From Ferrigenium kumadai (GTDB lineage: Bacteria > Pseudomonadota > Gammaproteobacteria > Burkholderiales > Gallionellaceae): DNA of 64,000 nucleotides. Shown piece after piece: positions 1 through 64,000 of the stretch. Position 1 is the stretch's first letter. Each line of letters starts with the position of its first letter. The stretch spans positions 1-64,000 of the forward strand of contig NZ_AP019536.1 of NCBI RefSeq assembly GCF_018324385.1. Direction: 5' to 3'. The notes beneath the pieces were generated by a model. That model was not told the origin of the DNA and did no database searches. It saw only the letters and a program-made list of their open reading frames with translations. Both the position numbers and the translations under genes were made by a program.

Positions 1-1362
1 ATGCAGGATATTTCTTTTTGGGATACATGCCTCCGCTCGTTCGAAAAGAGCCTGCCGCCGCAACAATACAATTCCTGGATCAAACCCTTGGTGCTCAAAA
101 GCGAAAATGGCTCGCTGATTCTGACTGCGCCTAACAGCTTCACACTGAAACTCGTCCAGGAACGGTTCATGCCGGAAATCAACAGGCAGGCTAGCCTTGC
201 CTACTCGCATGTTCCACCCTTCGAATTCCGCATTATCGAATCGGATCCGGCAAACAAACCGCAAGAGGCTGCCACCCCAAAAAAGGTCGCACCGCCAACT
301 ACGGTAGACAGCAAACCCAAGAGCGAGTCCTCATTTCGCGGCTACGGCAAGCTCAATCCTAGCCTGACTTTTGATAATTTCGTTACCGGCAAAGCCAACC
401 AACTTGCCTTTGCCGCTGCCACCCAAGTTGCGGAGTTACCGGGAGCGTCCTACAACCCCCTCTTTATCTATGGTGGGGTCGGCTTAGGAAAGACCCACTT
501 GGTCCAGGCGATCGGAAACCAGGTTCGCGCCAACAATCCGCAGGCAAAAATTTGTTACATGCACGCTGAACGCTACGTTTCCGATGTAGTGCGCGCTTAC
601 CAATCGAACAAGTTCGAGGAATTTAAACAATACTACCACTCGCTCGATATCTTGTTGATCGACGATATCCAGTTCTTTGCCGGTAAGGCCAAAACCCAGG
701 AAGAGTTCTTTTACGCGTTCAACACGCTGATTGATTCCCATAAACAGGTCATCCTGACCAGCGACACCTTTCCCAAGGAAATTTCCGGGCTTGAAAGCCG
801 ATTGGTATCGCGTTTCGGCTGGGGGCTTACGGTGGCAATTGAGCCGCCTGAATTGGAAATGCGGGTCGCCATCCTGTTGAAAAAAGCCAGCCTGGGTGGT
901 TATGTGCTCGACGAAGCGGTGGCTTTCTTTATTGCGAAACACGTCAACTCAAACGTTCGAGAATTGGAAGGTGCGCTGAAACGGGTTGAGGCGTATGCCA
1001 AATTCCACCGTCGCGCAATCACCGTCGAAACCGCCAAAGAAGCGCTCAAAGACATTCTGATTGCGCAAAGTCGCCAGATTTCCATAGAAAATATCCAGAA
1101 AACAGTAGCTGATTACTACCGAATCAAGCTGGTGGATATGCTTTCAAAAAAGAGAACCCGCAACCTTACCCGTCCAAGACAAATGGCTATGTCGCTGGCC
1201 CGCGAGATCACAAGCATGAGTTTACCCGAGATCGGCCACGCTTTCGGCGGCAAGGATCATTCGACCGTTATTCATGCTTGCAAGACCGTGGAATCGCTCA
1301 AGGCCGAAGATACGACAATCGATGCGGATTACAAGATTCTTCTACAGACTTTACGGGGATAA
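1..1362 (+). CDS. dnaA: Chromosomal replication initiator protein DnaA
   Basis: Binds DnaA boxes at oriC, melts the origin and loads the DnaB helicase. At 453 residues it is the usual length. The N-terminal interaction domain is followed by a Pro/Lys-rich linker (about 80-115). The AAA+ domain has Walker A GGVGLGKT at 158-165 and Walker B with D221-D222 in LLIDDIQFF. The C-terminal DNA-binding domain carries the DnaA signature GGKDHSTVIHACK starting near 416. The ATG is the first base of the window, so promoter and ribosome-binding site are not visible. It is followed by dnaN and gyrB, the standard origin-proximal order. Family assignment is certain. Confidence 0.98.
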   Translation: MQDISFWDTCLRSFEKSLPPQQYNSWIKPLVLKSENGSLILTAPNSFTLKLVQERFMPEINRQASLAYSHVPPFEFRIIESDPANKPQEAATPKKVAPPTTVDSKPKSESSFRGYGKLNPSLTFDNFVTGKANQLAFAAATQVAELPGASYNPLFIYGGVGLGKTHLVQAIGNQVRANNPQAKICYMHAERYVSDVVRAYQSNKFEEFKQYYHSLDILLIDDIQFFAGKAKTQEEFFYAFNTLIDSHKQVILTSDTFPKEISGLESRLVSRFGWGLTVAIEPPELEMRVAILLKKASLGGYVLDEAVAFFIAKHVNSNVRELEGALKRVEAYAKFHRRAITVETAKEALKDILIAQSRQISIENIQKTVADYYRIKLVDMLSKKRTRNLTRPRQMAMSLAREITSMSLPEIGHAFGGKDHSTVIHACKTVESLKAEDTTIDADYKILLQTLRG

Positions 1363-1387
1363 AATGCGGGATTTTGTGTAGACAAAT

Positions 1388-1454
1388 TGTTGATAACTTA
1401 ACTCGCAACAACAACAAGAAAAGTTATTCACATTGGCGGTATTGATTATCAACA
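1388..1454. promoter_or_regulatory. Cluster of DnaA-box-like sites between dnaA and dnaN
   Basis: The 199-base gap between dnaA and dnaN is AT-rich and holds three 9-mers resembling the DnaA box TTATNCACA: TGTTGATAA at 1388-1396 (reverse strand), TTATTCACA at 1424-1432 and TTATCAACA at 1446-1454. The second is an exact TTATNCACA match and the other two differ at one position. The rest of the gap (about 1490-1560) is a T/A-rich stretch leading to the dnaN ribosome-binding site. This may be part of oriC or an autoregulatory region; the sequence upstream of dnaA, another common origin location, lies outside the window. Confidence 0.55.
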
Positions 1455-1561
1455 GCAATTCAGACGGTTTTATTGTTCAGCATCTCACTGTATCGAATGG
1501 TTTTTTTTAGTTGTTAACACAATTTGAGAACACTAATTAGTCTTTATTAAGGATTTATATT

Positions 1562-2668
1562 ATGTTTATTGAGAAAGTCGAAAAAGAAACCATCCTCAAG
1601 CCACTACAGGTTGTTATCGGTATCGTTGAACGCAAACAGACTTTACCGATACTTTCGAACGTCCTGATCGAGAACCAGGATGGCAAGATGCGTTTCACTG
1701 CGACCGACCTTGAGATACAGATCACTACGGCTATTGATATCGGTACTGGCAGCAGCAAGACTTCGGCAATCACCGTTGGAGGCAAGAAATTCCAGGAAAT
1801 CTTGCGCGTCCTACCCGACCAGAGCAAGGTCACCATCGAAACCAAGGAAAACAAGGCTCAGATCAAGACCAACAAGAGCCGATTCAGTCTGCAAACTTTG
1901 CCGGCGCAAGACTTTCCCAAACTGAACAGCCAACTGGACAGCGCCAGAAAGATCGTATTACCTCAGAAAGAACTGAAGAACCTGCTTTTCTCAGTGCAGT
2001 ATGCGATGGCGCAACAGGATGTGCGTTACTACCTCAATGGCGTCCTGTTGATTGTCGAAGGTGATAAGCTGCGTGCAGTTGCTACCGACGGCCATCGTTT
2101 GGCTTACAACGCAGGCACAATTGAAGGCAATTACGACAAGCAAGAAATCATTCTGCCTCGCAAGGCTGTAGTAGAACTTTCCAAACTGTTGGCTGACAGC
2201 GATGACACGGTAGAACTGGAATTCTCAACCCAGCAGGTAAAAGCGAGTTTTTCCGGTATTACTTTGATTACAAAGGTTATTGACGGAAAGTTCCCGGACT
2301 ATGAGCGCGTTATTCCGAAGTACACCAATCACCTCAACCTGGAACGCATGGTCATCCTGCAGGCTTTGCAACGCGCAGCAATCCTTTCAAACGAGAAATT
2401 CCGCGGCGTACGTTTCGTTCTGACCGAGAAGAACCTTCGCATCATCAGCAGCAACAGCGAACAGGAAGAAGCGCAGGAAGAGATAGAGACTGATTACCAC
2501 GGTGAAGGTCTGGACATTGGCTTCAACGTCAACTACCTGCTGGACGGACTGAATAACATTGGCAGCAGCACCGCCATTTTCTCGTTCGGCGATCCGAACA
2601 GCAGTATCCTGATGACGACACCGGACAACCAGGAATTCCGCTACGTCGTCATGCCAATGCGAATTTAA
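1562..2668 (+). CDS. dnaN: DNA polymerase III beta subunit (sliding clamp)
   Basis: Ring-shaped processivity clamp that tethers DNA polymerase III and other repair and replication proteins to DNA. The 368 residues match the family length and the three repeated clamp domains. The C-terminus ends in the typical YVVMPMRI motif. The ATG at 1562 follows AAGGA at about 8 bases. It lies between dnaA and gyrB, with a parS-like site directly after its stop codon. Confidence 0.98.
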   Translation: MFIEKVEKETILKPLQVVIGIVERKQTLPILSNVLIENQDGKMRFTATDLEIQITTAIDIGTGSSKTSAITVGGKKFQEILRVLPDQSKVTIETKENKAQIKTNKSRFSLQTLPAQDFPKLNSQLDSARKIVLPQKELKNLLFSVQYAMAQQDVRYYLNGVLLIVEGDKLRAVATDGHRLAYNAGTIEGNYDKQEIILPRKAVVELSKLLADSDDTVELEFSTQQVKASFSGITLITKVIDGKFPDYERVIPKYTNHLNLERMVILQALQRAAILSNEKFRGVRFVLTEKNLRIISSNSEQEEAQEEIETDYHGEGLDIGFNVNYLLDGLNNIGSSTAIFSFGDPNSSILMTTPDNQEFRYVVMPMRI

Positions 2669-2669
2669 A

Positions 2670-5132
<2,463 letters not shown>

Positions 5133-5169
5133 GTTATAAGTCCTCAGAACAGGTGAAAAAATTCTCACC

Positions 5170-5205
5170 AAAGAAAATGGCCACGTATTCGTGGCCATTT
5201 TCTTT
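5170..5205. terminator. Rho-independent terminator after gyrB
   Basis: A 16-base inverted repeat (AAAGAAAATGGCCACG / CGTGGCCATTTTCTTT) with a 4-base loop ends in a T-rich arm 38 bases after the gyrB stop. The A-rich left arm makes it potentially bidirectional. From here to 5380 I see no supported gene, only AT-rich sequence likely to hold the promoter of the next gene. Confidence 0.85.
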
Positions 5206-5392
5206 GATGCCAGCAAACATAATCTGCGGCAAATGTGTCGTTGGCGAAAAAATACCCGAAATTATGTATTGAATCTCGAGTTCAGCAGTCGCAAGCTTTA
5301 CCTTCGCAAAGCGGCATAAATTTGGGAGTGCAACCAGTGAGATGCTGAAATTCTGGATTCCCATTTGCCGGAATGATGGAAGGAGCTAACGA

Positions 5393-6001
5393 ATGAACAC
5401 CGACATGACCGGGATGTTATGGCATGACCTGGATATTTTCCTGCTCATTGGTGCATTATCTGGGGTGGTGCTGGGTCTGATTATGATTTCCAGACCACAA
5501 ATTTTGCCGAACATCAATCGGGTGGCGAATCGCTGGATTTCCATGCGTCATGTCGACCGTGCGCTGGACCAGAGCATCAGTATCGACTACTGGTTCTATC
5601 GACATCATCGACCGCTGGGCATACTGGTTATCCTCGGGGCGAGCTACCTTCTTGTATATTTTGGTTTCTTGTTCGACAAGGAATCCGCCTTGCACGGCTT
5701 GGCGGGCTATGTCCCAATCACGCTGTTGGATGGGTTGCTGGATGCTTTGGTGCTTGCTTCGTTGGTTGGTGCCATGATTGCGCTGGTTGTTGGTCTACTT
5801 CTCTGGCTCTATCCCAACCTGTTGCATGGCGTAGAAAAAGTGGGCAATCGATGGGTGTCTTCTCGTCGCGCCACCAAAGTATTGAATGTACCGCATGATC
5901 AAGTGGATAGCTTTGTAGAGCACCATACGCGATTAACCGGCTGGTTGCTATTGCTGGGAAGTGCTTATCTGTTCACGGCCATGATTAGTTTATTGGTATA
6001 G
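5393..6001 (+). CDS. Four-helix membrane protein with internal duplication, unknown function
   Basis: I do not recognise the family. The 202-residue protein has four hydrophobic segments near 15-33, 74-94, 113-139 and 182-202. The two halves resemble each other: residues about 14-94 and 117-202 share a hydrophobic helix, then N-RVANRWISMR versus VGNRWVSSRR, a 25-30-residue polar stretch, and a second helix (LVILGASYLL versus LLLLGSAYLF). The pattern suggests an ancient tandem duplication of a two-helix unit. AGGAG at 5381-5385 sits 7 bases before the ATG. It stands alone after the gyrB terminator. No catalytic or ligand motif is visible, so function is unassigned. Confidence 0.8.
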   Translation: MNTDMTGMLWHDLDIFLLIGALSGVVLGLIMISRPQILPNINRVANRWISMRHVDRALDQSISIDYWFYRHHRPLGILVILGASYLLVYFGFLFDKESALHGLAGYVPITLLDGLLDALVLASLVGAMIALVVGLLLWLYPNLLHGVEKVGNRWVSSRRATKVLNVPHDQVDSFVEHHTRLTGWLLLLGSAYLFTAMISLLV

Positions 6002-6179
6002 CCCTTGCGTCGATATCAATTTTGCACGAGCATGCTTGGAAAGAAGCAATAAGGACGAGCCTGGGAAAAAGACGATCTCATGAAGAAAGACTTTGAAAAT
6101 TCATTTATAGATGAATCAAGCCCCTTTGGCTGTTACATTAAGGCTAGCGGTTTCCTGGCAATTCAATTGGGAGAGGCTG

Positions 6180-6665
6180 ATGCTCAATGATGATATCGAG
6201 GCACGTGAGAAGTTTCTTTTCACTTTGAATTGGCTGTTGGCAGTAACGAAGCGCCATTCTGGCAACCTTCAGTTTTGTTTGGCCCATATCAATTTCGAAA
6301 ATCCCAGGATCCTTGGTGAGACTTACGGCGCACAAAAAGCGTCCCACAAACTTGACGAGGTTTCGCATTTCTTGCGGAAAACGTTTCGCAAGACCGACTT
6401 GGTGGCGCGTGACGGAGGGGATTTCTGGATTTTGGTGCCTTACACTCCGCCGGAAGAGAAACTTTTCGACAAGATTAAGTACATCATCGAAATTGCTTCG
6501 CAAGGCGGCCTACAGATAGTGGAACGCGATATTTCCATTTTTCCGTTGTCCCAGCACGCAATTGAGCACTGCGAAGATTGCACGGCTTTGGATTTTCTTT
6601 CCTATCTCAAGAAAAACCATATCTCCCTTGCGAGCCGTGAGATTTCATTGCCGCACAGTGAGTAG
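6180..6665 (+). CDS. Degenerate GGDEF-like domain protein
   Basis: This 161-residue soluble protein resembles a single GGDEF (diguanylate cyclase-type) domain. The segment RKTDLVARDGGDFWILVP lines up with the active-site hairpin, but the GGDEF core reads GGDFW (residues 79-83), replacing the catalytic E/F. The preceding helix (GAQKASHKLDEVSHFLRKTF) also fits the fold. It is therefore probably not an active cyclase and may bind a ligand or partner. I chose the ATG at 6180, which has GGGAGAGG just upstream; an in-frame ATG at 6111 has no ribosome-binding site. No output or sensor domain is attached. Assignment rests on one motif. Confidence 0.6.
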   Translation: MLNDDIEAREKFLFTLNWLLAVTKRHSGNLQFCLAHINFENPRILGETYGAQKASHKLDEVSHFLRKTFRKTDLVARDGGDFWILVPYTPPEEKLFDKIKYIIEIASQGGLQIVERDISIFPLSQHAIEHCEDCTALDFLSYLKKNHISLASREISLPHSE

Positions 6666-6745
6666 CAAATAAAAACAGGCAAACTCAATATTCTGGCAAT
6701 TTTTGCTGGCTATCTTACGTAGAACATGAATGAAGCCAGTAAATA

Positions 6746-6768
6746 CGGGGCTTGCGGAGCATGCCCCG
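6746..6768. other. GC-rich hairpin in the gap downstream of topA
   Basis: CGGGGC at 6746-6751 pairs with GCCCCG at 6763-6768 around an 11-base loop that can pair further (TGC/GCA). It lies between the end of the GGDEF-like gene and the end of topA, two genes converging here. Neither strand has a clear T-run after the stem, so a terminator role is possible but not shown. Confidence 0.4.
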
Positions 6769-6836
6769 CCAAAACGCGCCATAAGCGATTATCGGAGGTG
6801 CGGTAAGGGTAAGCCTAGGCCTAGGCCCCAAAATCC

Positions 6837-9437
6837 CTAGGCTTTGCTCTTGGTGGTCTTCTTGGCCGCGGGCTTCTTCGCGGCTGGTTTGGCTGCCACT
6901 TTCGTCGCAGTCTTCGCCTTGGTTGTTGCGGTCTTCTTGGAGGTAGTCGTCTTTGTCGCAGTCTTGGCTGCCGGTTTCTTCGCTGCCTTCGCTTTTCCTG
7001 TCCCTCCTTTCGCGGCTTTGGCAGCGATTAGTTCCAGTGCTTGTTCCAGCGTGATGTCGTCCGGAGAAACGTCCTTGGGCAGCGTAGCATTGACCTTGCC
7101 GTGGCGGGCATAAGGGCCGTAACGGCCGCTGCAGATTTCTACGGGAGCCTTGTCGTCCGGGTGTTCGCCCAACGTGCGCAGCACGGCGTTGCCGGCCTTG
7201 GCTTGTGCCAGCAACTCCACTGCCCTGTCCAGTCCGATGTCGAAGATGCTGTCGCTGCGCGGTATGGACTTGAACTTGCCGTCGTGTCCGATGTAGGGGC
7301 CGAAGCGGCCGATGTTGACGATGACCTTCTTACCAGTCTCGGGGTGCGCGCCGAGTTCGCGCGGTAGCGACAGCAGCTTCAGCGCGGTGCCGAGGTCAGC
7401 CTGTTCCAGCGGCAATTCCTTGGGCCAGGAGACGCGCTTAGGCTTGGTCTTCTCGCCTTCGATCACTTCGCCGAGCTGCACATAGTAGCCGTAAGGGCCG
7501 CGCAGCAGCAATACAACCTGGTTTGTTTCGGGGTGTGTGCCCAGTTCCTTGCGCGCCTCGCCTGCATCCTCTTCGCCGCCGAGACTGCGGGTGTAGTCGC
7601 ACTCGGGATAGCCGGTGCAGCCGATGAAGCTGCCGCGCTTGCCGAGCCGCTTAGATAAGGGCTTGCCGCATTTCGGGCAGGTCTCCTCCAGTATCTCTGT
7701 GCCGGGGCGGTCGACGTCTTTTTTGTCAGCGATGAGCTTGTTGAAGCCCTGCCAGAATTCGTCCAGTACGGGGATCCAGTCGCGCTTGCCTTCCGAAACC
7801 TCATCCAGCTCGTCTTCGAGATTGGCGGTGAAGCCGTAATCGACATAGCGCGTGAAATGCTCGGTGAGGAACTTGTTGACCACGCGACCCACGTCGGTGG
7901 GCATGAACCGCTTCTTTTCGAGCGTAGCGTATTCGCGCGCCTGCAGCGTGGAGATGATGGTGGCGTAAGTGGAGGGGCGGCCGATGCCGTACTCTTCCAG
8001 GGACTTGACCAGGCTGGCTTCGGAGAAGCGCGGCGGTGGCTGGGTAAAGTGCTGTTCGCCGTAGAGCTTGTCCAGGGGCAGTACGTCTCCCTCGGCCAGT
8101 GGCGGCAGCTTGCCGCCCTCTTCCTCCTCGGCGTCGTCAACGTCTTCCATGTACACGCCGATGAAGCCGGGAAACACCAGGGTTTGGCCGGATGCGCGGA
8201 ACAGCGTGTCATCGCCGCCCAAGCGGATGTCGGCGCTGACGGTATCGTATCGTGCCGGCGCCATCTGGCATGCAAGTGTGCGTTTCCATATCATCTCGTA
8301 CAGACGAGCCTGGTCGGCGGTGAGATGGGCGCGGATGCTGTCCGGCGTGCGCAGGATCGAGGTCGGGCGAATAGCCTCGTGCGATTCCTGCGCGTTCTTG
8401 GTTTTGCTCTTATAGGCAGGCTGTGTGCTTGGCAGATAATCGGCCGAGAAGTTGTCGCGGATGTAACCGCGGATCTCTTCTACCGCTTCCTTGGCCAACG
8501 ACACCGAGTCAGTACGCATGTAGGAGATCAGACCGATGGTCTGGCCGCCGATGTCCACGCCCTCGTACAGCGACTGCGCGGTGCGCATGGTGCGCTCGGA
8601 GGTCATGCCGAGCTTGCGCACGGCTTCCTGTTGCAGCGTGGACGTGGTGAACGGTGCGGCGGCATGACGCTGCTTGCCCCTTTTTTCGACACGAACCACC
8701 TTCGGCGGCAGTTTGGCGTCGTTCAGTTTAGCCTGGATCGCATCGTATTCGGCTTGGCTGCCGATACTGAGCTGCTCCAGTTTCTTGCCCTGGTACTGGA
8801 ACAACTTGGCGGTGAACGGGATGCTGTGCTTCTGGCTGTCCAGATGCACGGTCCAGTATTCCTGGCTCCTGAACTTCTCGATTTCCAGTTCGCGCTCGAC
8901 GATCAGGCGCAATGCTGGGCTCTGCACGCGACCGGCCGACAGTCCGGGGCGGATCTTGCGCCACAGCAGCGGTGAGAGATTGAAGCCGACGAGATAATCC
9001 AGCGCGCGCCTAGCCTGCTGCGCATTCACCAGCGGCAGTGAGATTTCGCGAGGATGAGCGACCGCTTCTTGTACCGCGGATTGGGTGATCTCGTAGAACA
9101 CCACGCGCTTCATGTTCTTGCCTTTGAGCGCGCGTTTGCCTTTCAGCAACTCGGCGATATGCCAAGCGATGGCTTCCCCTTCGCGGTCCGGGTCGGGGGC
9201 CAGCAGGATGTTGTCGGCCTCGGCCGCCGCTTTGGCGATGGCATCGACATGCTTGGCGTTGCGTGCGATGGTCTCGTACTGCATGGCGAAATTGTTTTCG
9301 GGGTCGACCGCGCCGGTCTTGGGCACGAGGTCGCGCACGTGTCCGTAGGATGCGAGCACTTCGAAATCCTTGCCCAAGTATTTCTTGAGCGTTTTGGCCT
9401 TGGCCGGGGATTCGACGATGAGAAGGTTGGTTGCCAT
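6837..9437 (-). CDS. topA: DNA topoisomerase I
   Basis: Type IA topoisomerase that relaxes negative supercoils. The TOPRIM domain begins at LLIVESPAKAKTLKKYLG, with the acidic motif DPDREGEA at about 82-89. The catalytic tyrosine is Y306 in SYMRTDS. One zinc ribbon is visible (C587, C590, C607, C613), followed by further topoisomerase C-terminal repeats. The last 60 residues (about 808-866) are a low-complexity Lys/Ala/Thr tail, likely a nonspecific DNA-binding extension. It is followed on the same strand by genes reading smg, dprA and LysM further upstream, giving transcription order LysM-dprA-smg-topA. Confidence 0.98.
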   Translation of the reverse strand: MATNLLIVESPAKAKTLKKYLGKDFEVLASYGHVRDLVPKTGAVDPENNFAMQYETIARNAKHVDAIAKAAAEADNILLAPDPDREGEAIAWHIAELLKGKRALKGKNMKRVVFYEITQSAVQEAVAHPREISLPLVNAQQARRALDYLVGFNLSPLLWRKIRPGLSAGRVQSPALRLIVERELEIEKFRSQEYWTVHLDSQKHSIPFTAKLFQYQGKKLEQLSIGSQAEYDAIQAKLNDAKLPPKVVRVEKRGKQRHAAAPFTTSTLQQEAVRKLGMTSERTMRTAQSLYEGVDIGGQTIGLISYMRTDSVSLAKEAVEEIRGYIRDNFSADYLPSTQPAYKSKTKNAQESHEAIRPTSILRTPDSIRAHLTADQARLYEMIWKRTLACQMAPARYDTVSADIRLGGDDTLFRASGQTLVFPGFIGVYMEDVDDAEEEEGGKLPPLAEGDVLPLDKLYGEQHFTQPPPRFSEASLVKSLEEYGIGRPSTYATIISTLQAREYATLEKKRFMPTDVGRVVNKFLTEHFTRYVDYGFTANLEDELDEVSEGKRDWIPVLDEFWQGFNKLIADKKDVDRPGTEILEETCPKCGKPLSKRLGKRGSFIGCTGYPECDYTRSLGGEEDAGEARKELGTHPETNQVVLLLRGPYGYYVQLGEVIEGEKTKPKRVSWPKELPLEQADLGTALKLLSLPRELGAHPETGKKVIVNIGRFGPYIGHDGKFKSIPRSDSIFDIGLDRAVELLAQAKAGNAVLRTLGEHPDDKAPVEICSGRYGPYARHGKVNATLPKDVSPDDITLEQALELIAAKAAKGGTGKAKAAKKPAAKTATKTTTSKKTATTKAKTATKVAAKPAAKKPAAKKTTKSKA

Positions 9438-9451
9438 GCGTGAGACTTAAA

Positions 9452-9907
9452 TTAATGTAGTTGGGTGGAATGTATCGGAGAGAGCAGCTCCTCGACCAGC
9501 AAGGGGTCGAGATGCTGATGGCGGTTCCACAACACCATCAGCATGATCAGCTTGAGCTTGTCCACGCCAAGGCTCTCCTGTTGCAGCGCGACGGCGCGGT
9601 CGAGGACCATTTCGCGTTCGACGGCGGAGATCATGTGCTGCTGTTCGGCGAAAACCAGGAACTGGCGCGCCTCGTCGCCGAGGCGCTGTTTTTCAAGCTC
9701 GGCGAAACAGCGGACGCCGTTATGCCGCAGATCTGCCGGGTAGTTGTCCGGGGTCTGCTGTTGTAGCGCGGACAACCAAGTCAGCGCGTCACTGATCTCT
9801 TCCTCTTCGAAACCGGCCGCGGAAAGCTTGCGCGACAGCTTGTCCGGCTCGGGATAGCTACCCGCGTCGAAATAGCTTTCGAACAGATACATCAGGATTT
9901 CAAACAT
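9452..9907 (-). CDS. smg: Smg family protein (DUF494)
   Basis: A 151-residue protein starting MFEILMYLFESYFD, the conserved opening of the Smg/DUF494 family. In proteobacteria this gene regularly sits next to dprA and topA, as here: its stop is 14 bases from the topA start and its start 22 bases from the end of dprA. The family is acidic and soluble; its molecular role is not established. No catalytic motif is visible. Confidence 0.93.
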   Translation of the reverse strand: MFEILMYLFESYFDAGSYPEPDKLSRKLSAAGFEEEEISDALTWLSALQQQTPDNYPADLRHNGVRCFAELEKQRLGDEARQFLVFAEQQHMISAVEREMVLDRAVALQQESLGVDKLKLIMLMVLWNRHQHLDPLLVEELLSPIHSTQLH

Positions 9908-9929
9908 GGTTTAGGCTAAATAATTTGTT

Positions 9930-11006
9930 TTAATGAATGCGTTGGTACTGGCCGCCGGGCAGCACGCTGATGCGCCCTTCCAGCTCGAGCGTCAACAGCA
10001 TGGCGGATAGCTCGGCCATCGTCAAGCCGCAGCGCGCGACTAGGGTGTCGATATCCACCGGATCGAAGCCGAGATGATCGAGCAGCCCGGAGTTCTCGCC
10101 CAGGGGCTTTGCTTCTTGCGCGGATGCGACGATCTGGCCGCCCAACTCCTCGAGGATATCCTGCGCGGCTTCGACCAGTTTCGCGCCCTGTTTTATCAGC
10201 GCGTGGCAGCCCTTGCTTTGCGGCGCATGGATCGAGCCGGGGATGGCGAACACGTCCCTTCCCTGTTCCGATGCCAACCGCGCGGTGATCAGCGAGCCGC
10301 TTTGCAGTCCAGCCTCAACCACCAGGCAGCCGATGCTCATGCCGCTGATAAGGCGGTTGCGGCGCGGGAAGTTAGCCGCCAGCGGAGGCGTGCCGAGCGG
10401 AAATTCCGAAATCAGCGTGCCCTGTGCAGCGAGCGCGTGGGCGAGGTCGCGGTTCGCCGCGGGATAAACCTTGTCCAGTCCGGTGCCGACAATGGCGATG
10501 CTGCTGCCCTGTCCTTGTAGCGCGCCGCGATGCGCGGCCGCGTCAATGCCGTGCGCCATGCCGCTGACGATACAAAGGCCAGCTTCACTGAGCGAACGGG
10601 CGAAGGCTTCGGCGTTATGGATGCCCTGCGGTGTGGCACTGCGGCTGCCGACCACCGCCAGCGCGGAACGGTTGAGCAGGTCAAGTCGCCCTTTCACGTA
10701 GAGCAGCAGCGGCGGATCGGGGATGTTAAGCAGGGCTTGCGGATAATCGCCGTCGGCGAGGGTGACGACATGGTTGTTGCCATCCTGCAGCCAGCCCAGC
10801 GTCGGAGCAAGGGTGTCATTTGTTATGCCCTTGGCGATCTCGGCGGCAACATCCGCCTTGACGATGGCCTTGAGCGAGCCGGTGGATGCGGCGAACACCG
10901 CTTCGGGCGAGCCGAATTCCTTCAGCAGGCGGCAAGCGCTCTCACCGCCCAAGCCCCGCGTCAGACTCAGTGCCAGCCAAGCCTTGAGCGAAGCGTCGGA
11001 GGGCAT
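9930..11006 (-). CDS. dprA: DNA processing protein DprA
   Basis: Loads RecA onto incoming single-stranded DNA during natural transformation. At 358 residues it is full length. The Rossmann-like core shows GSRSATPQG near 120 and SGMAHGIDAAAHRGAL near 148-163, and NFPRRNRLISGMS further on. A C-terminal winged-helix-like region covers about 300-358. Its start codon overlaps the stop of the LysM gene by one base (TGATG), so the two are translationally linked. Together with the type IV pilus genes at 25-32 kb it hints at competence, but no other com genes except comM are in the window. Confidence 0.97.
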   Translation of the reverse strand: MPSDASLKAWLALSLTRGLGGESACRLLKEFGSPEAVFAASTGSLKAIVKADVAAEIAKGITNDTLAPTLGWLQDGNNHVVTLADGDYPQALLNIPDPPLLLYVKGRLDLLNRSALAVVGSRSATPQGIHNAEAFARSLSEAGLCIVSGMAHGIDAAAHRGALQGQGSSIAIVGTGLDKVYPAANRDLAHALAAQGTLISEFPLGTPPLAANFPRRNRLISGMSIGCLVVEAGLQSGSLITARLASEQGRDVFAIPGSIHAPQSKGCHALIKQGAKLVEAAQDILEELGGQIVASAQEAKPLGENSGLLDHLGFDPVDIDTLVARCGLTMAELSAMLLTLELEGRISVLPGGQYQRIH

Positions 11007-12031
11007 CAGGGGGTTTGGGCGCGATCCAGCAATTGCACCGGCAAGCGAGTCTGCATCACCAGCGCGTAGGAGACCTTGTCAAACACACGGAACACGAATA
11101 CCAAACCATAGCGTTCATCTGGTAACGCGACGTTCGCACCATCGCTTTTTACGGTCTCTCCTTTGCGGTACAGGGCCAGCACATGGCCGCTTTCCAAGCC
11201 GTCACGCTTGCCCTTGTTCAGGGTGATGACGGTGCTCTGTCCGCCCAGCGACACACCGCCGTAAACCGAGATTATGCGCGCGGAAATGTTGCTTTCCGGT
11301 GCCCGTGGCAGGTAGGTGCTGACGGTCTCGCCGGAGGGTACGACCAAGCGGTCTCCCTTGTAGATTTCCTGCACGGAACGGGTGATCGCAATGGTGCTGA
11401 CTTCAGCGAAGTCGGTAGCCTCGGCGTTGCCCAGATAGATGGCCTCGATGCCCAGCACTTCCTTGGTATCCGGGTCGATGAAGGTCTTGCCGGGGCGGTA
11501 GAGCTGCCACTTGTTGCCTTTGTCGGCGGACAGGCCCTTGGCAAAGGCAATGTCGTGTTCGCCAAGAATCACACGCCCCTCACGTGCGCCGACCAAGGTG
11601 GGGGCGTCCTTCAAGGCGCCCTCCTCGATCACCAGTGGTTGGCTCAGGAACGGTGCGATAGCGCTTGCTGGAATGCTGGGAATGGCGTCGTGTTCGCTGC
11701 GGTCTTCGCGCACTTGCGGCGAGAGCTTGACGACATTGCCGCTGGGAATCGCCCCACCGATGCGCAAAGTACCGCTAGCGCGGTCCAGAATGATCACGTC
11801 GCCCGGATAGATCCAGTGCGGGTCCTTGATGGACTCCTTGTTCATGCCCCAGATATACGGCCACTTCCACGGGTCTTTGAAGAACTTGGCGGAGATGTCC
11901 CACAAGGTATCTCCTTTGACGACGACATGCTGATCCGGCGCATCGCTGCGGATTTCCGGTCGGGTCTCCGGCGCGGCTGCAAAGGCCATGGCGGGCAACA
12001 AAAAGCAAATCAGCGATATAATCTTGCGCAT
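11006..12031 (-). CDS. LysM domain-containing cell-envelope protein
   Basis: A secreted 341-residue protein. The ATG at 12031 has GGAG 6 bases upstream and gives a clean signal peptide (MRKIISLICFLLPAMAFA); an upstream in-frame GTG at 12064 is less likely. A LysM peptidoglycan-binding domain follows at about 30-85 (VVKGDTLWDISAKFFKDPWKWPYIW). The rest has no recognised motif but contains repeated beta-rich segments. Homologues beside dprA/smg are common in betaproteobacteria. It probably binds peptidoglycan in the periplasm; enzymatic activity is not indicated. Confidence 0.92.
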   Translation of the reverse strand: MRKIISLICFLLPAMAFAAAPETRPEIRSDAPDQHVVVKGDTLWDISAKFFKDPWKWPYIWGMNKESIKDPHWIYPGDVIILDRASGTLRIGGAIPSGNVVKLSPQVREDRSEHDAIPSIPASAIAPFLSQPLVIEEGALKDAPTLVGAREGRVILGEHDIAFAKGLSADKGNKWQLYRPGKTFIDPDTKEVLGIEAIYLGNAEATDFAEVSTIAITRSVQEIYKGDRLVVPSGETVSTYLPRAPESNISARIISVYGGVSLGGQSTVITLNKGKRDGLESGHVLALYRKGETVKSDGANVALPDERYGLVFVFRVFDKVSYALVMQTRLPVQLLDRAQTP

Positions 12032-12133
12032 GGAAAACTCCGGCAGAGTCAGTGTAAAAGGCACGCAAACTTATTGCGTTGCGTTAAATTCTGCATCTAG
12101 TCATATAAATTAGCAAGCATTTATGGGGCACGC

Positions 12134-12637
12134 ATGGCTATCCTGAAAATATTGCAGTACCCCGACGAGCGCCTGCACAAGGTCGCCAGGAAGGTCGAGC
12201 TGGTTACCGATACTACCCGCGAACTGATACGGGACATGGCCGAGACCATGTATGCCGCCCCCGGTGTGGGCTTGGCGGCGACACAGGTGGACGTGCACGA
12301 GCAGATCATCGTGACCGACGTTTCCGAGACCCACGACCAGCTGCGGGTATTCATCAACCCGGAGATTCTCGCCAGCAGCGGCGAGGAAGAAGGCGAGGAA
12401 GGCTGTCTGTCGGTGCCGGGTATCTATGAGACCGTGCACCGTGCCGAGAAGGTGACGGTGCGTGCGCTCAACGAACGGGGCGAACCCTTTACCCTGGAGG
12501 CCGAGGGCTTCCTGGCGGTGTGCATACAGCATGAGATCGATCACTTGCGCGGCAAGGTGTTCGTCGAATACCTGTCGCAGCTCAAGCAAACGCGAATACG
12601 CGCGAAACTGAAGAAACGTCAGCGCGAAAACATATAA
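12134..12637 (+). CDS. def: Peptide deformylase
   Basis: Removes the formyl group from the N-terminal methionine of nascent proteins. All three signature motifs are present in 167 residues: GVGLAATQ at 44-51, EGCLS at 89-93 with metal ligand C91, and HEIDH at 133-137 giving H133, E134 and H137. It is followed 27 bases later by fmt, which adds the same formyl group to initiator tRNA. It is divergent from the LysM gene across a 102-base gap. Confidence 0.98.
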
Positions 12638-12664
12638 AAATCTCCTGCGGTAACCAATCCCATC

Positions 12665-13588
12665 GTGAAAATCATTTTTGCCGGAACGCCGCAGTTTGCG
12701 GCCAGCGCGCTCGATGCGCTGCTCAAGGAACATCAGATCGTTGCCGTGCTGACTCAGCCGGATCGTCCGGCCGGGCGCGGCATGCAGCTTACTGCCAGCC
12801 CGGTGAAGCAACTCGCGCTGCAACACGGCCTGCCCGTGTTGCAACCCGCCACACTGAAGACGGAAGAAGCGCAACGCGAAATTGCCGCGCTCGGTGCGGA
12901 TGTGATGGTGGTTGCAGCCTATGGCCTGATCTTGCCGAAAGCGGTGTTGCAGCTGCCGCGTTATGGCTGCCTCAACATCCACGCCTCGCTGCTGCCGCGC
13001 TGGCGCGGCGCGGCGCCGATCCAGCGCGCGATCCTGGCGGGTGATGCCGAGACCGGCATCACCATTATGCAGATGGATGAGGGGTTGGACACCGGCGATA
13101 TGCTGCTGCGCCACGCCTGCCCCATCACACCGACCGACACTGCGGCAACGCTGCACGACAAGCTCGCGGAGCTGGGTGCCTCCAGCATTGTCGAGGCGTT
13201 GCGTTTGCTGCAAGAGAGCAGCCTGAACCCGGTCAAGCAGGACGATGCCGCTGCGACCTACGCCGCAAAGCTGCTCAAGAGCGAGGGGCAGATCGACTGG
13301 CGACTGGACGCACTGCATATCGAGCGCGCCGTGCGCGCGTTCAATCCTTTTCCCGCCTGTGCTGCCGGTTTCAACGATGCAACGATAAAGGTCTGGCAGG
13401 TTGCGCTGGTGCAAGGCGCGCACAGCGAACCGGGCAGGGTTCTTGCCGTAGACAAACAAGGCATCACCGTGGCCTGCGGCAAGGATGCGCTACGGCTGGA
13501 AGTATTGCAGCGTCCCGGCGGCAAGGCGCAGCCCGCCTCACAGTTCCTGCAGGCGGTGCCGGTCAAGGCCGGCGACCGTTTTTCGTGA
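12665..13588 (+). CDS. fmt: Methionyl-tRNA formyltransferase
   Basis: Transfers a formyl group from 10-formyl-THF to Met-tRNAfMet. The 307 residues match the family. The catalytic residues N104, H106 (NIHASLLPRWRGAAP) and D142 (MDEGLDTGDM) are all present. The start is GTG at 12665. Its stop overlaps the rsmB start (TGATG), so def-fmt-rsmB form one transcription unit. Confidence 0.98.
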   Translation: MKIIFAGTPQFAASALDALLKEHQIVAVLTQPDRPAGRGMQLTASPVKQLALQHGLPVLQPATLKTEEAQREIAALGADVMVVAAYGLILPKAVLQLPRYGCLNIHASLLPRWRGAAPIQRAILAGDAETGITIMQMDEGLDTGDMLLRHACPITPTDTAATLHDKLAELGASSIVEALRLLQESSLNPVKQDDAAATYAAKLLKSEGQIDWRLDALHIERAVRAFNPFPACAAGFNDATIKVWQVALVQGAHSEPGRVLAVDKQGITVACGKDALRLEVLQRPGGKAQPASQFLQAVPVKAGDRFS

Positions 13589-14862
13589 TGCAGCACGTTC
13601 AGATCACTGCCAGTCAGATCGTGCAGCAAGTGCTGTCGAACGGGCGTAACCTTAACCAGGTGCTGGACGAAGCGCTGCGTGGCAGATCGAACTGGACACC
13701 CGCACAGCGGGCCGCCTTGCAGGACCTGAGTTATGGCACGCTGCGCTATTACGGCCAGCTGCGGGCCGTGCTGGGCCGGTTGCTGCACAAGCCTTTGTCG
13801 GACGAGCGGGTGCGCTTCCTGTTGCTGGTCGCGTTGTACCAGTTGCAGCACAGCAAGTCGGCGCAGCATGCGGTGGTCGACCACGCGGTGCGCGCTGCGC
13901 AGATCCTGAATCCCCGCGTAAGCGGCTTGGCGAATGCAGTCCTGCGCAACTTCCTGCGCAACCGTGCATCGTTACTGGATCAGGCAGCGCTATCTCCGGA
14001 AGGGAAATACAGCTATCCGCAATGGTGGATAGACGAGTTGCATACGCAGTACGGCGAGCGCAGCGCGGCAATCCTGGAGGCGGGTAATCAGCATCCGCCG
14101 CTGACATTGCGAGTCAACCGGCGGCGCGGTACGGTGGACGGGTATGCGGCGTTGCTTGCACAACAGGACATCTCCGCGCGCCGCATCGAACCGGAGGCGC
14201 TGCAGTTGAATAAGCCCGTAGCGGTGGACAAGCTGCCGGGATTTTTCGACGGCATGGTCTCGGTGCAGGATGCCGGTGCGCAATATGCCGCGCGGCTGCT
14301 GGATGTGCACGACGGCATGCGTGTGCTGGACGCCTGCGCCGCGCCGGGCGGCAAGACCGCGAACATTCTGGAATCTGCGCAGGTCGAGATGGTTGCGGTG
14401 GATAAGGACGAGAAGCGCTTGCAGCGCGTCACGGAGAACTTGCAGCGGCTGGCACTGGATGCGCAACTGCTGGTGGGCGATGCGGCGCAGCCGGAGGCTT
14501 GGTGGGACGGTCGGCCGTTCCAGCGCATCCTTGCCGATGTGCCCTGCTCCGCTTCCGGAGTGGTGCGCCGTCACCCGGACATCAAGTGGCTGCGCCGTCC
14601 GGAAGATATCGCCGGTTTTGCTGGGCAGCAGCTTGCCATCCTGTGCGCGCTGTGGCGGCTGCTGGCGCAAGATGGTAAATTGCTTTACGCCACCTGCTCG
14701 GTTTTTCAACAGGAGAATGAGCAGGTTATCGCCGCATTCTTGGCTCAACAGCCGGATGCCCGCCGGTTGCCGCTGACCCTGTCGAACCATAGCGAAGGAC
14801 AATTGCTGCCCGATGATCAGCATGACGGATTCTTTTATGCGTTGCTGCACAAGACTGCTTAG
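13588..14862 (+). CDS. rsmB: 16S rRNA (cytosine-967-C5)-methyltransferase
   Basis: SAM-dependent methyltransferase acting on C967 of 16S rRNA. An N-terminal NusB-like RNA-binding domain precedes the Rossmann domain. Visible are the SAM motif VLDACAAPGGKTANILE, the motif IV cysteine C320 in DVPCSASGVVRRHPD, and the catalytic motif VI cysteine C370 in YATCSVF. ATG at 13588 overlaps the fmt stop by one base; a GTG one codon earlier is the alternative. About 424 residues, full length. Confidence 0.97.
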   Translation: MQHVQITASQIVQQVLSNGRNLNQVLDEALRGRSNWTPAQRAALQDLSYGTLRYYGQLRAVLGRLLHKPLSDERVRFLLLVALYQLQHSKSAQHAVVDHAVRAAQILNPRVSGLANAVLRNFLRNRASLLDQAALSPEGKYSYPQWWIDELHTQYGERSAAILEAGNQHPPLTLRVNRRRGTVDGYAALLAQQDISARRIEPEALQLNKPVAVDKLPGFFDGMVSVQDAGAQYAARLLDVHDGMRVLDACAAPGGKTANILESAQVEMVAVDKDEKRLQRVTENLQRLALDAQLLVGDAAQPEAWWDGRPFQRILADVPCSASGVVRRHPDIKWLRRPEDIAGFAGQQLAILCALWRLLAQDGKLLYATCSVFQQENEQVIAAFLAQQPDARRLPLTLSNHSEGQLLPDDQHDGFFYALLHKTA

Positions 14863-15427
14863 CGCGCTGCTGCGCGGCGTAATGCTTGTGTGGCTGTTCG
14901 TTGCGGCGGCCCACGCAGACGGCATAGCTGTCGGCAAGGCGCAGCTTCGCCAGGCAGAGGATGGCTACCAACTCGCTGCCAGTTACGACATCAACCTGAA
15001 TTACACCGTGCAGCAGGCCTTGTCGCGCGGCATCCCGCTGTATTTCGTCAGCGAATTCTCGCTGACGCGCTCGCGCTGGTATTGGCTGGACGAGGAGGTC
15101 TTTCACGGCGAGCAGACAATCAAGTTTTCTTACAACGTCCTGACCCGGCAATACCGCATCTCGCGCGGTGCACTGTTCCAGAATTTCGCCAGTTTTGAAG
15201 ATGCGTTGAATATCCTGGCGCGGCAAAGCTCCCTGCCCTTCTCCTCGGATCTGATGAAAAAGGACGGCAACTATACTGCGGCGGTGCGTCTGCGCCTGGA
15301 TACGGCGCAACTGCCCAAGCTGTTGCAGGTGAATGCGCTGACCGGCAAGGACTGGAACCTCGATTCCGAATGGTATCGCTGGGTGGCGCGTGTTCCGGCT
15401 GCAAACGGCGAAGGCAAGGCGGAGTGA
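14837..15427 (+). CDS. DUF4390 domain-containing exported protein
   Basis: A small exported protein of the DUF4390 family, with typical motifs such as YFVSEFSLTRSRWYWLDEE and YNVLTRQYRISRG. The family has no known biochemical function but is almost always found between rsmB and ntrY in betaproteobacteria, as here. I prefer the ATG at 14837, which gives a compact signal peptide (Arg-rich n-region, then MLVWLFVAAAHA); an in-frame ATG at 14813 would add eight residues. Either start overlaps the end of rsmB, so the two are co-translated. Confidence 0.88.
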   Translation: MRCCTRLLSALLRGVMLVWLFVAAAHADGIAVGKAQLRQAEDGYQLAASYDINLNYTVQQALSRGIPLYFVSEFSLTRSRWYWLDEEVFHGEQTIKFSYNVLTRQYRISRGALFQNFASFEDALNILARQSSLPFSSDLMKKDGNYTAAVRLRLDTAQLPKLLQVNALTGKDWNLDSEWYRWVARVPAANGEGKAE

Positions 15428-15434
15428 CGGCGCA

Positions 15435-17555
15435 GTGAAATACCTCATTCTTGTCAGTGTGGTGGTCGGCGGTGCGTTGCTTTACCTGCTGTCCAGCAGC
15501 AGCGCAGACACCGAAGTGTTTTCGCTGAACTACTACAGCCTGCTCGGCTTGACCGGTACTCTGGCTGTTTGCTTGATGGGGCTGGTCGGTTACCAGTTGT
15601 GGCGCCTGCGCAACAAGCTCCGGAACAGGGTGTTCGGAGCGAAACTGACCTTGCGACTGGTGCTGTTCTTCACTTTGATCGCGGTGGTGCCGGGGATACT
15701 GGTCTATGCGGTCTCGGTACAATTCCTGGGCAAGAGCATCGAGTCGTGGTTCGACGTGCGCGTCGAAAAGGCGCTGGAGGGCGGCCTCAATCTTGGCCGG
15801 AGCAGCCTGGACAACAGTCTGAAGGAGTTGTCCAAGAAGACCCAGTTCATCGGGTTGTTGTTGGCGGAAAAACAACCGGAACAGTATCAGCGCGCCTTAG
15901 ACCAGCTGGTGGACGAGAAGGTGGCGCAGGAAGCGGCGCTGTTCTCCGCCAAGGGGAATCTGGTCGCGTTCTCCTCGGGCGGACGACACTCCCTGCAGCC
16001 GGATATGCCGGATAGCGAGTTGTTGCGGCTGACGCTGGAAAAGGGCGAGAACGCCGTAATCGATACCCTGCCGCAAAAAGGATTGACGCTGCGAGCGCTG
16101 GTGGCTGTGGATTCCAATACCCACGGCGCTCGCTATGTACTGCAATTTACCCAGCCGGTGCCCAAGCAGATCGAGGCAGACGCCGAAACCGTGCAGGCGG
16201 TATACCGCGATTACCAGGAACTGACGCTGTCTCGCTTGGGTCTGAAACGGCTGTATGCGATCACCCTCACGCTGTCGCTGCTGGTGGTGTTGCTGACGGC
16301 GGTGTCGGCCGCGTTCTTCATCAGCGAGCGTCTGGGCGCCTCTCTAGAAGCCTTGGCCGAGGGCACGCGCGCCGTGGCGCAGGGCGACTTCACTCGCCAG
16401 CATCCGATTCAGAGCAGCGACGAACTGGGTGCATTGACCGGCCTGTTCAATCAGATGACGCGACAGCTATTCGATGCCAAACAGGCCAGCGAACAGCAAC
16501 AGCGAGAAGTGGAAAGCGCCAAAGCGCATTTGGAAAGCGTGCTGACCCACTTGTCTTCTGGCGTGCTGGCCCTGGACGATGGATTGCGTCTGCGCTCGGT
16601 GAATCCCAGCGCGGGACAGATCCTTGGCGCACCGCTGCAGGAGATGCTGCGTATGCCGCTGGACCAGATCGCCGAGAAATACAGTCTGCTGGGTTCATTC
16701 TGCCAGACGGTGATGGAGGCGTTCGGTGAGACGCCCAACGGCGAATGGCAGCGCCAGATCGAGCGGCTCAGCAAAAACGGCGTGCAGATTCTGCTGATGC
16801 GCGGGACTCGCCTGCCGCAAGGCGGGGAAGCGGGTTACGTCGTGGTGTTCGACGACATCAGCCATCTGTTGCAAGCGGAGCGCCAGGCGGCATGGGGCGA
16901 AGTGGCGCGGCGGCTGGCGCATGAGATCAAGAATCCGCTTACACCGATCCAGCTCTCGGCGGAACGCCTGCAGCACAAACTCAGCGACAAGCTGGACGAG
17001 AGCGGCGCGCAATTGTTGAAACGCGCCACTCAGACTATCGTCAGCCAGGTCGCCGCGATGAAGAATATGGTGGGCGATTTCGCCAACTACGCGCGCGGCC
17101 CGGCGTTGAAACTGTCGCGCCTGGATGTGCACAAGCTGATCAAGGAAGTGCTTGGACTGTATGAGGCGAACGCCATTCCCATCGTGTTGAAGCTGGAGGC
17201 CTCGCATAGCGAAGTCAACGGCGATGCAACCCGTTTGCGTCAGGTCGTACACAACCTGCTGCAGAACGCGCAGGACGCGTTGCAGGGCGTCGCTCAGCCG
17301 CAGATCACGCTGACGACCGAGACGCAGGGGCGCGAGATCCATCTGCGTGTCGAAGACAACGGCGCGGGCTTTTCCGAGAGCGTGCTGGCGCGCGCCTTCG
17401 AACCGTATATGACAACCAAGACCAAGGGCACGGGATTGGGACTGGCGATCGTGAAAAAGATCGTGGAAGAACATGGCGGCCGCATCGCCATCGAAAATAA
17501 CCAAAACGGCGGAGCGCGGATCAATATCCATCTGCCGTTGACGGAGGAAGCATAA
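15435..17555 (+). CDS. ntrY: NtrY-like sensor histidine kinase
   Basis: Membrane sensor kinase of about 706 residues. The N-terminus has several hydrophobic segments (near 5-20, 37-57 and 75-95), a periplasmic loop, a further membrane helix (LTLSLLVVLLTAVSAAFFI) and a HAMP segment. A PAS-like domain precedes the HisKA box with phosphoacceptor H496 (RRLAHEIKNPLTPIQLSAERL) and a C-terminal GHKL ATPase (VEDNGAGF, TKTKGTGLGLAIVKKI). The GTG at 15435 lies 8 bases after the preceding stop; a GTG at 15390 would overlap it. The NtrY/NtrX family is implicated in nitrogen and redox control; the stimulus here is unknown. Confidence 0.93.
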   Translation: MKYLILVSVVVGGALLYLLSSSSADTEVFSLNYYSLLGLTGTLAVCLMGLVGYQLWRLRNKLRNRVFGAKLTLRLVLFFTLIAVVPGILVYAVSVQFLGKSIESWFDVRVEKALEGGLNLGRSSLDNSLKELSKKTQFIGLLLAEKQPEQYQRALDQLVDEKVAQEAALFSAKGNLVAFSSGGRHSLQPDMPDSELLRLTLEKGENAVIDTLPQKGLTLRALVAVDSNTHGARYVLQFTQPVPKQIEADAETVQAVYRDYQELTLSRLGLKRLYAITLTLSLLVVLLTAVSAAFFISERLGASLEALAEGTRAVAQGDFTRQHPIQSSDELGALTGLFNQMTRQLFDAKQASEQQQREVESAKAHLESVLTHLSSGVLALDDGLRLRSVNPSAGQILGAPLQEMLRMPLDQIAEKYSLLGSFCQTVMEAFGETPNGEWQRQIERLSKNGVQILLMRGTRLPQGGEAGYVVVFDDISHLLQAERQAAWGEVARRLAHEIKNPLTPIQLSAERLQHKLSDKLDESGAQLLKRATQTIVSQVAAMKNMVGDFANYARGPALKLSRLDVHKLIKEVLGLYEANAIPIVLKLEASHSEVNGDATRLRQVVHNLLQNAQDALQGVAQPQITLTTETQGREIHLRVEDNGAGFSESVLARAFEPYMTTKTKGTGLGLAIVKKIVEEHGGRIAIENNQNGGARINIHLPLTEEA

Positions 17556-18205
17556 TGGCAAGCAAGCAAATACTGGTCGTGGATGACGAGATCGGCATTC
17601 GCGAATTGTTGTCGGAGATTTTGTTCGACGAGGGTTATCAGGTACATCTGGCGGAGAACGCCGAGCAGGCGCGCAGTTATCGCAACGAGCGCGAGCCGGA
17701 TCTGGTGCTGCTTGATATCTGGATGCCGGACACCGATGGGGTGACCCTGCTCAAGGAATGGGTCGAGCAGGACCTGTTGACCATGCCGGTGGTGATGATG
17801 TCTGGCCACGGTACTATCGAAACGGCGGTCGAGGCGACGCGCATCGGTGCGGTCGACTTTCTGGAAAAGCCCATCTCATTGCAGAAGTTGCTCGGTACCG
17901 TCGCCAAGGCCATCAAGGAAGGGGCACCCAAGCCGCCGGTACCGGTCGACGAGGTGCCAAACCAGCAGATCACCCTGGATATCGACGGGCAGATGCAGCA
18001 ATTCTCCTTGCCGCTCGATCTGCCGTTGCGCGAGGCGCGAGAGCACTTCGACGCGTTCTACTTCGACTACCATTTGCAGAAAGAGGGCGGCAACATTACC
18101 CGGGTGGCCGAAAAGGTCGGTCTGGAACGCACCCATCTGTACCGCAAACTGAAGCAGCTGGGCATCAAGTTCGCCAAAAAGGGCGGAGAGGACGAAACCC
18201 AGTAA
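17555..18205 (+). CDS. NtrX-like response regulator lacking the AAA+ domain
   Basis: Partner of the preceding kinase; its ATG overlaps the kinase stop (TAATG). The receiver domain (1-125) has the acidic pair D10/D11, phosphoacceptor D54 in LLDIWMP, S81 and K103. Canonical NtrX continues with a sigma54-activating AAA+ domain, but here a short linker (about 125-157) leads directly to a Fis-type helix-turn-helix (158-207, LREAREHF...GGNITRVAEKVGLERTHLYRKL). At 216 residues it is roughly half the usual length, with no frameshift visible. It should bind DNA but cannot remodel sigma54 polymerase, so it probably acts as a repressor or sigma70-type regulator. Confidence 0.92.
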   Translation: MASKQILVVDDEIGIRELLSEILFDEGYQVHLAENAEQARSYRNEREPDLVLLDIWMPDTDGVTLLKEWVEQDLLTMPVVMMSGHGTIETAVEATRIGAVDFLEKPISLQKLLGTVAKAIKEGAPKPPVPVDEVPNQQITLDIDGQMQQFSLPLDLPLREAREHFDAFYFDYHLQKEGGNITRVAEKVGLERTHLYRKLKQLGIKFAKKGGEDETQ

Positions 18206-18334
18206 AAAAGCCAATGTTGACCGGAGGTTGCCCAAATCCGGGGGCTGCGGCATAATTGCCGGCCCAGAATTTAATCTTCATTATTAATCCAACAAATAAC
18301 CCCATCCCGCGTGGATGTTTAGGAGGCAAAAGCA

Positions 18335-20350
18335 ATGGCTGCGACACGCAACGTAACCCCACCAAAATACAACGACATTACCGGCGCGATCCGCATGCTG
18401 GCAGTGGATGCCGTGCAAAAAGCCAACTCCGGTCACCCGGGCGCCCCGATGGGCATGGCGGAAATCGCCGACGTGCTGTGGAACCGCCATCTGCGTCACA
18501 ATCCCGCGAACCCGAAGTGGCCAGATCGTGACCGCTTCATCCTGTCCAACGGCCACGGCTCGATGCTGGTCTACGCGCTGCTGCATTTGTCCGGCTACGA
18601 TCTGCCGATCGAAGAGCTGAAGCGTTTCCGCCAGATGCATTCCAAGACTCCGGGGCACCCCGAGTACGGTTACACCCCGGGCGTGGAAACCACCGGTGGC
18701 CCGCTGGGCCAAGGCATCACCAACGCTGTCGGTATGGCGATGGCTGAAAAGCTGCTGGCCAACGAGTTCAACAAGCCGGGTCACGAGATCGTCAATCACC
18801 ACACCTATGTGTTCCTCGGCGACGGCTGCATGATGGAAGGCATCTCGCACGAAGCCTGCGCGCTGGCCGGCACCTGGGGTCTGGGCAAGCTGACTGCGTT
18901 CTGGGATGACAACAACATCTCCATCGACGGCCACATCGACGGCTGGTATACCGACGACACCGCGAAGCGTTTCGAAGCTTACGGCTGGCATGTCATTGCC
19001 AACGTACAGGGGCATGATTCCGATGCCATCGACGCCGCAATCAAGGCAGCCCATGCGGTTACCGACAAGCCGACCCTGATCTGCTGCAAGACCATCATTG
19101 GCGCAGGCTCTCCCAACAAGGAAGGCACGCACGACGTGCACGGCGCAGCGCTGGGTGCTGACGAAGTGGCCGCGACGCGCGAACACATCGGCTGGAAATA
19201 TCCTCCGTTCGAAATCCCGGCTCACGTGTATGAGGCATGGGATGCCCGCACCAAGGGTGCAGGCCTGGAAAAACTGTGGAACAACAAGTTCGCCGAATAC
19301 AAGAAGGCCTTCCCGAAGGAAGCCGCCGAGTTCGAGCGCCGTATCAATAACCAGTTGCCGGCCGACTGGGCTGCTCACGCTGCCGAGTTCATCGCCAAGA
19401 CCAACGAGAAGGCCGAGACCATCGCCACTCGCAAGGCTTCGCAGAACGCAATCAATGGCCTGCAACCCGCGCTGCCCGAGTTCCTGGGCGGTTCCGCCGA
19501 CCTGACCGGTTCCAACCTGACCAACTGGACAGGTGCGCACCACGTTTCCGGCAAGAAGCCGGGTAACTACATCAGCTATGGCGTGCGCGAGTTCGGCATG
19601 TCGCACATCATGAACGGCATGGCGCTGCACGGCGGTTTCCTGCCGTTCGGCGGCACTTTCCTGATGTTCTCCGAATACGCACGCAATGCGTTGCGCATGT
19701 CGGCATTGATGAAGCAGCGCGTGATCTACGTGTTCACCCACGACTCCATCGGTCTGGGCGAAGACGGTCCGACTCACCAGCCGGTCGAGCAGACTGCTAC
19801 CCTGCGCTACATCCCGAACATGGAAGTATGGCGTCCGTGCGACACCGTTGAATCCGCCGTGGCATGGGTTGCTGCAGTCGAGCGCAACGACGGTCCGTCC
19901 AGCCTCATCTTCAGCCGCCAGAATCTGGCGTTCCAGAAGCGCGACGCAGCTCAGATCGCTGCCATCCGCAAGGGAGCCTACGTGTTGTCCGAGGCAGCAG
20001 GCGGCAAGCCGCAAGCCGTGATCATCGCCACCGGCTCCGAAGTGTCGCTGGCACTGGAAGCGCAGAAGGCGCTGGCAGCCGAAGGCATCAACGTGCGTGT
20101 GGTTTCCATGCCGTCGACCAACGTGTTCGACAAGCAGGACCAGGCCTACAAGGACAGCGTACTGCCTAAGGGTGTGAAGCGCGTCGCGGTCGAGGCTGGC
20201 GTGACCGGCGGCTGGTACAAGTATGTTCTGGATGGCGCGGTGGTCGGCATGGACTGCTTCGGCGAATCCGCACCGGCACCGGAATTGTTCAAGCACTTCG
20301 GCTTCACCACCGACAATGTGGTTGCCGCAGTGAAGAAAGTTATGGGCTAA
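18335..20350 (+). CDS. tkt: Transketolase
   Basis: Thiamine-diphosphate enzyme that moves two-carbon units between sugar phosphates, in the Calvin cycle and pentose phosphate pathway. The 671 residues are full length. The N-terminal TPP domain shows [17 protein letters not shown] and [13 protein letters not shown] (near 162); the central domain has [15 protein letters not shown] and [17 protein letters not shown] strong AGGAGG precedes the ATG. It heads a run of same-strand genes: tkt-gapA-pgk-pyk-fba. In an autotroph it could equally be called cbbT. Confidence 0.97.
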
Positions 20351-20384
20351 ATACGGGCGCAACCCACATTGCGGCGGCGGCTAA

Positions 20385-21476
<1,092 letters not shown>

Positions 21477-21487
21477 CACGTTCGACC

Positions 21488-21512
21488 AAGGGCTGGCACT
21501 GTGCCAGCCCTT
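21488..21512. terminator. Intercistronic hairpin between gapA and pgk
   Basis: A perfect 12-base inverted repeat (AAGGGCTGGCAC / GTGCCAGCCCTT) sits 11 bases after the gapA stop and 31 bases before pgk. The following T-tract is interrupted (TTCAGCTTT), so it may be a partial terminator or an mRNA-stabilising structure that raises gapA levels relative to pgk. Confidence 0.6.
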
Positions 21513-21543
21513 TCAGCTTTAAGTCTGTAACAAAGGAAAAATC

Positions 21544-22725
21544 ATGTCCGTTATCAAAATGACCGATCTGGATCTCAAGGGCAAGCGTGTCCTGATCCGC
21601 TCCGATCTCAACGTGCCCGTCAAGGACGGCAAAGTCACTTCCGATGCGCGCATCACAGCATCCATGGCCACCATCAACCACGCCCTGAAAGCCGGCGCAC
21701 GCGTGATGGTGACTTCCCACCTGGGCCGCCCCGAAGAAGGCGTGTACTCGGAAGAGAACTCGCTCAAGCCGGTGGCCGACACCATCGCCAACAAGCTGGG
21801 CAAGCCCGTGCGCCTGATCCGCGACTGGATCGACGGCGGCTTCGACGTCGCCGAAGGCGAGCTGGTGCTGCTGGAGAACTGCCGCTTCAACAAGGGCGAA
21901 AAGAAGAGCAACGACGAACTGTCGAAGAAGTATGCCGCCCTGTGCGACGTGTTCGTGATGGACGCGTTCGGTACCGCACACCGTGCGGAGGCCTCGACAC
22001 ACGGCGTGGCGAAGTTCGCTCCCGTCGCTGCAGCAGGCATCCTGCTGACCGAAGAACTGGAAGCGCTGAGCAAGGCATTGCTGAACCCCGCACGCCCGAT
22101 GGTCGCCATTGTCGGCGGCTCCAAGGTCTCGACCAAGCTGACCGTTTTGGAATCGCTGTCCGATAAGTGCGAGCAGCTGGTGGTCGGCGGCGGCATCGCC
22201 AACACCTTCCTCAAGGCTGTCGGCAAGAACGTCGGCAAGTCGCTGTGCGAAGACGACCTGGTTCCGACTGCACAGGCACTGATGAGCAAGATGCAGGCGC
22301 GCGGTGCTTCCATCCCTGTTGCGGTGGACGTGGTGGTCGGCAAGAAGTTCGATGCCAACGAACCCGCAGTGCTGAAGGATGCCGGCGATGTGGCCGACGA
22401 CGACATGATCTTCGACATCGGTCCGAAATCCGCTCAGGAACTGGCCGACATCATCATGAATGCGGGCACCGTGGTCTGGAACGGTCCGGTCGGCGTGTTC
22501 GAATTCGACCAGTTCGGCGAAGGCACCAAGACTATCGCCAAGGCTATCGCGGAAACCAAGGCCTTCACCCTGGCTGGCGGCGGCGACACCATTGCGGCGA
22601 TCCAGAAGTACGACATCTACGACAAGGTGTCCTACATTTCCACCGCTGGCGGTGCATTCCTCGAATTCCTCGAAGGCAAGACTTTGCCTGCCGTGGCGAT
22701 TCTGGAAGAGCGCGCCAAGCAATAA
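21544..22725 (+). CDS. pgk: Phosphoglycerate kinase
   Basis: Transfers phosphate between 1,3-bisphosphoglycerate and ADP; in carbon fixation it runs in the ATP-consuming direction on 3-phosphoglycerate from RuBisCO. The 393 residues are full length, with the signature [15 protein letters not shown] near the N-terminus and [20 protein letters not shown]-like nucleotide-binding sequence (GGGDT and [13 protein letters not shown]) near the C-terminus. AAAGGAAAA lies upstream of the ATG. It is 15 bases from pyk, in the same operon. Confidence 0.97.
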
Positions 22726-22740
22726 TCAACTAGGAACCAC

Positions 22741-24177
22741 ATGCTGCGTAGAACAAAAATAGTTGCAACGCTGGGGCCTGCCTCCAGCGACCCAAAGGTG
22801 CTGGAGCAAATGATTCGCGCCGGGGTTGACCTGGTGCGGATGAACTTTTCGCACGGCTCGGCGCAGGATCACATGGCCCGCGCCGAAAAGGTGCGCGCCG
22901 CCGCTGCTGCGGTCGGCCGTACCGTCGGTATCCTCGCCGACCTGCAAGGGCCTAAGATCCGCGTGCGCAAGTTCGAGAACGACAAGATCGTGCTCAACAA
23001 GGGCGATACTTTCATTCTCGACGCCGCGCTGGATGGCCTGGGTAACCAGGAGCGTGTCGGTCTGGACTACAAGGACCTGCCCAAGGATGTGAGCAAGGGC
23101 TCGGTGTTGCTGCTCAACGACGGCATGCTCGAATTCGACGTTGCCGAAGTCCGGGGTAGCGAGGTGGTCTGTACGGTGGTACGCGGCGGCGTGTTGTCCA
23201 ATAACAAGGGCATCAACCGCAAGGGTGGCGGCCTGACGGCGCCTGCCCTGACCGACAAGGACAAGGAAGACATCAAGACGGCCGCGCTGATCAAGGCGGA
23301 CTTCCTGGCCGTGTCCTTCCCGCGTACCGGCGATGACATGCGTTACGCTCGCGAGCTGATGCATGAAGCTGGCGGCAAGAGCCTGCTGGTGGCCAAGATC
23401 GAGCGCGCGGAAGCCATTCCCGTGCTGGGTGACATCATCGATGCGTCCGACGCCATCATGGTGGCACGCGGTGACCTCTCCGTGGAAGTCGGCGATGCGG
23501 CAGTGCCCGGATTGCAGAAGCGCATGATCAAGATGGCGCGCGCGAAGAACCGTCTGGTGATCACCGCGACTCAGATGATGGAGTCGATGATCACCAATCC
23601 GATCCCGACCCGTGCCGAAGTGTCCGACGTGGCCAATGCCGTGCTGGATGGTACCGATGCGGTGATGCTGTCGGCGGAAACTGCGGTGGGCGACTACCCG
23701 GTGGAAACCATCGAAGCCATGGCGCGTATCTGCCTCAAGGCCGAGAAGGAAACCGAGGAGAACGGCGTAGACCGTCGCATGGACCACATCAAGTTCACGC
23801 GCATCGACCAGTCCATCGCCATGTCTGCGCTGTATGCCGCCTCGCATTTCAAGGTGAAGGCCATCGTCGCGTTGACGCAATCCGGTTCTACCGCATTGTG
23901 GATGTCGCGTATCAATGCCGGCGTGCCGATCTTTGCGATGACCCCGCTGGCATCGACCCTGAGCAAGGTCACCCTGTTCAGCGGCGTGCATCCCATCGCG
24001 TTCAAGATCGAATCGAAGAGTCACGCCGTGACCCTGCACCAGGCGGAAGACGAGCTGGTGCGCCTTGGTCTGGTGGAGGAAGGCGACCTGATCGTGATGA
24101 CCGTTGGCGAAGCGGTCGGCCGTGCAGGACATACCAACACGCTGAAGATCGTGCGTGTCGGCGATCACCGCAAGTAG
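22741..24177 (+). CDS. pyk: Pyruvate kinase
   Basis: Converts phosphoenolpyruvate and ADP to pyruvate and ATP. Visible are the N-terminal RRTKIVATLGPASS, the active-site stretch around MVARGDLSVEVG and TATQMMESMITNPIPTRAEVSDVANAV. The 478 residues match the family. It starts 15 bases after pgk. Pyruvate kinase inside a Calvin-type cluster gives the cell a direct outlet from fixed 3-carbon compounds to pyruvate. Confidence 0.97.
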   Translation: MLRRTKIVATLGPASSDPKVLEQMIRAGVDLVRMNFSHGSAQDHMARAEKVRAAAAAVGRTVGILADLQGPKIRVRKFENDKIVLNKGDTFILDAALDGLGNQERVGLDYKDLPKDVSKGSVLLLNDGMLEFDVAEVRGSEVVCTVVRGGVLSNNKGINRKGGGLTAPALTDKDKEDIKTAALIKADFLAVSFPRTGDDMRYARELMHEAGGKSLLVAKIERAEAIPVLGDIIDASDAIMVARGDLSVEVGDAAVPGLQKRMIKMARAKNRLVITATQMMESMITNPIPTRAEVSDVANAVLDGTDAVMLSAETAVGDYPVETIEAMARICLKAEKETEENGVDRRMDHIKFTRIDQSIAMSALYAASHFKVKAIVALTQSGSTALWMSRINAGVPIFAMTPLASTLSKVTLFSGVHPIAFKIESKSHAVTLHQAEDELVRLGLVEEGDLIVMTVGEAVGRAGHTNTLKIVRVGDHRK

Positions 24178-24242
24178 GCTGGCAATCCGTTTTGGAAATG
24201 TAGCAGTACAGATTTTGTATTTAATTTAATCAGGAGGAATAA

Positions 24243-25307
24243 ATGGCACTCGTATCCTTACGTCAACTTCTCGACCACGCGGCGGAAAACAGCTACGGCC
24301 TGCCCGCATTCAACGTCAACAACCTGGAACAGGTGAAGGCGATCATGGAAGCGGCTGACGAATGCAACAGCCCGGTGATCATGCAAGGCTCCGCAGGCGC
24401 ACGCAAGTACGCAGGCGAACCGTTCCTGCGTCACCTCATCGAGGCCGCAGTGGAAATGTATCCGCACATCCCCGTCGTCATGCACCAGGACCACGGCGCA
24501 TCCCCGGCCGTATGTATCAACGCCATCAAGTCCGGCTTCTCCAGCGTGATGATGGACGGCTCGCTGATGACCGACGGCAAGACACCTTCCAGCTTCGAAT
24601 ACAACGTGAACGTTACCCGCAGCGTCGTAGAAATGTCGCACGCAGTCGGCGTATCCGTTGAAGGCGAACTGGGCTGCCTGGGTTCCCTGGAGTCCGGCCA
24701 CGGCGAAAAGGAAGACGGCCACGGCGCGGAAGGCGTGCTGAGCCACGACCAACTGTTGACCGACCCGAACGAAGCCGCCGAGTTCGTCAAGCTGACCCAG
24801 GTTGACGCATTGGCGATCGCGATCGGTACTTCCCACGGCGCGTACAAGTTCACCAAGCCGCCCACAGGCGACACCCTGGCGATCAGCCGCATCAAGGAAA
24901 TCCACGCACGTATCCCCAACACCCACCTGGTGATGCACGGTTCTTCTTCCGTGCCGCAGGAATGGCTGGAGATCATCAACCAGTTCGGCGGTGCGATGCC
25001 CCAGACCTACGGCGTTCCTGTTGAAGAGATCGTGGAAGGCATCAAGCACGGCGTACGCAAGGTGAACATCGACACCGACCTGCGTATGGCTTCCACCGGC
25101 GCGACCCGTCGCTACCTGGCACAGAACCCCAAGGACTTCGACCCGCGCAAGTTCCTGGCCGAGACCACCAAGGCGATGAAGGCAATCTGCAAGGCACGCT
25201 ACGAAGCCTTCGGTTCCGCAGGCCAGGCCGGCAAGATCAAGCCGATCTCGCTGGACGCGATGGCAACACGCTACATCAAGGGCGAACTGAACGCGATCAT
25301 CAAGTAG
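24243..25307 (+). CDS. fba: Fructose-bisphosphate aldolase, class II
   Basis: Zinc-dependent aldolase that joins or splits dihydroxyacetone phosphate and glyceraldehyde-3-phosphate; in the Calvin cycle it also makes sedoheptulose-1,7-bisphosphate. Metal and active-site motifs are visible: [19 protein letters not shown] with the acidic loop after it, GTSHGAYKF and [10 protein letters not shown]. At 354 residues it is of the long CbbA-like class II subtype. AGGAGGAATAA precedes the ATG. It is the last gene of the run and is followed by a terminator. Confidence 0.97.
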
Positions 25308-25330
25308 TCGAGCGCATTAAGCCGCACCCG

Positions 25331-25356
25331 CAAAAGCGACCTTCGGGTCGCTTTTG
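25331..25356 (+). terminator. Rho-independent terminator after fba
   Basis: AAAAGCGACC-TTCG-GGTCGCTTTT forms a 10-11 bp stem with a stable UUCG tetraloop and T-rich descending arm, 23 bases after the fba stop. It ends the tkt-gapA-pgk-pyk-fba unit. Confidence 0.9.
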
Positions 25357-25401
25357 CTTTGGGATGGAAAAACGCGAGGGAAGATTGTGATTTGCTGTGA
25401 T

Positions 25402-25429
25402 AAAACAAGCGGCCATTTGGCCGTTTGTT
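25402..25429 (-). terminator. Terminator of the pilus operon
   Basis: On the minus strand, AACAAACGGCC / GGCCGCTTGTT (one wobble) with a 4-base loop is followed by TTTT, immediately after the stop of the pilE-like gene. It faces the fba terminator, separating two convergent operons. Confidence 0.85.
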
Positions 25430-25430
25430 G

Positions 25431-25880
25431 TCACTTCCAGGCAGAAGGAGCTGCGGCGGCACAGGTGTCATTGTTTTGATGCCAGAGCCGTAAACCGTTT
25501 TCTTGGATGGTAAGGCAACCGTCACCTTCCTGAGTTTTTCCCGCCACAGGTTTTGCACTCAATGTATAAGTCTGTCCTACACCAGTGAGCGTGATGTCAT
25601 ACTTCCCGTCGGAAGTCTTTGCGCCACTTTTGCCAAGACCGCCGGTCGTAGCGTTTCCGTTATAGGCTGTGGCAACATTAGCGGTGTAGGCATTGGAATT
25701 GAGATAGATTCTTTCCTGCAGACTCGCCAATTCCAGCAACTCGGTCTGAGCCGCAGCACGCGAGCCACGGACAACATGATTTTTGTAGCTTGGCAGTGCA
25801 ATGGCGGCGAGAACGCCGGCAATTACCACTACTATCATCAATTCAATCAAGCTGAATCCACGTATGTGTCTCGAAATCAT
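25431..25880 (-). CDS. pilE: Type IV pilin-like protein (PilE family)
   Basis: A 149-residue type IV prepilin. The leader MISRHIRG is followed by FSLIELMIVVVIAGVLAAIALPSY, with the prepilin peptidase site after G8 and the conserved Glu at mature position 5. Two cysteines near the C-terminus (DGCLTI and DTCAAA) can form the D-region disulfide loop. The ATG at 25880 has GGGGA 5 bases upstream; an in-frame TTG at 25892 is less likely. It is the last gene of a minor pilin operon, so it is more likely the minor PilE of the fimT-pilVWXY1E set than the major pilin. Confidence 0.92.
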   Translation of the reverse strand: MISRHIRGFSLIELMIVVVIAGVLAAIALPSYKNHVVRGSRAAAQTELLELASLQERIYLNSNAYTANVATAYNGNATTGGLGKSGAKTSDGKYDITLTGVGQTYTLSAKPVAGKTQEGDGCLTIQENGLRLWHQNNDTCAAAAPSAWK

Positions 25881-25945
25881 ACTTATCCCCAATAAATTTT
25901 TTAAGTAACACGAATCAGGATACCGCAGTACCCTGATTTGCTGTC

Positions 25946-28900
25946 TTAGCGGACCAATTCATGCCAGGAAACACGGCCGGTGCGCGCTTGTAAGCCACGT
26001 TCGTCGCCACCGGTTTTAACGTTTCCAGTTGCATTGGCAATTATCTCCGTTGTAGACGTTCCATCCGCCAGTGTCGTGACAATGGTAACTGTGCCATCGT
26101 TATTCGTGGTTTTTGTGATGCGGTAGATCAGCTGGTTAGTGCCGTCTGCAAGTGTGCAATTGCTGGTAATGGTGGTTACGTTGCCACTGGTGGTGGTAGT
26201 GGTGGTCTGGTTACCACAGCTGCTGCCCAGAGATCCCAGTTTTGGATCCGTGGATCCGGTCGCCGGCGTCTTATTGACGGAAGCAGATGTGGGAGCCGTG
26301 TCTTCCGGCACGTCTTTCTTCCAGTCCGAGTTATTCATCAGTGCGGTGGTATTCCAGGCATCGCCATTCCGGTTCGTCTGGCTCCAGGTGCCGGTAGAGC
26401 CGTAGCACATGCCGTTCGGATGGTGCCAGTACACGTTATATTCGGCGAGAACATAAGAATAGTAGCTGGACTTGACGCGCCATCCGTACTCCGGACGTCC
26501 GGCAACATTTTCTTCGATAGCGGCTTGCGGCGTAGTGGCCTTGATGATTTGAACGGTCAAAGCGCCATTATGCCGGGCACCCTCGGTCGTGCTGTCTGTA
26601 CCCGGCCCGTTGGTTCCGTTGGCAGGGGGTATTACCGGCTGGTACAGATCCGCCTTGCCGTTAGGATCATTGCCATCCCAGACGCAACCGGGTTGCGTTG
26701 GGTGCAATCCCACTCGCATGTCCGCAGGACTGGAACCCCACCAATTTTTAACCTGGAACGCGTTAACCGGCATGTTCAACGCTAGGCTTCTCAGTGTGGC
26801 GCGGGTGTAGGTCGGCACGGTGGCGATATCAAGGTTGGCAGAGGTCTGGTAATCCTTGATGGAAATATAACCATTGCCGGATGCCGGGTCATAGTTAGCG
26901 GTGTCGATATGCAGCGAAACCGCCGGACTCAGATACTGATTCATCAGCAATACCTTGAACTGCGTCGATGTGCTGGAAATGTGGTTCGAAAGGTTGTAGT
27001 TTGTTTTGCTGGCATTCAGCATATTCAAACCGGTCTTGTCATACGCATCGTCGTATTCGTGGGTGTGAGTATCATACGAACACGAGGTGCTGACGTCGTT
27101 TCCCGTGGTAGCCGCGCTGCCGCCGCTCATGCCGGAGACGGACTCTCCCAGCCCGGTTGCTCCGGTAATGGTGATGCTCAGGGTGCCGTTATAGGCAGTA
27201 CCAACCGCCTTCGCGGTTATGGTAACAACGCCCCTATTGGCTGTCGCCGTATAGTTGGCAGAAGTGTTTATCTTGTCGCTAACCCAAGTGGCCATATCGG
27301 ATTTGTTCATACTCGAAGGATTTCCGCTGGCTATGGTGGTGGTACCCACCTTGACGGTTATGTCCGATGGGTTTTTGGAGCTGCTGTAATTGAGGGTAAT
27401 CGTGCCAGTCGCCTTTCCTCCGCTGGTCGTGTCGCAGGCACTGGTCAGGTAATTGTCGACGTCGAAGTGTCCGCCGGCCACACCCCGCTCTGCCGTCTGC
27501 GGCGGGAAGGTGACATCAGGGTTCTGATTGAACAAAGTGGTGTTGAGCGTGCGCAATTGCACCAGAATCGGTTGCGATTGCACGCCGTATGACAGCCACT
27601 TTCCGACGGGTATCCCATCCGTGCCGGGGATAGGGTTGCCGATGGCTTTGCCCGTGGGAATAGTATCGGCTGCCGTATATGTTATGCGGTCGGCATCATT
27701 CAACAGCAAATCGCCATTCATATCCAGGAAGGGCTGGTTCTTACTGCCGCCCATCAGGTAGTCCAGTTCCATCAGCCAGTTTTCGCCGGTAATGGTGGTC
27801 GTGGTATTGGGAACAGCGTGCGTGATAGTCGGATTGTAGCTGTTGAAGTAAAAACGGCCGCTTTCGGTGAAGCTACCCTCCCCGGTAATACGCTCGCCGG
27901 CAGGTAATGCCATTTTCCAGCCTTTATGCCCGCCCGAACTCCAGTTCGGCGTGTTAGCCGTGCTGCGGCGCACACGAGTCGTTCCATAGGTTCGTTCGGT
28001 CAGGGTCTGGGTCAACAGGCTTGTGTTCGCGACGGGCGCGCCGTCCCAAATTCCATAAACATAATGCACCGCATTGTCGACCATGTCGGCAGACGTGAAA
28101 ACAGCACCAGTACCAAAACTCACCATATAACCCCCATTGGGATGGAGGGCAATACTCGGTGTCGAGGTGATAGGCTGGGCCGGCGAGGTCGTATGCAGCG
28201 CGACCGCACTCCAGGACGTGTTGGTGTTGCTAGACAGGTCGAATTTCCATAACGTGCCGTTCAGATCGCCACCATATACCCTGTCAACGACACCATCCCC
28301 GTCGACGTCAATGGCATTCACGGAGTACAGCCCGTTCGGGCTGGCTGAAGTGCCACTGGTTCCCGCCTTGATTTTCTGGATTAGTTGGCCGGTGGCGGCG
28401 TCAATGACATACAAATAGGCCTGGTAGTCACCGGACGCATTATCGTTATAGCCATTCCCGACAATAATGGCATCCTTTGTCGGTGTGCCATGAACCTTCG
28501 CAATCAGCGGGGTGCCATAAACGTATCCAAGATTGGTATATGCGTTAGCGGTGGTCGGATTGGCATAGTTAACCTTGGCAGGGGTGACTTCCCAAAGGAT
28601 TTTGTTTGCTACTTCCTGCTCTGTGGTTGCCGTCAGCGACGTGATGTCCAAGGCGAACAAGCCTTTGCCGCCAGAGCCGAGACCGCCCACCAAGATACGT
28701 TGGGTGGGCGTGGCGCCAACCGGAAGCATGGCAACATTGATTTGTCCATCCACGTAATAATCGAAAGTGTAGGGGTTTGCTACCAATCCCTTCAGTTTTG
28801 GAATCAGCATTGACGGGACATAGGCCCAGCGTTCTGCACCGACTCCGGAACCGCCCACTGTAGCGTCAAATGCGTGCAGCATACCGTCGTTGGCAGCCAC

Positions 28901-29509
28901 AAAAATGGTTGGAGTGATGGAGTCGGAAATGTAATACGGCCGGCTATGAATCACCGCGCCCATGACCCCTTTGCGCTTGCGCAACATGACACCGTTTGGG
29001 GCTTCATTGCTTCGATCTCCGCGGATGAAGTCCAATACTTTGTCACCGCTAACCGCTACGCCACTAACGGTGGTGGCTAGAACGGCTTGCTGCCCTGTTG
29101 TGGCGGTAGTGGACAAACTGGCCCACCTGAACGGTACCTTGCTGCCATCGTCTTTCATGGTCGCGATCAATCGTCCGGTATTAAAGTTCTGACCGTTGAG
29201 CGCAGCTTGCGTCCCACCCGGCCAAAGCTCCCCCGAGACATTCACGTTTCCTGTGGTATCCACTGGATAGGCATACAAATTGCCACTCCAGAATTCCTTC
29301 TCATATTCCGGACGAAACAAAGTCTCGCGGCCACTGACCAGGTTGTAATTCGAAACCTCGTCCTGAGCCACAAAACCGACGGGCTGGGTGACGGGGGAAA
29401 AAGCGGTAATCGCTGCGGCTAACTTAATGATGGTTAGTGAAATGCCAAACAGCGCAAGAAAGCCTAGCAACGGGGCGGAAGCAAATGTTTTTTGTGATTG
29501 AGTCGACAA
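25946..29509 (-). CDS. pilY1: PilY1-like type IV pilus tip/biogenesis protein
   Basis: A 1187-residue secreted protein. The start is TTG at 29509, supported by AGGAGG 5 bases upstream, and the signal peptide covers roughly residues 10-33. The PilY1 beta-propeller lies at about 130-600. It contains a calcium-binding loop DVDGDGVVD at 401-409 and a second EF-hand-like loop starting D596 (DMNGDLLLNDAD). The large N-terminal vWA domain of Pseudomonas PilY1 is not apparent. Instead about 580 residues follow the propeller: a Thr/Gly-rich beta module (near 700-800), several cysteines and a Thr-rich tail. PilY1 works with minor pilins at the pilus tip in adhesion and surface sensing. Confidence 0.93.
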   Translation of the reverse strand: MSTQSQKTFASAPLLGFLALFGISLTIIKLAAAITAFSPVTQPVGFVAQDEVSNYNLVSGRETLFRPEYEKEFWSGNLYAYPVDTTGNVNVSGELWPGGTQAALNGQNFNTGRLIATMKDDGSKVPFRWASLSTTATTGQQAVLATTVSGVAVSGDKVLDFIRGDRSNEAPNGVMLRKRKGVMGAVIHSRPYYISDSITPTIFVAANDGMLHAFDATVGGSGVGAERWAYVPSMLIPKLKGLVANPYTFDYYVDGQINVAMLPVGATPTQRILVGGLGSGGKGLFALDITSLTATTEQEVANKILWEVTPAKVNYANPTTANAYTNLGYVYGTPLIAKVHGTPTKDAIIVGNGYNDNASGDYQAYLYVIDAATGQLIQKIKAGTSGTSASPNGLYSVNAIDVDGDGVVDRVYGGDLNGTLWKFDLSSNTNTSWSAVALHTTSPAQPITSTPSIALHPNGGYMVSFGTGAVFTSADMVDNAVHYVYGIWDGAPVANTSLLTQTLTERTYGTTRVRRSTANTPNWSSGGHKGWKMALPAGERITGEGSFTESGRFYFNSYNPTITHAVPNTTTTITGENWLMELDYLMGGSKNQPFLDMNGDLLLNDADRITYTAADTIPTGKAIGNPIPGTDGIPVGKWLSYGVQSQPILVQLRTLNTTLFNQNPDVTFPPQTAERGVAGGHFDVDNYLTSACDTTSGGKATGTITLNYSSSKNPSDITVKVGTTTIASGNPSSMNKSDMATWVSDKINTSANYTATANRGVVTITAKAVGTAYNGTLSITITGATGLGESVSGMSGGSAATTGNDVSTSCSYDTHTHEYDDAYDKTGLNMLNASKTNYNLSNHISSTSTQFKVLLMNQYLSPAVSLHIDTANYDPASGNGYISIKDYQTSANLDIATVPTYTRATLRSLALNMPVNAFQVKNWWGSSPADMRVGLHPTQPGCVWDGNDPNGKADLYQPVIPPANGTNGPGTDSTTEGARHNGALTVQIIKATTPQAAIEENVAGRPEYGWRVKSSYYSYVLAEYNVYWHHPNGMCYGSTGTWSQTNRNGDAWNTTALMNNSDWKKDVPEDTAPTSASVNKTPATGSTDPKLGSLGSSCGNQTTTTTTSGNVTTITSNCTLADGTNQLIYRITKTTNNDGTVTIVTTLADGTSTTEIIANATGNVKTGGDERGLQARTGRVSWHELVR

Positions 29510-29521
29510 GCGGGCCTCCTG

Positions 29522-30076
29522 TTAGCAACTTAGTACGCTGAAATATGACTGGATGAATTTTGTGGTGCCGCGAGCACTTGTGCCCCGAGCATTAATCAGA
29601 TAGGTGTTGGTCTGATTGCATCCCGCGCTGGATCTGCCACCGATCGCCTGGCTTGACCCCAGCAACCTTGAATTAACCGAGACTAGTTCTATGAAATAGC
29701 GCCTGCTGTTATCCCCGACTTGCACGGAATTACTGTCGCTCCAATCAAGAGTCAAAGGGGCGGGCGCCGTTCCTGTGGGATAAAGGTGGGCCGTGGCCGC
29801 GGAGTCATAGGTTGTGAAACCCGCGTTGCGAATATTGGCTGTTCCCCCCGTGGCGCTTGAAAGCCAGCTTTCTGCCGTAGTGACGGCAGCCTCCGCGTTA
29901 TTCAGGGCAGCATCTTCAAATTGCAGATTGCCAGCCAACTTGTACTGGGTATCAGAAACCGTCATCGCAGTAACACCAAGCAACATAAGGATGATCAGAA
30001 TGATCAGGCTGATGATCAGGGTGGAGCCAGTTTGCCTGTGAAACGGATTGAATCGGAAAGCGTATTGCATGCCCAT
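29522..30076 (-). CDS. pilX: Minor pilin assembly protein PilX
   Basis: A 184-residue prepilin-like protein. The N-terminus has a G|STLIISLIILIILMLLGVTAMTVS helix preceded by a basic leader (HRQTG). As in other PilX proteins, the conserved Glu at mature position 5 is missing. The motif FEDAALNNAEAAVTTAESWL matches PilX N-terminal domains. It sits between pilW and pilY1, 12 bases upstream of pilY1. Start could be the ATG at 30076 or at 30070; GAGG just upstream serves either. Confidence 0.9.
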   Translation of the reverse strand: MGMQYAFRFNPFHRQTGSTLIISLIILIILMLLGVTAMTVSDTQYKLAGNLQFEDAALNNAEAAVTTAESWLSSATGGTANIRNAGFTTYDSAATAHLYPTGTAPAPLTLDWSDSNSVQVGDNSRRYFIELVSVNSRLLGSSQAIGGRSSAGCNQTNTYLINARGTSARGTTKFIQSYFSVLSC

Positions 30077-30082
30077 AGTCCT

Positions 30083-31048
30083 CTAATTGCGCAGTTGCAC
30101 AACTGCTGTGAACAGCTGCCTTCGAAAGTTGTCACTCACAGGGCCGTACGTCACACTACCCATAGCATAACTGCTGGTATTGCTATATCCCGTTTCCGGT
30201 TTCGCATTGCGCGCCAGCAGCCAGATGCGCACCGAGTTGATGTCGTCCCATTCAGTTTGTGCACTATCCGTCGATTTTCCCGTCATTGCATTTGCATCGT
30301 AGTACCGAGTATTGAGGTCACTTGTCGTCCGGCCATATTGCACCTGCATGTGCTCGATACCGCTAACGACCATTTCGTCAGCCATTGCACCATTCGACGA
30401 CAAGGCAACGCGACGTAACGCGGGAACGGTTGTGTCGTTGTCGTCGCTGCCGATGTAATAGACATATTCCTGCAACGCGAAATTATTTACCGGTGTTCCG
30501 GGGATGGAAGGTTCGACGGTCCCCTGAAATACTTGGCCGGCGGCATAGGCGGAACGGAAATATAACGTGTTGGCGGTCAAATCGGCGGTTGCCGTCGGTG
30601 CGCTTGCCAGACGGCGAATTACCAGGATATCCCCGCGCAAACGGATGGTGGCAGCAGTTGCGCCGGACAGGCAGTTGGCAGAATAAGGATTGTTATCTGC
30701 GCCCCAAATGCCTTGACGGAGATTAACTACAAAACTGTTTGCTGCGCCGCCATCCAGGCATTCGTTGGTTATGCCGGTAATTGTAGGCGTATTGGGTTCA
30801 GCCCACGTATAGCCGCGATAACCGGCATGACGAAGTTCGCGCCTGAGGTGGTCGAGCGCATAGCGCCCATTGCTTTGAAGTTCCGCAGTGCGGTCATTGG
30901 TTTTGCTGCTGCGTGAATTGCTGGTCAGAACGCCGATGAGGGCAGCCACGATCACTAGGCCGATGGTAATGGACACCATCATTTCCACCAGGCTGTACCC
31001 GGCAACGCCGAATCTGCTTTTGGGGAGTTGGTTGAAAGATGTTTTCAT
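30083..31048 (-). CDS. pilW: Minor pilin assembly protein PilW
   Basis: A 321-residue type IV prepilin-like protein. The leader ends in GVAG, then YSLVEMMVSITIGLVIVAALIGVL with Glu at position 5. The large C-terminal domain carries cysteines (ITNECLDG, YSANCLSG) and ends in the PilW-like RRQLFTAVVQLRN. It belongs to the minor pilin complex that primes pilus assembly. It is separated from pilX by 6 bases and from pilV by 5. Confidence 0.92.
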   Translation of the reverse strand: MKTSFNQLPKSRFGVAGYSLVEMMVSITIGLVIVAALIGVLTSNSRSSKTNDRTAELQSNGRYALDHLRRELRHAGYRGYTWAEPNTPTITGITNECLDGGAANSFVVNLRQGIWGADNNPYSANCLSGATAATIRLRGDILVIRRLASAPTATADLTANTLYFRSAYAAGQVFQGTVEPSIPGTPVNNFALQEYVYYIGSDDNDTTVPALRRVALSSNGAMADEMVVSGIEHMQVQYGRTTSDLNTRYYDANAMTGKSTDSAQTEWDDINSVRIWLLARNAKPETGYSNTSSYAMGSVTYGPVSDNFRRQLFTAVVQLRN

Positions 31049-31053
31049 GGGGA

Positions 31054-31560
31054 TTAATTCCGCACGGTTCGTGTTGCGGTGTAGGAGAATGTTTCACCAT
31101 GTGTGGTCGAGACGGAGCTGCGGTCTGACCAACTGACGCGAATGGTATAAGTACTCGGATTTCCAGTGATATCTTGGGTGATTTCCCAGCTTGATTGAGG
31201 CAGCGTGCCAGCAATAGTGTTTTCCCATTGGCTGATGTCGAATGCAGCTAAGCTGGCCTCATTGCATGCAGTAGTGCTGCAATCCGTTGTTACGACACTT
31301 GGAGTGTTTGTGGCGCCCACCGCATAGCTACCGATTGTGGCGGCTCCTCGATTCGCCTCCATGCGTTCGGCGATATCCGAGGCCAGAAACACCGCTTGGG
31401 TGCGCAGGTGACCGCTCTGGCCTACTCGCATGGCGTACATCTGCAATCCGGCTGTACCAAGCAGTGCAGTGGCGATAATGACCAAGGTAATCAGGATTTC
31501 CAGCATGGAGAAGCCGCGCTGAAAGGTGGTCGGATATTGGGGGCATCGATAGCAGCGCAT
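31054..31560 (-). CDS. pilV: Type IV pilus modification/minor pilin PilV
   Basis: A 168-residue prepilin-like protein. The leader MRCYRCPQYPTTFQRG precedes FSMLEILITLVIIATALLGTAGLQMYAM, with Glu at mature position 5 and the PilV-typical LGTAGLQ. The ATG at 31560 has GAGG 6 bases upstream; extending upstream would overlap fimT and add a non-leader sequence. Cysteines are visible near TTDCSTTACNEAS. It lies between fimT and pilW in the minor pilin operon. Confidence 0.9.
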   Translation of the reverse strand: MRCYRCPQYPTTFQRGFSMLEILITLVIIATALLGTAGLQMYAMRVGQSGHLRTQAVFLASDIAERMEANRGAATIGSYAVGATNTPSVVTTDCSTTACNEASLAAFDISQWENTIAGTLPQSSWEITQDITGNPSTYTIRVSWSDRSSVSTTHGETFSYTATRTVRN

Positions 31561-31568
31561 GTTTTTCC

Positions 31569-32090
31569 TCAGGGCCTGGATATGAGACCGGTAGCAGCAA
31601 TTTTGGCAACTTTGGCTTGCGCACCACTCCAAGTGCCGGTTAGGGTCAGAGTTGCAGCTCCCCCGGCACCTTGTGTGCCGTTTGGGTTGAAACGGACGAG
31701 TGCCGCACTGCCGGTAAGTGTGAGGTTTGAATTGATGGCTTGGTGTACCCGAATCGGATTCGGATTGTCCGTGGTTGCTGCGTCACAAGAAGTGGCACCA
31801 GCAGCGCCAGCGTAGCAAACCAGCCAGCCCTTCTGCCAGTTCGAGCCCGTACCGCAATTCGTTCCAGCAGCATTGCGCACACAAACCAACACCCATGAAT
31901 TGCGTTTTATGGCCTCGCTACGCGCGAGATTCAGATCGCTGACAACTTCCGTTATGGTTGAAGTTTGTCGCGTGTTGTTGATGAAACTGCTGAATGACGG
32001 CGCAGCAAGCGTTGCCAAAATGGCAGCTATCGATAGAACTATCATCAGTTCAACCATCGTTACGCCGGATTGTCTTCCTTGGAATTTCAT
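31569..32090 (-). CDS. fimT: GspH/FimT family minor pilin
   Basis: A 173-residue prepilin-like protein with leader MKFQGRQSG, then VTMVELMIVLSIAAILATLAAPSF (Glu at position 5). The C-terminal domain has the GspH/FimT pattern SEAIKRNSWVLVCVRN and KGWLVCY. GGGAG lies 5 bases before the ATG. In several competent bacteria FimT binds DNA during uptake, which would fit dprA and comM elsewhere in the window; that role here is an inference. It is the first gene of the operon. Confidence 0.92.
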   Translation of the reverse strand: MKFQGRQSGVTMVELMIVLSIAAILATLAAPSFSSFINNTRQTSTITEVVSDLNLARSEAIKRNSWVLVCVRNAAGTNCGTGSNWQKGWLVCYAGAAGATSCDAATTDNPNPIRVHQAINSNLTLTGSAALVRFNPNGTQGAGGAATLTLTGTWSGAQAKVAKIAATGLISRP

Positions 32091-32146
32091 TGCTGCTCCC
32101 GATTAATACAGCGGCACTCTAACAAATGGGCCATGATTAAATAAAT

Positions 32147-32186
32147 TACCGTCCGACATTCGGGGAAATTACGAGAACGGACGGTA
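32147..32186. other. 9-bp inverted repeat between cbbR and fimT
   Basis: TACCGTCCG at 32147-32155 and CGGACGGTA at 32178-32186 form a perfect 9-base inverted repeat with a 22-base loop. It lies after the cbbR stop and upstream of fimT, both on the minus strand. It could end cbbR transcription or be an operator for the pilus operon; there is no T-run after the stem. Confidence 0.4.
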
Positions 32187-32221
32187 GATTCTTCAGATAA
32201 GAGGTCTAGAACAGTAAATGT

Positions 32222-33118
32222 TCAGGCTGTCGTTTGCTTGCTCAGCAGGTACGCTTTAAATGCCAGCGCCGCACTCGATAGGCGTTTACTGCTGCGATGG
32301 GCAACGAACCAGTGGCGCATCAGCGGGAAGTGTTCTACGTTGAGTACGGAGAGTCGCTTGGCTTCCAGTTCCAATTCGATGCTATGCAGCGACAGGATGC
32401 CTAATCCCATACCGGCCTGCACCGCTTGCTTGATGGCCTCGTTGGTTTCCACTTCCATTCCGATGCGGGGCTGGATGTGGTGTTGCGCGAAGACGCGCTC
32501 CATGGCACTGCGCGTACCGGAGCCCTTCTCGCGCGACAGGAAGGTCTCTTGTGCAAGCTGGGCGAATTTGACCAGCTTGAGTCTGGTGAGCGGATGGTCC
32601 GGTGCGGCGATCACCACCAGCGGGTTGTCCATGAACGAATCGGCGACGATGTCCAGACCTTCCGGAGGTTGGCCCATGATGGCGAGGTCGGTGGTGTTGT
32701 CGGCGAGCTGCTTGAGCACGGCGTCCCGGTTGGCGACCTGCAGCGTCACGTTGATATTGGGATGTTGCCGGCAGAAGCGGGCCAGCAGTTGCGGAGCGAA
32801 GTAGTTGGCGGTGTTCACCACCGAGAGGGTCAGTTTGCCCTGCCCCAACCCCTTCATCTCATCGAATACCGCTTCCATTTCGGCAAGTTGCTGCGAAATG
32901 TTGCGGCTGTAATGGAACAGTTCGCGCCCGGCTTCGGTAAGGAAGATCTTCTTGCCCATCTGCTCGAACAACGGCAAGCCGAGATTTTCTTCCAACTGCT
33001 TGATTTGCATGGACACGGCAGGTTGAGACAGGTACAGTTCCTCGGCGGCGCGCGAGTAGTTCAGATGGCTTGCCACCTTTTCGAATACCTGTAATTGGCG
33101 CAGGGTCAGATGGAGCAT
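32222..33118 (-). CDS. cbbR: LysR-type regulator CbbR
   Basis: LysR-family activator of Calvin cycle genes. The N-terminal winged helix-turn-helix starts MLHLTLRQLQVFEKVASHLNYSRAAEELYLSQPAVSMQIKQLE, followed by a substrate-binding effector domain. 298 residues is standard. It is divergent from cbbM, the classical arrangement, and the shared 153-base region holds a perfect palindrome with a LysR-type core. CbbR typically senses metabolites such as RuBP, PEP or NADPH. Confidence 0.95.
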   Translation of the reverse strand: MLHLTLRQLQVFEKVASHLNYSRAAEELYLSQPAVSMQIKQLEENLGLPLFEQMGKKIFLTEAGRELFHYSRNISQQLAEMEAVFDEMKGLGQGKLTLSVVNTANYFAPQLLARFCRQHPNINVTLQVANRDAVLKQLADNTTDLAIMGQPPEGLDIVADSFMDNPLVVIAAPDHPLTRLKLVKFAQLAQETFLSREKGSGTRSAMERVFAQHHIQPRIGMEVETNEAIKQAVQAGMGLGILSLHSIELELEAKRLSVLNVEHFPLMRHWFVAHRSSKRLSSAALAFKAYLLSKQTTA

Positions 33119-33156
33119 GGTCGAAAGTGCATTTCTGGAAGGGGCGGATTATAGCA

Positions 33157-33179
33157 AATCATAAGTATCACTTATGATT
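33157..33179. promoter_or_regulatory. Probable CbbR operator
   Basis: A perfect 10-base inverted repeat (AATCATAAGT / ACTTATGATT) with a 3-base spacer lies in the cbbR-cbbM divergent region. Its centre contains TAA-N7-TTA (33162-33174), matching the TNA-N7-TNA core reported for CbbR sites. It is 39 bases from the cbbR start and 93 from the cbbM start, a good place for both activation and autoregulation. Downstream, TTGACT (33193) and TATAGT (33221) resemble promoter elements, but their spacing is too long for a strong sigma70 promoter. Confidence 0.7.
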
Positions 33180-33271
33180 GTGATAACAATAATTGACTAT
33201 CGTTTATATGTCGCCTCCCTTATAGTCGCCGCCGTGGTTAAGTAGAACCCATTGTTAAACAGGAGAGAGTT

Positions 33272-34684
33272 ATGGATCAATCGAATCGTTATGCAAATCT
33301 GAATCTGAAAGAAGCGGATTTGATCGCAGGCGGCAAGCACATGCTGGTTGCTTACAAGCTTATTCCGGCCAAAGGCCACGGCTTCCTGGAAGTGGCTGCT
33401 CACGTTGCAGCTGAATCTTCTACCGGCACCAATGTGGAAGTTTCCACCACCGACGACTTCACACGCGGCGTTGACGCGCTGGTGTACGAAGTAGACGAGA
33501 CCGCATTCGGTGACGACCCTGTCAAGGGCGGCGGCTTGATGAAGATCGCCTATCCGGTCGACTTGTTCGATCCGAACCTGACCGATGGCACCTTCAACAT
33601 TTCCCACATGTGGTCCCTGATCCTGGGTAACAACCAGGGTATGAGCGACCATGCCGGTCTGCGCATGCTGGACTTCCTGGTGCCCGAGTGCATGATGAAG
33701 CATTTCGATGGCCCGTCCGCCAACATCAGCAATCTGTGGAAAGTACTGGGTCGTTCGGAAGTGGACGGCGGCTATATCGCCGGCACCATCATCAAGCCCA
33801 AGCTGGGTCTGCGTCCCGAGCCGTTCGCCAAGGCCTGCTACGACTTCTGGCTGGGTGGCGATTTCATCAAGAACGACGAACCACAAGCTAACCAACCGTT
33901 CTGCCCGATGGAAGTGGTTATGCCGAAGGTGGCAGAAGCCATGGATCGCGCTCAACAGGCAACGGGTCAAGCTAAGCTGTTCTCGGCCAACATCACCGCC
34001 GATTACTACAAGGAAATGATCCATCGCGGTGACTTTGTTCTTAATACGTTCGCCAAATACAACTCTGCTAGCCATGTGGCCTTCCTCGTCGACGGCTTCG
34101 TGACCGGCCCGGCTGGTGTGACCACTTGCCGCCGCGAGTTCCCGGACACCTTCCTGCACTTCCACCGCGCAGGCCACGGTGCCGTCACTTCCTACAAGTC
34201 GCCAATGGGTATGGATCCCCTGTGCTACATGAAGATGGTGCGTTTGATGGGTGCATCCGGTATGCATACCGGTACCATGGGCTACGGCAAGATGGAAGGC
34301 CATGGCAAGGAAACTGTGCTGGCATACATGCTGGAGCGCGATGAGTGCCAAGGACCTTACTTCTACCAGAAGTGGTACGGCATGAAGGCGACCACTCCGA
34401 TCATCTCCGGCGGCATGAACGCACTGCGTCTGCCTGGTTTCTTCCAGAACCTGGGCCACGGCAACGTGATCAACACCTGCGGTGGCGGTGCTTTTGGCCA
34501 CATCGACAGCCCGGCAGCCGGCGGTATCTCCCTCGGCCAGGCTTACGAGTGCTGGAAGACCGGTGCGGATCCGATCGAATACGCGAAGACCCACAAGGAA
34601 TTCGCCCGTGCGTTCGAATCTTTCCCGAAAGATGGCGATAAGCTGTTCCCGGGCTGGCGCGAAAAGCTGGGCGTACATAAGTAA
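33272..34684 (+). CDS. cbbM: Ribulose-1,5-bisphosphate carboxylase/oxygenase, form II
   Basis: Fixes CO2 onto ribulose-1,5-bisphosphate. The 470 residues and sequence are typical of form II. Catalytic K175 is in [14 protein letters not shown], and K200 in [10 protein letters not shown] is the carbamylated lysine (K191 in Rhodospirillum). Loop 6 is GYGKMEG. AGGAGAGAG precedes the ATG. Form II enzymes have low CO2/O2 specificity and suit high-CO2, low-oxygen settings. No small subunit gene is nearby, as expected. It has its own terminator, so it can be expressed above cbbQ. Confidence 0.99.
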
Positions 34685-34712
34685 TCCACGCCCCAGCAAG
34701 AGCAACAAAATG

Positions 34713-34740
34713 CGCCCCCACTCGCTGGGGGCGTTTTTTT
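34713..34740 (+). terminator. Rho-independent terminator after cbbM
   Basis: CGCCCCCA-CTCGC-TGGGGGCG forms an 8-bp GC stem followed by seven T residues, 28 bases after the cbbM stop. Readthrough would supply cbbQ and cbbO at lower level. Confidence 0.92.
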
Positions 34741-34786
34741 CACAGAATCAAAACCGCTCCGAGCGTGCGGTTACATGGAGTGAGCC

Positions 34787-35590
34787 ATGACGAACATCGA
34801 ACAGTACAAGGTGCACAAGGAGCCGTTCTACCAGGCACAGGGTGATGAAGTGGCCCTGTACGAGGCGGCCTACAAGGCGCGCCTGCCGGTGATGGTGAAA
34901 GGCCCGACCGGCTGCGGCAAGTCGCGCTTCATCGAATACATGGCGTGGAAATTGAACAAGCCGCTCATCACTGTGGCGTGCAATGAAGACATGACGGCGA
35001 GCGACCTGGTCGGACGCTATCTGCTGGATGCGAACGGCACTCGCTGGCTGGATGGTCCGCTCACCACCGCAGCCCGCATCGGTGCGATCTGCTATCTGGA
35101 CGAAGTGGTCGAGGCGCGCCAGGACACCACCGTGGTGATTCACCCGCTGACCGACCACCGCCGTACGTTGCCGTTGGACAAGAAGGGCGAGTTGATCGAG
35201 GCGCATCCAGACTTCCAGTTGGTGATCTCCTACAACCCGGGCTACCAAAGCCTGATGAAGGATCTGAAGCAATCCACCAAGCAGCGTTTCACCGGTTTCG
35301 AGTTCGATTATCCGGATGCCGCCCTTGAATCGGAGATCCTGGCCAAGGAAACGGGGCTGGGTATCGAGGTGTGCAGCAAACTGGTACAGATCGGCCAGGC
35401 TGCGCGCAATCTCAAAGGCCACGGTCTGGATGAAGGTATCTCCACACGCTTGCTGGTCTATGCGGCGACCCTGATCAAGAACGGTGTCGATGCCAAAGCC
35501 GCATGTCGTATGGCGCTGGTGCGACCGATCACCGACGACGCGGATATCCGCGACACGCTCGATCACGCGATCGATGTTTCATTCGCCTGA
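34787..35590 (+). CDS. cbbQ: CbbQ, AAA+ RuBisCO activase subunit
   Basis: MoxR-type AAA+ ATPase that, with CbbO, removes inhibitory sugar phosphates from RuBisCO. Walker A GPTGCGKS is at 39-46, Walker B ICYLDE ends at E106, and the arginine-finger/sensor region (STKQRFTGFEFDYP) follows. At 267 residues it is full length. GGAG precedes the ATG. Its position just after cbbM and before cbbO is the standard arrangement for form II clusters. Confidence 0.96.
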   Translation: MTNIEQYKVHKEPFYQAQGDEVALYEAAYKARLPVMVKGPTGCGKSRFIEYMAWKLNKPLITVACNEDMTASDLVGRYLLDANGTRWLDGPLTTAARIGAICYLDEVVEARQDTTVVIHPLTDHRRTLPLDKKGELIEAHPDFQLVISYNPGYQSLMKDLKQSTKQRFTGFEFDYPDAALESEILAKETGLGIEVCSKLVQIGQAARNLKGHGLDEGISTRLLVYAATLIKNGVDAKAACRMALVRPITDDADIRDTLDHAIDVSFA

Positions 35591-35625
35591 ACCCGGCACT
35601 AGCGAACCAGCGAAGGGGCCGAGCG

Positions 35626-37899
35626 ATGACTGAGGTCGTGACGGAGAGAACAGAAGAGATCTCGATGTACTGGGAGAAACTGGGCTGCAGGTTCGCCCAG
35701 GTGAATGCCGTCTTCGATGAGTGCATGAAGGAAGCCAAGGCGCTGCTATCGAAAGCGGGCTTGGAGACCTATATCGAGAATGCCCGTATCATCGGCAAGA
35801 TGGGGCGTGGCGCGGAACCGTTGCTGATCTATCTGGAAGAAGCGCCAGGCGTGGCCAGCGTCGTCGGGGAACATGCGCTGATCAAGCTGCGAGAATTCTC
35901 CGAGTACTTGTCCACGCATACCAACTTCAAGGCGATCGTGCCCTTCCTGCAAACCAGCGGTGCGGTTGCCCGCCGCCTGAACAACGACAAGATGTACTGG
36001 CGCTACATCGATTTGGTCCGCGACATGCTGGATCGCACATCGGGTTCGATCCATGGTCACCATACGACCTTTGCCAGCCCGGGCTTGCCTGAACTGCTCA
36101 AGCAGGCGCCCAAGTTGTTGGGCGTGCTATCGCTGCAGGGATTTCAAAACTGGATCGAGTACGGCATCAAGTACTACAACCATCATCCGGAACGGCAGGA
36201 AGAATATTTCCGGCTGGAATCCGCCGATGCGATCGCGGTCATGCAGCGCGAGCGGCACGGCACATTGCTGGTGGACAACGAACGCAAACTGGATACCTAC
36301 ATCCGCGCGCTATGGAACGACAGCGACTACCTCATTCCATATTCGGTCGCTTTCGATGAACTGCGCAAGCCGATGCCTTACTACACCGAAGACGGCATCC
36401 GCCTACCCGATGTCTATGACGACCTCGATGGTGTGTCCGGCATCGACCGCTATCGAGCCGCACTGGCGCATATGGCAGCGCATCGTCGCTGGTCGCAAAA
36501 GATGATCGTGGACAACTGGAGTCCTTTTCAGCGCGCCAGCGTCGAAGTATTCGAGGACTCCCGCGTGGAGTATCTGGCCTGCCAGAAATATCCGGGCCTG
36601 CGCAAACTGTTCCTTGCGCTGCACCCGATTCCAAAAGAAGCAGACCTTCAGCTTGAAGAACAAGGTATCTCGGTATTCAGGCTCAGACTGGCCATGGTAT
36701 CGCGTGCCATCCTCGATCCGGACTACACCTACCAGAACGAGCATGTCAGGGAATTCGTAAAACGATTCCACGAGCTGATGGCAAGCGGTGAATCGACCAG
36801 CGCGGAGATGGCCTCCGTTGCCCTGGCATTCATTGCGCGGACACGCGGCCAGCGCGATCTGTCGGCCCAGATGTATTTCGACAATACCGAGGTGGACTAC
36901 CGCGACGACAACCGGCATCTGTGGATCTATATCGAAGAGAGCGACGAAGACGAGATGTTCGAACATCTCGAAAAACGCCAGAGCACGGAAGGCGAATTGC
37001 ATGCGCTGCCGCCCCGACATTACGACGAGTGGGACTACAACGCGCAAAGCTACCGCCCGGACTGGGTGAGTGTGTATGAAGCGTTGCATCCGCGCGGCAA
37101 TCCGGCCGCGATCGACAAGCTGCTGACCAAGCATGCCAAGCTGATCAAGCGTCTGAAAGCGCTGCTGGAGATGCTCAAGCCGCAGGACAAGGTGCGCATC
37201 CGTTATCAAGAGGAAGGCTCGGAACTCGACCTGGACGTAGCCATCCGCTCGCTGATCGATTACAAGAGCGGCAGCTCGCCCGACCCGCGCATCAATATGT
37301 CGCATCGCACCGATGGCCGCAGTTTCGCCGTCACCTTGCTGGTTGACCTGTCGCAATCGCTCAGTGAAAAAGCGGCGGGCAGCAATCAGACCATCCTCGA
37401 GCTCAGTCAGGAAGCGGTATCGCTACTGGCCTGGTCGGTACAGCAGGTCGGCGATGCGTTCGCCATCGGCGGCTTCCATTCCAATACCCGCCATGATGTG
37501 CGCTACTACCACCTCAAGGGTTTTAGCGAGCCGTGGGGCGACGAAGTGAAGTCTCGCCTGGCCGAGATGCGGGCCGGCTATTCCACCCGCATGGGGGCTG
37601 CGATGCGTCATGCCGGCCACTATCTGAAAGCGCAACAAGCGGACAAGAAGCTGTTGCTGATCCTGACCGACGGAGAGCCGGCGGATATCGACGTACACGA
37701 CCCGCAGTTGTTGATTCAGGATGCCAGACAGGCTGCGAAAGAATTGGATCGGGACGGCATCTATGCCTACTGTATCAATCTTGATCCCAAAGCCGATGAA
37801 TATGTGACGGACATCTTCGGCAAGCAGTACACCATCGTCGATAACATCGAGCAATTGCCGGTAAAACTACCGGAGCTGTTCATCTCGCTGACCAAATAG
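35626..37899 (+). CDS. cbbO: CbbO, vWA-domain RuBisCO activase partner
   Basis: Adaptor that links the CbbQ hexamer to RuBisCO. The 757-residue protein ends in a von Willebrand A domain with an intact MIDAS motif D574-L-S576-Q-S578 (LLVDLSQSLSE), and shows LILTDGEPADIDV further on. The ATG at 35626 follows AAGGGG and lies 35 bases after cbbQ; extending upstream would run inside cbbQ. Followed by fructose-bisphosphatase. Confidence 0.95.
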   Translation: MTEVVTERTEEISMYWEKLGCRFAQVNAVFDECMKEAKALLSKAGLETYIENARIIGKMGRGAEPLLIYLEEAPGVASVVGEHALIKLREFSEYLSTHTNFKAIVPFLQTSGAVARRLNNDKMYWRYIDLVRDMLDRTSGSIHGHHTTFASPGLPELLKQAPKLLGVLSLQGFQNWIEYGIKYYNHHPERQEEYFRLESADAIAVMQRERHGTLLVDNERKLDTYIRALWNDSDYLIPYSVAFDELRKPMPYYTEDGIRLPDVYDDLDGVSGIDRYRAALAHMAAHRRWSQKMIVDNWSPFQRASVEVFEDSRVEYLACQKYPGLRKLFLALHPIPKEADLQLEEQGISVFRLRLAMVSRAILDPDYTYQNEHVREFVKRFHELMASGESTSAEMASVALAFIARTRGQRDLSAQMYFDNTEVDYRDDNRHLWIYIEESDEDEMFEHLEKRQSTEGELHALPPRHYDEWDYNAQSYRPDWVSVYEALHPRGNPAAIDKLLTKHAKLIKRLKALLEMLKPQDKVRIRYQEEGSELDLDVAIRSLIDYKSGSSPDPRINMSHRTDGRSFAVTLLVDLSQSLSEKAAGSNQTILELSQEAVSLLAWSVQQVGDAFAIGGFHSNTRHDVRYYHLKGFSEPWGDEVKSRLAEMRAGYSTRMGAAMRHAGHYLKAQQADKKLLLILTDGEPADIDVHDPQLLIQDARQAAKELDRDGIYAYCINLDPKADEYVTDIFGKQYTIVDNIEQLPVKLPELFISLTK

Positions 37900-37968
37900 C
37901 CGTAGAGCGAGAAGTGGAAAACCTGTAAAATCCAGCAGTTGAAAATTTTAATCATAGGAGAGCAGTAA

Positions 37969-38970
37969 ATGAGCAAGAGTCTGATTCAGTTCATCATCGA
38001 AGAACAACGCGCCATCCCCGGCGCGACCGGCGATTTCACCGGTCTGCTGAGCGACATCGTTTCCGCATGCAAGCAGATCGCCCACCAGGTCAACAAGGGC
38101 GCGCTGATCGGCGTGCTGGGCAGTGCAGGCAGCGAAAACGTTCAGGGCGAAACCCAGAAGAAGCTGGACGTGATCACCAACGAGATCTTCCTGAAGTCCA
38201 ACGAATGGGCGGGGCACCTCGCTGCGATGGCTTCGGAAGAGATGGACGACATCTACCCGATCCCCGCCAAGTATCCCAAGGGCAAGTACCTGCTGACCTT
38301 CGACCCGCTGGACGGCTCTTCCAACATCGACGTGAACATCTCTGTCGGTACCATCTTCTCCATCCTGCGTTGCCCGGAAGGCATCACCAACCCGACCGCT
38401 GACGATTTCATGCAGCCCGGCACCAAGCAGGTCTGCGCGGGCTACGCCCTGTACGGCCCGAACACCATGCTGGTGATCACCAGCGGCAACGGCGTGAACG
38501 GCTTCACACTGGACCGCGACGTCGGCGACTTCTTCCTGACCCACCCGAACATGACCATCCCCGCCGACACGCTGGAGTTCGCGATCAACGCCTCCAACGA
38601 GCGCTACTGGGAAGCGCCGGTGCAGCGCTACGTGAAGGAATGCATCGCCGGCAAGACTGGCCCGCGCGGCGTGAACTTCAACATGCGTTGGGTCGCCTCG
38701 ATGGTGGCCGAAGTGCACCGCATCCTGACCCGCGGCGGCGTGTTCATGTATCCCAAGGACACCAAGGATCCTTCCAAGGCCGGTAAGCTGCGCCTGATGT
38801 ACGAAGCCAACCCGATGTCCTTCATCGTCGAGCAGGCGGGCGGTATGTCCCACACCGGTTACGAGCGCATCATGGACATCAAGCCGAGCGGTCTGCACCA
38901 GCGCGTGCCGGTGATCCTCGGTTCGAAGAACGAAGTCGAGCGCATCGTCGGCTACCACAAGGAAGCGTAA
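37969..38970 (+). CDS. fbp: Fructose-1,6-bisphosphatase, class I
   Basis: Hydrolyses fructose-1,6-bisphosphate (and in autotrophs often sedoheptulose-1,7-bisphosphate) to regenerate RuBP. The metal-binding signature [20 protein letters not shown] is present, and 333 residues is the class I length. GGAG precedes the ATG. It follows cbbO after 69 bases, in the cbbMQO cluster, so it may be called cbbF. A short GC hairpin follows. Confidence 0.97.
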
Positions 38971-38979
38971 TTCCCTGAG

Positions 38980-39001
38980 ACGCCCCCGCTTGCGGGGGCG
39001 T
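38980..39001 (+). terminator. Hairpin after fbp
   Basis: ACGCCCCCGC / GCGGGGGCGT forms a 10-bp stem with a very tight loop, 9 bases after the fbp stop. The following TTGTCACG has few T residues, so termination may be incomplete. Confidence 0.65.
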
Positions 39002-39033
39002 TGTCACGTCCGCATTTGAACAGGAAGATCATC

Positions 39034-39525
39034 ATGTCCAAACCCCTCGTTTCCATCGTGATGGGCAGCAGCAGCGACTGGGAGATCATGCAGCAGGCCG
39101 CGCAGCAGCTGAAAGACTTCGGCGTGGCGTTCGATGCGCGCGTGATCTCGGCGCACCGCTCGCCCGATCTGCTGTTCGACTACATCAAGGACATGCATGC
39201 TCAAGGCGTGCAGTGCTTCATCGCGGGTGCGGGCGGCGCGGCTCATCTTGCCGGCGTGATCGCCGGCAAGACCACGCTGCCGGTGCTGGGCGTGCCCATT
39301 CCGTCGAAGTACCTGAAGGGCATGGACTCGCTGCTGTCCATCGTGCAGATGCCCAAGGGCATCCCCGTGGCCACGTTCGCTATCGGCGAAGCGGGCGCGG
39401 CGAACGCGGGCTTGTTCGCGGTTTCCATGCTGGCACTGAACGACGCACAACTGGCGCAGAGGCTGGCCGATTACCGCAAGAAACAGGCGGACCAGATCGC
39501 AGCGACCACCCTGCCCGCTTTGTAA
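39034..39525 (+). CDS. purE: N5-carboxyaminoimidazole ribonucleotide mutase (PurE)
   Basis: Rearranges N5-CAIR to CAIR in purine synthesis. The 163-residue protein has the signature [17 protein letters not shown] and the active-site region SAHRSPD, with [11 protein letters not shown]. The ATG at 39034 has AGGAAG upstream. It is followed 14 bases later by purC, the next step in the pathway. Confidence 0.97.
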
Positions 39526-39539
39526 TTCGAGGTTCCCAA

Positions 39540-40424
39540 ATGTCTGCTTTGCACGAATCCAATCTCACCAGCCTCAAGTTCCTGCACCGCGGTAAGGTGC
39601 GCGATCTGTATGAAGTCGATGCCGACCACCTGCTGATCGTGCAGACCGATCGCCTCTCGGCGTTCGACGTGATCCTGCCCGACCCTATCCCCGGCAAGGG
39701 CGAGGTGCTCACTGCCGTGTCGAACTTCTGGTTCAAGAAACTGGGCCATGTCATTCCCAACCATCTTTCCGGCATCGACCCCGAGTCGGTGGTGAAGACC
39801 GAGGAAGAGCGCGCCCAGGTACGCGGCCGTGCCTTCGTTACCAGGAAACTCAAGCCGTTGCCGATCGAGGCCATCGTGCGCGGCTACCTGGTCGGTTCGG
39901 GCTGGAAGGACTACAAGAAGACCGGCGCGGTGTGCGGCATCCAGCTGCCTGCGGGTTTGCAGGAGGCGCAGAAACTGCCGCAGCCGCTGTTCACGCCTTC
40001 GACCAAGGCCGCCGTGGGCGACCACGACGAGAACATCTCTTTCGAGGAAGCGAAGAAGCTGCTCGGCGAAGAGATGGCCGAACAAGTGAAGAACGCCACG
40101 CTGGCGCTCTACACTGCGGCAGCCGATTACGCGGCGACCAGGGGCATCATCATCGCCGACACCAAGTTCGAGTTCGGTACGGACGCGGCCGGCAAGCTGT
40201 ACCTGATCGACGAGGCGCTGACGCCGGACTCCTCGCGCTTCTGGCCCGCCGACCAGTACCAGGTCGGCAGCAATCCGCCGAGCTTCGACAAGCAGTTCGT
40301 GCGCGACTGGCTGGAATCTTCCGGCTGGAACAAGCAGCCACCCGCTCCACGCATCCCCGCAGACGTGTTGCAGAAGACCGCCGACAAGTACCGCGAGGCG
40401 CAGCAGCGTTTGATCGGGGCATGA
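39540..40424 (+). CDS. purC: SAICAR synthase (PurC)
   Basis: Ligates aspartate to CAIR in purine synthesis. The 294-residue protein starts [20 protein letters not shown] and shows [30 protein letters not shown] and [14 protein letters not shown]. Its stop overlaps the start of the carbonic anhydrase gene by four bases (ATGA), so the two are translationally coupled. Confidence 0.97.
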
Positions 40425-41056
40425 CCAGCCCGGGCGATCTGATCGAGGGTTTCCATCGTTTCCGTGAGCAGCATTTCACGGACGACGACGCGCTATACCG
40501 CCAGCTGGTGCAGGAAGGTCAGACGCCGAAGATATTGGTCGTGGCCTGCTGCGATTCCCGCGTGGACCCCGCGCTGGTGCTCGACTGCGCGCCCGGCGAC
40601 CTGTTCGTCATCCGCAACGTGGCCAACCTGGTGCCACCCGAGGAGAGCCGCGGCAGCGGACGCCACGGCACCAGTGCCGCTCTGGAATACGGCGTGAGCA
40701 CCCTGGGCGTGGAGCACATCATCGTGCTGGGGCATGCCCATTGCGGCGGCATCCGCGCGCTGATGAGTGGTCAACGCACCGGGGAAACCGATTCCTTCAT
40801 CAACAGCTGGATGCGTTTGGCGGAAGATGCTCGCGCCGGAGCCGAAAGCGAAATGGCGGGTGCGACTTTGGAAGAACGCGAGCGCGCCATCGAGCAACGT
40901 GCCATCCTGGGGTCGCTAGACAACCTGCGGACTTTTGCATGGATACGCGAACGCATCGAACAGGGCACGCTCACTCTGCACGGCTGGTACTTCGATATGG
41001 AACACGGTCAGTTGCTGGGTTACGACGCGGCGAAGGGCCGCTTCGAACTGCTCTGA
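40421..41056 (+). CDS. can: Beta-class carbonic anhydrase
   Basis: Interconverts CO2 and bicarbonate, supporting RuBisCO and also PurE-type carboxylation upstream. The zinc site is complete: C43, D45 and R47 in ACCDSRVDP, and H105 and C108 in GHAHCGG. 211 residues. No signal peptide, so it is cytoplasmic. The ATG overlaps the purC stop. It ends 14 bases from the convergent cheZ gene. Confidence 0.94.
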
Positions 41057-41070
41057 CCGACCGCTAAGGC

Positions 41071-41703
41071 TCAGAGTCCCAGCGAGGCCAGCAGATCGTC
41101 CACTTCGTCCTGACCGTTGACGCTGTCAGCGGTCTTCAGGCCCGGCCCGGCGGTCAGCCCTTCCGAACTGATCAATGAGTCCTTGGCGTCCGGGGCATAT
41201 TCCTTGAGGATGTCGAGCAGGATGGTCTCGATCTCGACCGCGGCGACCACGATCTTGTTCACCATCTGCCCCGCCACATCGCGGAATTCCTGGGCTTCCA
41301 TGATCTGCATCAGGTTGTGGCGGATCGTCTCCTCGGATGCTGCGATCTCGCCCAGCTTCGAGATGGTCTCTTCGACCAGCCCGCCGTGTTCGTTGAACCG
41401 GGTATTGGCCAGTCGCATGGATAGATCGCTACAGGCCGTGCGAGTGTGGTTGGTCAACGGAATCGAGGCCTCCACCGCGCTGATGGCTTTTTCCGATGCC
41501 TCGTGCATGGACTTGTCGATGAAGGACAGGCGGTCGCGTGCGTCGGGCATGGTGGATGCAGACTTCTCCAGGTTGCGGGTATGGCCCAGCTCCTTGAGCA
41601 GCTTGTGCAGGCGTGCCGTTGCCTGACCGATCTTCTCGACCCGGGTATCGGACAGTTCTGTGCGTTTCTTGCGGGGCGAGGCGACGGTCATGGCATCACT
41701 CAC
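41071..41703 (-). CDS. cheZ: Protein phosphatase CheZ
   Basis: Dephosphorylates CheY-P to reset chemotaxis signalling. The 210-residue helical protein has the active-site motif [14 protein letters not shown] (Asp and Gln equivalent to D143/Q147 of Escherichia coli), and ends in the CheY-docking peptide [10 protein letters not shown]. The start is GTG at 41703 overlapping the cheY stop, or the ATG at 41691. Confidence 0.93.
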
Positions 41704-42089
41704 TTATTCATGGTCTGGAAGATTTTTTGCAGTTTTTCGTCGAGCGTAGCGGCGGTGAACGGTTTGACGACATAGCCGCTGGCGCCTGCCTGCGCCGCTT
41801 CGATGATGTTCTCGCGCTTGGCTTCGGCGGTCACCATTAATACCGGCAGATGCTTGAGTGTTGCGTCGGCACGGATGGAGCGGAGCAGCTCGATGCCGGT
41901 CATGTTGGGCATGTTCCAGTCCGACACCACGAACTGGAAATTGCCCGCGCGCAGCTTGCTCAAGGCGTCGACGCCGTCCTCGGCTTCCTCGACGTTGGTG
42001 AAGCCGAGCTCCTTCAAAAGGTTGCGCACGATGCGCCGCATGGTGGAAAAGTCGTCCACCACCAAAAATTTCATGTTCGGGTCTGCCAA
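41700..42089 (-). CDS. cheY: Chemotaxis response regulator CheY
   Basis: Single-domain receiver that binds the flagellar motor when phosphorylated. In 129 residues it has D12/D13, phosphoacceptor D57 ([12 protein letters not shown]), T87 (MVTAEAK) and K109 (YVVKPFT). The start is TTG, with AGGAG 6-7 bases upstream; the first ATG lies five codons inside. The cheY-cheZ pair overlaps and is not accompanied by other chemotaxis genes in this window. Confidence 0.95.
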
Positions 42090-42192
42090 AATAAACTCCT
42101 GATTACTACGAACTACTTGCTAACGATGCGCGCATGATATCCAAAAATGCCGCTGAACAGTAGGCTGATTCGGGAGTATGGATGCAGGGGGG

Positions 42193-42224
42193 CATAGCCG
42201 CTTCCCCTATAGGAAGCGGCTATG
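42193..42224. terminator. Long hairpin downstream of the slipin gene
   Basis: CATAGCCGCTTCC and GGAAGCGGCTATG form a perfect 13-bp stem with a 6-base loop between the slipin stop and the cheY start. There is no clear T-run on either strand, so it is a plausible but unproven 3' end of the nfeD-slipin transcript. The rest of the gap (42090-42242) holds only the cheY ribosome-binding site. Confidence 0.5.
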
Positions 42225-42242
42225 GGTGGAGAAGGCATGTGG

Positions 42243-42998
42243 TTACCCGCGGTCGGCGCCGAGCAGGGTCTTGGACAGCTCCACCGGCAGCGGGAAGACG
42301 ATGGTGTTGCTCTTGTCGCCGGCGATGGCGTTGAGGGTCTGCAGGTAACGCAGCTGCATGGCCTGTGGTGATTGCGCCAGTACCCGGGCGGCCTGGAGCA
42401 GTTTTTCGGAGGCTTGCAGTTCGCCCTCTGCATGGATCACCTTGGCGCGCCGCTCGCGCTCGGCCTCGGCCTGGCGGGCGATGGCGCGCACCATGGATTC
42501 GTCGATGTCCACGCGCTTGATCTCCACGGTCGTTACCTTGACGCCCCAGGCATCGGTCTGCGCGTCGAGTATCTGCTGGATGTCGGCGTTCAGGCGTTCG
42601 CGTTCGGCCAGCATGACGTCCAGTTCATGCTTGCCCAACACCGACCGCAAGGTGGTTTGCGCCAACTGAGAAATGGCCTCGACGAAATGCTCCACCTGGA
42701 TGATGGCCTTCTGCGGATCGACCACACGAAAATACACCACCGCATTCACCTTCACCGAGACGTTGTCGCGCGAGATCACGTCCTGGCTCGGCACGTCCAT
42801 CACGACCACGCGCAGGTCCACGCGTACCATTTGCTGGATCCCCGGCACAATGATGATGAGTCCCGGCCCTTTTACTTTCCAGAAGCGCCCGAGCAGGAAT
42901 ACCACCCCGCGCTCGTATTCCCGCAAGATGCGGACGCTGGATACTACGAGGACGATGACGAGCATCAACACGCCGCTCCAGCCGAAATCCCAGATCAT
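42243..42998 (-). CDS. Slipin/stomatin-like SPFH membrane protein
   Basis: A 251-residue membrane-anchored SPFH protein of the slipin family. The N-terminal membrane helix (7-25) is followed by an SPFH domain ([43 protein letters not shown]) and a C-terminal coiled coil ([21 protein letters not shown]). It overlaps the NfeD-like protease gene by four bases. Slipin and NfeD proteins form conserved pairs linked to membrane protein quality control; a p-stomatin is cleaved by its NfeD partner in Pyrococcus. Confidence 0.94.
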
Positions 42999-44353
42999 GA
43001 TTCGTCTCCTTTCTGTTCCGGTTGTACTGCCAGGGTGAGTCCATCCACTGCTGCTATTCTTGCCCGCATACCGCGTTTTATGGGCGTTTCGCTGCGCGCC
43101 TGCCAGCGCTCGCCGAAGGCTAGCACCCAGCCTTCACGCTCGAAATCCTCGAGCGCTATCGCCGAGCCACCCACCATCGCCTCCGCGCCGGAGACAACCG
43201 GCCGGTGCCGTGCGCGCAGCGCTAAGGCCCCGATTCCGGCCAGCGCCAAGGCGCTGGTTATGGCCAGCGGCAGGATGAAGGCGAGTGAAACCTCCATACC
43301 CGGAATATTGGTGTCGACCAGCATGAGCGCTCCAATGACAAAGGCGGCGACACCCCCAATGCCCAGGATGCCGAAGCTGGGCAAGAAGGCCTCCGCGACC
43401 ATCATGGCAATACCCACCAGCAGGAGCAGTGCGCCGACGGCGTTGATCGGTAGCATGGCCAGCGCATAGAGCGCCAGAAGGAGGCTGATGACGCCGATGA
43501 TGCCGGCCACGCCGAAACCCGGAGTGTAGAACTCGAACAGCAGTCCGTAGATACCCAGCATCATCAGAATCAGTGCGATATTGGGATCGGCGACGGCCGT
43601 CAACAAACGCTCTTTCCAGCTGCGCTCGATGGTGATAACGGCACTGCCGTCGAGTGCCAGCCGGTGTTCGCTCCCTGCCAGACTGACGTTGCGCCCGTTA
43701 GCCTTACGCAGCAGGTCGGGCAGATCGGCGGCGACGAAGTCCACCACCTTCAGCCTCAGAGCGTCTTCGGCCGAGAGGCTGGCCGCTTCGCGTACCGCCT
43801 TTTCCGCCCACTCGGCGTTGCGGTGGCGCAGTTGGGCGAGGCTGCGCAGGTAGGCGGCGGCATCCTGCATGACCTTCTTTTCCATAGTGCTGTCGCCTTG
43901 CGAGCGCTCTTTTTCATCCGATGGTCGATTGGGGGGCGGGCTATTGCCGCCGATACCGATGGCTACCGGCGTGGCGGCACCGAGGTTGGTACCGGGTGCC
44001 ATGGCGGCGATGTGGCTGGCATACAGGATATAGGTGCCCGCGCTGGCGGCGCGCGCTCCTGACGGGGCGACATAGGTGGCCACGGGGACGGGCGAGGCGA
44101 GTATGCCCTGGATCATCTCGCGCATCGACGAATCGAGACCGCCGGGTGTGTTGAGCCTGAGTACCAGCAATTCGGCTTGGGACTGCTTGGCTTCGTTCAG
44201 TGTGCGCAGGAAATAGGCGGAGGTGGCCGGGCTGATGGCGCCGTCGATTTCGGCCACGACGACCGTCTTGGCAAGGGCGGTGAGTGGCAGGAACAACAGC
44301 GCGGCCGCGCAGAGGAAGCATTCCAACAGTCTATTACCGGCCATTCGGGGCAT
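42995..44353 (-). CDS. NfeD-type membrane serine protease (ClpP class)
   Basis: A 452-residue protein. After a signal peptide or anchor (to about 29) comes a ClpP-like domain (30-230) with catalytic Ser S104 in [10 protein letters not shown] and a candidate Lys in the [13 protein letters not shown] helix. Four to five membrane helices follow (about 255-385) and a C-terminal OB-fold NfeD domain ([22 protein letters not shown]). The ATG at 44353 has GGGAG 5-6 bases upstream. This ribosome-binding site lies inside a 9-bp hairpin. Translationally coupled to the slipin gene. Confidence 0.93.
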
Positions 44354-44358
44354 GACTA

Positions 44359-44385
44359 CTCCCGCACTTTGTTATCGTGCGGGAG
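44359..44385 (-). promoter_or_regulatory. Hairpin sequestering the nfeD ribosome-binding site
   Basis: On the minus strand CTCCCGCAC and GTGCGGGAG form a perfect 9-bp, GC-rich stem with a 9-base loop. The 3' arm contains GGGAG, the only ribosome-binding site for the NfeD-type gene, ending 5 bases before its ATG. If transcribed, the folded leader would block translation. No T-run follows, which argues against a simple terminator of the upstream DUF4124 gene. Confidence 0.55.
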
Positions 44386-44462
44386 TTATATGCGTCGGGT
44401 AACGGAACGGCAATACGCTGAAACACCCAATTCGTCACGCCCAAGGGCGGGAGATGGCGGAG

Positions 44463-45071
44463 CTATTGTCCAGTCAGTTCTTTGTAGCGCGCCTTGTCTG
44501 CATCGTAACGAGCTTCCACGGCGGCCTTGTCAGCCTTGGCTTTTTCCAGGTCCTGTTGTGCCTTGTTCAACCGCGCTTGGGATTCCTGCAGGTCCTCCTG
44601 CAAGGATTTCGGGATCTTGCGGTTTGACTTGGTGAAGTCATCGGCCTCTTTCTGCAGGCCAAGGAGATTGTTGTTGGCCATCTTGACCTGGGAGTTCATG
44701 CTGTTGAGGCGGGCGTCGACCTGTTGCAGGTTGCGGCTGCGCGCCAGGTCGATTTCCTTCACGTTGCTGTATGTGTTCAGCAGCGCCTTGTCGCGGCGCT
44801 TCTGTTCGAGCGCGACTTCTGCATCGCTGCGCTTTTTGGCATCGGCTTCCTCCTTGGAGCGGCGCTCTTCGGGAGTAAGCACCTCTTGTTTTTTGATCAC
44901 GCGCCCGGACTTGTTCAATTCGCTTCGGTCCTTGTTGGCATACTCGGGCGGGATGGTCTCGCCGTAGTGCGTGACGCCCTGGTCGTCCACCCATTTGTAC
45001 ATCTTCGCCGCAGCGGGCAGGCTGAAAGAGAAGCCGATGATGAGTGCGGCAAGCAACTTGGATTTATGCAT
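44463..45071 (-). CDS. DUF4124 domain-containing exported protein
   Basis: A 202-residue exported protein. The signal peptide (to about 22) is followed by a DUF4124 domain ([21 protein letters not shown]), then a long charged coiled coil (about 60-202, rich in Lys, Glu and Gln). GGAG sits before the ATG. It overlaps the end of pyrE by eight bases and so belongs to the pyrE unit. The domain is common in proteobacterial periplasmic proteins of unknown function. A second, smaller DUF4124 protein lies at 48.9 kb. Confidence 0.85.
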
Positions 45072-45714
45072 TTTTCACTCCATAACGATCACGATAAGCC
45101 TGTACGGCGGACAGATTCTGCACCATGCCGGCTTCGCCCTGCAAATAGCCGAGCAGGTCGTCCAGTGTGGCGATAGGCACCACCGGGATGTCGTAGTTGC
45201 GCTGCACTTCTTGCACCGCGGACAGTTCGGTCTGGCCTTTTTCCATGCGATCCAGTGCAATGACCACACCGCAGGGCTCGGCGCCGGCGGCGCGGATCAG
45301 TTCGATGGATTCGCGCACCGAAGTGCCGGCGGAGATCACGTCATCGATGATCAGCACGCGCCCCTGCAGTTTTGCTCCGACCGTGGTGCCGCCCTCGCCG
45401 TGGTCTTTCGCTTCCTTGCGGTTGTAGCAATAGGGCACGTTGCGCCCCTGTTCGGCCAGCGCGATGGCGGTGCCCGCCGCGAGCGGGATGCCCTTGTAGG
45501 CCGGGCCGAACAGCATGTCGAAGGGAATGTTCGAAGCAAGGATCGCCTGTGCATAGAACTGCGAAAGATTCCTCAGGGCGTCCCCGTCGTTGAACAGGCC
45601 GGCATTGAAGAAGTACGGCGACAGGCGTCCGGCTTTGGTCTGGAATTCGCCGAAGCACAGCACCTTCTGCTGCACGGCGAAGCGGATGAAATCTTGTCTG
45701 AAGTTGTTATACAT
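45064..45714 (-). CDS. pyrE: Orotate phosphoribosyltransferase
   Basis: Forms OMP from orotate and PRPP in pyrimidine synthesis. The 216-residue protein begins [36 protein letters not shown] (split here: the start [14 protein letters not shown] and [16 protein letters not shown] are the family opening). The PRPP loop is [13 protein letters not shown]. The ATG at 45714 matches the normal PyrE N-terminus; longer in-frame starts would only add non-family residues. It has no strong ribosome-binding site. It is divergent from xthA across 68 bases. Confidence 0.96.
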
Positions 45715-45782
45715 GGCGGTCGCGGTAGTAAGGATGATGGTGGCCATTATAATGGCGCGCCTTTTATCCATAGAAGAATTTC

Positions 45783-46550
45783 ATGCGCATCGTCACGGTC
45801 AATTTGAACGGCATTCGCTCCGCCGCCAGCAAGGGTTTTTATGAGTGGCTTGCGCAGCAGGATGCGGACATTGTATGTCTGCAGGAACTCAAGGCGCAGG
45901 CCGCGGACATGACGCAGCAGATGCTCGCTCCCGAGGGTTTTCACGGGTGTTTCCATTATGCGGAAAAGAAAGGCTACAGCGGGGTGGGCATCTATTCCAG
46001 ACGCAAGCCGGATGCGGTGATCGAGGGGCTGGGTATCGCCGAGTTCGACAGCGAGGGACGTTATCTCGAGGCGCAGTTCGACAATCTCAGCGTGGTGTCG
46101 CTCTATTTGCCCTCCGGCTCCAGCGGCGAAGAGCGGCAGACAGTGAAGTTCCGGTTCATGGCGGCGTTCATGCCCCATCTTGTTGCGCTCAAGCAAAGCG
46201 GGCGCGACGTCATCCTGTGCGGCGACTGGAATATCGCCCATACCGAAAAAGACCTCAAAAACTGGCGCGGCAACAAGAAGAACTCAGGTTTCCTGCCGGA
46301 GGAGCGCGCGTGGCTGACGGAGCTTTTCAACCAGGTTGGATTCGTCGATGTGTTCCGGAAGGTGCATCCCGAACTCGAAGCCTACACGTGGTGGTCGAAC
46401 CGGGGCCAGGCATGGGCCAAGGATGTCGGTTGGCGCATCGACTACCAGATCGCCACGCCTGGTGTCGCCGAGCAGGCGGAATCGGCGGCGATCTACAAGG
46501 CGCAGCGTTTTTCCGACCACGCGCCGCTGACTATCGATTATCGGGATTAG
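45783..46550 (+). CDS. xthA: Exodeoxyribonuclease III
   Basis: AP endonuclease/3'-5' exonuclease of base excision repair. The 255 residues match the exonuclease III family: RIVTVNLNGIRSA, LQELK, SRRKPDAVIEGLG, GDWNIAHTEKDLKN and the C-terminal WRIDYQIATP with SDHAPLTIDY catalytic Asp/His. The gap to pyrE contains ATTATAAT (centred near 45750), a palindromic -10-like element that could serve both genes. Confidence 0.96.
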   Translation: MRIVTVNLNGIRSAASKGFYEWLAQQDADIVCLQELKAQAADMTQQMLAPEGFHGCFHYAEKKGYSGVGIYSRRKPDAVIEGLGIAEFDSEGRYLEAQFDNLSVVSLYLPSGSSGEERQTVKFRFMAAFMPHLVALKQSGRDVILCGDWNIAHTEKDLKNWRGNKKNSGFLPEERAWLTELFNQVGFVDVFRKVHPELEAYTWWSNRGQAWAKDVGWRIDYQIATPGVAEQAESAAIYKAQRFSDHAPLTIDYRD

Positions 46551-46554
46551 GGAC

Positions 46555-47007
46555 CTAGCTCTGTTTCCAAGGCAGGCCGGCCGCGCGCCAGCCGCCGACG
46601 GTGTTGCGATGGTTTTCGTTGTCCATCTCGCCCTCGAAGCCTTCCAGCACGTTGTAGCAGTCACTGAAACCCGCCTTGGTGGCGGCTGTGGCGGCGTGAT
46701 GCGAGCGGCCGCCGCTGCGGCAGATGAACATCACCAAGGCTTCCTTGTCCACTTGCTGTTCCAGTTCAGCGACGAAATTCGGGTTGGGTTTCATTCCCGG
46801 ATAAGTCGCCCACTCGATCTCCACTGAACCGGGAACACGGCCAACCCAGTCCAGCTCGGCGCGCGTGCGCACGTCTACGAGTTTGACGCCGGGCGCGGAT
46901 TGCAGGATCGCATAGGCTTCGTCGGGATGCAGCGCACCCTCGTAGGGCAGGTTCATTTCTTTCGCGCGTTGCTGGGCTTCATGCAGGATCTCGGTGATTT
47001 TCCCCAT
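46555..47007 (-). CDS. Rhodanese-like domain protein
   Basis: A single-domain, 150-residue rhodanese-like protein. The active-site loop is C-R-S-G-G-R in MFICRSGGRSHHAA, the CDC25/rhodanese signature, and the N-terminal VKLVDVRTRAELDWVGRVPGS is the usual opening. The ATG at 47007 has AGGAAG upstream; an upstream in-frame extension to 47127 looks noncoding. It may act in sulfur transfer; the donor is not clear. It ends 5 bases from the convergent xthA. Confidence 0.9.
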   Translation of the reverse strand: MGKITEILHEAQQRAKEMNLPYEGALHPDEAYAILQSAPGVKLVDVRTRAELDWVGRVPGSVEIEWATYPGMKPNPNFVAELEQQVDKEALVMFICRSGGRSHHAATAATKAGFSDCYNVLEGFEGEMDNENHRNTVGGWRAAGLPWKQS

Positions 47008-47154
47008 GTGGTTTCTTCCTGTGGCTGGGTTAATGGATTCGGCGCAGGTGCTATGCAGCGTGGCACAGATGCATACTAGCGCAACCGATATGAAAATTAC
47101 ACCCATCCACATCGCACCGGAGGCCACTTCGCCCCATTCAGATGCACCTCCATT

Positions 47155-47205
47155 TGCGCACTAGATTGGTGCATAAATGGAAGGTAATTGCCCATTTTTG
47201 GTGCA
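47155..47205. promoter_or_regulatory. Two NtrC-like enhancer sites upstream of glnA
   Basis: Site 1 (47157-47173) reads CGCACT-N5-GGTGCA and site 2 (47189-47205) reads TGCCCA-N5-GGTGCA. Both keep the full right half of the NtrC consensus TGCACC-N5-GGTGCA and partly match the left half. Their right halves are 32 bases apart, three helical turns, which equals the spacing reported for the E. coli glnA enhancer. They lie about 90-130 bases upstream of the predicted sigma54 start. The rest of the 336-base gap before glnA has no supported gene. Confidence 0.7.
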
Positions 47206-47266
47206 AAGATTTTCTGTGCCGTGTCGCGGGCTTATGGCACAATGCCGCCTTTCTATGCGGATAGGA

Positions 47267-47284
47267 TTGGCACGCTTTCTGCAT
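47267..47284 (+). promoter_or_regulatory. Sigma54 promoter of glnA
   Basis: TTGGCACGCTTTCTGCAT matches the sigma54 consensus TGGCACG-N4-TTGCW with the required GG-N10-GC spacing (GG at 47269-47270, GC at 47281-47282). Transcription should start near 47294, about 50 bases before the glnA ATG. The NtrC-like sites upstream and the ntrB/ntrC genes downstream support NtrC control. Confidence 0.85.
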
Positions 47285-47343
47285 TCTGAATTCCGGGTTT
47301 CGTGAATTTTGTTCGCTGTTTTATTTGATCTTTGGAGAGAGTT

Positions 47344-48759
47344 ATGTCGATGACGGCAAATGATGTGTTGAAGATGATTAAGGACCACGACGTCAAGTTC
47401 GTGGATTTCCGTTTCACCGATACCCGCGGTAAAGAGCAGCACGTTGGTGTGCCTGCCAAGTACGTGGGTCTGGACAAGTTCGAAGAAGGCCACGCCTTCG
47501 ACGGTTCCTCGATCGCCGGCTGGAAGGGCATCCAGGCTTCCGACATGCTGCTGATGCCGGATCCGACCACCGCCTACCTCGATCCGTTCATGGACGAGAA
47601 CACCTTGGTCATCACCTGCGACGTGATCGAGCCGTCCGACGGCAAGGGCTACGACCGCGACCCGCGCTCCATCGCGAAGCGCGCCGAAGCGTACCTGAAG
47701 TCCACCGGTCTGGGCGACACCGCCTTCTTCGGTCCCGAGCCGGAATTCTTCATTTTTGATTCCGTGACCTGGACCGTCGACATGTCCGGCTGCTCGCTGA
47801 AGATCAACTCCGAAGAGGCCGCATGGGCCACCGGCGAGAAGTTCGAAGGCGGCAACACCGGCCACCGTCCGATGGTGAAGGGCGGCTACTTCCCAGTTCC
47901 TCCGGTCGACAGCCTGAACGACATCCGCGCCGCAATGTGCTTGGCGCTGGAAGACATCGGCATCGAAGTCGAAGTGCACCACCACGAAGTGGCGACCGCC
48001 GGCCAGTGCGAGATCGGCACCAAGTTCAACACCCTGGTGCGCCGCGCCGACCAGACTCAGGCCCTGAAGTACATTGTGCACAACGTCGCGCACCAGTACG
48101 GCAAGACCGCGACCTTCATGCCCAAGCCTATCGTCGGCGACAACGGTTCCGGCATGCACGTGCACCAGTCGATCTGGAAGGACGGCAAGAACACCTTCGC
48201 AGGCAACGGCTATGCAGGTCTGTCCGAGACCGCGCTGTACTACATCGGCGGTATCATCAAGCACGCCAAGTCGCTGAATGCGATCTGCAACCCCGGCACC
48301 AACTCCTACAAGCGTCTGGTCCCTCACTACGAAGCACCGGTGAAGATGGCCTACTCGGCGAAGAACCGTTCCGCTTCGATCCGCATCCCGCACGTCGCCA
48401 GCGACAAGGCTCGCCGCATCGAGGCCCGCTTCCCGGATCCGACTGCGAACCCGTACCTGTGCTTCGCCGCGCTGCTGATGGCCGGCCTGGACGGCATCCA
48501 GAACAAGATCCACCCCGGCGATCCGGCAGACAAGAACCTGTACGACCTGCCGCCGGAAGAGGATGCAAAGGTCCCGACCGTGTGCGCATCGTTGGACGAG
48601 GCCCTGGACGCTCTGGCCAAGGACCACGAGTACCTGACCCGCGGCGGCGTGTTCTCCAAGGACTTCCTCGAAGCCTTCATCACATTGAAGATGGAAGAGG
48701 TCAACAAGATCCGCATGACGACCCATCCGGTCGAGTTCGATATGTACTACAGCATCTAA
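47344..48759 (+). CDS. glnA: Glutamine synthetase, type I
   Basis: Assimilates ammonium by making glutamine from glutamate and ATP. The 471-residue dodecameric GSI is full length. Motifs include [34 protein letters not shown]-type nucleotide site ([14 protein letters not shown]) and the adenylylation tyrosine Y400 in NLYDLPPEE, so activity is probably tuned by GlnE and PII. The ATG at 47344 follows GGAGAGAG. It is followed by a strong terminator, then the ntrBC region. Confidence 0.99.
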
Positions 48760-48781
48760 GCTGGGTCGCAAGGCAGTAAAC

Positions 48782-48807
48782 AAAACGGGGCTTTAAGCCC
48801 CGTTTTT
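48782..48807 (+). terminator. Rho-independent terminator after glnA
   Basis: AAAACGGGGCTT / AAGCCCCGTTTT forms a 12-base inverted repeat with a minimal loop and a following T-run, 22 bases after the glnA stop. This separates glnA from ntrBC. Confidence 0.92.
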
Positions 48808-48886
48808 ATTTGCATGCAGAACCCTGGGGGTTTGTCTGTGTCCGACGCTTGCCCTATACTTGCCGCGTTACTCCGAGGAACCGAAC

Positions 48887-49360
48887 ATGAAGCTTCGATA
48901 TTTGCTGGCCGTGTTGTGTGCTTGTCCAGTGCTGGCGCAAGCCGAGATCTACAAAGCCGTCGATGCTGACGGTCACGTTACCTATTCCAGCACGCCCATC
49001 AAGGGTGGCAAAAAGATCATTCTGGAGCCGTTGCCGACTTCGGTTCCGCCCGCGCGCCCGCGTTCCGCGGCTTCGCCGGAAGACTTCCCTCGAGTGGATG
49101 GTGCGACACAAAGGAATCGGGACGACGCACGCCGCAAGATTCTTGAAGATGAGCTGGCGACAGAACAAAAACTGCTGGCCGACGCACGCCAGAAGCTTCA
49201 GCTTGCCGAAGATACCCCGGAGGTCTACCGCGGCAAAGACGGGAAGACCTATCGTGCCGTTGCCAGGTATGAGGAAAATGTGAAGGCCGCTCAGGAAGAA
49301 GTGAGCCTGCATGAGAAGAATGTCGAAGCGCTGAAGACCGAGCTGTCCAAACTCAAGTAA
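48887..49360 (+). CDS. DUF4124 domain-containing exported protein
   Basis: A 157-residue exported protein with a signal peptide (MKLRYLLAVLCACPVLAQA), a short DUF4124 domain (EIYKAVDADGHVTYSSTPIK) and a charged helical C-terminus (about 75-157) that ends in Lys. GAGGAA sits 6 bases before the ATG at 48887. It stands between glnA and ntrB and could be cotranscribed with ntrBC. Function unknown; related in layout to the protein at 44.5 kb. Confidence 0.85.
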   Translation: MKLRYLLAVLCACPVLAQAEIYKAVDADGHVTYSSTPIKGGKKIILEPLPTSVPPARPRSAASPEDFPRVDGATQRNRDDARRKILEDELATEQKLLADARQKLQLAEDTPEVYRGKDGKTYRAVARYEENVKAAQEEVSLHEKNVEALKTELSKLK

Positions 49361-49399
49361 CCCAGACCGTCTGGCATGTTTTCTGCTTTGTAAGAACGT

Positions 49400-50440
49400 A
49401 TGCCGGACTTTCCCTCCCTCACACTGGAATACCTCGCCACCGCGGTCATCCTGCTGGACGACGAGTCGCGCATCGCCTATCTCAATCCGGCGGCGGAAAA
49501 CCTGTTCGATGTCAGCGGCAAGAACTTGCTGGGGCACTCGCCTCACCAGGCGTTTACCGACACGGAGCAGCTGTTCAGCGCGATGCAGCACGCCGTCAGC
49601 AACAACGCCAGCTATATCGAGCATGACCTGACGCTGGGTACACATGGACACGGCAAGCTGCACCTGCGCTGCGCCGTGACGCCGGTGCAACTTGCCAAAT
49701 CGCACTTGCTGCTGGAATTCCACCCCATCGACCGCCCGCTGAAACTGGCGCGCGAAGAGCAGATGCTGGACCAGACCCAGGCCAACCGCCTGCTCCTGCG
49801 CAATCTCGCGCACGAGATCAAGAACCCGCTCGGCGGCATCCGCGGCGCGGCACAGCTACTCGAACAGGAACTGGAGAAGCCGGCCCTGCGCGAATACACC
49901 CAGGTCATCGTTCAGGAAGCGGACCGGCTGCGCTCGCTGATGGAGAAGCTGCTCACGCCGCAGAACGCCTCGCATTACAGCGCGCTCAACATCCACGAGG
50001 TGCTGGAGCGGGTGCGCAGCGTGGTGCTGGCGGAGATGCCCGCGGGCTTGAAGATCCGGCGCGACTACGACATCAGCCTGCCCGCACTGGTTGGCGACAA
50101 GGAACAACTGATCCAGGCGATGCTCAACATCGTGCGCAACGCCGCGCAGGCGATGCATGGCCATGGGCAGATCACTCTGCGCACGCGCATCGCGCGCCAG
50201 GTGACACTTATCAAGCGCCGTTACCGTCTTGCGGTGATGGTACAGATCATCGATAACGGCCCTGGCATCCCGCCGGAATTGCAGGACAAGATCTTCTATC
50301 CGCTGGTCTCCGGCCGCGCCGACGGCCACGGACTTGGGCTGACGCTGGCGCAGGACTTCGTCAGCCAGCATGGCGGCACGATAGAGTTCGACAGTGAACC
50401 CGGACGCACGTGTTTTACCGTGATGCTTCCGCTTCCTTGA
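49400..50440 (+). CDS. ntrB: Nitrogen regulation sensor kinase NtrB (GlnL)
   Basis: Cytoplasmic kinase/phosphatase of NtrC, controlled by PII. The 346 residues hold an N-terminal PAS domain (LEYLATAVILLDDESRIAYLN), the phosphoacceptor H138 in RNLAHEIKNPLGGIRGAAQLL, and a GHKL ATPase (IIDNGPGIPPELQDKIFYPL, DGHGLGLTLAQ). No membrane segment. It is 10 bases upstream of ntrC, and the PII protein GlnK is encoded near the end of the window. Confidence 0.96.
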   Translation: MPDFPSLTLEYLATAVILLDDESRIAYLNPAAENLFDVSGKNLLGHSPHQAFTDTEQLFSAMQHAVSNNASYIEHDLTLGTHGHGKLHLRCAVTPVQLAKSHLLLEFHPIDRPLKLAREEQMLDQTQANRLLLRNLAHEIKNPLGGIRGAAQLLEQELEKPALREYTQVIVQEADRLRSLMEKLLTPQNASHYSALNIHEVLERVRSVVLAEMPAGLKIRRDYDISLPALVGDKEQLIQAMLNIVRNAAQAMHGHGQITLRTRIARQVTLIKRRYRLAVMVQIIDNGPGIPPELQDKIFYPLVSGRADGHGLGLTLAQDFVSQHGGTIEFDSEPGRTCFTVMLPLP

Positions 50441-50450
50441 GGTGACAGAC

Positions 50451-51847
<1,397 letters not shown>

Positions 51848-51851
<4 letters not shown>

Positions 51852-51970
51852 GGGCGGGCTTCAAACCCGCCCGTGAGGAATGGCGTTGGGAACCTTCGGG
51901 CAGGTTTGGCTTTGCATAGCCAATCGACTAGGCCGCATGCGGCAAGTCGCTGGTTAAAACCTGCCCCTAC
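51848..51970. repeat. REP/BIME-like palindromic element
   Basis: A 123-base element bounded by GTAGGGGCGGG (51848-51858) and the near-inverse CCTGCCCCTAC (51960-51970). It contains two hairpins: GGGCGGG...CCCGCCC (51852-51872) and GGGCAGGTTT...AAACCTGCCC (51898-51966). The pattern of two inverted GC-rich units resembles REP pairs or a small nonautonomous mobile element. It includes the ntrC stop codon and ends 3 bases from the end of the convergent mpl gene. Confidence 0.75.
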
Positions 51971-51973
51971 GTG

Positions 51974-53308
51974 TCATCCCAGGCGCTTCAGCAGCTTCTC
52001 GTGTATCCCGCCGAACCCGCCGTTGCTCATCACGAGGACGTGATCGCCTGAGCGTGCGGCGGCGGCAATGGCTTCGATCAATTCATTGAGGTCATCCTTC
52101 ACCACGGCCTTGTCACCCAGCGGCGCGAGCGCGCCGCGCGCATCCCAGCCGAGATTGCCGGCATAGCAGAACACCAGGTCTGCATCCTTCAGGCTGCCGG
52201 GCAGCGCGTCTTTCATCACGCCCAGCTTCATGGTGTTGGAACGCGGTTCCAGTACGGCAAGGATGCGCGCTCCATCGACCTTGCGTCGCAGGCCTGCAAC
52301 TGTCGTATCGATCGCGGTCGGATGATGCGCGAAGTCGTCGTACACTGTGATGCCGTTGACCTCTCCGCGCACTTCCATGCGGCGCTTCACGTTCTTGAAT
52401 TCGGCCAGTGCCGCCAAGCCTTGTACCACGGGCACGCCGGCATGGCGTGCTGCGGCCAGCGCGGCCAGCGCGTTCATGCGGTTGTGCTCCCCGAGCAGGT
52501 CCCACTTCAGCGTGCCCTGCGCCTTGCCGTTGAGCGATACCTGTTCGTCGGCGTCGATGTTCCAGCCGTCGTCGCTGCCGAACTTCTCCACCGGCGTCCA
52601 GCAGCCGCGCTTGATCACGCGCTGCAGAGATTCCTCGCGACCGTTGCACACCACCAGCCCATTCCCGGGTACGGTGCGCACCAGATGGTGGAACTGCGTC
52701 TCGATGGCCGCCAGGTCTGGGAAGATATCGGCATGGTCGAATTCGAGGTTGTTGAGGATCGCGGTGCGCGGGTGGTAGTGCACGAACTTGGAGCGCTTGT
52801 CGAAGAAGGCGGTGTCGTATTCGTCCGCCTCGATGACGAAGAACGGCGACTCGGTGATACGCGCCGAGATGCCGAAATTCTGCGGCACGCCGCCGATCAG
52901 GAAGCCAGGGTTCAGCCCTGCGTGTTCCAGTATCCACGCGAGCATGGACGTCGTCGTGGTCTTGCCGTGCGTGCCTGCCACGCCCAGGACCCATTTGTCC
53001 CTGAGCAATGTATCCGCCAGCCATTGCGGGCCGGAGGCATACGGCAGGTTGCGGTTGAGTATCTCCTCCATCAGCGGGTTGCCGCGCGATACCACGTTGC
53101 CGATGACGAACACATCCGGCTTGAGCTCCAACTGCTCCACGCCGAAGCCTTCGATGAGCTCGATGCCCTGCGCTTCGAGCTGAGTGCTCATCGGCGGATA
53201 GACGTTGGCGTCGCAACCCGTGACGCGATAGCCCGCCTGTTTGGCGATGGCCGCGATGCCGCCCATGAAGGTGCCGCAGATGCCGAGGATATGGATGTGC
53301 TTTTGCAT
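51974..53308 (-). CDS. mpl: UDP-N-acetylmuramate:L-alanyl-gamma-D-glutamyl-meso-DAP ligase
   Basis: Recycles murein tripeptide back into peptidoglycan synthesis. The 444-residue Mur ligase has N-terminal HILGICGTFMGGIAAIAKQAG, the ATP-binding GVAGTHGKTTTTSML (about 113-121) and the C-terminal VYDDFAHHPTAI and VLEPRSNTMKLG, which favour Mpl over MurC. It is flanked on both sides by palindromic repeats. Confidence 0.95.
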   Translation of the reverse strand: MQKHIHILGICGTFMGGIAAIAKQAGYRVTGCDANVYPPMSTQLEAQGIELIEGFGVEQLELKPDVFVIGNVVSRGNPLMEEILNRNLPYASGPQWLADTLLRDKWVLGVAGTHGKTTTTSMLAWILEHAGLNPGFLIGGVPQNFGISARITESPFFVIEADEYDTAFFDKRSKFVHYHPRTAILNNLEFDHADIFPDLAAIETQFHHLVRTVPGNGLVVCNGREESLQRVIKRGCWTPVEKFGSDDGWNIDADEQVSLNGKAQGTLKWDLLGEHNRMNALAALAAARHAGVPVVQGLAALAEFKNVKRRMEVRGEVNGITVYDDFAHHPTAIDTTVAGLRRKVDGARILAVLEPRSNTMKLGVMKDALPGSLKDADLVFCYAGNLGWDARGALAPLGDKAVVKDDLNELIEAIAAAARSGDHVLVMSNGGFGGIHEKLLKRLG

Positions 53309-53339
53309 GGTTAGCCCAATACTTTACGAAACGCTTTAA

Positions 53340-53416
53340 CTCCGTTCGTGCTGAGCTTGTCGAAGCATGAACGGAGCAACAAATCCGCCCTTCGACAAGC
53401 TCAGGGCAAACGGATT
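53340..53416. repeat. Pair of inverted palindromic repeats (CTTCGACAAGCTC type)
   Basis: Two palindromic units in opposite orientation. The left (53340-53376) is CTCCGTTC...GAACGGAG around GAGCTTGTCGAAG; the right (53382-53416) is AATCCG...CGGATT around CTTCGACAAGCTC. The two 13-base cores are exact reverse complements. This core recurs widely in proteobacterial genomes as a small intergenic repeat. Located between mpl and the DUF486 gene. Confidence 0.8.
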
Positions 53417-53418
53417 AA

Positions 53419-53775
53419 TCAAGTCCTGAAAATAAAATACACCGCGCCCATCAGGCACAGCGCCGCATACAGGTAATCCATCTTCAGCGGCTGGTTCATG
53501 TACCAGACGGCGAAGGGCACGAACACCGACAGCGTGACGACTTCCTGCAATATCTTCAGCTGCGCGAGATTCAGCGTGCCGAAGCCGATGCGGTTCGCCG
53601 GCACCTGCAGCATGTACTCGAACAGCGCGATGCCCCAGCTGATCAGCGCGGCGATGTACCACGGCGACTGGCCGAGGTTCTTCAGGTGGCCGTACCAGGC
53701 GAACGTCATGAACACGTTGGAGGCGACCAGCAGCAGCGTGGTCAGTATCAGCGGGTGGGTCAGCGCGAGGTTCAT
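53419..53775 (-). CDS. DUF486 family membrane protein (DMT-like)
   Basis: A 118-residue integral membrane protein with four predicted helices (about 8-28, 40-58, 70-92, 98-116). The motifs TFAWYGHLKNL and WGIALFEYMLQVPANRIG identify the DUF486 family, which resembles one half of small drug/metabolite transporters. Substrate unknown. It is the last gene after the FKBP cluster, 39 bases downstream of the FKBP gene. Confidence 0.9.
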   Translation of the reverse strand: MNLALTHPLILTTLLLVASNVFMTFAWYGHLKNLGQSPWYIAALISWGIALFEYMLQVPANRIGFGTLNLAQLKILQEVVTLSVFVPFAVWYMNQPLKMDYLYAALCLMGAVYFIFRT

Positions 53776-53814
53776 TCGAATAGACTTCCGGTACGGCGGT
53801 TTCGAGTCGCGCGT

Positions 53815-54276
53815 TTAGTTCACGCCCAGCAGTTCGACGTCGAACACCAGCGTCGCATTCGGCGGAATCACACCGCCCGCGCCGCGTGCGCCGTAGCCGA
53901 GCTGAGGCGGGATGACCAGCGTGCGCTGGCCGCCTACCTTCATGCCTTCCACGCCGGCGTCCCAGCCCTTGATCACGTGGCCTGCACCCAGCGGGAATTC
54001 GAACGGCATGCCGCGGTCGCGCGAGCTGTCGAACTTCGCACCCTTGTGATCCGGCGCGGCCTCGTCGTACAGCCAGCCGGTGTAGTGCACGGACACTGTG
54101 CGCCCGGCCTTGGCTTCGGCGCCCTCGCCTGCCTTGACGTCGTTCTTGATCAGCTCGCTCATGCCGGTCTTCTCCATTGTCGGTGCAGCTTGCGGTGCGG
54201 CCTGTTCCGAACAGGCCGTGGTTGAAAATGCGCCTGCGAGCAGCAGTGCCAGCGGTAACAGGGCGATGCGTTTCAT
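53815..54276 (-). CDS. FKBP-type peptidyl-prolyl isomerase, exported
   Basis: A 153-residue exported FKBP-type isomerase. The N-terminus ([22 protein letters not shown]) resembles a lipoprotein signal, but the lipobox is imperfect (T-T-A-C). The FKBP domain covers about 45-153 with [30 protein letters not shown] and [24 protein letters not shown]. It is closely similar to both domains of the tandem FKBP protein encoded two genes upstream, with a 47-base stretch identical at DNA level. Acts in periplasmic folding by inference. Confidence 0.93.
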
Positions 54277-54291
54277 ATCTCGTTCCTCGGT

Positions 54292-54642
54292 TCAGTTAAC
54301 GGAGCTGCGGTAGAACCATACGAGAAAGGCTGCCGTCCGTCCTTCTGTTTCCCACAGTTGCAATACTTTCTCGACGGCTTCGTCGTTCGGCAAGGCGAAT
54401 GCCGGCAACTCGGCCCACTCCCCGCCTTTGTCTGTCGATTGCCCGACGATACGCGCACCGCTTTCCAGCAATGCAAGTATCTCCATCCTGACGAAAGCGA
54501 CGAGCTCGTCTTTTTCCAGGTCGAACATCTGCCCGTCGGAAACGATCTCCCCCAGCGACACGGCCTCGAATGCCGCCGTCTTCAGCGTCTGCTGGATGAC
54601 CTCCTGACGGGTGCGACCGTCGAAGTTTTTTTCCCTGGCCAT
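54292..54642 (-). CDS. Uncharacterised 116-residue cytoplasmic protein
   Basis: I do not recognise the family. The protein is soluble and acidic, begins MAREKNFDGRTRQEVIQQTL, and is predicted mostly helical (about 10-65) with a C-terminal DEAVEKVLQLWETEGRTAAFLVWFY. No signal peptide or known motif. It lies between two FKBP genes, 2 bases after the tandem FKBP gene and 15 bases before the exported FKBP gene, so it is almost certainly cotranscribed with them. Confidence 0.8.
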   Translation of the reverse strand: MAREKNFDGRTRQEVIQQTLKTAAFEAVSLGEIVSDGQMFDLEKDELVAFVRMEILALLESGARIVGQSTDKGGEWAELPAFALPNDEAVEKVLQLWETEGRTAAFLVWFYRSSVN

Positions 54643-54644
54643 AT

Positions 54645-55331
54645 TCAGTTGACCGCCAGCAATTCCACCTCGAACACCAGCGTCGCATTCGGCGGAATCA
54701 CACCGCCCGCGCCGCGCTTGCCGTAGCCCATCTCCGGCGGGATGACCAGCGTGCGCCGCCCGCCGACCTTCATGCCCTGCACGCCCTCGTCCCAGCCCTG
54801 GATCACATGGCCGTGGCCCAGCGGGAAATCGAACGGCTCGTTGCGGTCTCGCGAGCTGTCGAACTTGCGGCCCTTGTGCTCCGGCGCATTCTCGTCGTAC
54901 AGCCAGCCGGTGTAATGCACCGTCACATATCGCCCGGACTGCGCTTCTTCGCCCTCGCCGATTTTGGTGTCCATCATCTCGGTGCGTATCACCTTGAGCA
55001 GCTCCACGTCGAACACCAAGGTCGCGTTCGGCGGGATCACATCGCCCGCGCCGCGCGGGCCATAGCCCATCTCCGGCGGGATCACCAGCGTGCGCTGTCC
55101 ACCTTCCTTCATGCCCTGCACGCCCTCGTCCCAGCCCCTGATGACGCGCCCGCCGCCGAGCGGGAAACCGAACGGGTCGTTGCGGTCGAGCGAGCTGTCG
55201 AACTTCGCGCCCTTGTGGTCGGGCGCGCTCTCGTCATACAGCCAGCCGGTGTAATGCACGATCACGGTTTGGCCCGCCTGCGCTTCCGCGCCTTCGCCCA
55301 GTTTGGTGTCGGTTTTAATCAATTCAGTCAT
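54645..55331 (-). CDS. Tandem-domain FKBP-type peptidyl-prolyl isomerase
   Basis: A 228-residue cytoplasmic protein made of two FKBP domains back to back (about 1-115 and 116-228). Each has [27 protein letters not shown] and [11 protein letters not shown] or [11 protein letters not shown]. The domains are strongly similar, indicating an internal duplication. There is no signal peptide. The ATG at 55331 is preceded by GGA and the gene starts 17 bases after metH. The same domain family appears again in the exported FKBP gene at 53.8 kb. Confidence 0.93.
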
Positions 55332-55348
55332 GTTTTTTCCAGTAATTA

Positions 55349-59035
<3,687 letters not shown>

Positions 59036-59101
59036 GGTGCGTGACTCAAAAAATGAGCGCGGATTTTATCACGCGACCATGCGCATAGCGGGTTGATGAA
59101 T

Positions 59102-59115
59102 TTGAGATAAATCAA
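59102..59115. promoter_or_regulatory. FNR/ANR-like box upstream of bacteriohemerythrin
   Basis: TTGAG-ATAA-ATCAA differs from the FNR consensus TTGAT-N4-ATCAA at one base. TATTAT at 59137-59142 can be the -10 element, placing the start near 59149 and the box centre at about -41, the class II activator position. This predicts oxygen-responsive activation of the hemerythrin gene. It also lies 67 bases upstream of metH on the opposite strand. Confidence 0.7.
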
Positions 59116-59207
59116 TATCACTACAAATTGTATGTATATTATTCGCCGCCGCCTGCGGCATTGTTGGATGGGCATGAACAACATCACGGGAACGATAGGA
59201 GAATTTA

Positions 59208-59663
59208 ATGGGCAAGTTTGTATGGACGGCGCAGCTCGAAATCGGTATCGATGTGATCGACAAGCAACACCGCAGGATCGTGGAATACATCAATCAGCTG
59301 GATGACGCGCGTTCCAGCGGCCATCCGCGCGAGGAGATCGGCAGGGTGGTCAGCGAGCTGGTGGATTACACGCTTTCGCACTTCGCCTTCGAGGAAAGCA
59401 TGCAGGAAGAAGCCGGCTACCCGTTCCTCAAGGCGCACAAGAAGGTGCATGACCTGTTCGCCCAGCGCGTATCCGAATACCAGGCCCGGTTCCTGAGGGG
59501 CGAAGACGTTTCCAGGGAGTTGAACAGCTTGCTGGTCACCTGGCTGTTCAATCACATCAAGCGGGACGATGCGGATTATGTCGAGTCGGTGCAGTCCAAC
59601 CTGCAAAGGCAGAACGACTTTGTGGAAAAGAAGAAGGGATTCTTTTCCCGCTTGTTCAAATAG
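59208..59663 (+). CDS. Bacteriohemerythrin
   Basis: A 151-residue single-domain oxygen-binding di-iron protein. All seven ligands are in place: H21, H58, E62, H77, H81, H116 and D121 (H-HxxxE-HxxxH-HxxxxD). There is no signal peptide or fused domain. AGGAG sits before the ATG. Likely roles are oxygen sensing, storage or delivery under low oxygen, which matches the FNR-like box upstream. Confidence 0.95.
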   Translation: MGKFVWTAQLEIGIDVIDKQHRRIVEYINQLDDARSSGHPREEIGRVVSELVDYTLSHFAFEESMQEEAGYPFLKAHKKVHDLFAQRVSEYQARFLRGEDVSRELNSLLVTWLFNHIKRDDADYVESVQSNLQRQNDFVEKKKGFFSRLFK

Positions 59664-59675
59664 CGCTCGGTTAAT

Positions 59676-61166
<1,491 letters not shown>

Positions 61167-61169
61167 GGC

Positions 61170-61406
61170 TTATTTGCGTTGCGCTTCCAGTTCCGCGACG
61201 CGTGCTTCCAGTGCGGCGAGCTGTTCGCGCGCGCGCGCCAGCACCTGTGCCTGCACGTCGAATTCCTCGCGTGTCACCAGGTCCAGCTTGGCGAAACCCT
61301 GCGCCATCAGGGCGCGTGCGTTCTTCTCGAAATCTTTGGCGGGGCTGTTGGCCACCACCTCGTTCAGTTTCGCCGACATGTCTTCAAAGAATTTCTGGTT
61401 CAGCAT
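61170..61406 (-). CDS. ubiK: Ubiquinone biosynthesis accessory factor UbiK
   Basis: A 78-residue coiled-coil protein of the BMFP/YqiC family, which promotes ubiquinone biosynthesis with UbiJ. The N-terminus MLNQKFFEDMSAKLNEVV and the C-terminal coiled coil (LARAREQLAALEARVAELEAQ) are typical. It ends 4 bases before comM. Confidence 0.9.
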   Translation of the reverse strand: MLNQKFFEDMSAKLNEVVANSPAKDFEKNARALMAQGFAKLDLVTREEFDVQAQVLARAREQLAALEARVAELEAQRK

Positions 61407-61480
61407 GGTTCGATCTCCTGTAAATATGCAGTCCGAAGTGTAGCAATTTACCTACTAGGCCGCCGCACCTAAAGTGTGCA

Positions 61481-61497
61481 GTCACCGATTCGGTGCG
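61481..61497. promoter_or_regulatory. NtrC-like site upstream of the porin-glnK-amtB promoter
   Basis: GTCACC-N5-GGTGCG has the NtrC half-site layout and contains the palindrome CACCGA-T-TCGGTG. A further TGCACC half-site lies at 61509-61514. The centre is about 112 bases upstream of the predicted start, a usual enhancer distance. Confidence 0.55.
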
Positions 61498-61574
61498 CAC
61501 CGGGAACATGCACCGGCCTGGCTGGAAAAAATTGGTAACTCGGCAATTCATTGTAATAAAAGGGGAATGCGGTC

Positions 61575-61590
61575 TGGCACGCATCCTGCT
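61575..61590 (+). promoter_or_regulatory. Sigma54-type promoter for porin-glnK-amtB
   Basis: TGGCACGCATCCTGCT matches the sigma54 consensus with GG (61576-61577) and GC (61588-61589) exactly 10 bases apart. Transcription would begin near 61601, 44 bases before the porin ATG. An NtrC-like palindrome lies upstream, and the same promoter type drives glnA. Confidence 0.8.
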
Positions 61591-61644
61591 CAATGGAGTA
61601 TGCGGATGCTGTTATCCCGTTCACAAACCAAGAAAGGAAATACG

Positions 61645-62487
61645 ATGAAAACGAATGCACTGAGTTTCGGCGTAGCCAAGAGCAAACTGTTGAACTCCCT
61701 GATGTTGGCTGCACTGGCAGTGCCCGGCGTGGCACTGGCCGAGGAAGCCTCCCCTCACACTTTCACCAGCAATGTCAGCCTCGTGAGTGATTACCTGTAT
61801 CGCGGCATTTCGCAAACCAATGCCAAACCGGCGATTCAGGGCGGATTCGACTACAGCCATTCCAGTGGTTTCTATGCCGGGGTCTGGGGTTCCAGCATCA
61901 GCTGGATGACCGATGCCGGCGCCGGCCTTCAGGTGGCGACCAGCTCTCAGGTGGAACTGGATACCTACTTCGGCTTCAAGAACAGTCTTGCCGGTGATTT
62001 CACTTACGATGTCGGCTATCTGCGCTACAACTATCCGGCGACGTACCCGGCTCCCATGAACACGGTCATTGGCACGACGACCTGGGCCAAGGGCGACACC
62101 GACGAGCTCTACGGTGCGCTGGGCTACAAGTGGTTCACCCTCAAATATTCGCACAGCCTGGGCAACACTTTTGCGCTGCCCAATGCGAGTGGCACCAGCT
62201 ATATCGACCTGAGCGCCAGCTACCCCATCCCGGATACCGGCATCACCCTTGGGGCGCATTACGGCAAGCAGACTTACAAGGGGGTGACAGCGGATGCGCT
62301 GAAAGCGGCCAGTTTCGATCCTACTTACTCCGACTACAAAGTCAGCGTGAGCAAGGATTTCAGCGGATTCGTGGCGGGTCTCGCCTACAGCAAGACCAAC
62401 GCCAAGGATTTCGGGTACTACAGCACCGCGCTGAACAAGAACCTGGGGAAGGGCACTTTCGTATTGTCCCTGAGCCGCTCGTTCTAA
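61645..62487 (+). CDS. TorF-like outer-membrane porin
   Basis: A 280-residue outer-membrane protein. The signal peptide runs to about residue 31 (LMLAALAVPGVALA). The mature protein has repeated amphipathic beta-strand signatures and aromatic girdles (SNVSLVSDYLYRGISQT, YSHSSGFYAGVWGSS, DVGYLRYNYP) and ends in the outer-membrane C-terminal Phe (LSLSRSF). This pattern fits the TorF family of putative porins. AGGAAA is upstream of the ATG. It is probably cotranscribed with glnK and amtB. Confidence 0.87.
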   Translation: MKTNALSFGVAKSKLLNSLMLAALAVPGVALAEEASPHTFTSNVSLVSDYLYRGISQTNAKPAIQGGFDYSHSSGFYAGVWGSSISWMTDAGAGLQVATSSQVELDTYFGFKNSLAGDFTYDVGYLRYNYPATYPAPMNTVIGTTTWAKGDTDELYGALGYKWFTLKYSHSLGNTFALPNASGTSYIDLSASYPIPDTGITLGAHYGKQTYKGVTADALKAASFDPTYSDYKVSVSKDFSGFVAGLAYSKTNAKDFGYYSTALNKNLGKGTFVLSLSRSF

Positions 62488-62496
62488 CAACCATAG

Positions 62497-62871
<375 letters not shown>

Positions 62872-62881
62872 GGAGAACATC

Positions 62882-64000
62882 ATGCGAAAACTCTTTGTAC
62901 TTTTTGCCCTGCTGGCAGCGTTATGCGGCATGTCCGTCGCGGCTTATGCCGAAGACGCGGCAGCCGTGGCCGAGGCGGTCTCCGCCGTGGCTGAAGCGGC
63001 GCCGGCAACCGCAGTCGTTGCTCCTGCAGCCGCTGCGCAAGCAACCCCGGCCCCTGCGCCCGTTCCTAACAAGGGCGACACCACCTGGATGCTGACCGCT
63101 ACCTTGCTGGTGATCATGATGTCCATCCCCGGCCTGGCCCTGTTCTACGGTGGCCTGGTGCGCAGCAAGAACATGCTGTCGATGCTCATGCAGGTGTTCA
63201 GCATCTTCGCGCTGATCACCGTGCTGTGGGCGATCTACGGCTACTCGCTGGCGTTCACCACAGGCAACGCGTTCGTCGGCGGCTTCGACCGCCTGTTCCT
63301 GAAGGGTATCTTCGATCCGGTATCCGGTAGCGTTGCCAATGCGGCTACTTTCAGCAAGGGCGTGGTCATCCCTGAGTTCGCCTTCGTCGCGTTCCAGGCC
63401 ACCTTCGCGGCCATCACGGTGGCTCTGGTCGTGGGTGCATTCGCTGAGCGCATGAAGTTCTCCGCGGTGCTGTTGTTCTCTGCACTGTGGTTCACCTTCG
63501 CCTACCTGCCTATCGCCCACATGGTGTGGTTCTGGGCGGGTCCCGATGCCTATACTGACCAAGCTGCGGCTGATGCGGCCAATGCGACGGCTGGCTGGCT
63601 GTTCCAGAAAGGTGCGCTCGACTTCGCGGGCGGTACCGTGGTGCACATCAACGCCGCGATCGCCGGTCTGGTCGGTGCCTTCCTGATCGGCAAGCGTATC
63701 GGCTACGGCAAGGAGCCGATGGCACCGCACAATCTGGTGATGACCATGCTGGGCGCTGCATTGCTGTGGGTGGGTTGGTTCGGTTTCAACGCGGGCTCCG
63801 CGCTGGAAGCGGGCGGCACTGCGACCCTGGCCTTCGCCAACACGCTGATCGCGACCGCCGCTGCCGTGCTGACCTGGCTGGCTGCGGAATGGATGGTGAA
63901 GGGCAAGCCCAGCCTGCTGGGTGCGGCTTCCGGTGCGGTGGCCGGTCTGGTCGCCATCACTCCGGCTTGCGGCTGGGTCGGTATCGGCGGTGGACTGGCT
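62882..64000 (+). CDS. amtB: Ammonium transporter AmtB (partial at 3' end)
   Basis: Membrane channel for ammonium uptake, closed by GlnK. The visible 373 codons run to the window edge without a stop. The N-terminus has a signal peptide (MRKLFVLFALLAALCGMSVAAYA) followed by an unusual Ala/Pro-rich segment to about residue 62 before the first Amt helix (TWMLTATLLVIMMSIPGLALFYGGLVRSKNML). Amt motifs seen include AYLPIAHMVWFWAG, DFAGGTVVHINAAIAGLVGA and WVGWFGFNAGSAL. The C-terminal helices and tail are outside the window. Confidence 0.95.
   Translation, partial: MRKLFVLFALLAALCGMSVAAYAEDAAAVAEAVSAVAEAAPATAVVAPAAAAQATPAPAPVPNKGDTTWMLTATLLVIMMSIPGLALFYGGLVRSKNMLSMLMQVFSIFALITVLWAIYGYSLAFTTGNAFVGGFDRLFLKGIFDPVSGSVANAATFSKGVVIPEFAFVAFQATFAAITVALVVGAFAERMKFSAVLLFSALWFTFAYLPIAHMVWFWAGPDAYTDQAAADAANATAGWLFQKGALDFAGGTVVHINAAIAGLVGAFLIGKRIGYGKEPMAPHNLVMTMLGAALLWVGWFGFNAGSALEAGGTATLAFANTLIATAAAVLTWLAAEWMVKGKPSLLGAASGAVAGLVAITPACGWVGIGGGLA

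Follow-up and report, generated by a model that had tools for sequence, protein, structure and literature searches.

A predicted FNR-type class II promoter before a bacteriohemerythrin gene of Ferrigenium kumadai, and a second promoter type at the same site in other Gallionellaceae

Promoter elements and the hemerythrin gene

How is the gene of an oxygen carrier controlled in a microaerophilic iron oxidizer? The question is raised by Ferrigenium kumadai An22, described as such an organism with a genome of 2,572,603 bp (PMC8265223), in which a bacteriohemerythrin gene lies behind a candidate binding site for the regulator FNR. We analyzed the first 64,000 nucleotides of its contig NZ_AP019536.1, here called the window. 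The elements on which the argument depends are as follows, in window positions.

55349–59035, minus strand: metH, the divergent neighbour, named by eye from its translation
59063–59068, minus strand: TAAAAT after TGA, recognized by eye as the likely extended −10 of metH
59093–59098, plus strand: TTGATG, at the position of the −35 in the promoter of box-less relatives
59102–59115, plus strand: FNR box, half-sites TTGAG and ATCAA around ATAA, one mismatch, with the central TA of Gallionellaceae fnr-upstream boxes
59116–59121, plus strand: TATCAC, which matches the −10 of the relatives (TACCAT/TACTAT) minus the final T
59137–59142, plus strand: −10 hexamer TATTAT, 21 nt 3′ of the box, a class II spacing
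59149–59150, plus strand: predicted transcript start, placed from the layout of box and −10
59208–59663, plus strand: bacteriohemerythrin gene, 151 amino acids, seven diiron ligands, C-terminal tail KKKGFFSRLFK

A scan of the 64-kb window with the FNR consensus TTGAT-N4-ATCAA found TTGAGATAAATCAA at 59102–59115 on the plus strand, with one mismatch. A sequence-only reading had placed a one-mismatch FNR box at about −41 from a plausible start; the box is confirmed, and its center (59108.5) lies at −40.5 from 59149 and at −41.5 from 59150, both being predicted starts. The 172-bp region between metH and the hemerythrin gene holds the box, which is 66 bp away from the start of metH. Between 58900 and 59800 there are no sigma70 promoters by the rule of at least 9 of 12 matches, so TATTAT has no good −35. 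In addition, TTGATG and TATCAC are spaced exactly as in the promoter of the box-less relatives (17 bp), with the FNR box inside the gap.

We consider it very probable that FNR activates the bacteriohemerythrin gene from a class II position at low oxygen, with the start, the binding, and the activation all predicted. We infer that at low oxygen the iron-sulfur FNR dimer (encoded at 445069–445827 of the genome) would bind 59102–59115, approximately 41 bp upstream of the start, and would make up for the lack of a proper −35 by contacting RNA polymerase. The TATTAT −10 would then drive transcription, and the hemerythrin would bind oxygen and supply it to the cbb3 oxidase. Similar layouts are described elsewhere. 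The site of fnr1 in Herbaspirillum seropedicae is centered at −42 of a determined start, whereas the start in the window is predicted (PMC5934665). In the cld promoter of Ideonella dechloratans, whose −35 and −10 are weak, the site is centered at −41.5 relative to a proposed start, a layout like that of the window; cld was active with FNR in reporter strains, whereas the window promoter is a predicted one (PMC7349173).

The downstream gene had been read as a bacteriohemerythrin, and its product exceeds two NCBIfam cut-offs in support of this, PRK00808 (206.8 over 109 bits) and bact_hemeryth (132.7 over 84). It also matches PF01814 and solved bacteriohemerythrins such as 4xpx. The residues H21, H58, E62, H77, H81, H116, and D121 are invariant in nine aligned sequences, and the protein carries H-HxxxE-HxxxH-HxxxxD, the diiron ligand signature of bacteriohemerythrins (PMC9388753). 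The tail KKKGFFSRLFK may resemble the conserved C-terminal tail of a Pseudomonas aeruginosa hemerythrin, which is said in the title of a cited paper to give membrane placement; we regard this likeness as a lead. Three weaker hemerythrin matches exist elsewhere in the F. kumadai genome.

The gene order metH/hemerythrin/comM is conserved in many relatives. A second hemerythrin copy directly adjoins the first in L035, L040, L042–L044, and L048, and the window has one copy. FKBP-type domains, recognized by eye, are present beside metH at 53815–55376, in a two-domain open reading frame (54645–55376) and a single-domain one (53815–54276); similar copies stand beside metH in several relatives. The RuBisCO at 33272–34684 of the window passes NCBIfam PRK13475, which we take to be the form II model, and to that extent the form II RuBisCO of the sequence-only reading holds.

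Recurrence of the layout and its chance level

Hemerythrin matches at 1e-25 were found in 53 of 158 Gallionellaceae genomes. The comparison set consists of 23 distinct loci with a divergent metH upstream at no more than 310 bp. Left out were duplicate retrievals of a contig, G029, whose metH is 862 bp distant because of a tandem hemerythrin copy, and six loci that lack an adjacent metH match (L032, L036, L037, L046, L049, and L144). The hemerythrins of these six show no box of up to two mismatches over 500 bp of upstream sequence (379 bp in L036).

A box with up to two mismatches is present in six of the 23 promoters, namely TTGAGATAAATCAA in F. kumadai (G000), TTGAGTTACATCAA in G001, TTGAGCTAAAACAA with two mismatches in G014, TTGAGCTAAATCAA in both G010 and G098, and TTGACCTATATCAA in G065. 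These boxes begin 92 to 106 bases 5′ of the start codon, and all six are followed at a gap of 21 or 22 nt by a −10 that reads TATTAT or TATCAT. Boxes of up to one mismatch occur in five rows versus 0.26 expected from dinucleotide shuffles, boxes of up to two mismatches in six rows versus 2.7, and boxes of up to two mismatches with a −10 at 21/22 nt in six rows versus 0.05; these shuffle expectations overstate the significance because the rows are related. Hexamers with at least five of six matches to TATAAT stand at 21/22 nt in all six bearers, at the overlapping gap pairs 20/21 and 22/23 in three each, and at the remaining pairs from 4/5 to 33/34 in one bearer row at most. Among the bearers, pairwise identity is 93% over the ten specified positions of the box versus 21–39% in flanking blocks of ten. 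Because these rows were selected by their box, the weight is carried by the −10 spacing, the diverged flanks, and the central TA; the spacer reads nTAn in all six bearers and lay outside the selection criterion. The earlier reading of an FNR-type class II promoter is supported by this recurrence and by the FNR gene in the genome, with the box lacking in 17 of the 23 promoters, including that of G146, the closest hemerythrin relative found (79% identity).

Beyond this set, 22 further hemerythrin loci show a box of up to one mismatch within 150 bp in seven cases, versus 0.24 expected by first-order resampling, and five of the seven have a hexamer with at least four of six matches to TATAAT at 20–23 nt. 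The 22 loci include the Gallionellaceae MAG L049 and five loci of vague taxonomy (L053, L054, L056, L061, and L063); three of these five belong to the seven with a box.

By count alone, the box is within chance, and the number of boxes in the window or in the genome is uninformative. The window holds three sites with up to one mismatch versus 1.40 expected, a number reached by 15 of 100 shuffles, and the whole genome holds 105. A reversed-pattern control gave a count of nine and was judged unfair because the reversed words contain TAG. When the 172-bp intergenic region itself was dinucleotide-shuffled 4000 times, 2.1% of the shuffles contained a box of up to one mismatch and 0.08% a box of this kind followed by a −10 at 21/22 nt; the spacing rule was formulated after the promoter alignment had been viewed. 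A chance match would fit these counts of sites; against it, the fixed distance to the −10 recurs in five other genomes and the hemerythrin site ranks first among the 100 genomic sites listed of the 105, and we consider chance extremely improbable.

Among those 100 listed sites, six have a TAnnnT hexamer with at least four of six matches at 21/22 nt on either side, and the hemerythrin site alone reaches a five-of-six −10 at the class II spacing. Four of the six also have the central TA: those before hemerythrin and ccoN, and those at 2077859 and 1701175. The promoter of the cbb3 oxidase (ccoN) has the same box-to-minus-10 layout as the hemerythrin promoter. The site at 2077859–2077872 (L113), with a one-mismatch box, central TA, and −10-like hexamer, precedes a small CxxCH gene that is cytochrome-c-like by eye and has no NCBIfam match at 1e-10. 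The site at 1701175–1701188 (L112), built in the same way, precedes the gene of a PAS-domain protein. Both are candidate FNR targets, the second a doubtful one because its hexamer lies very near possible start codons. Toward hemN, the box between fnr and hemN is followed at 22 nt by CATAGT, a hexamer that escapes the TA rule.

The box might also serve metH, or both divergent genes, as it stands in their shared 172-bp region only 66 bp from the metH start. In the six bearers, the distance from box to metH is 52, 59, 66, 150, 168, or 213 bp, but that from box to hemerythrin −10 is 21 or 22, which makes hemerythrin the likelier target. Moreover, the metH start predicted from TAAAAT puts the box near −52, which is, to our knowledge, not a known activating position. 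We therefore hold a role of the box at metH to be highly improbable.

FNR and a second candidate regulator

The F. kumadai genome (G000) consists of a single 2,572,603-bp contig. A search of the genome for FNR/ANR, proposed along with the sequence-only reading, was positive; two proteins exceed the PF13545 cut-off. Their positions in the genome are as follows.

445069–445827, minus strand: FNR with a Cys cluster, NCBIfam Fnr 259.3 versus a 228-bit cut-off
1095869–1096534, minus strand: second Crp/FNR-family protein, recognition helix E-M-V-S-R

FNR contains CSNCNLRELC plus further Cys and a recognition helix ETISR; its cluster and helix residues presumably agree with those of E. coli FNR. The second protein shows no Cys cluster and reaches no NCBIfam cut-off. 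A perfect FNR box stands between fnr and a divergent hemN-like gene (hemN by eye), and another lies approximately 230 bp before ccoN, which is over the TIGR00780 cut-off. FNR orthologs at 1e-40 exist in 122 of the 158 Gallionellaceae genomes, and among the 30 best-matching of these, all 30 loci have a box of up to one mismatch at −250 to +60 of the fnr start. T7 is found in 29 and A8 in all 30 of these boxes, and the mismatch in the window half-site TTGAG is without counterpart in 29. All six bearer genomes have an FNR ortholog, as do 14 of the 17 box-less genomes; none was found at 1e-40 in G088, G115, and G142 (95, 85, and 85% complete).

Another Crp/FNR-family regulator could use the box, for example the cluster-less protein at 1095869–1096534. 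It is over the PF13545 cut-off, its helix E-M-V-S-R resembles the E-T-I-S-R of FNR by eye, and predicted regulons of the FNR-like HcpR are reported to include hemerythrin-like genes (PMC1274295). However, this protein is also present in G088, a member of the bearers' group in the hemerythrin tree that has neither box nor FNR ortholog, and the F. kumadai FNR has perfect boxes of its own at fnr/hemN and ccoN. We regard another regulator as unlikely and FNR as the probable one.

Two promoter types and their meaning

At the corresponding spot, 15 of the 17 box-less promoters and none of the six bearers have TTGNNN-17 bp-TACCAT/TACTAT. The exceptions are G115 and G088. The pattern TTG-17-TACYAT, written after the alignment had been viewed, would be expected in 0.013 rows by mononucleotide shuffles versus the 15 seen, and the looser TTG-n20-TAnnnT in 0.76 rows versus 15. 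Likewise, TTG-16/18-TAnnnT is absent from the upstream regions of all six bearers. Directly adjoining the −10 in six of the 15 sigma70-type promoters is ATCAA, the FNR half-site of the bearers. Judging from its shape, the TTG-17-TACYAT promoter may be constitutive. In G088 (L039, L134; genome 95% complete), the regulator and the box before the metH-linked hemerythrin are both missing.

The window promoter combines the full FNR layout with TTGATG-17-TATCAC, one base short of an acceptable −10. The box fills the 17-bp spacer, its last base is next to TATCAC, and both hexamers match the position of the relatives' promoter. FNR might thus repress an older sigma70 promoter, since polymerase would be blocked by FNR bound in the spacer. 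A comparable arrangement exists before the first tandem hemerythrin copy of G029 (L048 4139–4404), where TTGATA-17-TACTAT encloses the one-mismatch FNR-like repeat TTGAAATTAATCAA; the repeat is without the central TA, and the promoter is a second hybrid-looking one that would also fit repression. However, in every one of the six bearers the old −10 is without its last T and a separate −10 stands at the activation spacing; at the old −35 position TTG is missing from five of them, one of which, G010, carries it shifted by a base. Repression is, in our judgment, very unlikely. Our estimates for the rival explanations overlap and need not sum to one.

Trees of both neighbouring genes were compared with the promoter types. 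The 23-row trees differ from the 23 promoters in that they include the second tandem copy of G029 and omit G176, which lies on a short contig. The hemerythrin tree unites the six bearers with G088 and G029 in one supported group of eight (99/98), and the box label needs three changes there, a number as low in 6 of 500 shuffles. In the metH tree, which disagrees with the hemerythrin tree, the bearers are scattered and four changes are needed (53 of 500 shuffles as low). In a 34-row tree that adds outgroups and more hemerythrin copies, five changes are required (169 of 500 shuffles as low), with the outgroups scored as having no box although L051, L061, and L063 carry one. Thus, given these label tests and the discordant metH tree, a single origin of the box is not established. 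The metH genes form two well-separated groups, approximately 79–84% and 85–91% identical to the window gene, and this division does not agree with the genus labels. The metH locus may have undergone gene transfer or may hold old paralogs.

In the 34-row tree, G000 and 17 rows split from the other 16 at 100/99. Those 16 hold five bearers and five outgroups, with the joining point of the outgroups within them not resolved. The G000 gene is sister to the 17 rows (98/89 for the rest, 100/99 for the whole), which contain all 14 sigma70-type genes in the tree, the first copy of G029, G115, and G100. This arrangement weakly suggests that FNR control would be the older state, with the sigma70-type promoter built over it. 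We give about even chances to an exchange of regulation within a single stretch of DNA, in which the metH-linked hemerythrin of the Gallionellaceae would be driven by either an FNR class II promoter (6/23) or a sigma70-type TTG-17-TACYAT promoter (15/23), with F. kumadai as an intermediate.

Control of a hemerythrin by an FNR-family regulator has parallels. Mhr of P. aeruginosa is a single hemerythrin under the FNR-family sensor Anr (Clay et al. 2020, via PMC12403760), as proposed for the window, and Anr also controls the cbb3 oxidase and hemN (PMC12403760). Unlike Mhr, the window gene belongs to an iron oxidizer and has metH and comM as neighbours, and many relatives are box-less; the likeness is one of regulation. 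In the betaproteobacterial Ca. Accumulibacter phosphatis, a hemerythrin has a putative FNR site and its transcript clusters with cco and hemN; that regulon rests on transcript data, whereas the case for the window promoter comes from genome comparison, and here too the likeness is one of regulation (PMC6446978). Hemerythrins of two iron oxidizers of the same family, Sideroxydans ES-1 and Gallionella ES-2, have been proposed to act in oxygen sensing, storage, or homeostasis, and why ES-1 carries many of these genes was called unknown (PMC3770913); the word FNR is absent from the main text of that paper, and its passages on hemerythrin hold no promoter analysis. Hemerythrin, fnr, and promoter are all absent from a Gallionellaceae pangenome paper (PMC10734462), a B. 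pseudomallei paper (PMC8191878) names hemerythrin in one supporting-figure legend only, and hemerythrin and Ferrigenium were not found together in the open-licence literature. With Anr control in Pseudomonas and predicted FNR control in Accumulibacter, the pairing of FNR and hemerythrin is already known; the promoter exchange at one site might be the less expected part for specialists.

The predicted promoter would extend low-oxygen control of hemerythrin to microaerophilic iron oxidizers. The FNR-type and sigma70-type promoters before the same gene form a natural pair, which makes the purpose of the protein testable, that is, whether it is needed at low oxygen or always. If the exchange is true, one lineage would have freed its oxygen carrier from oxygen control in a few steps, and F. 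kumadai would preserve the intermediate.
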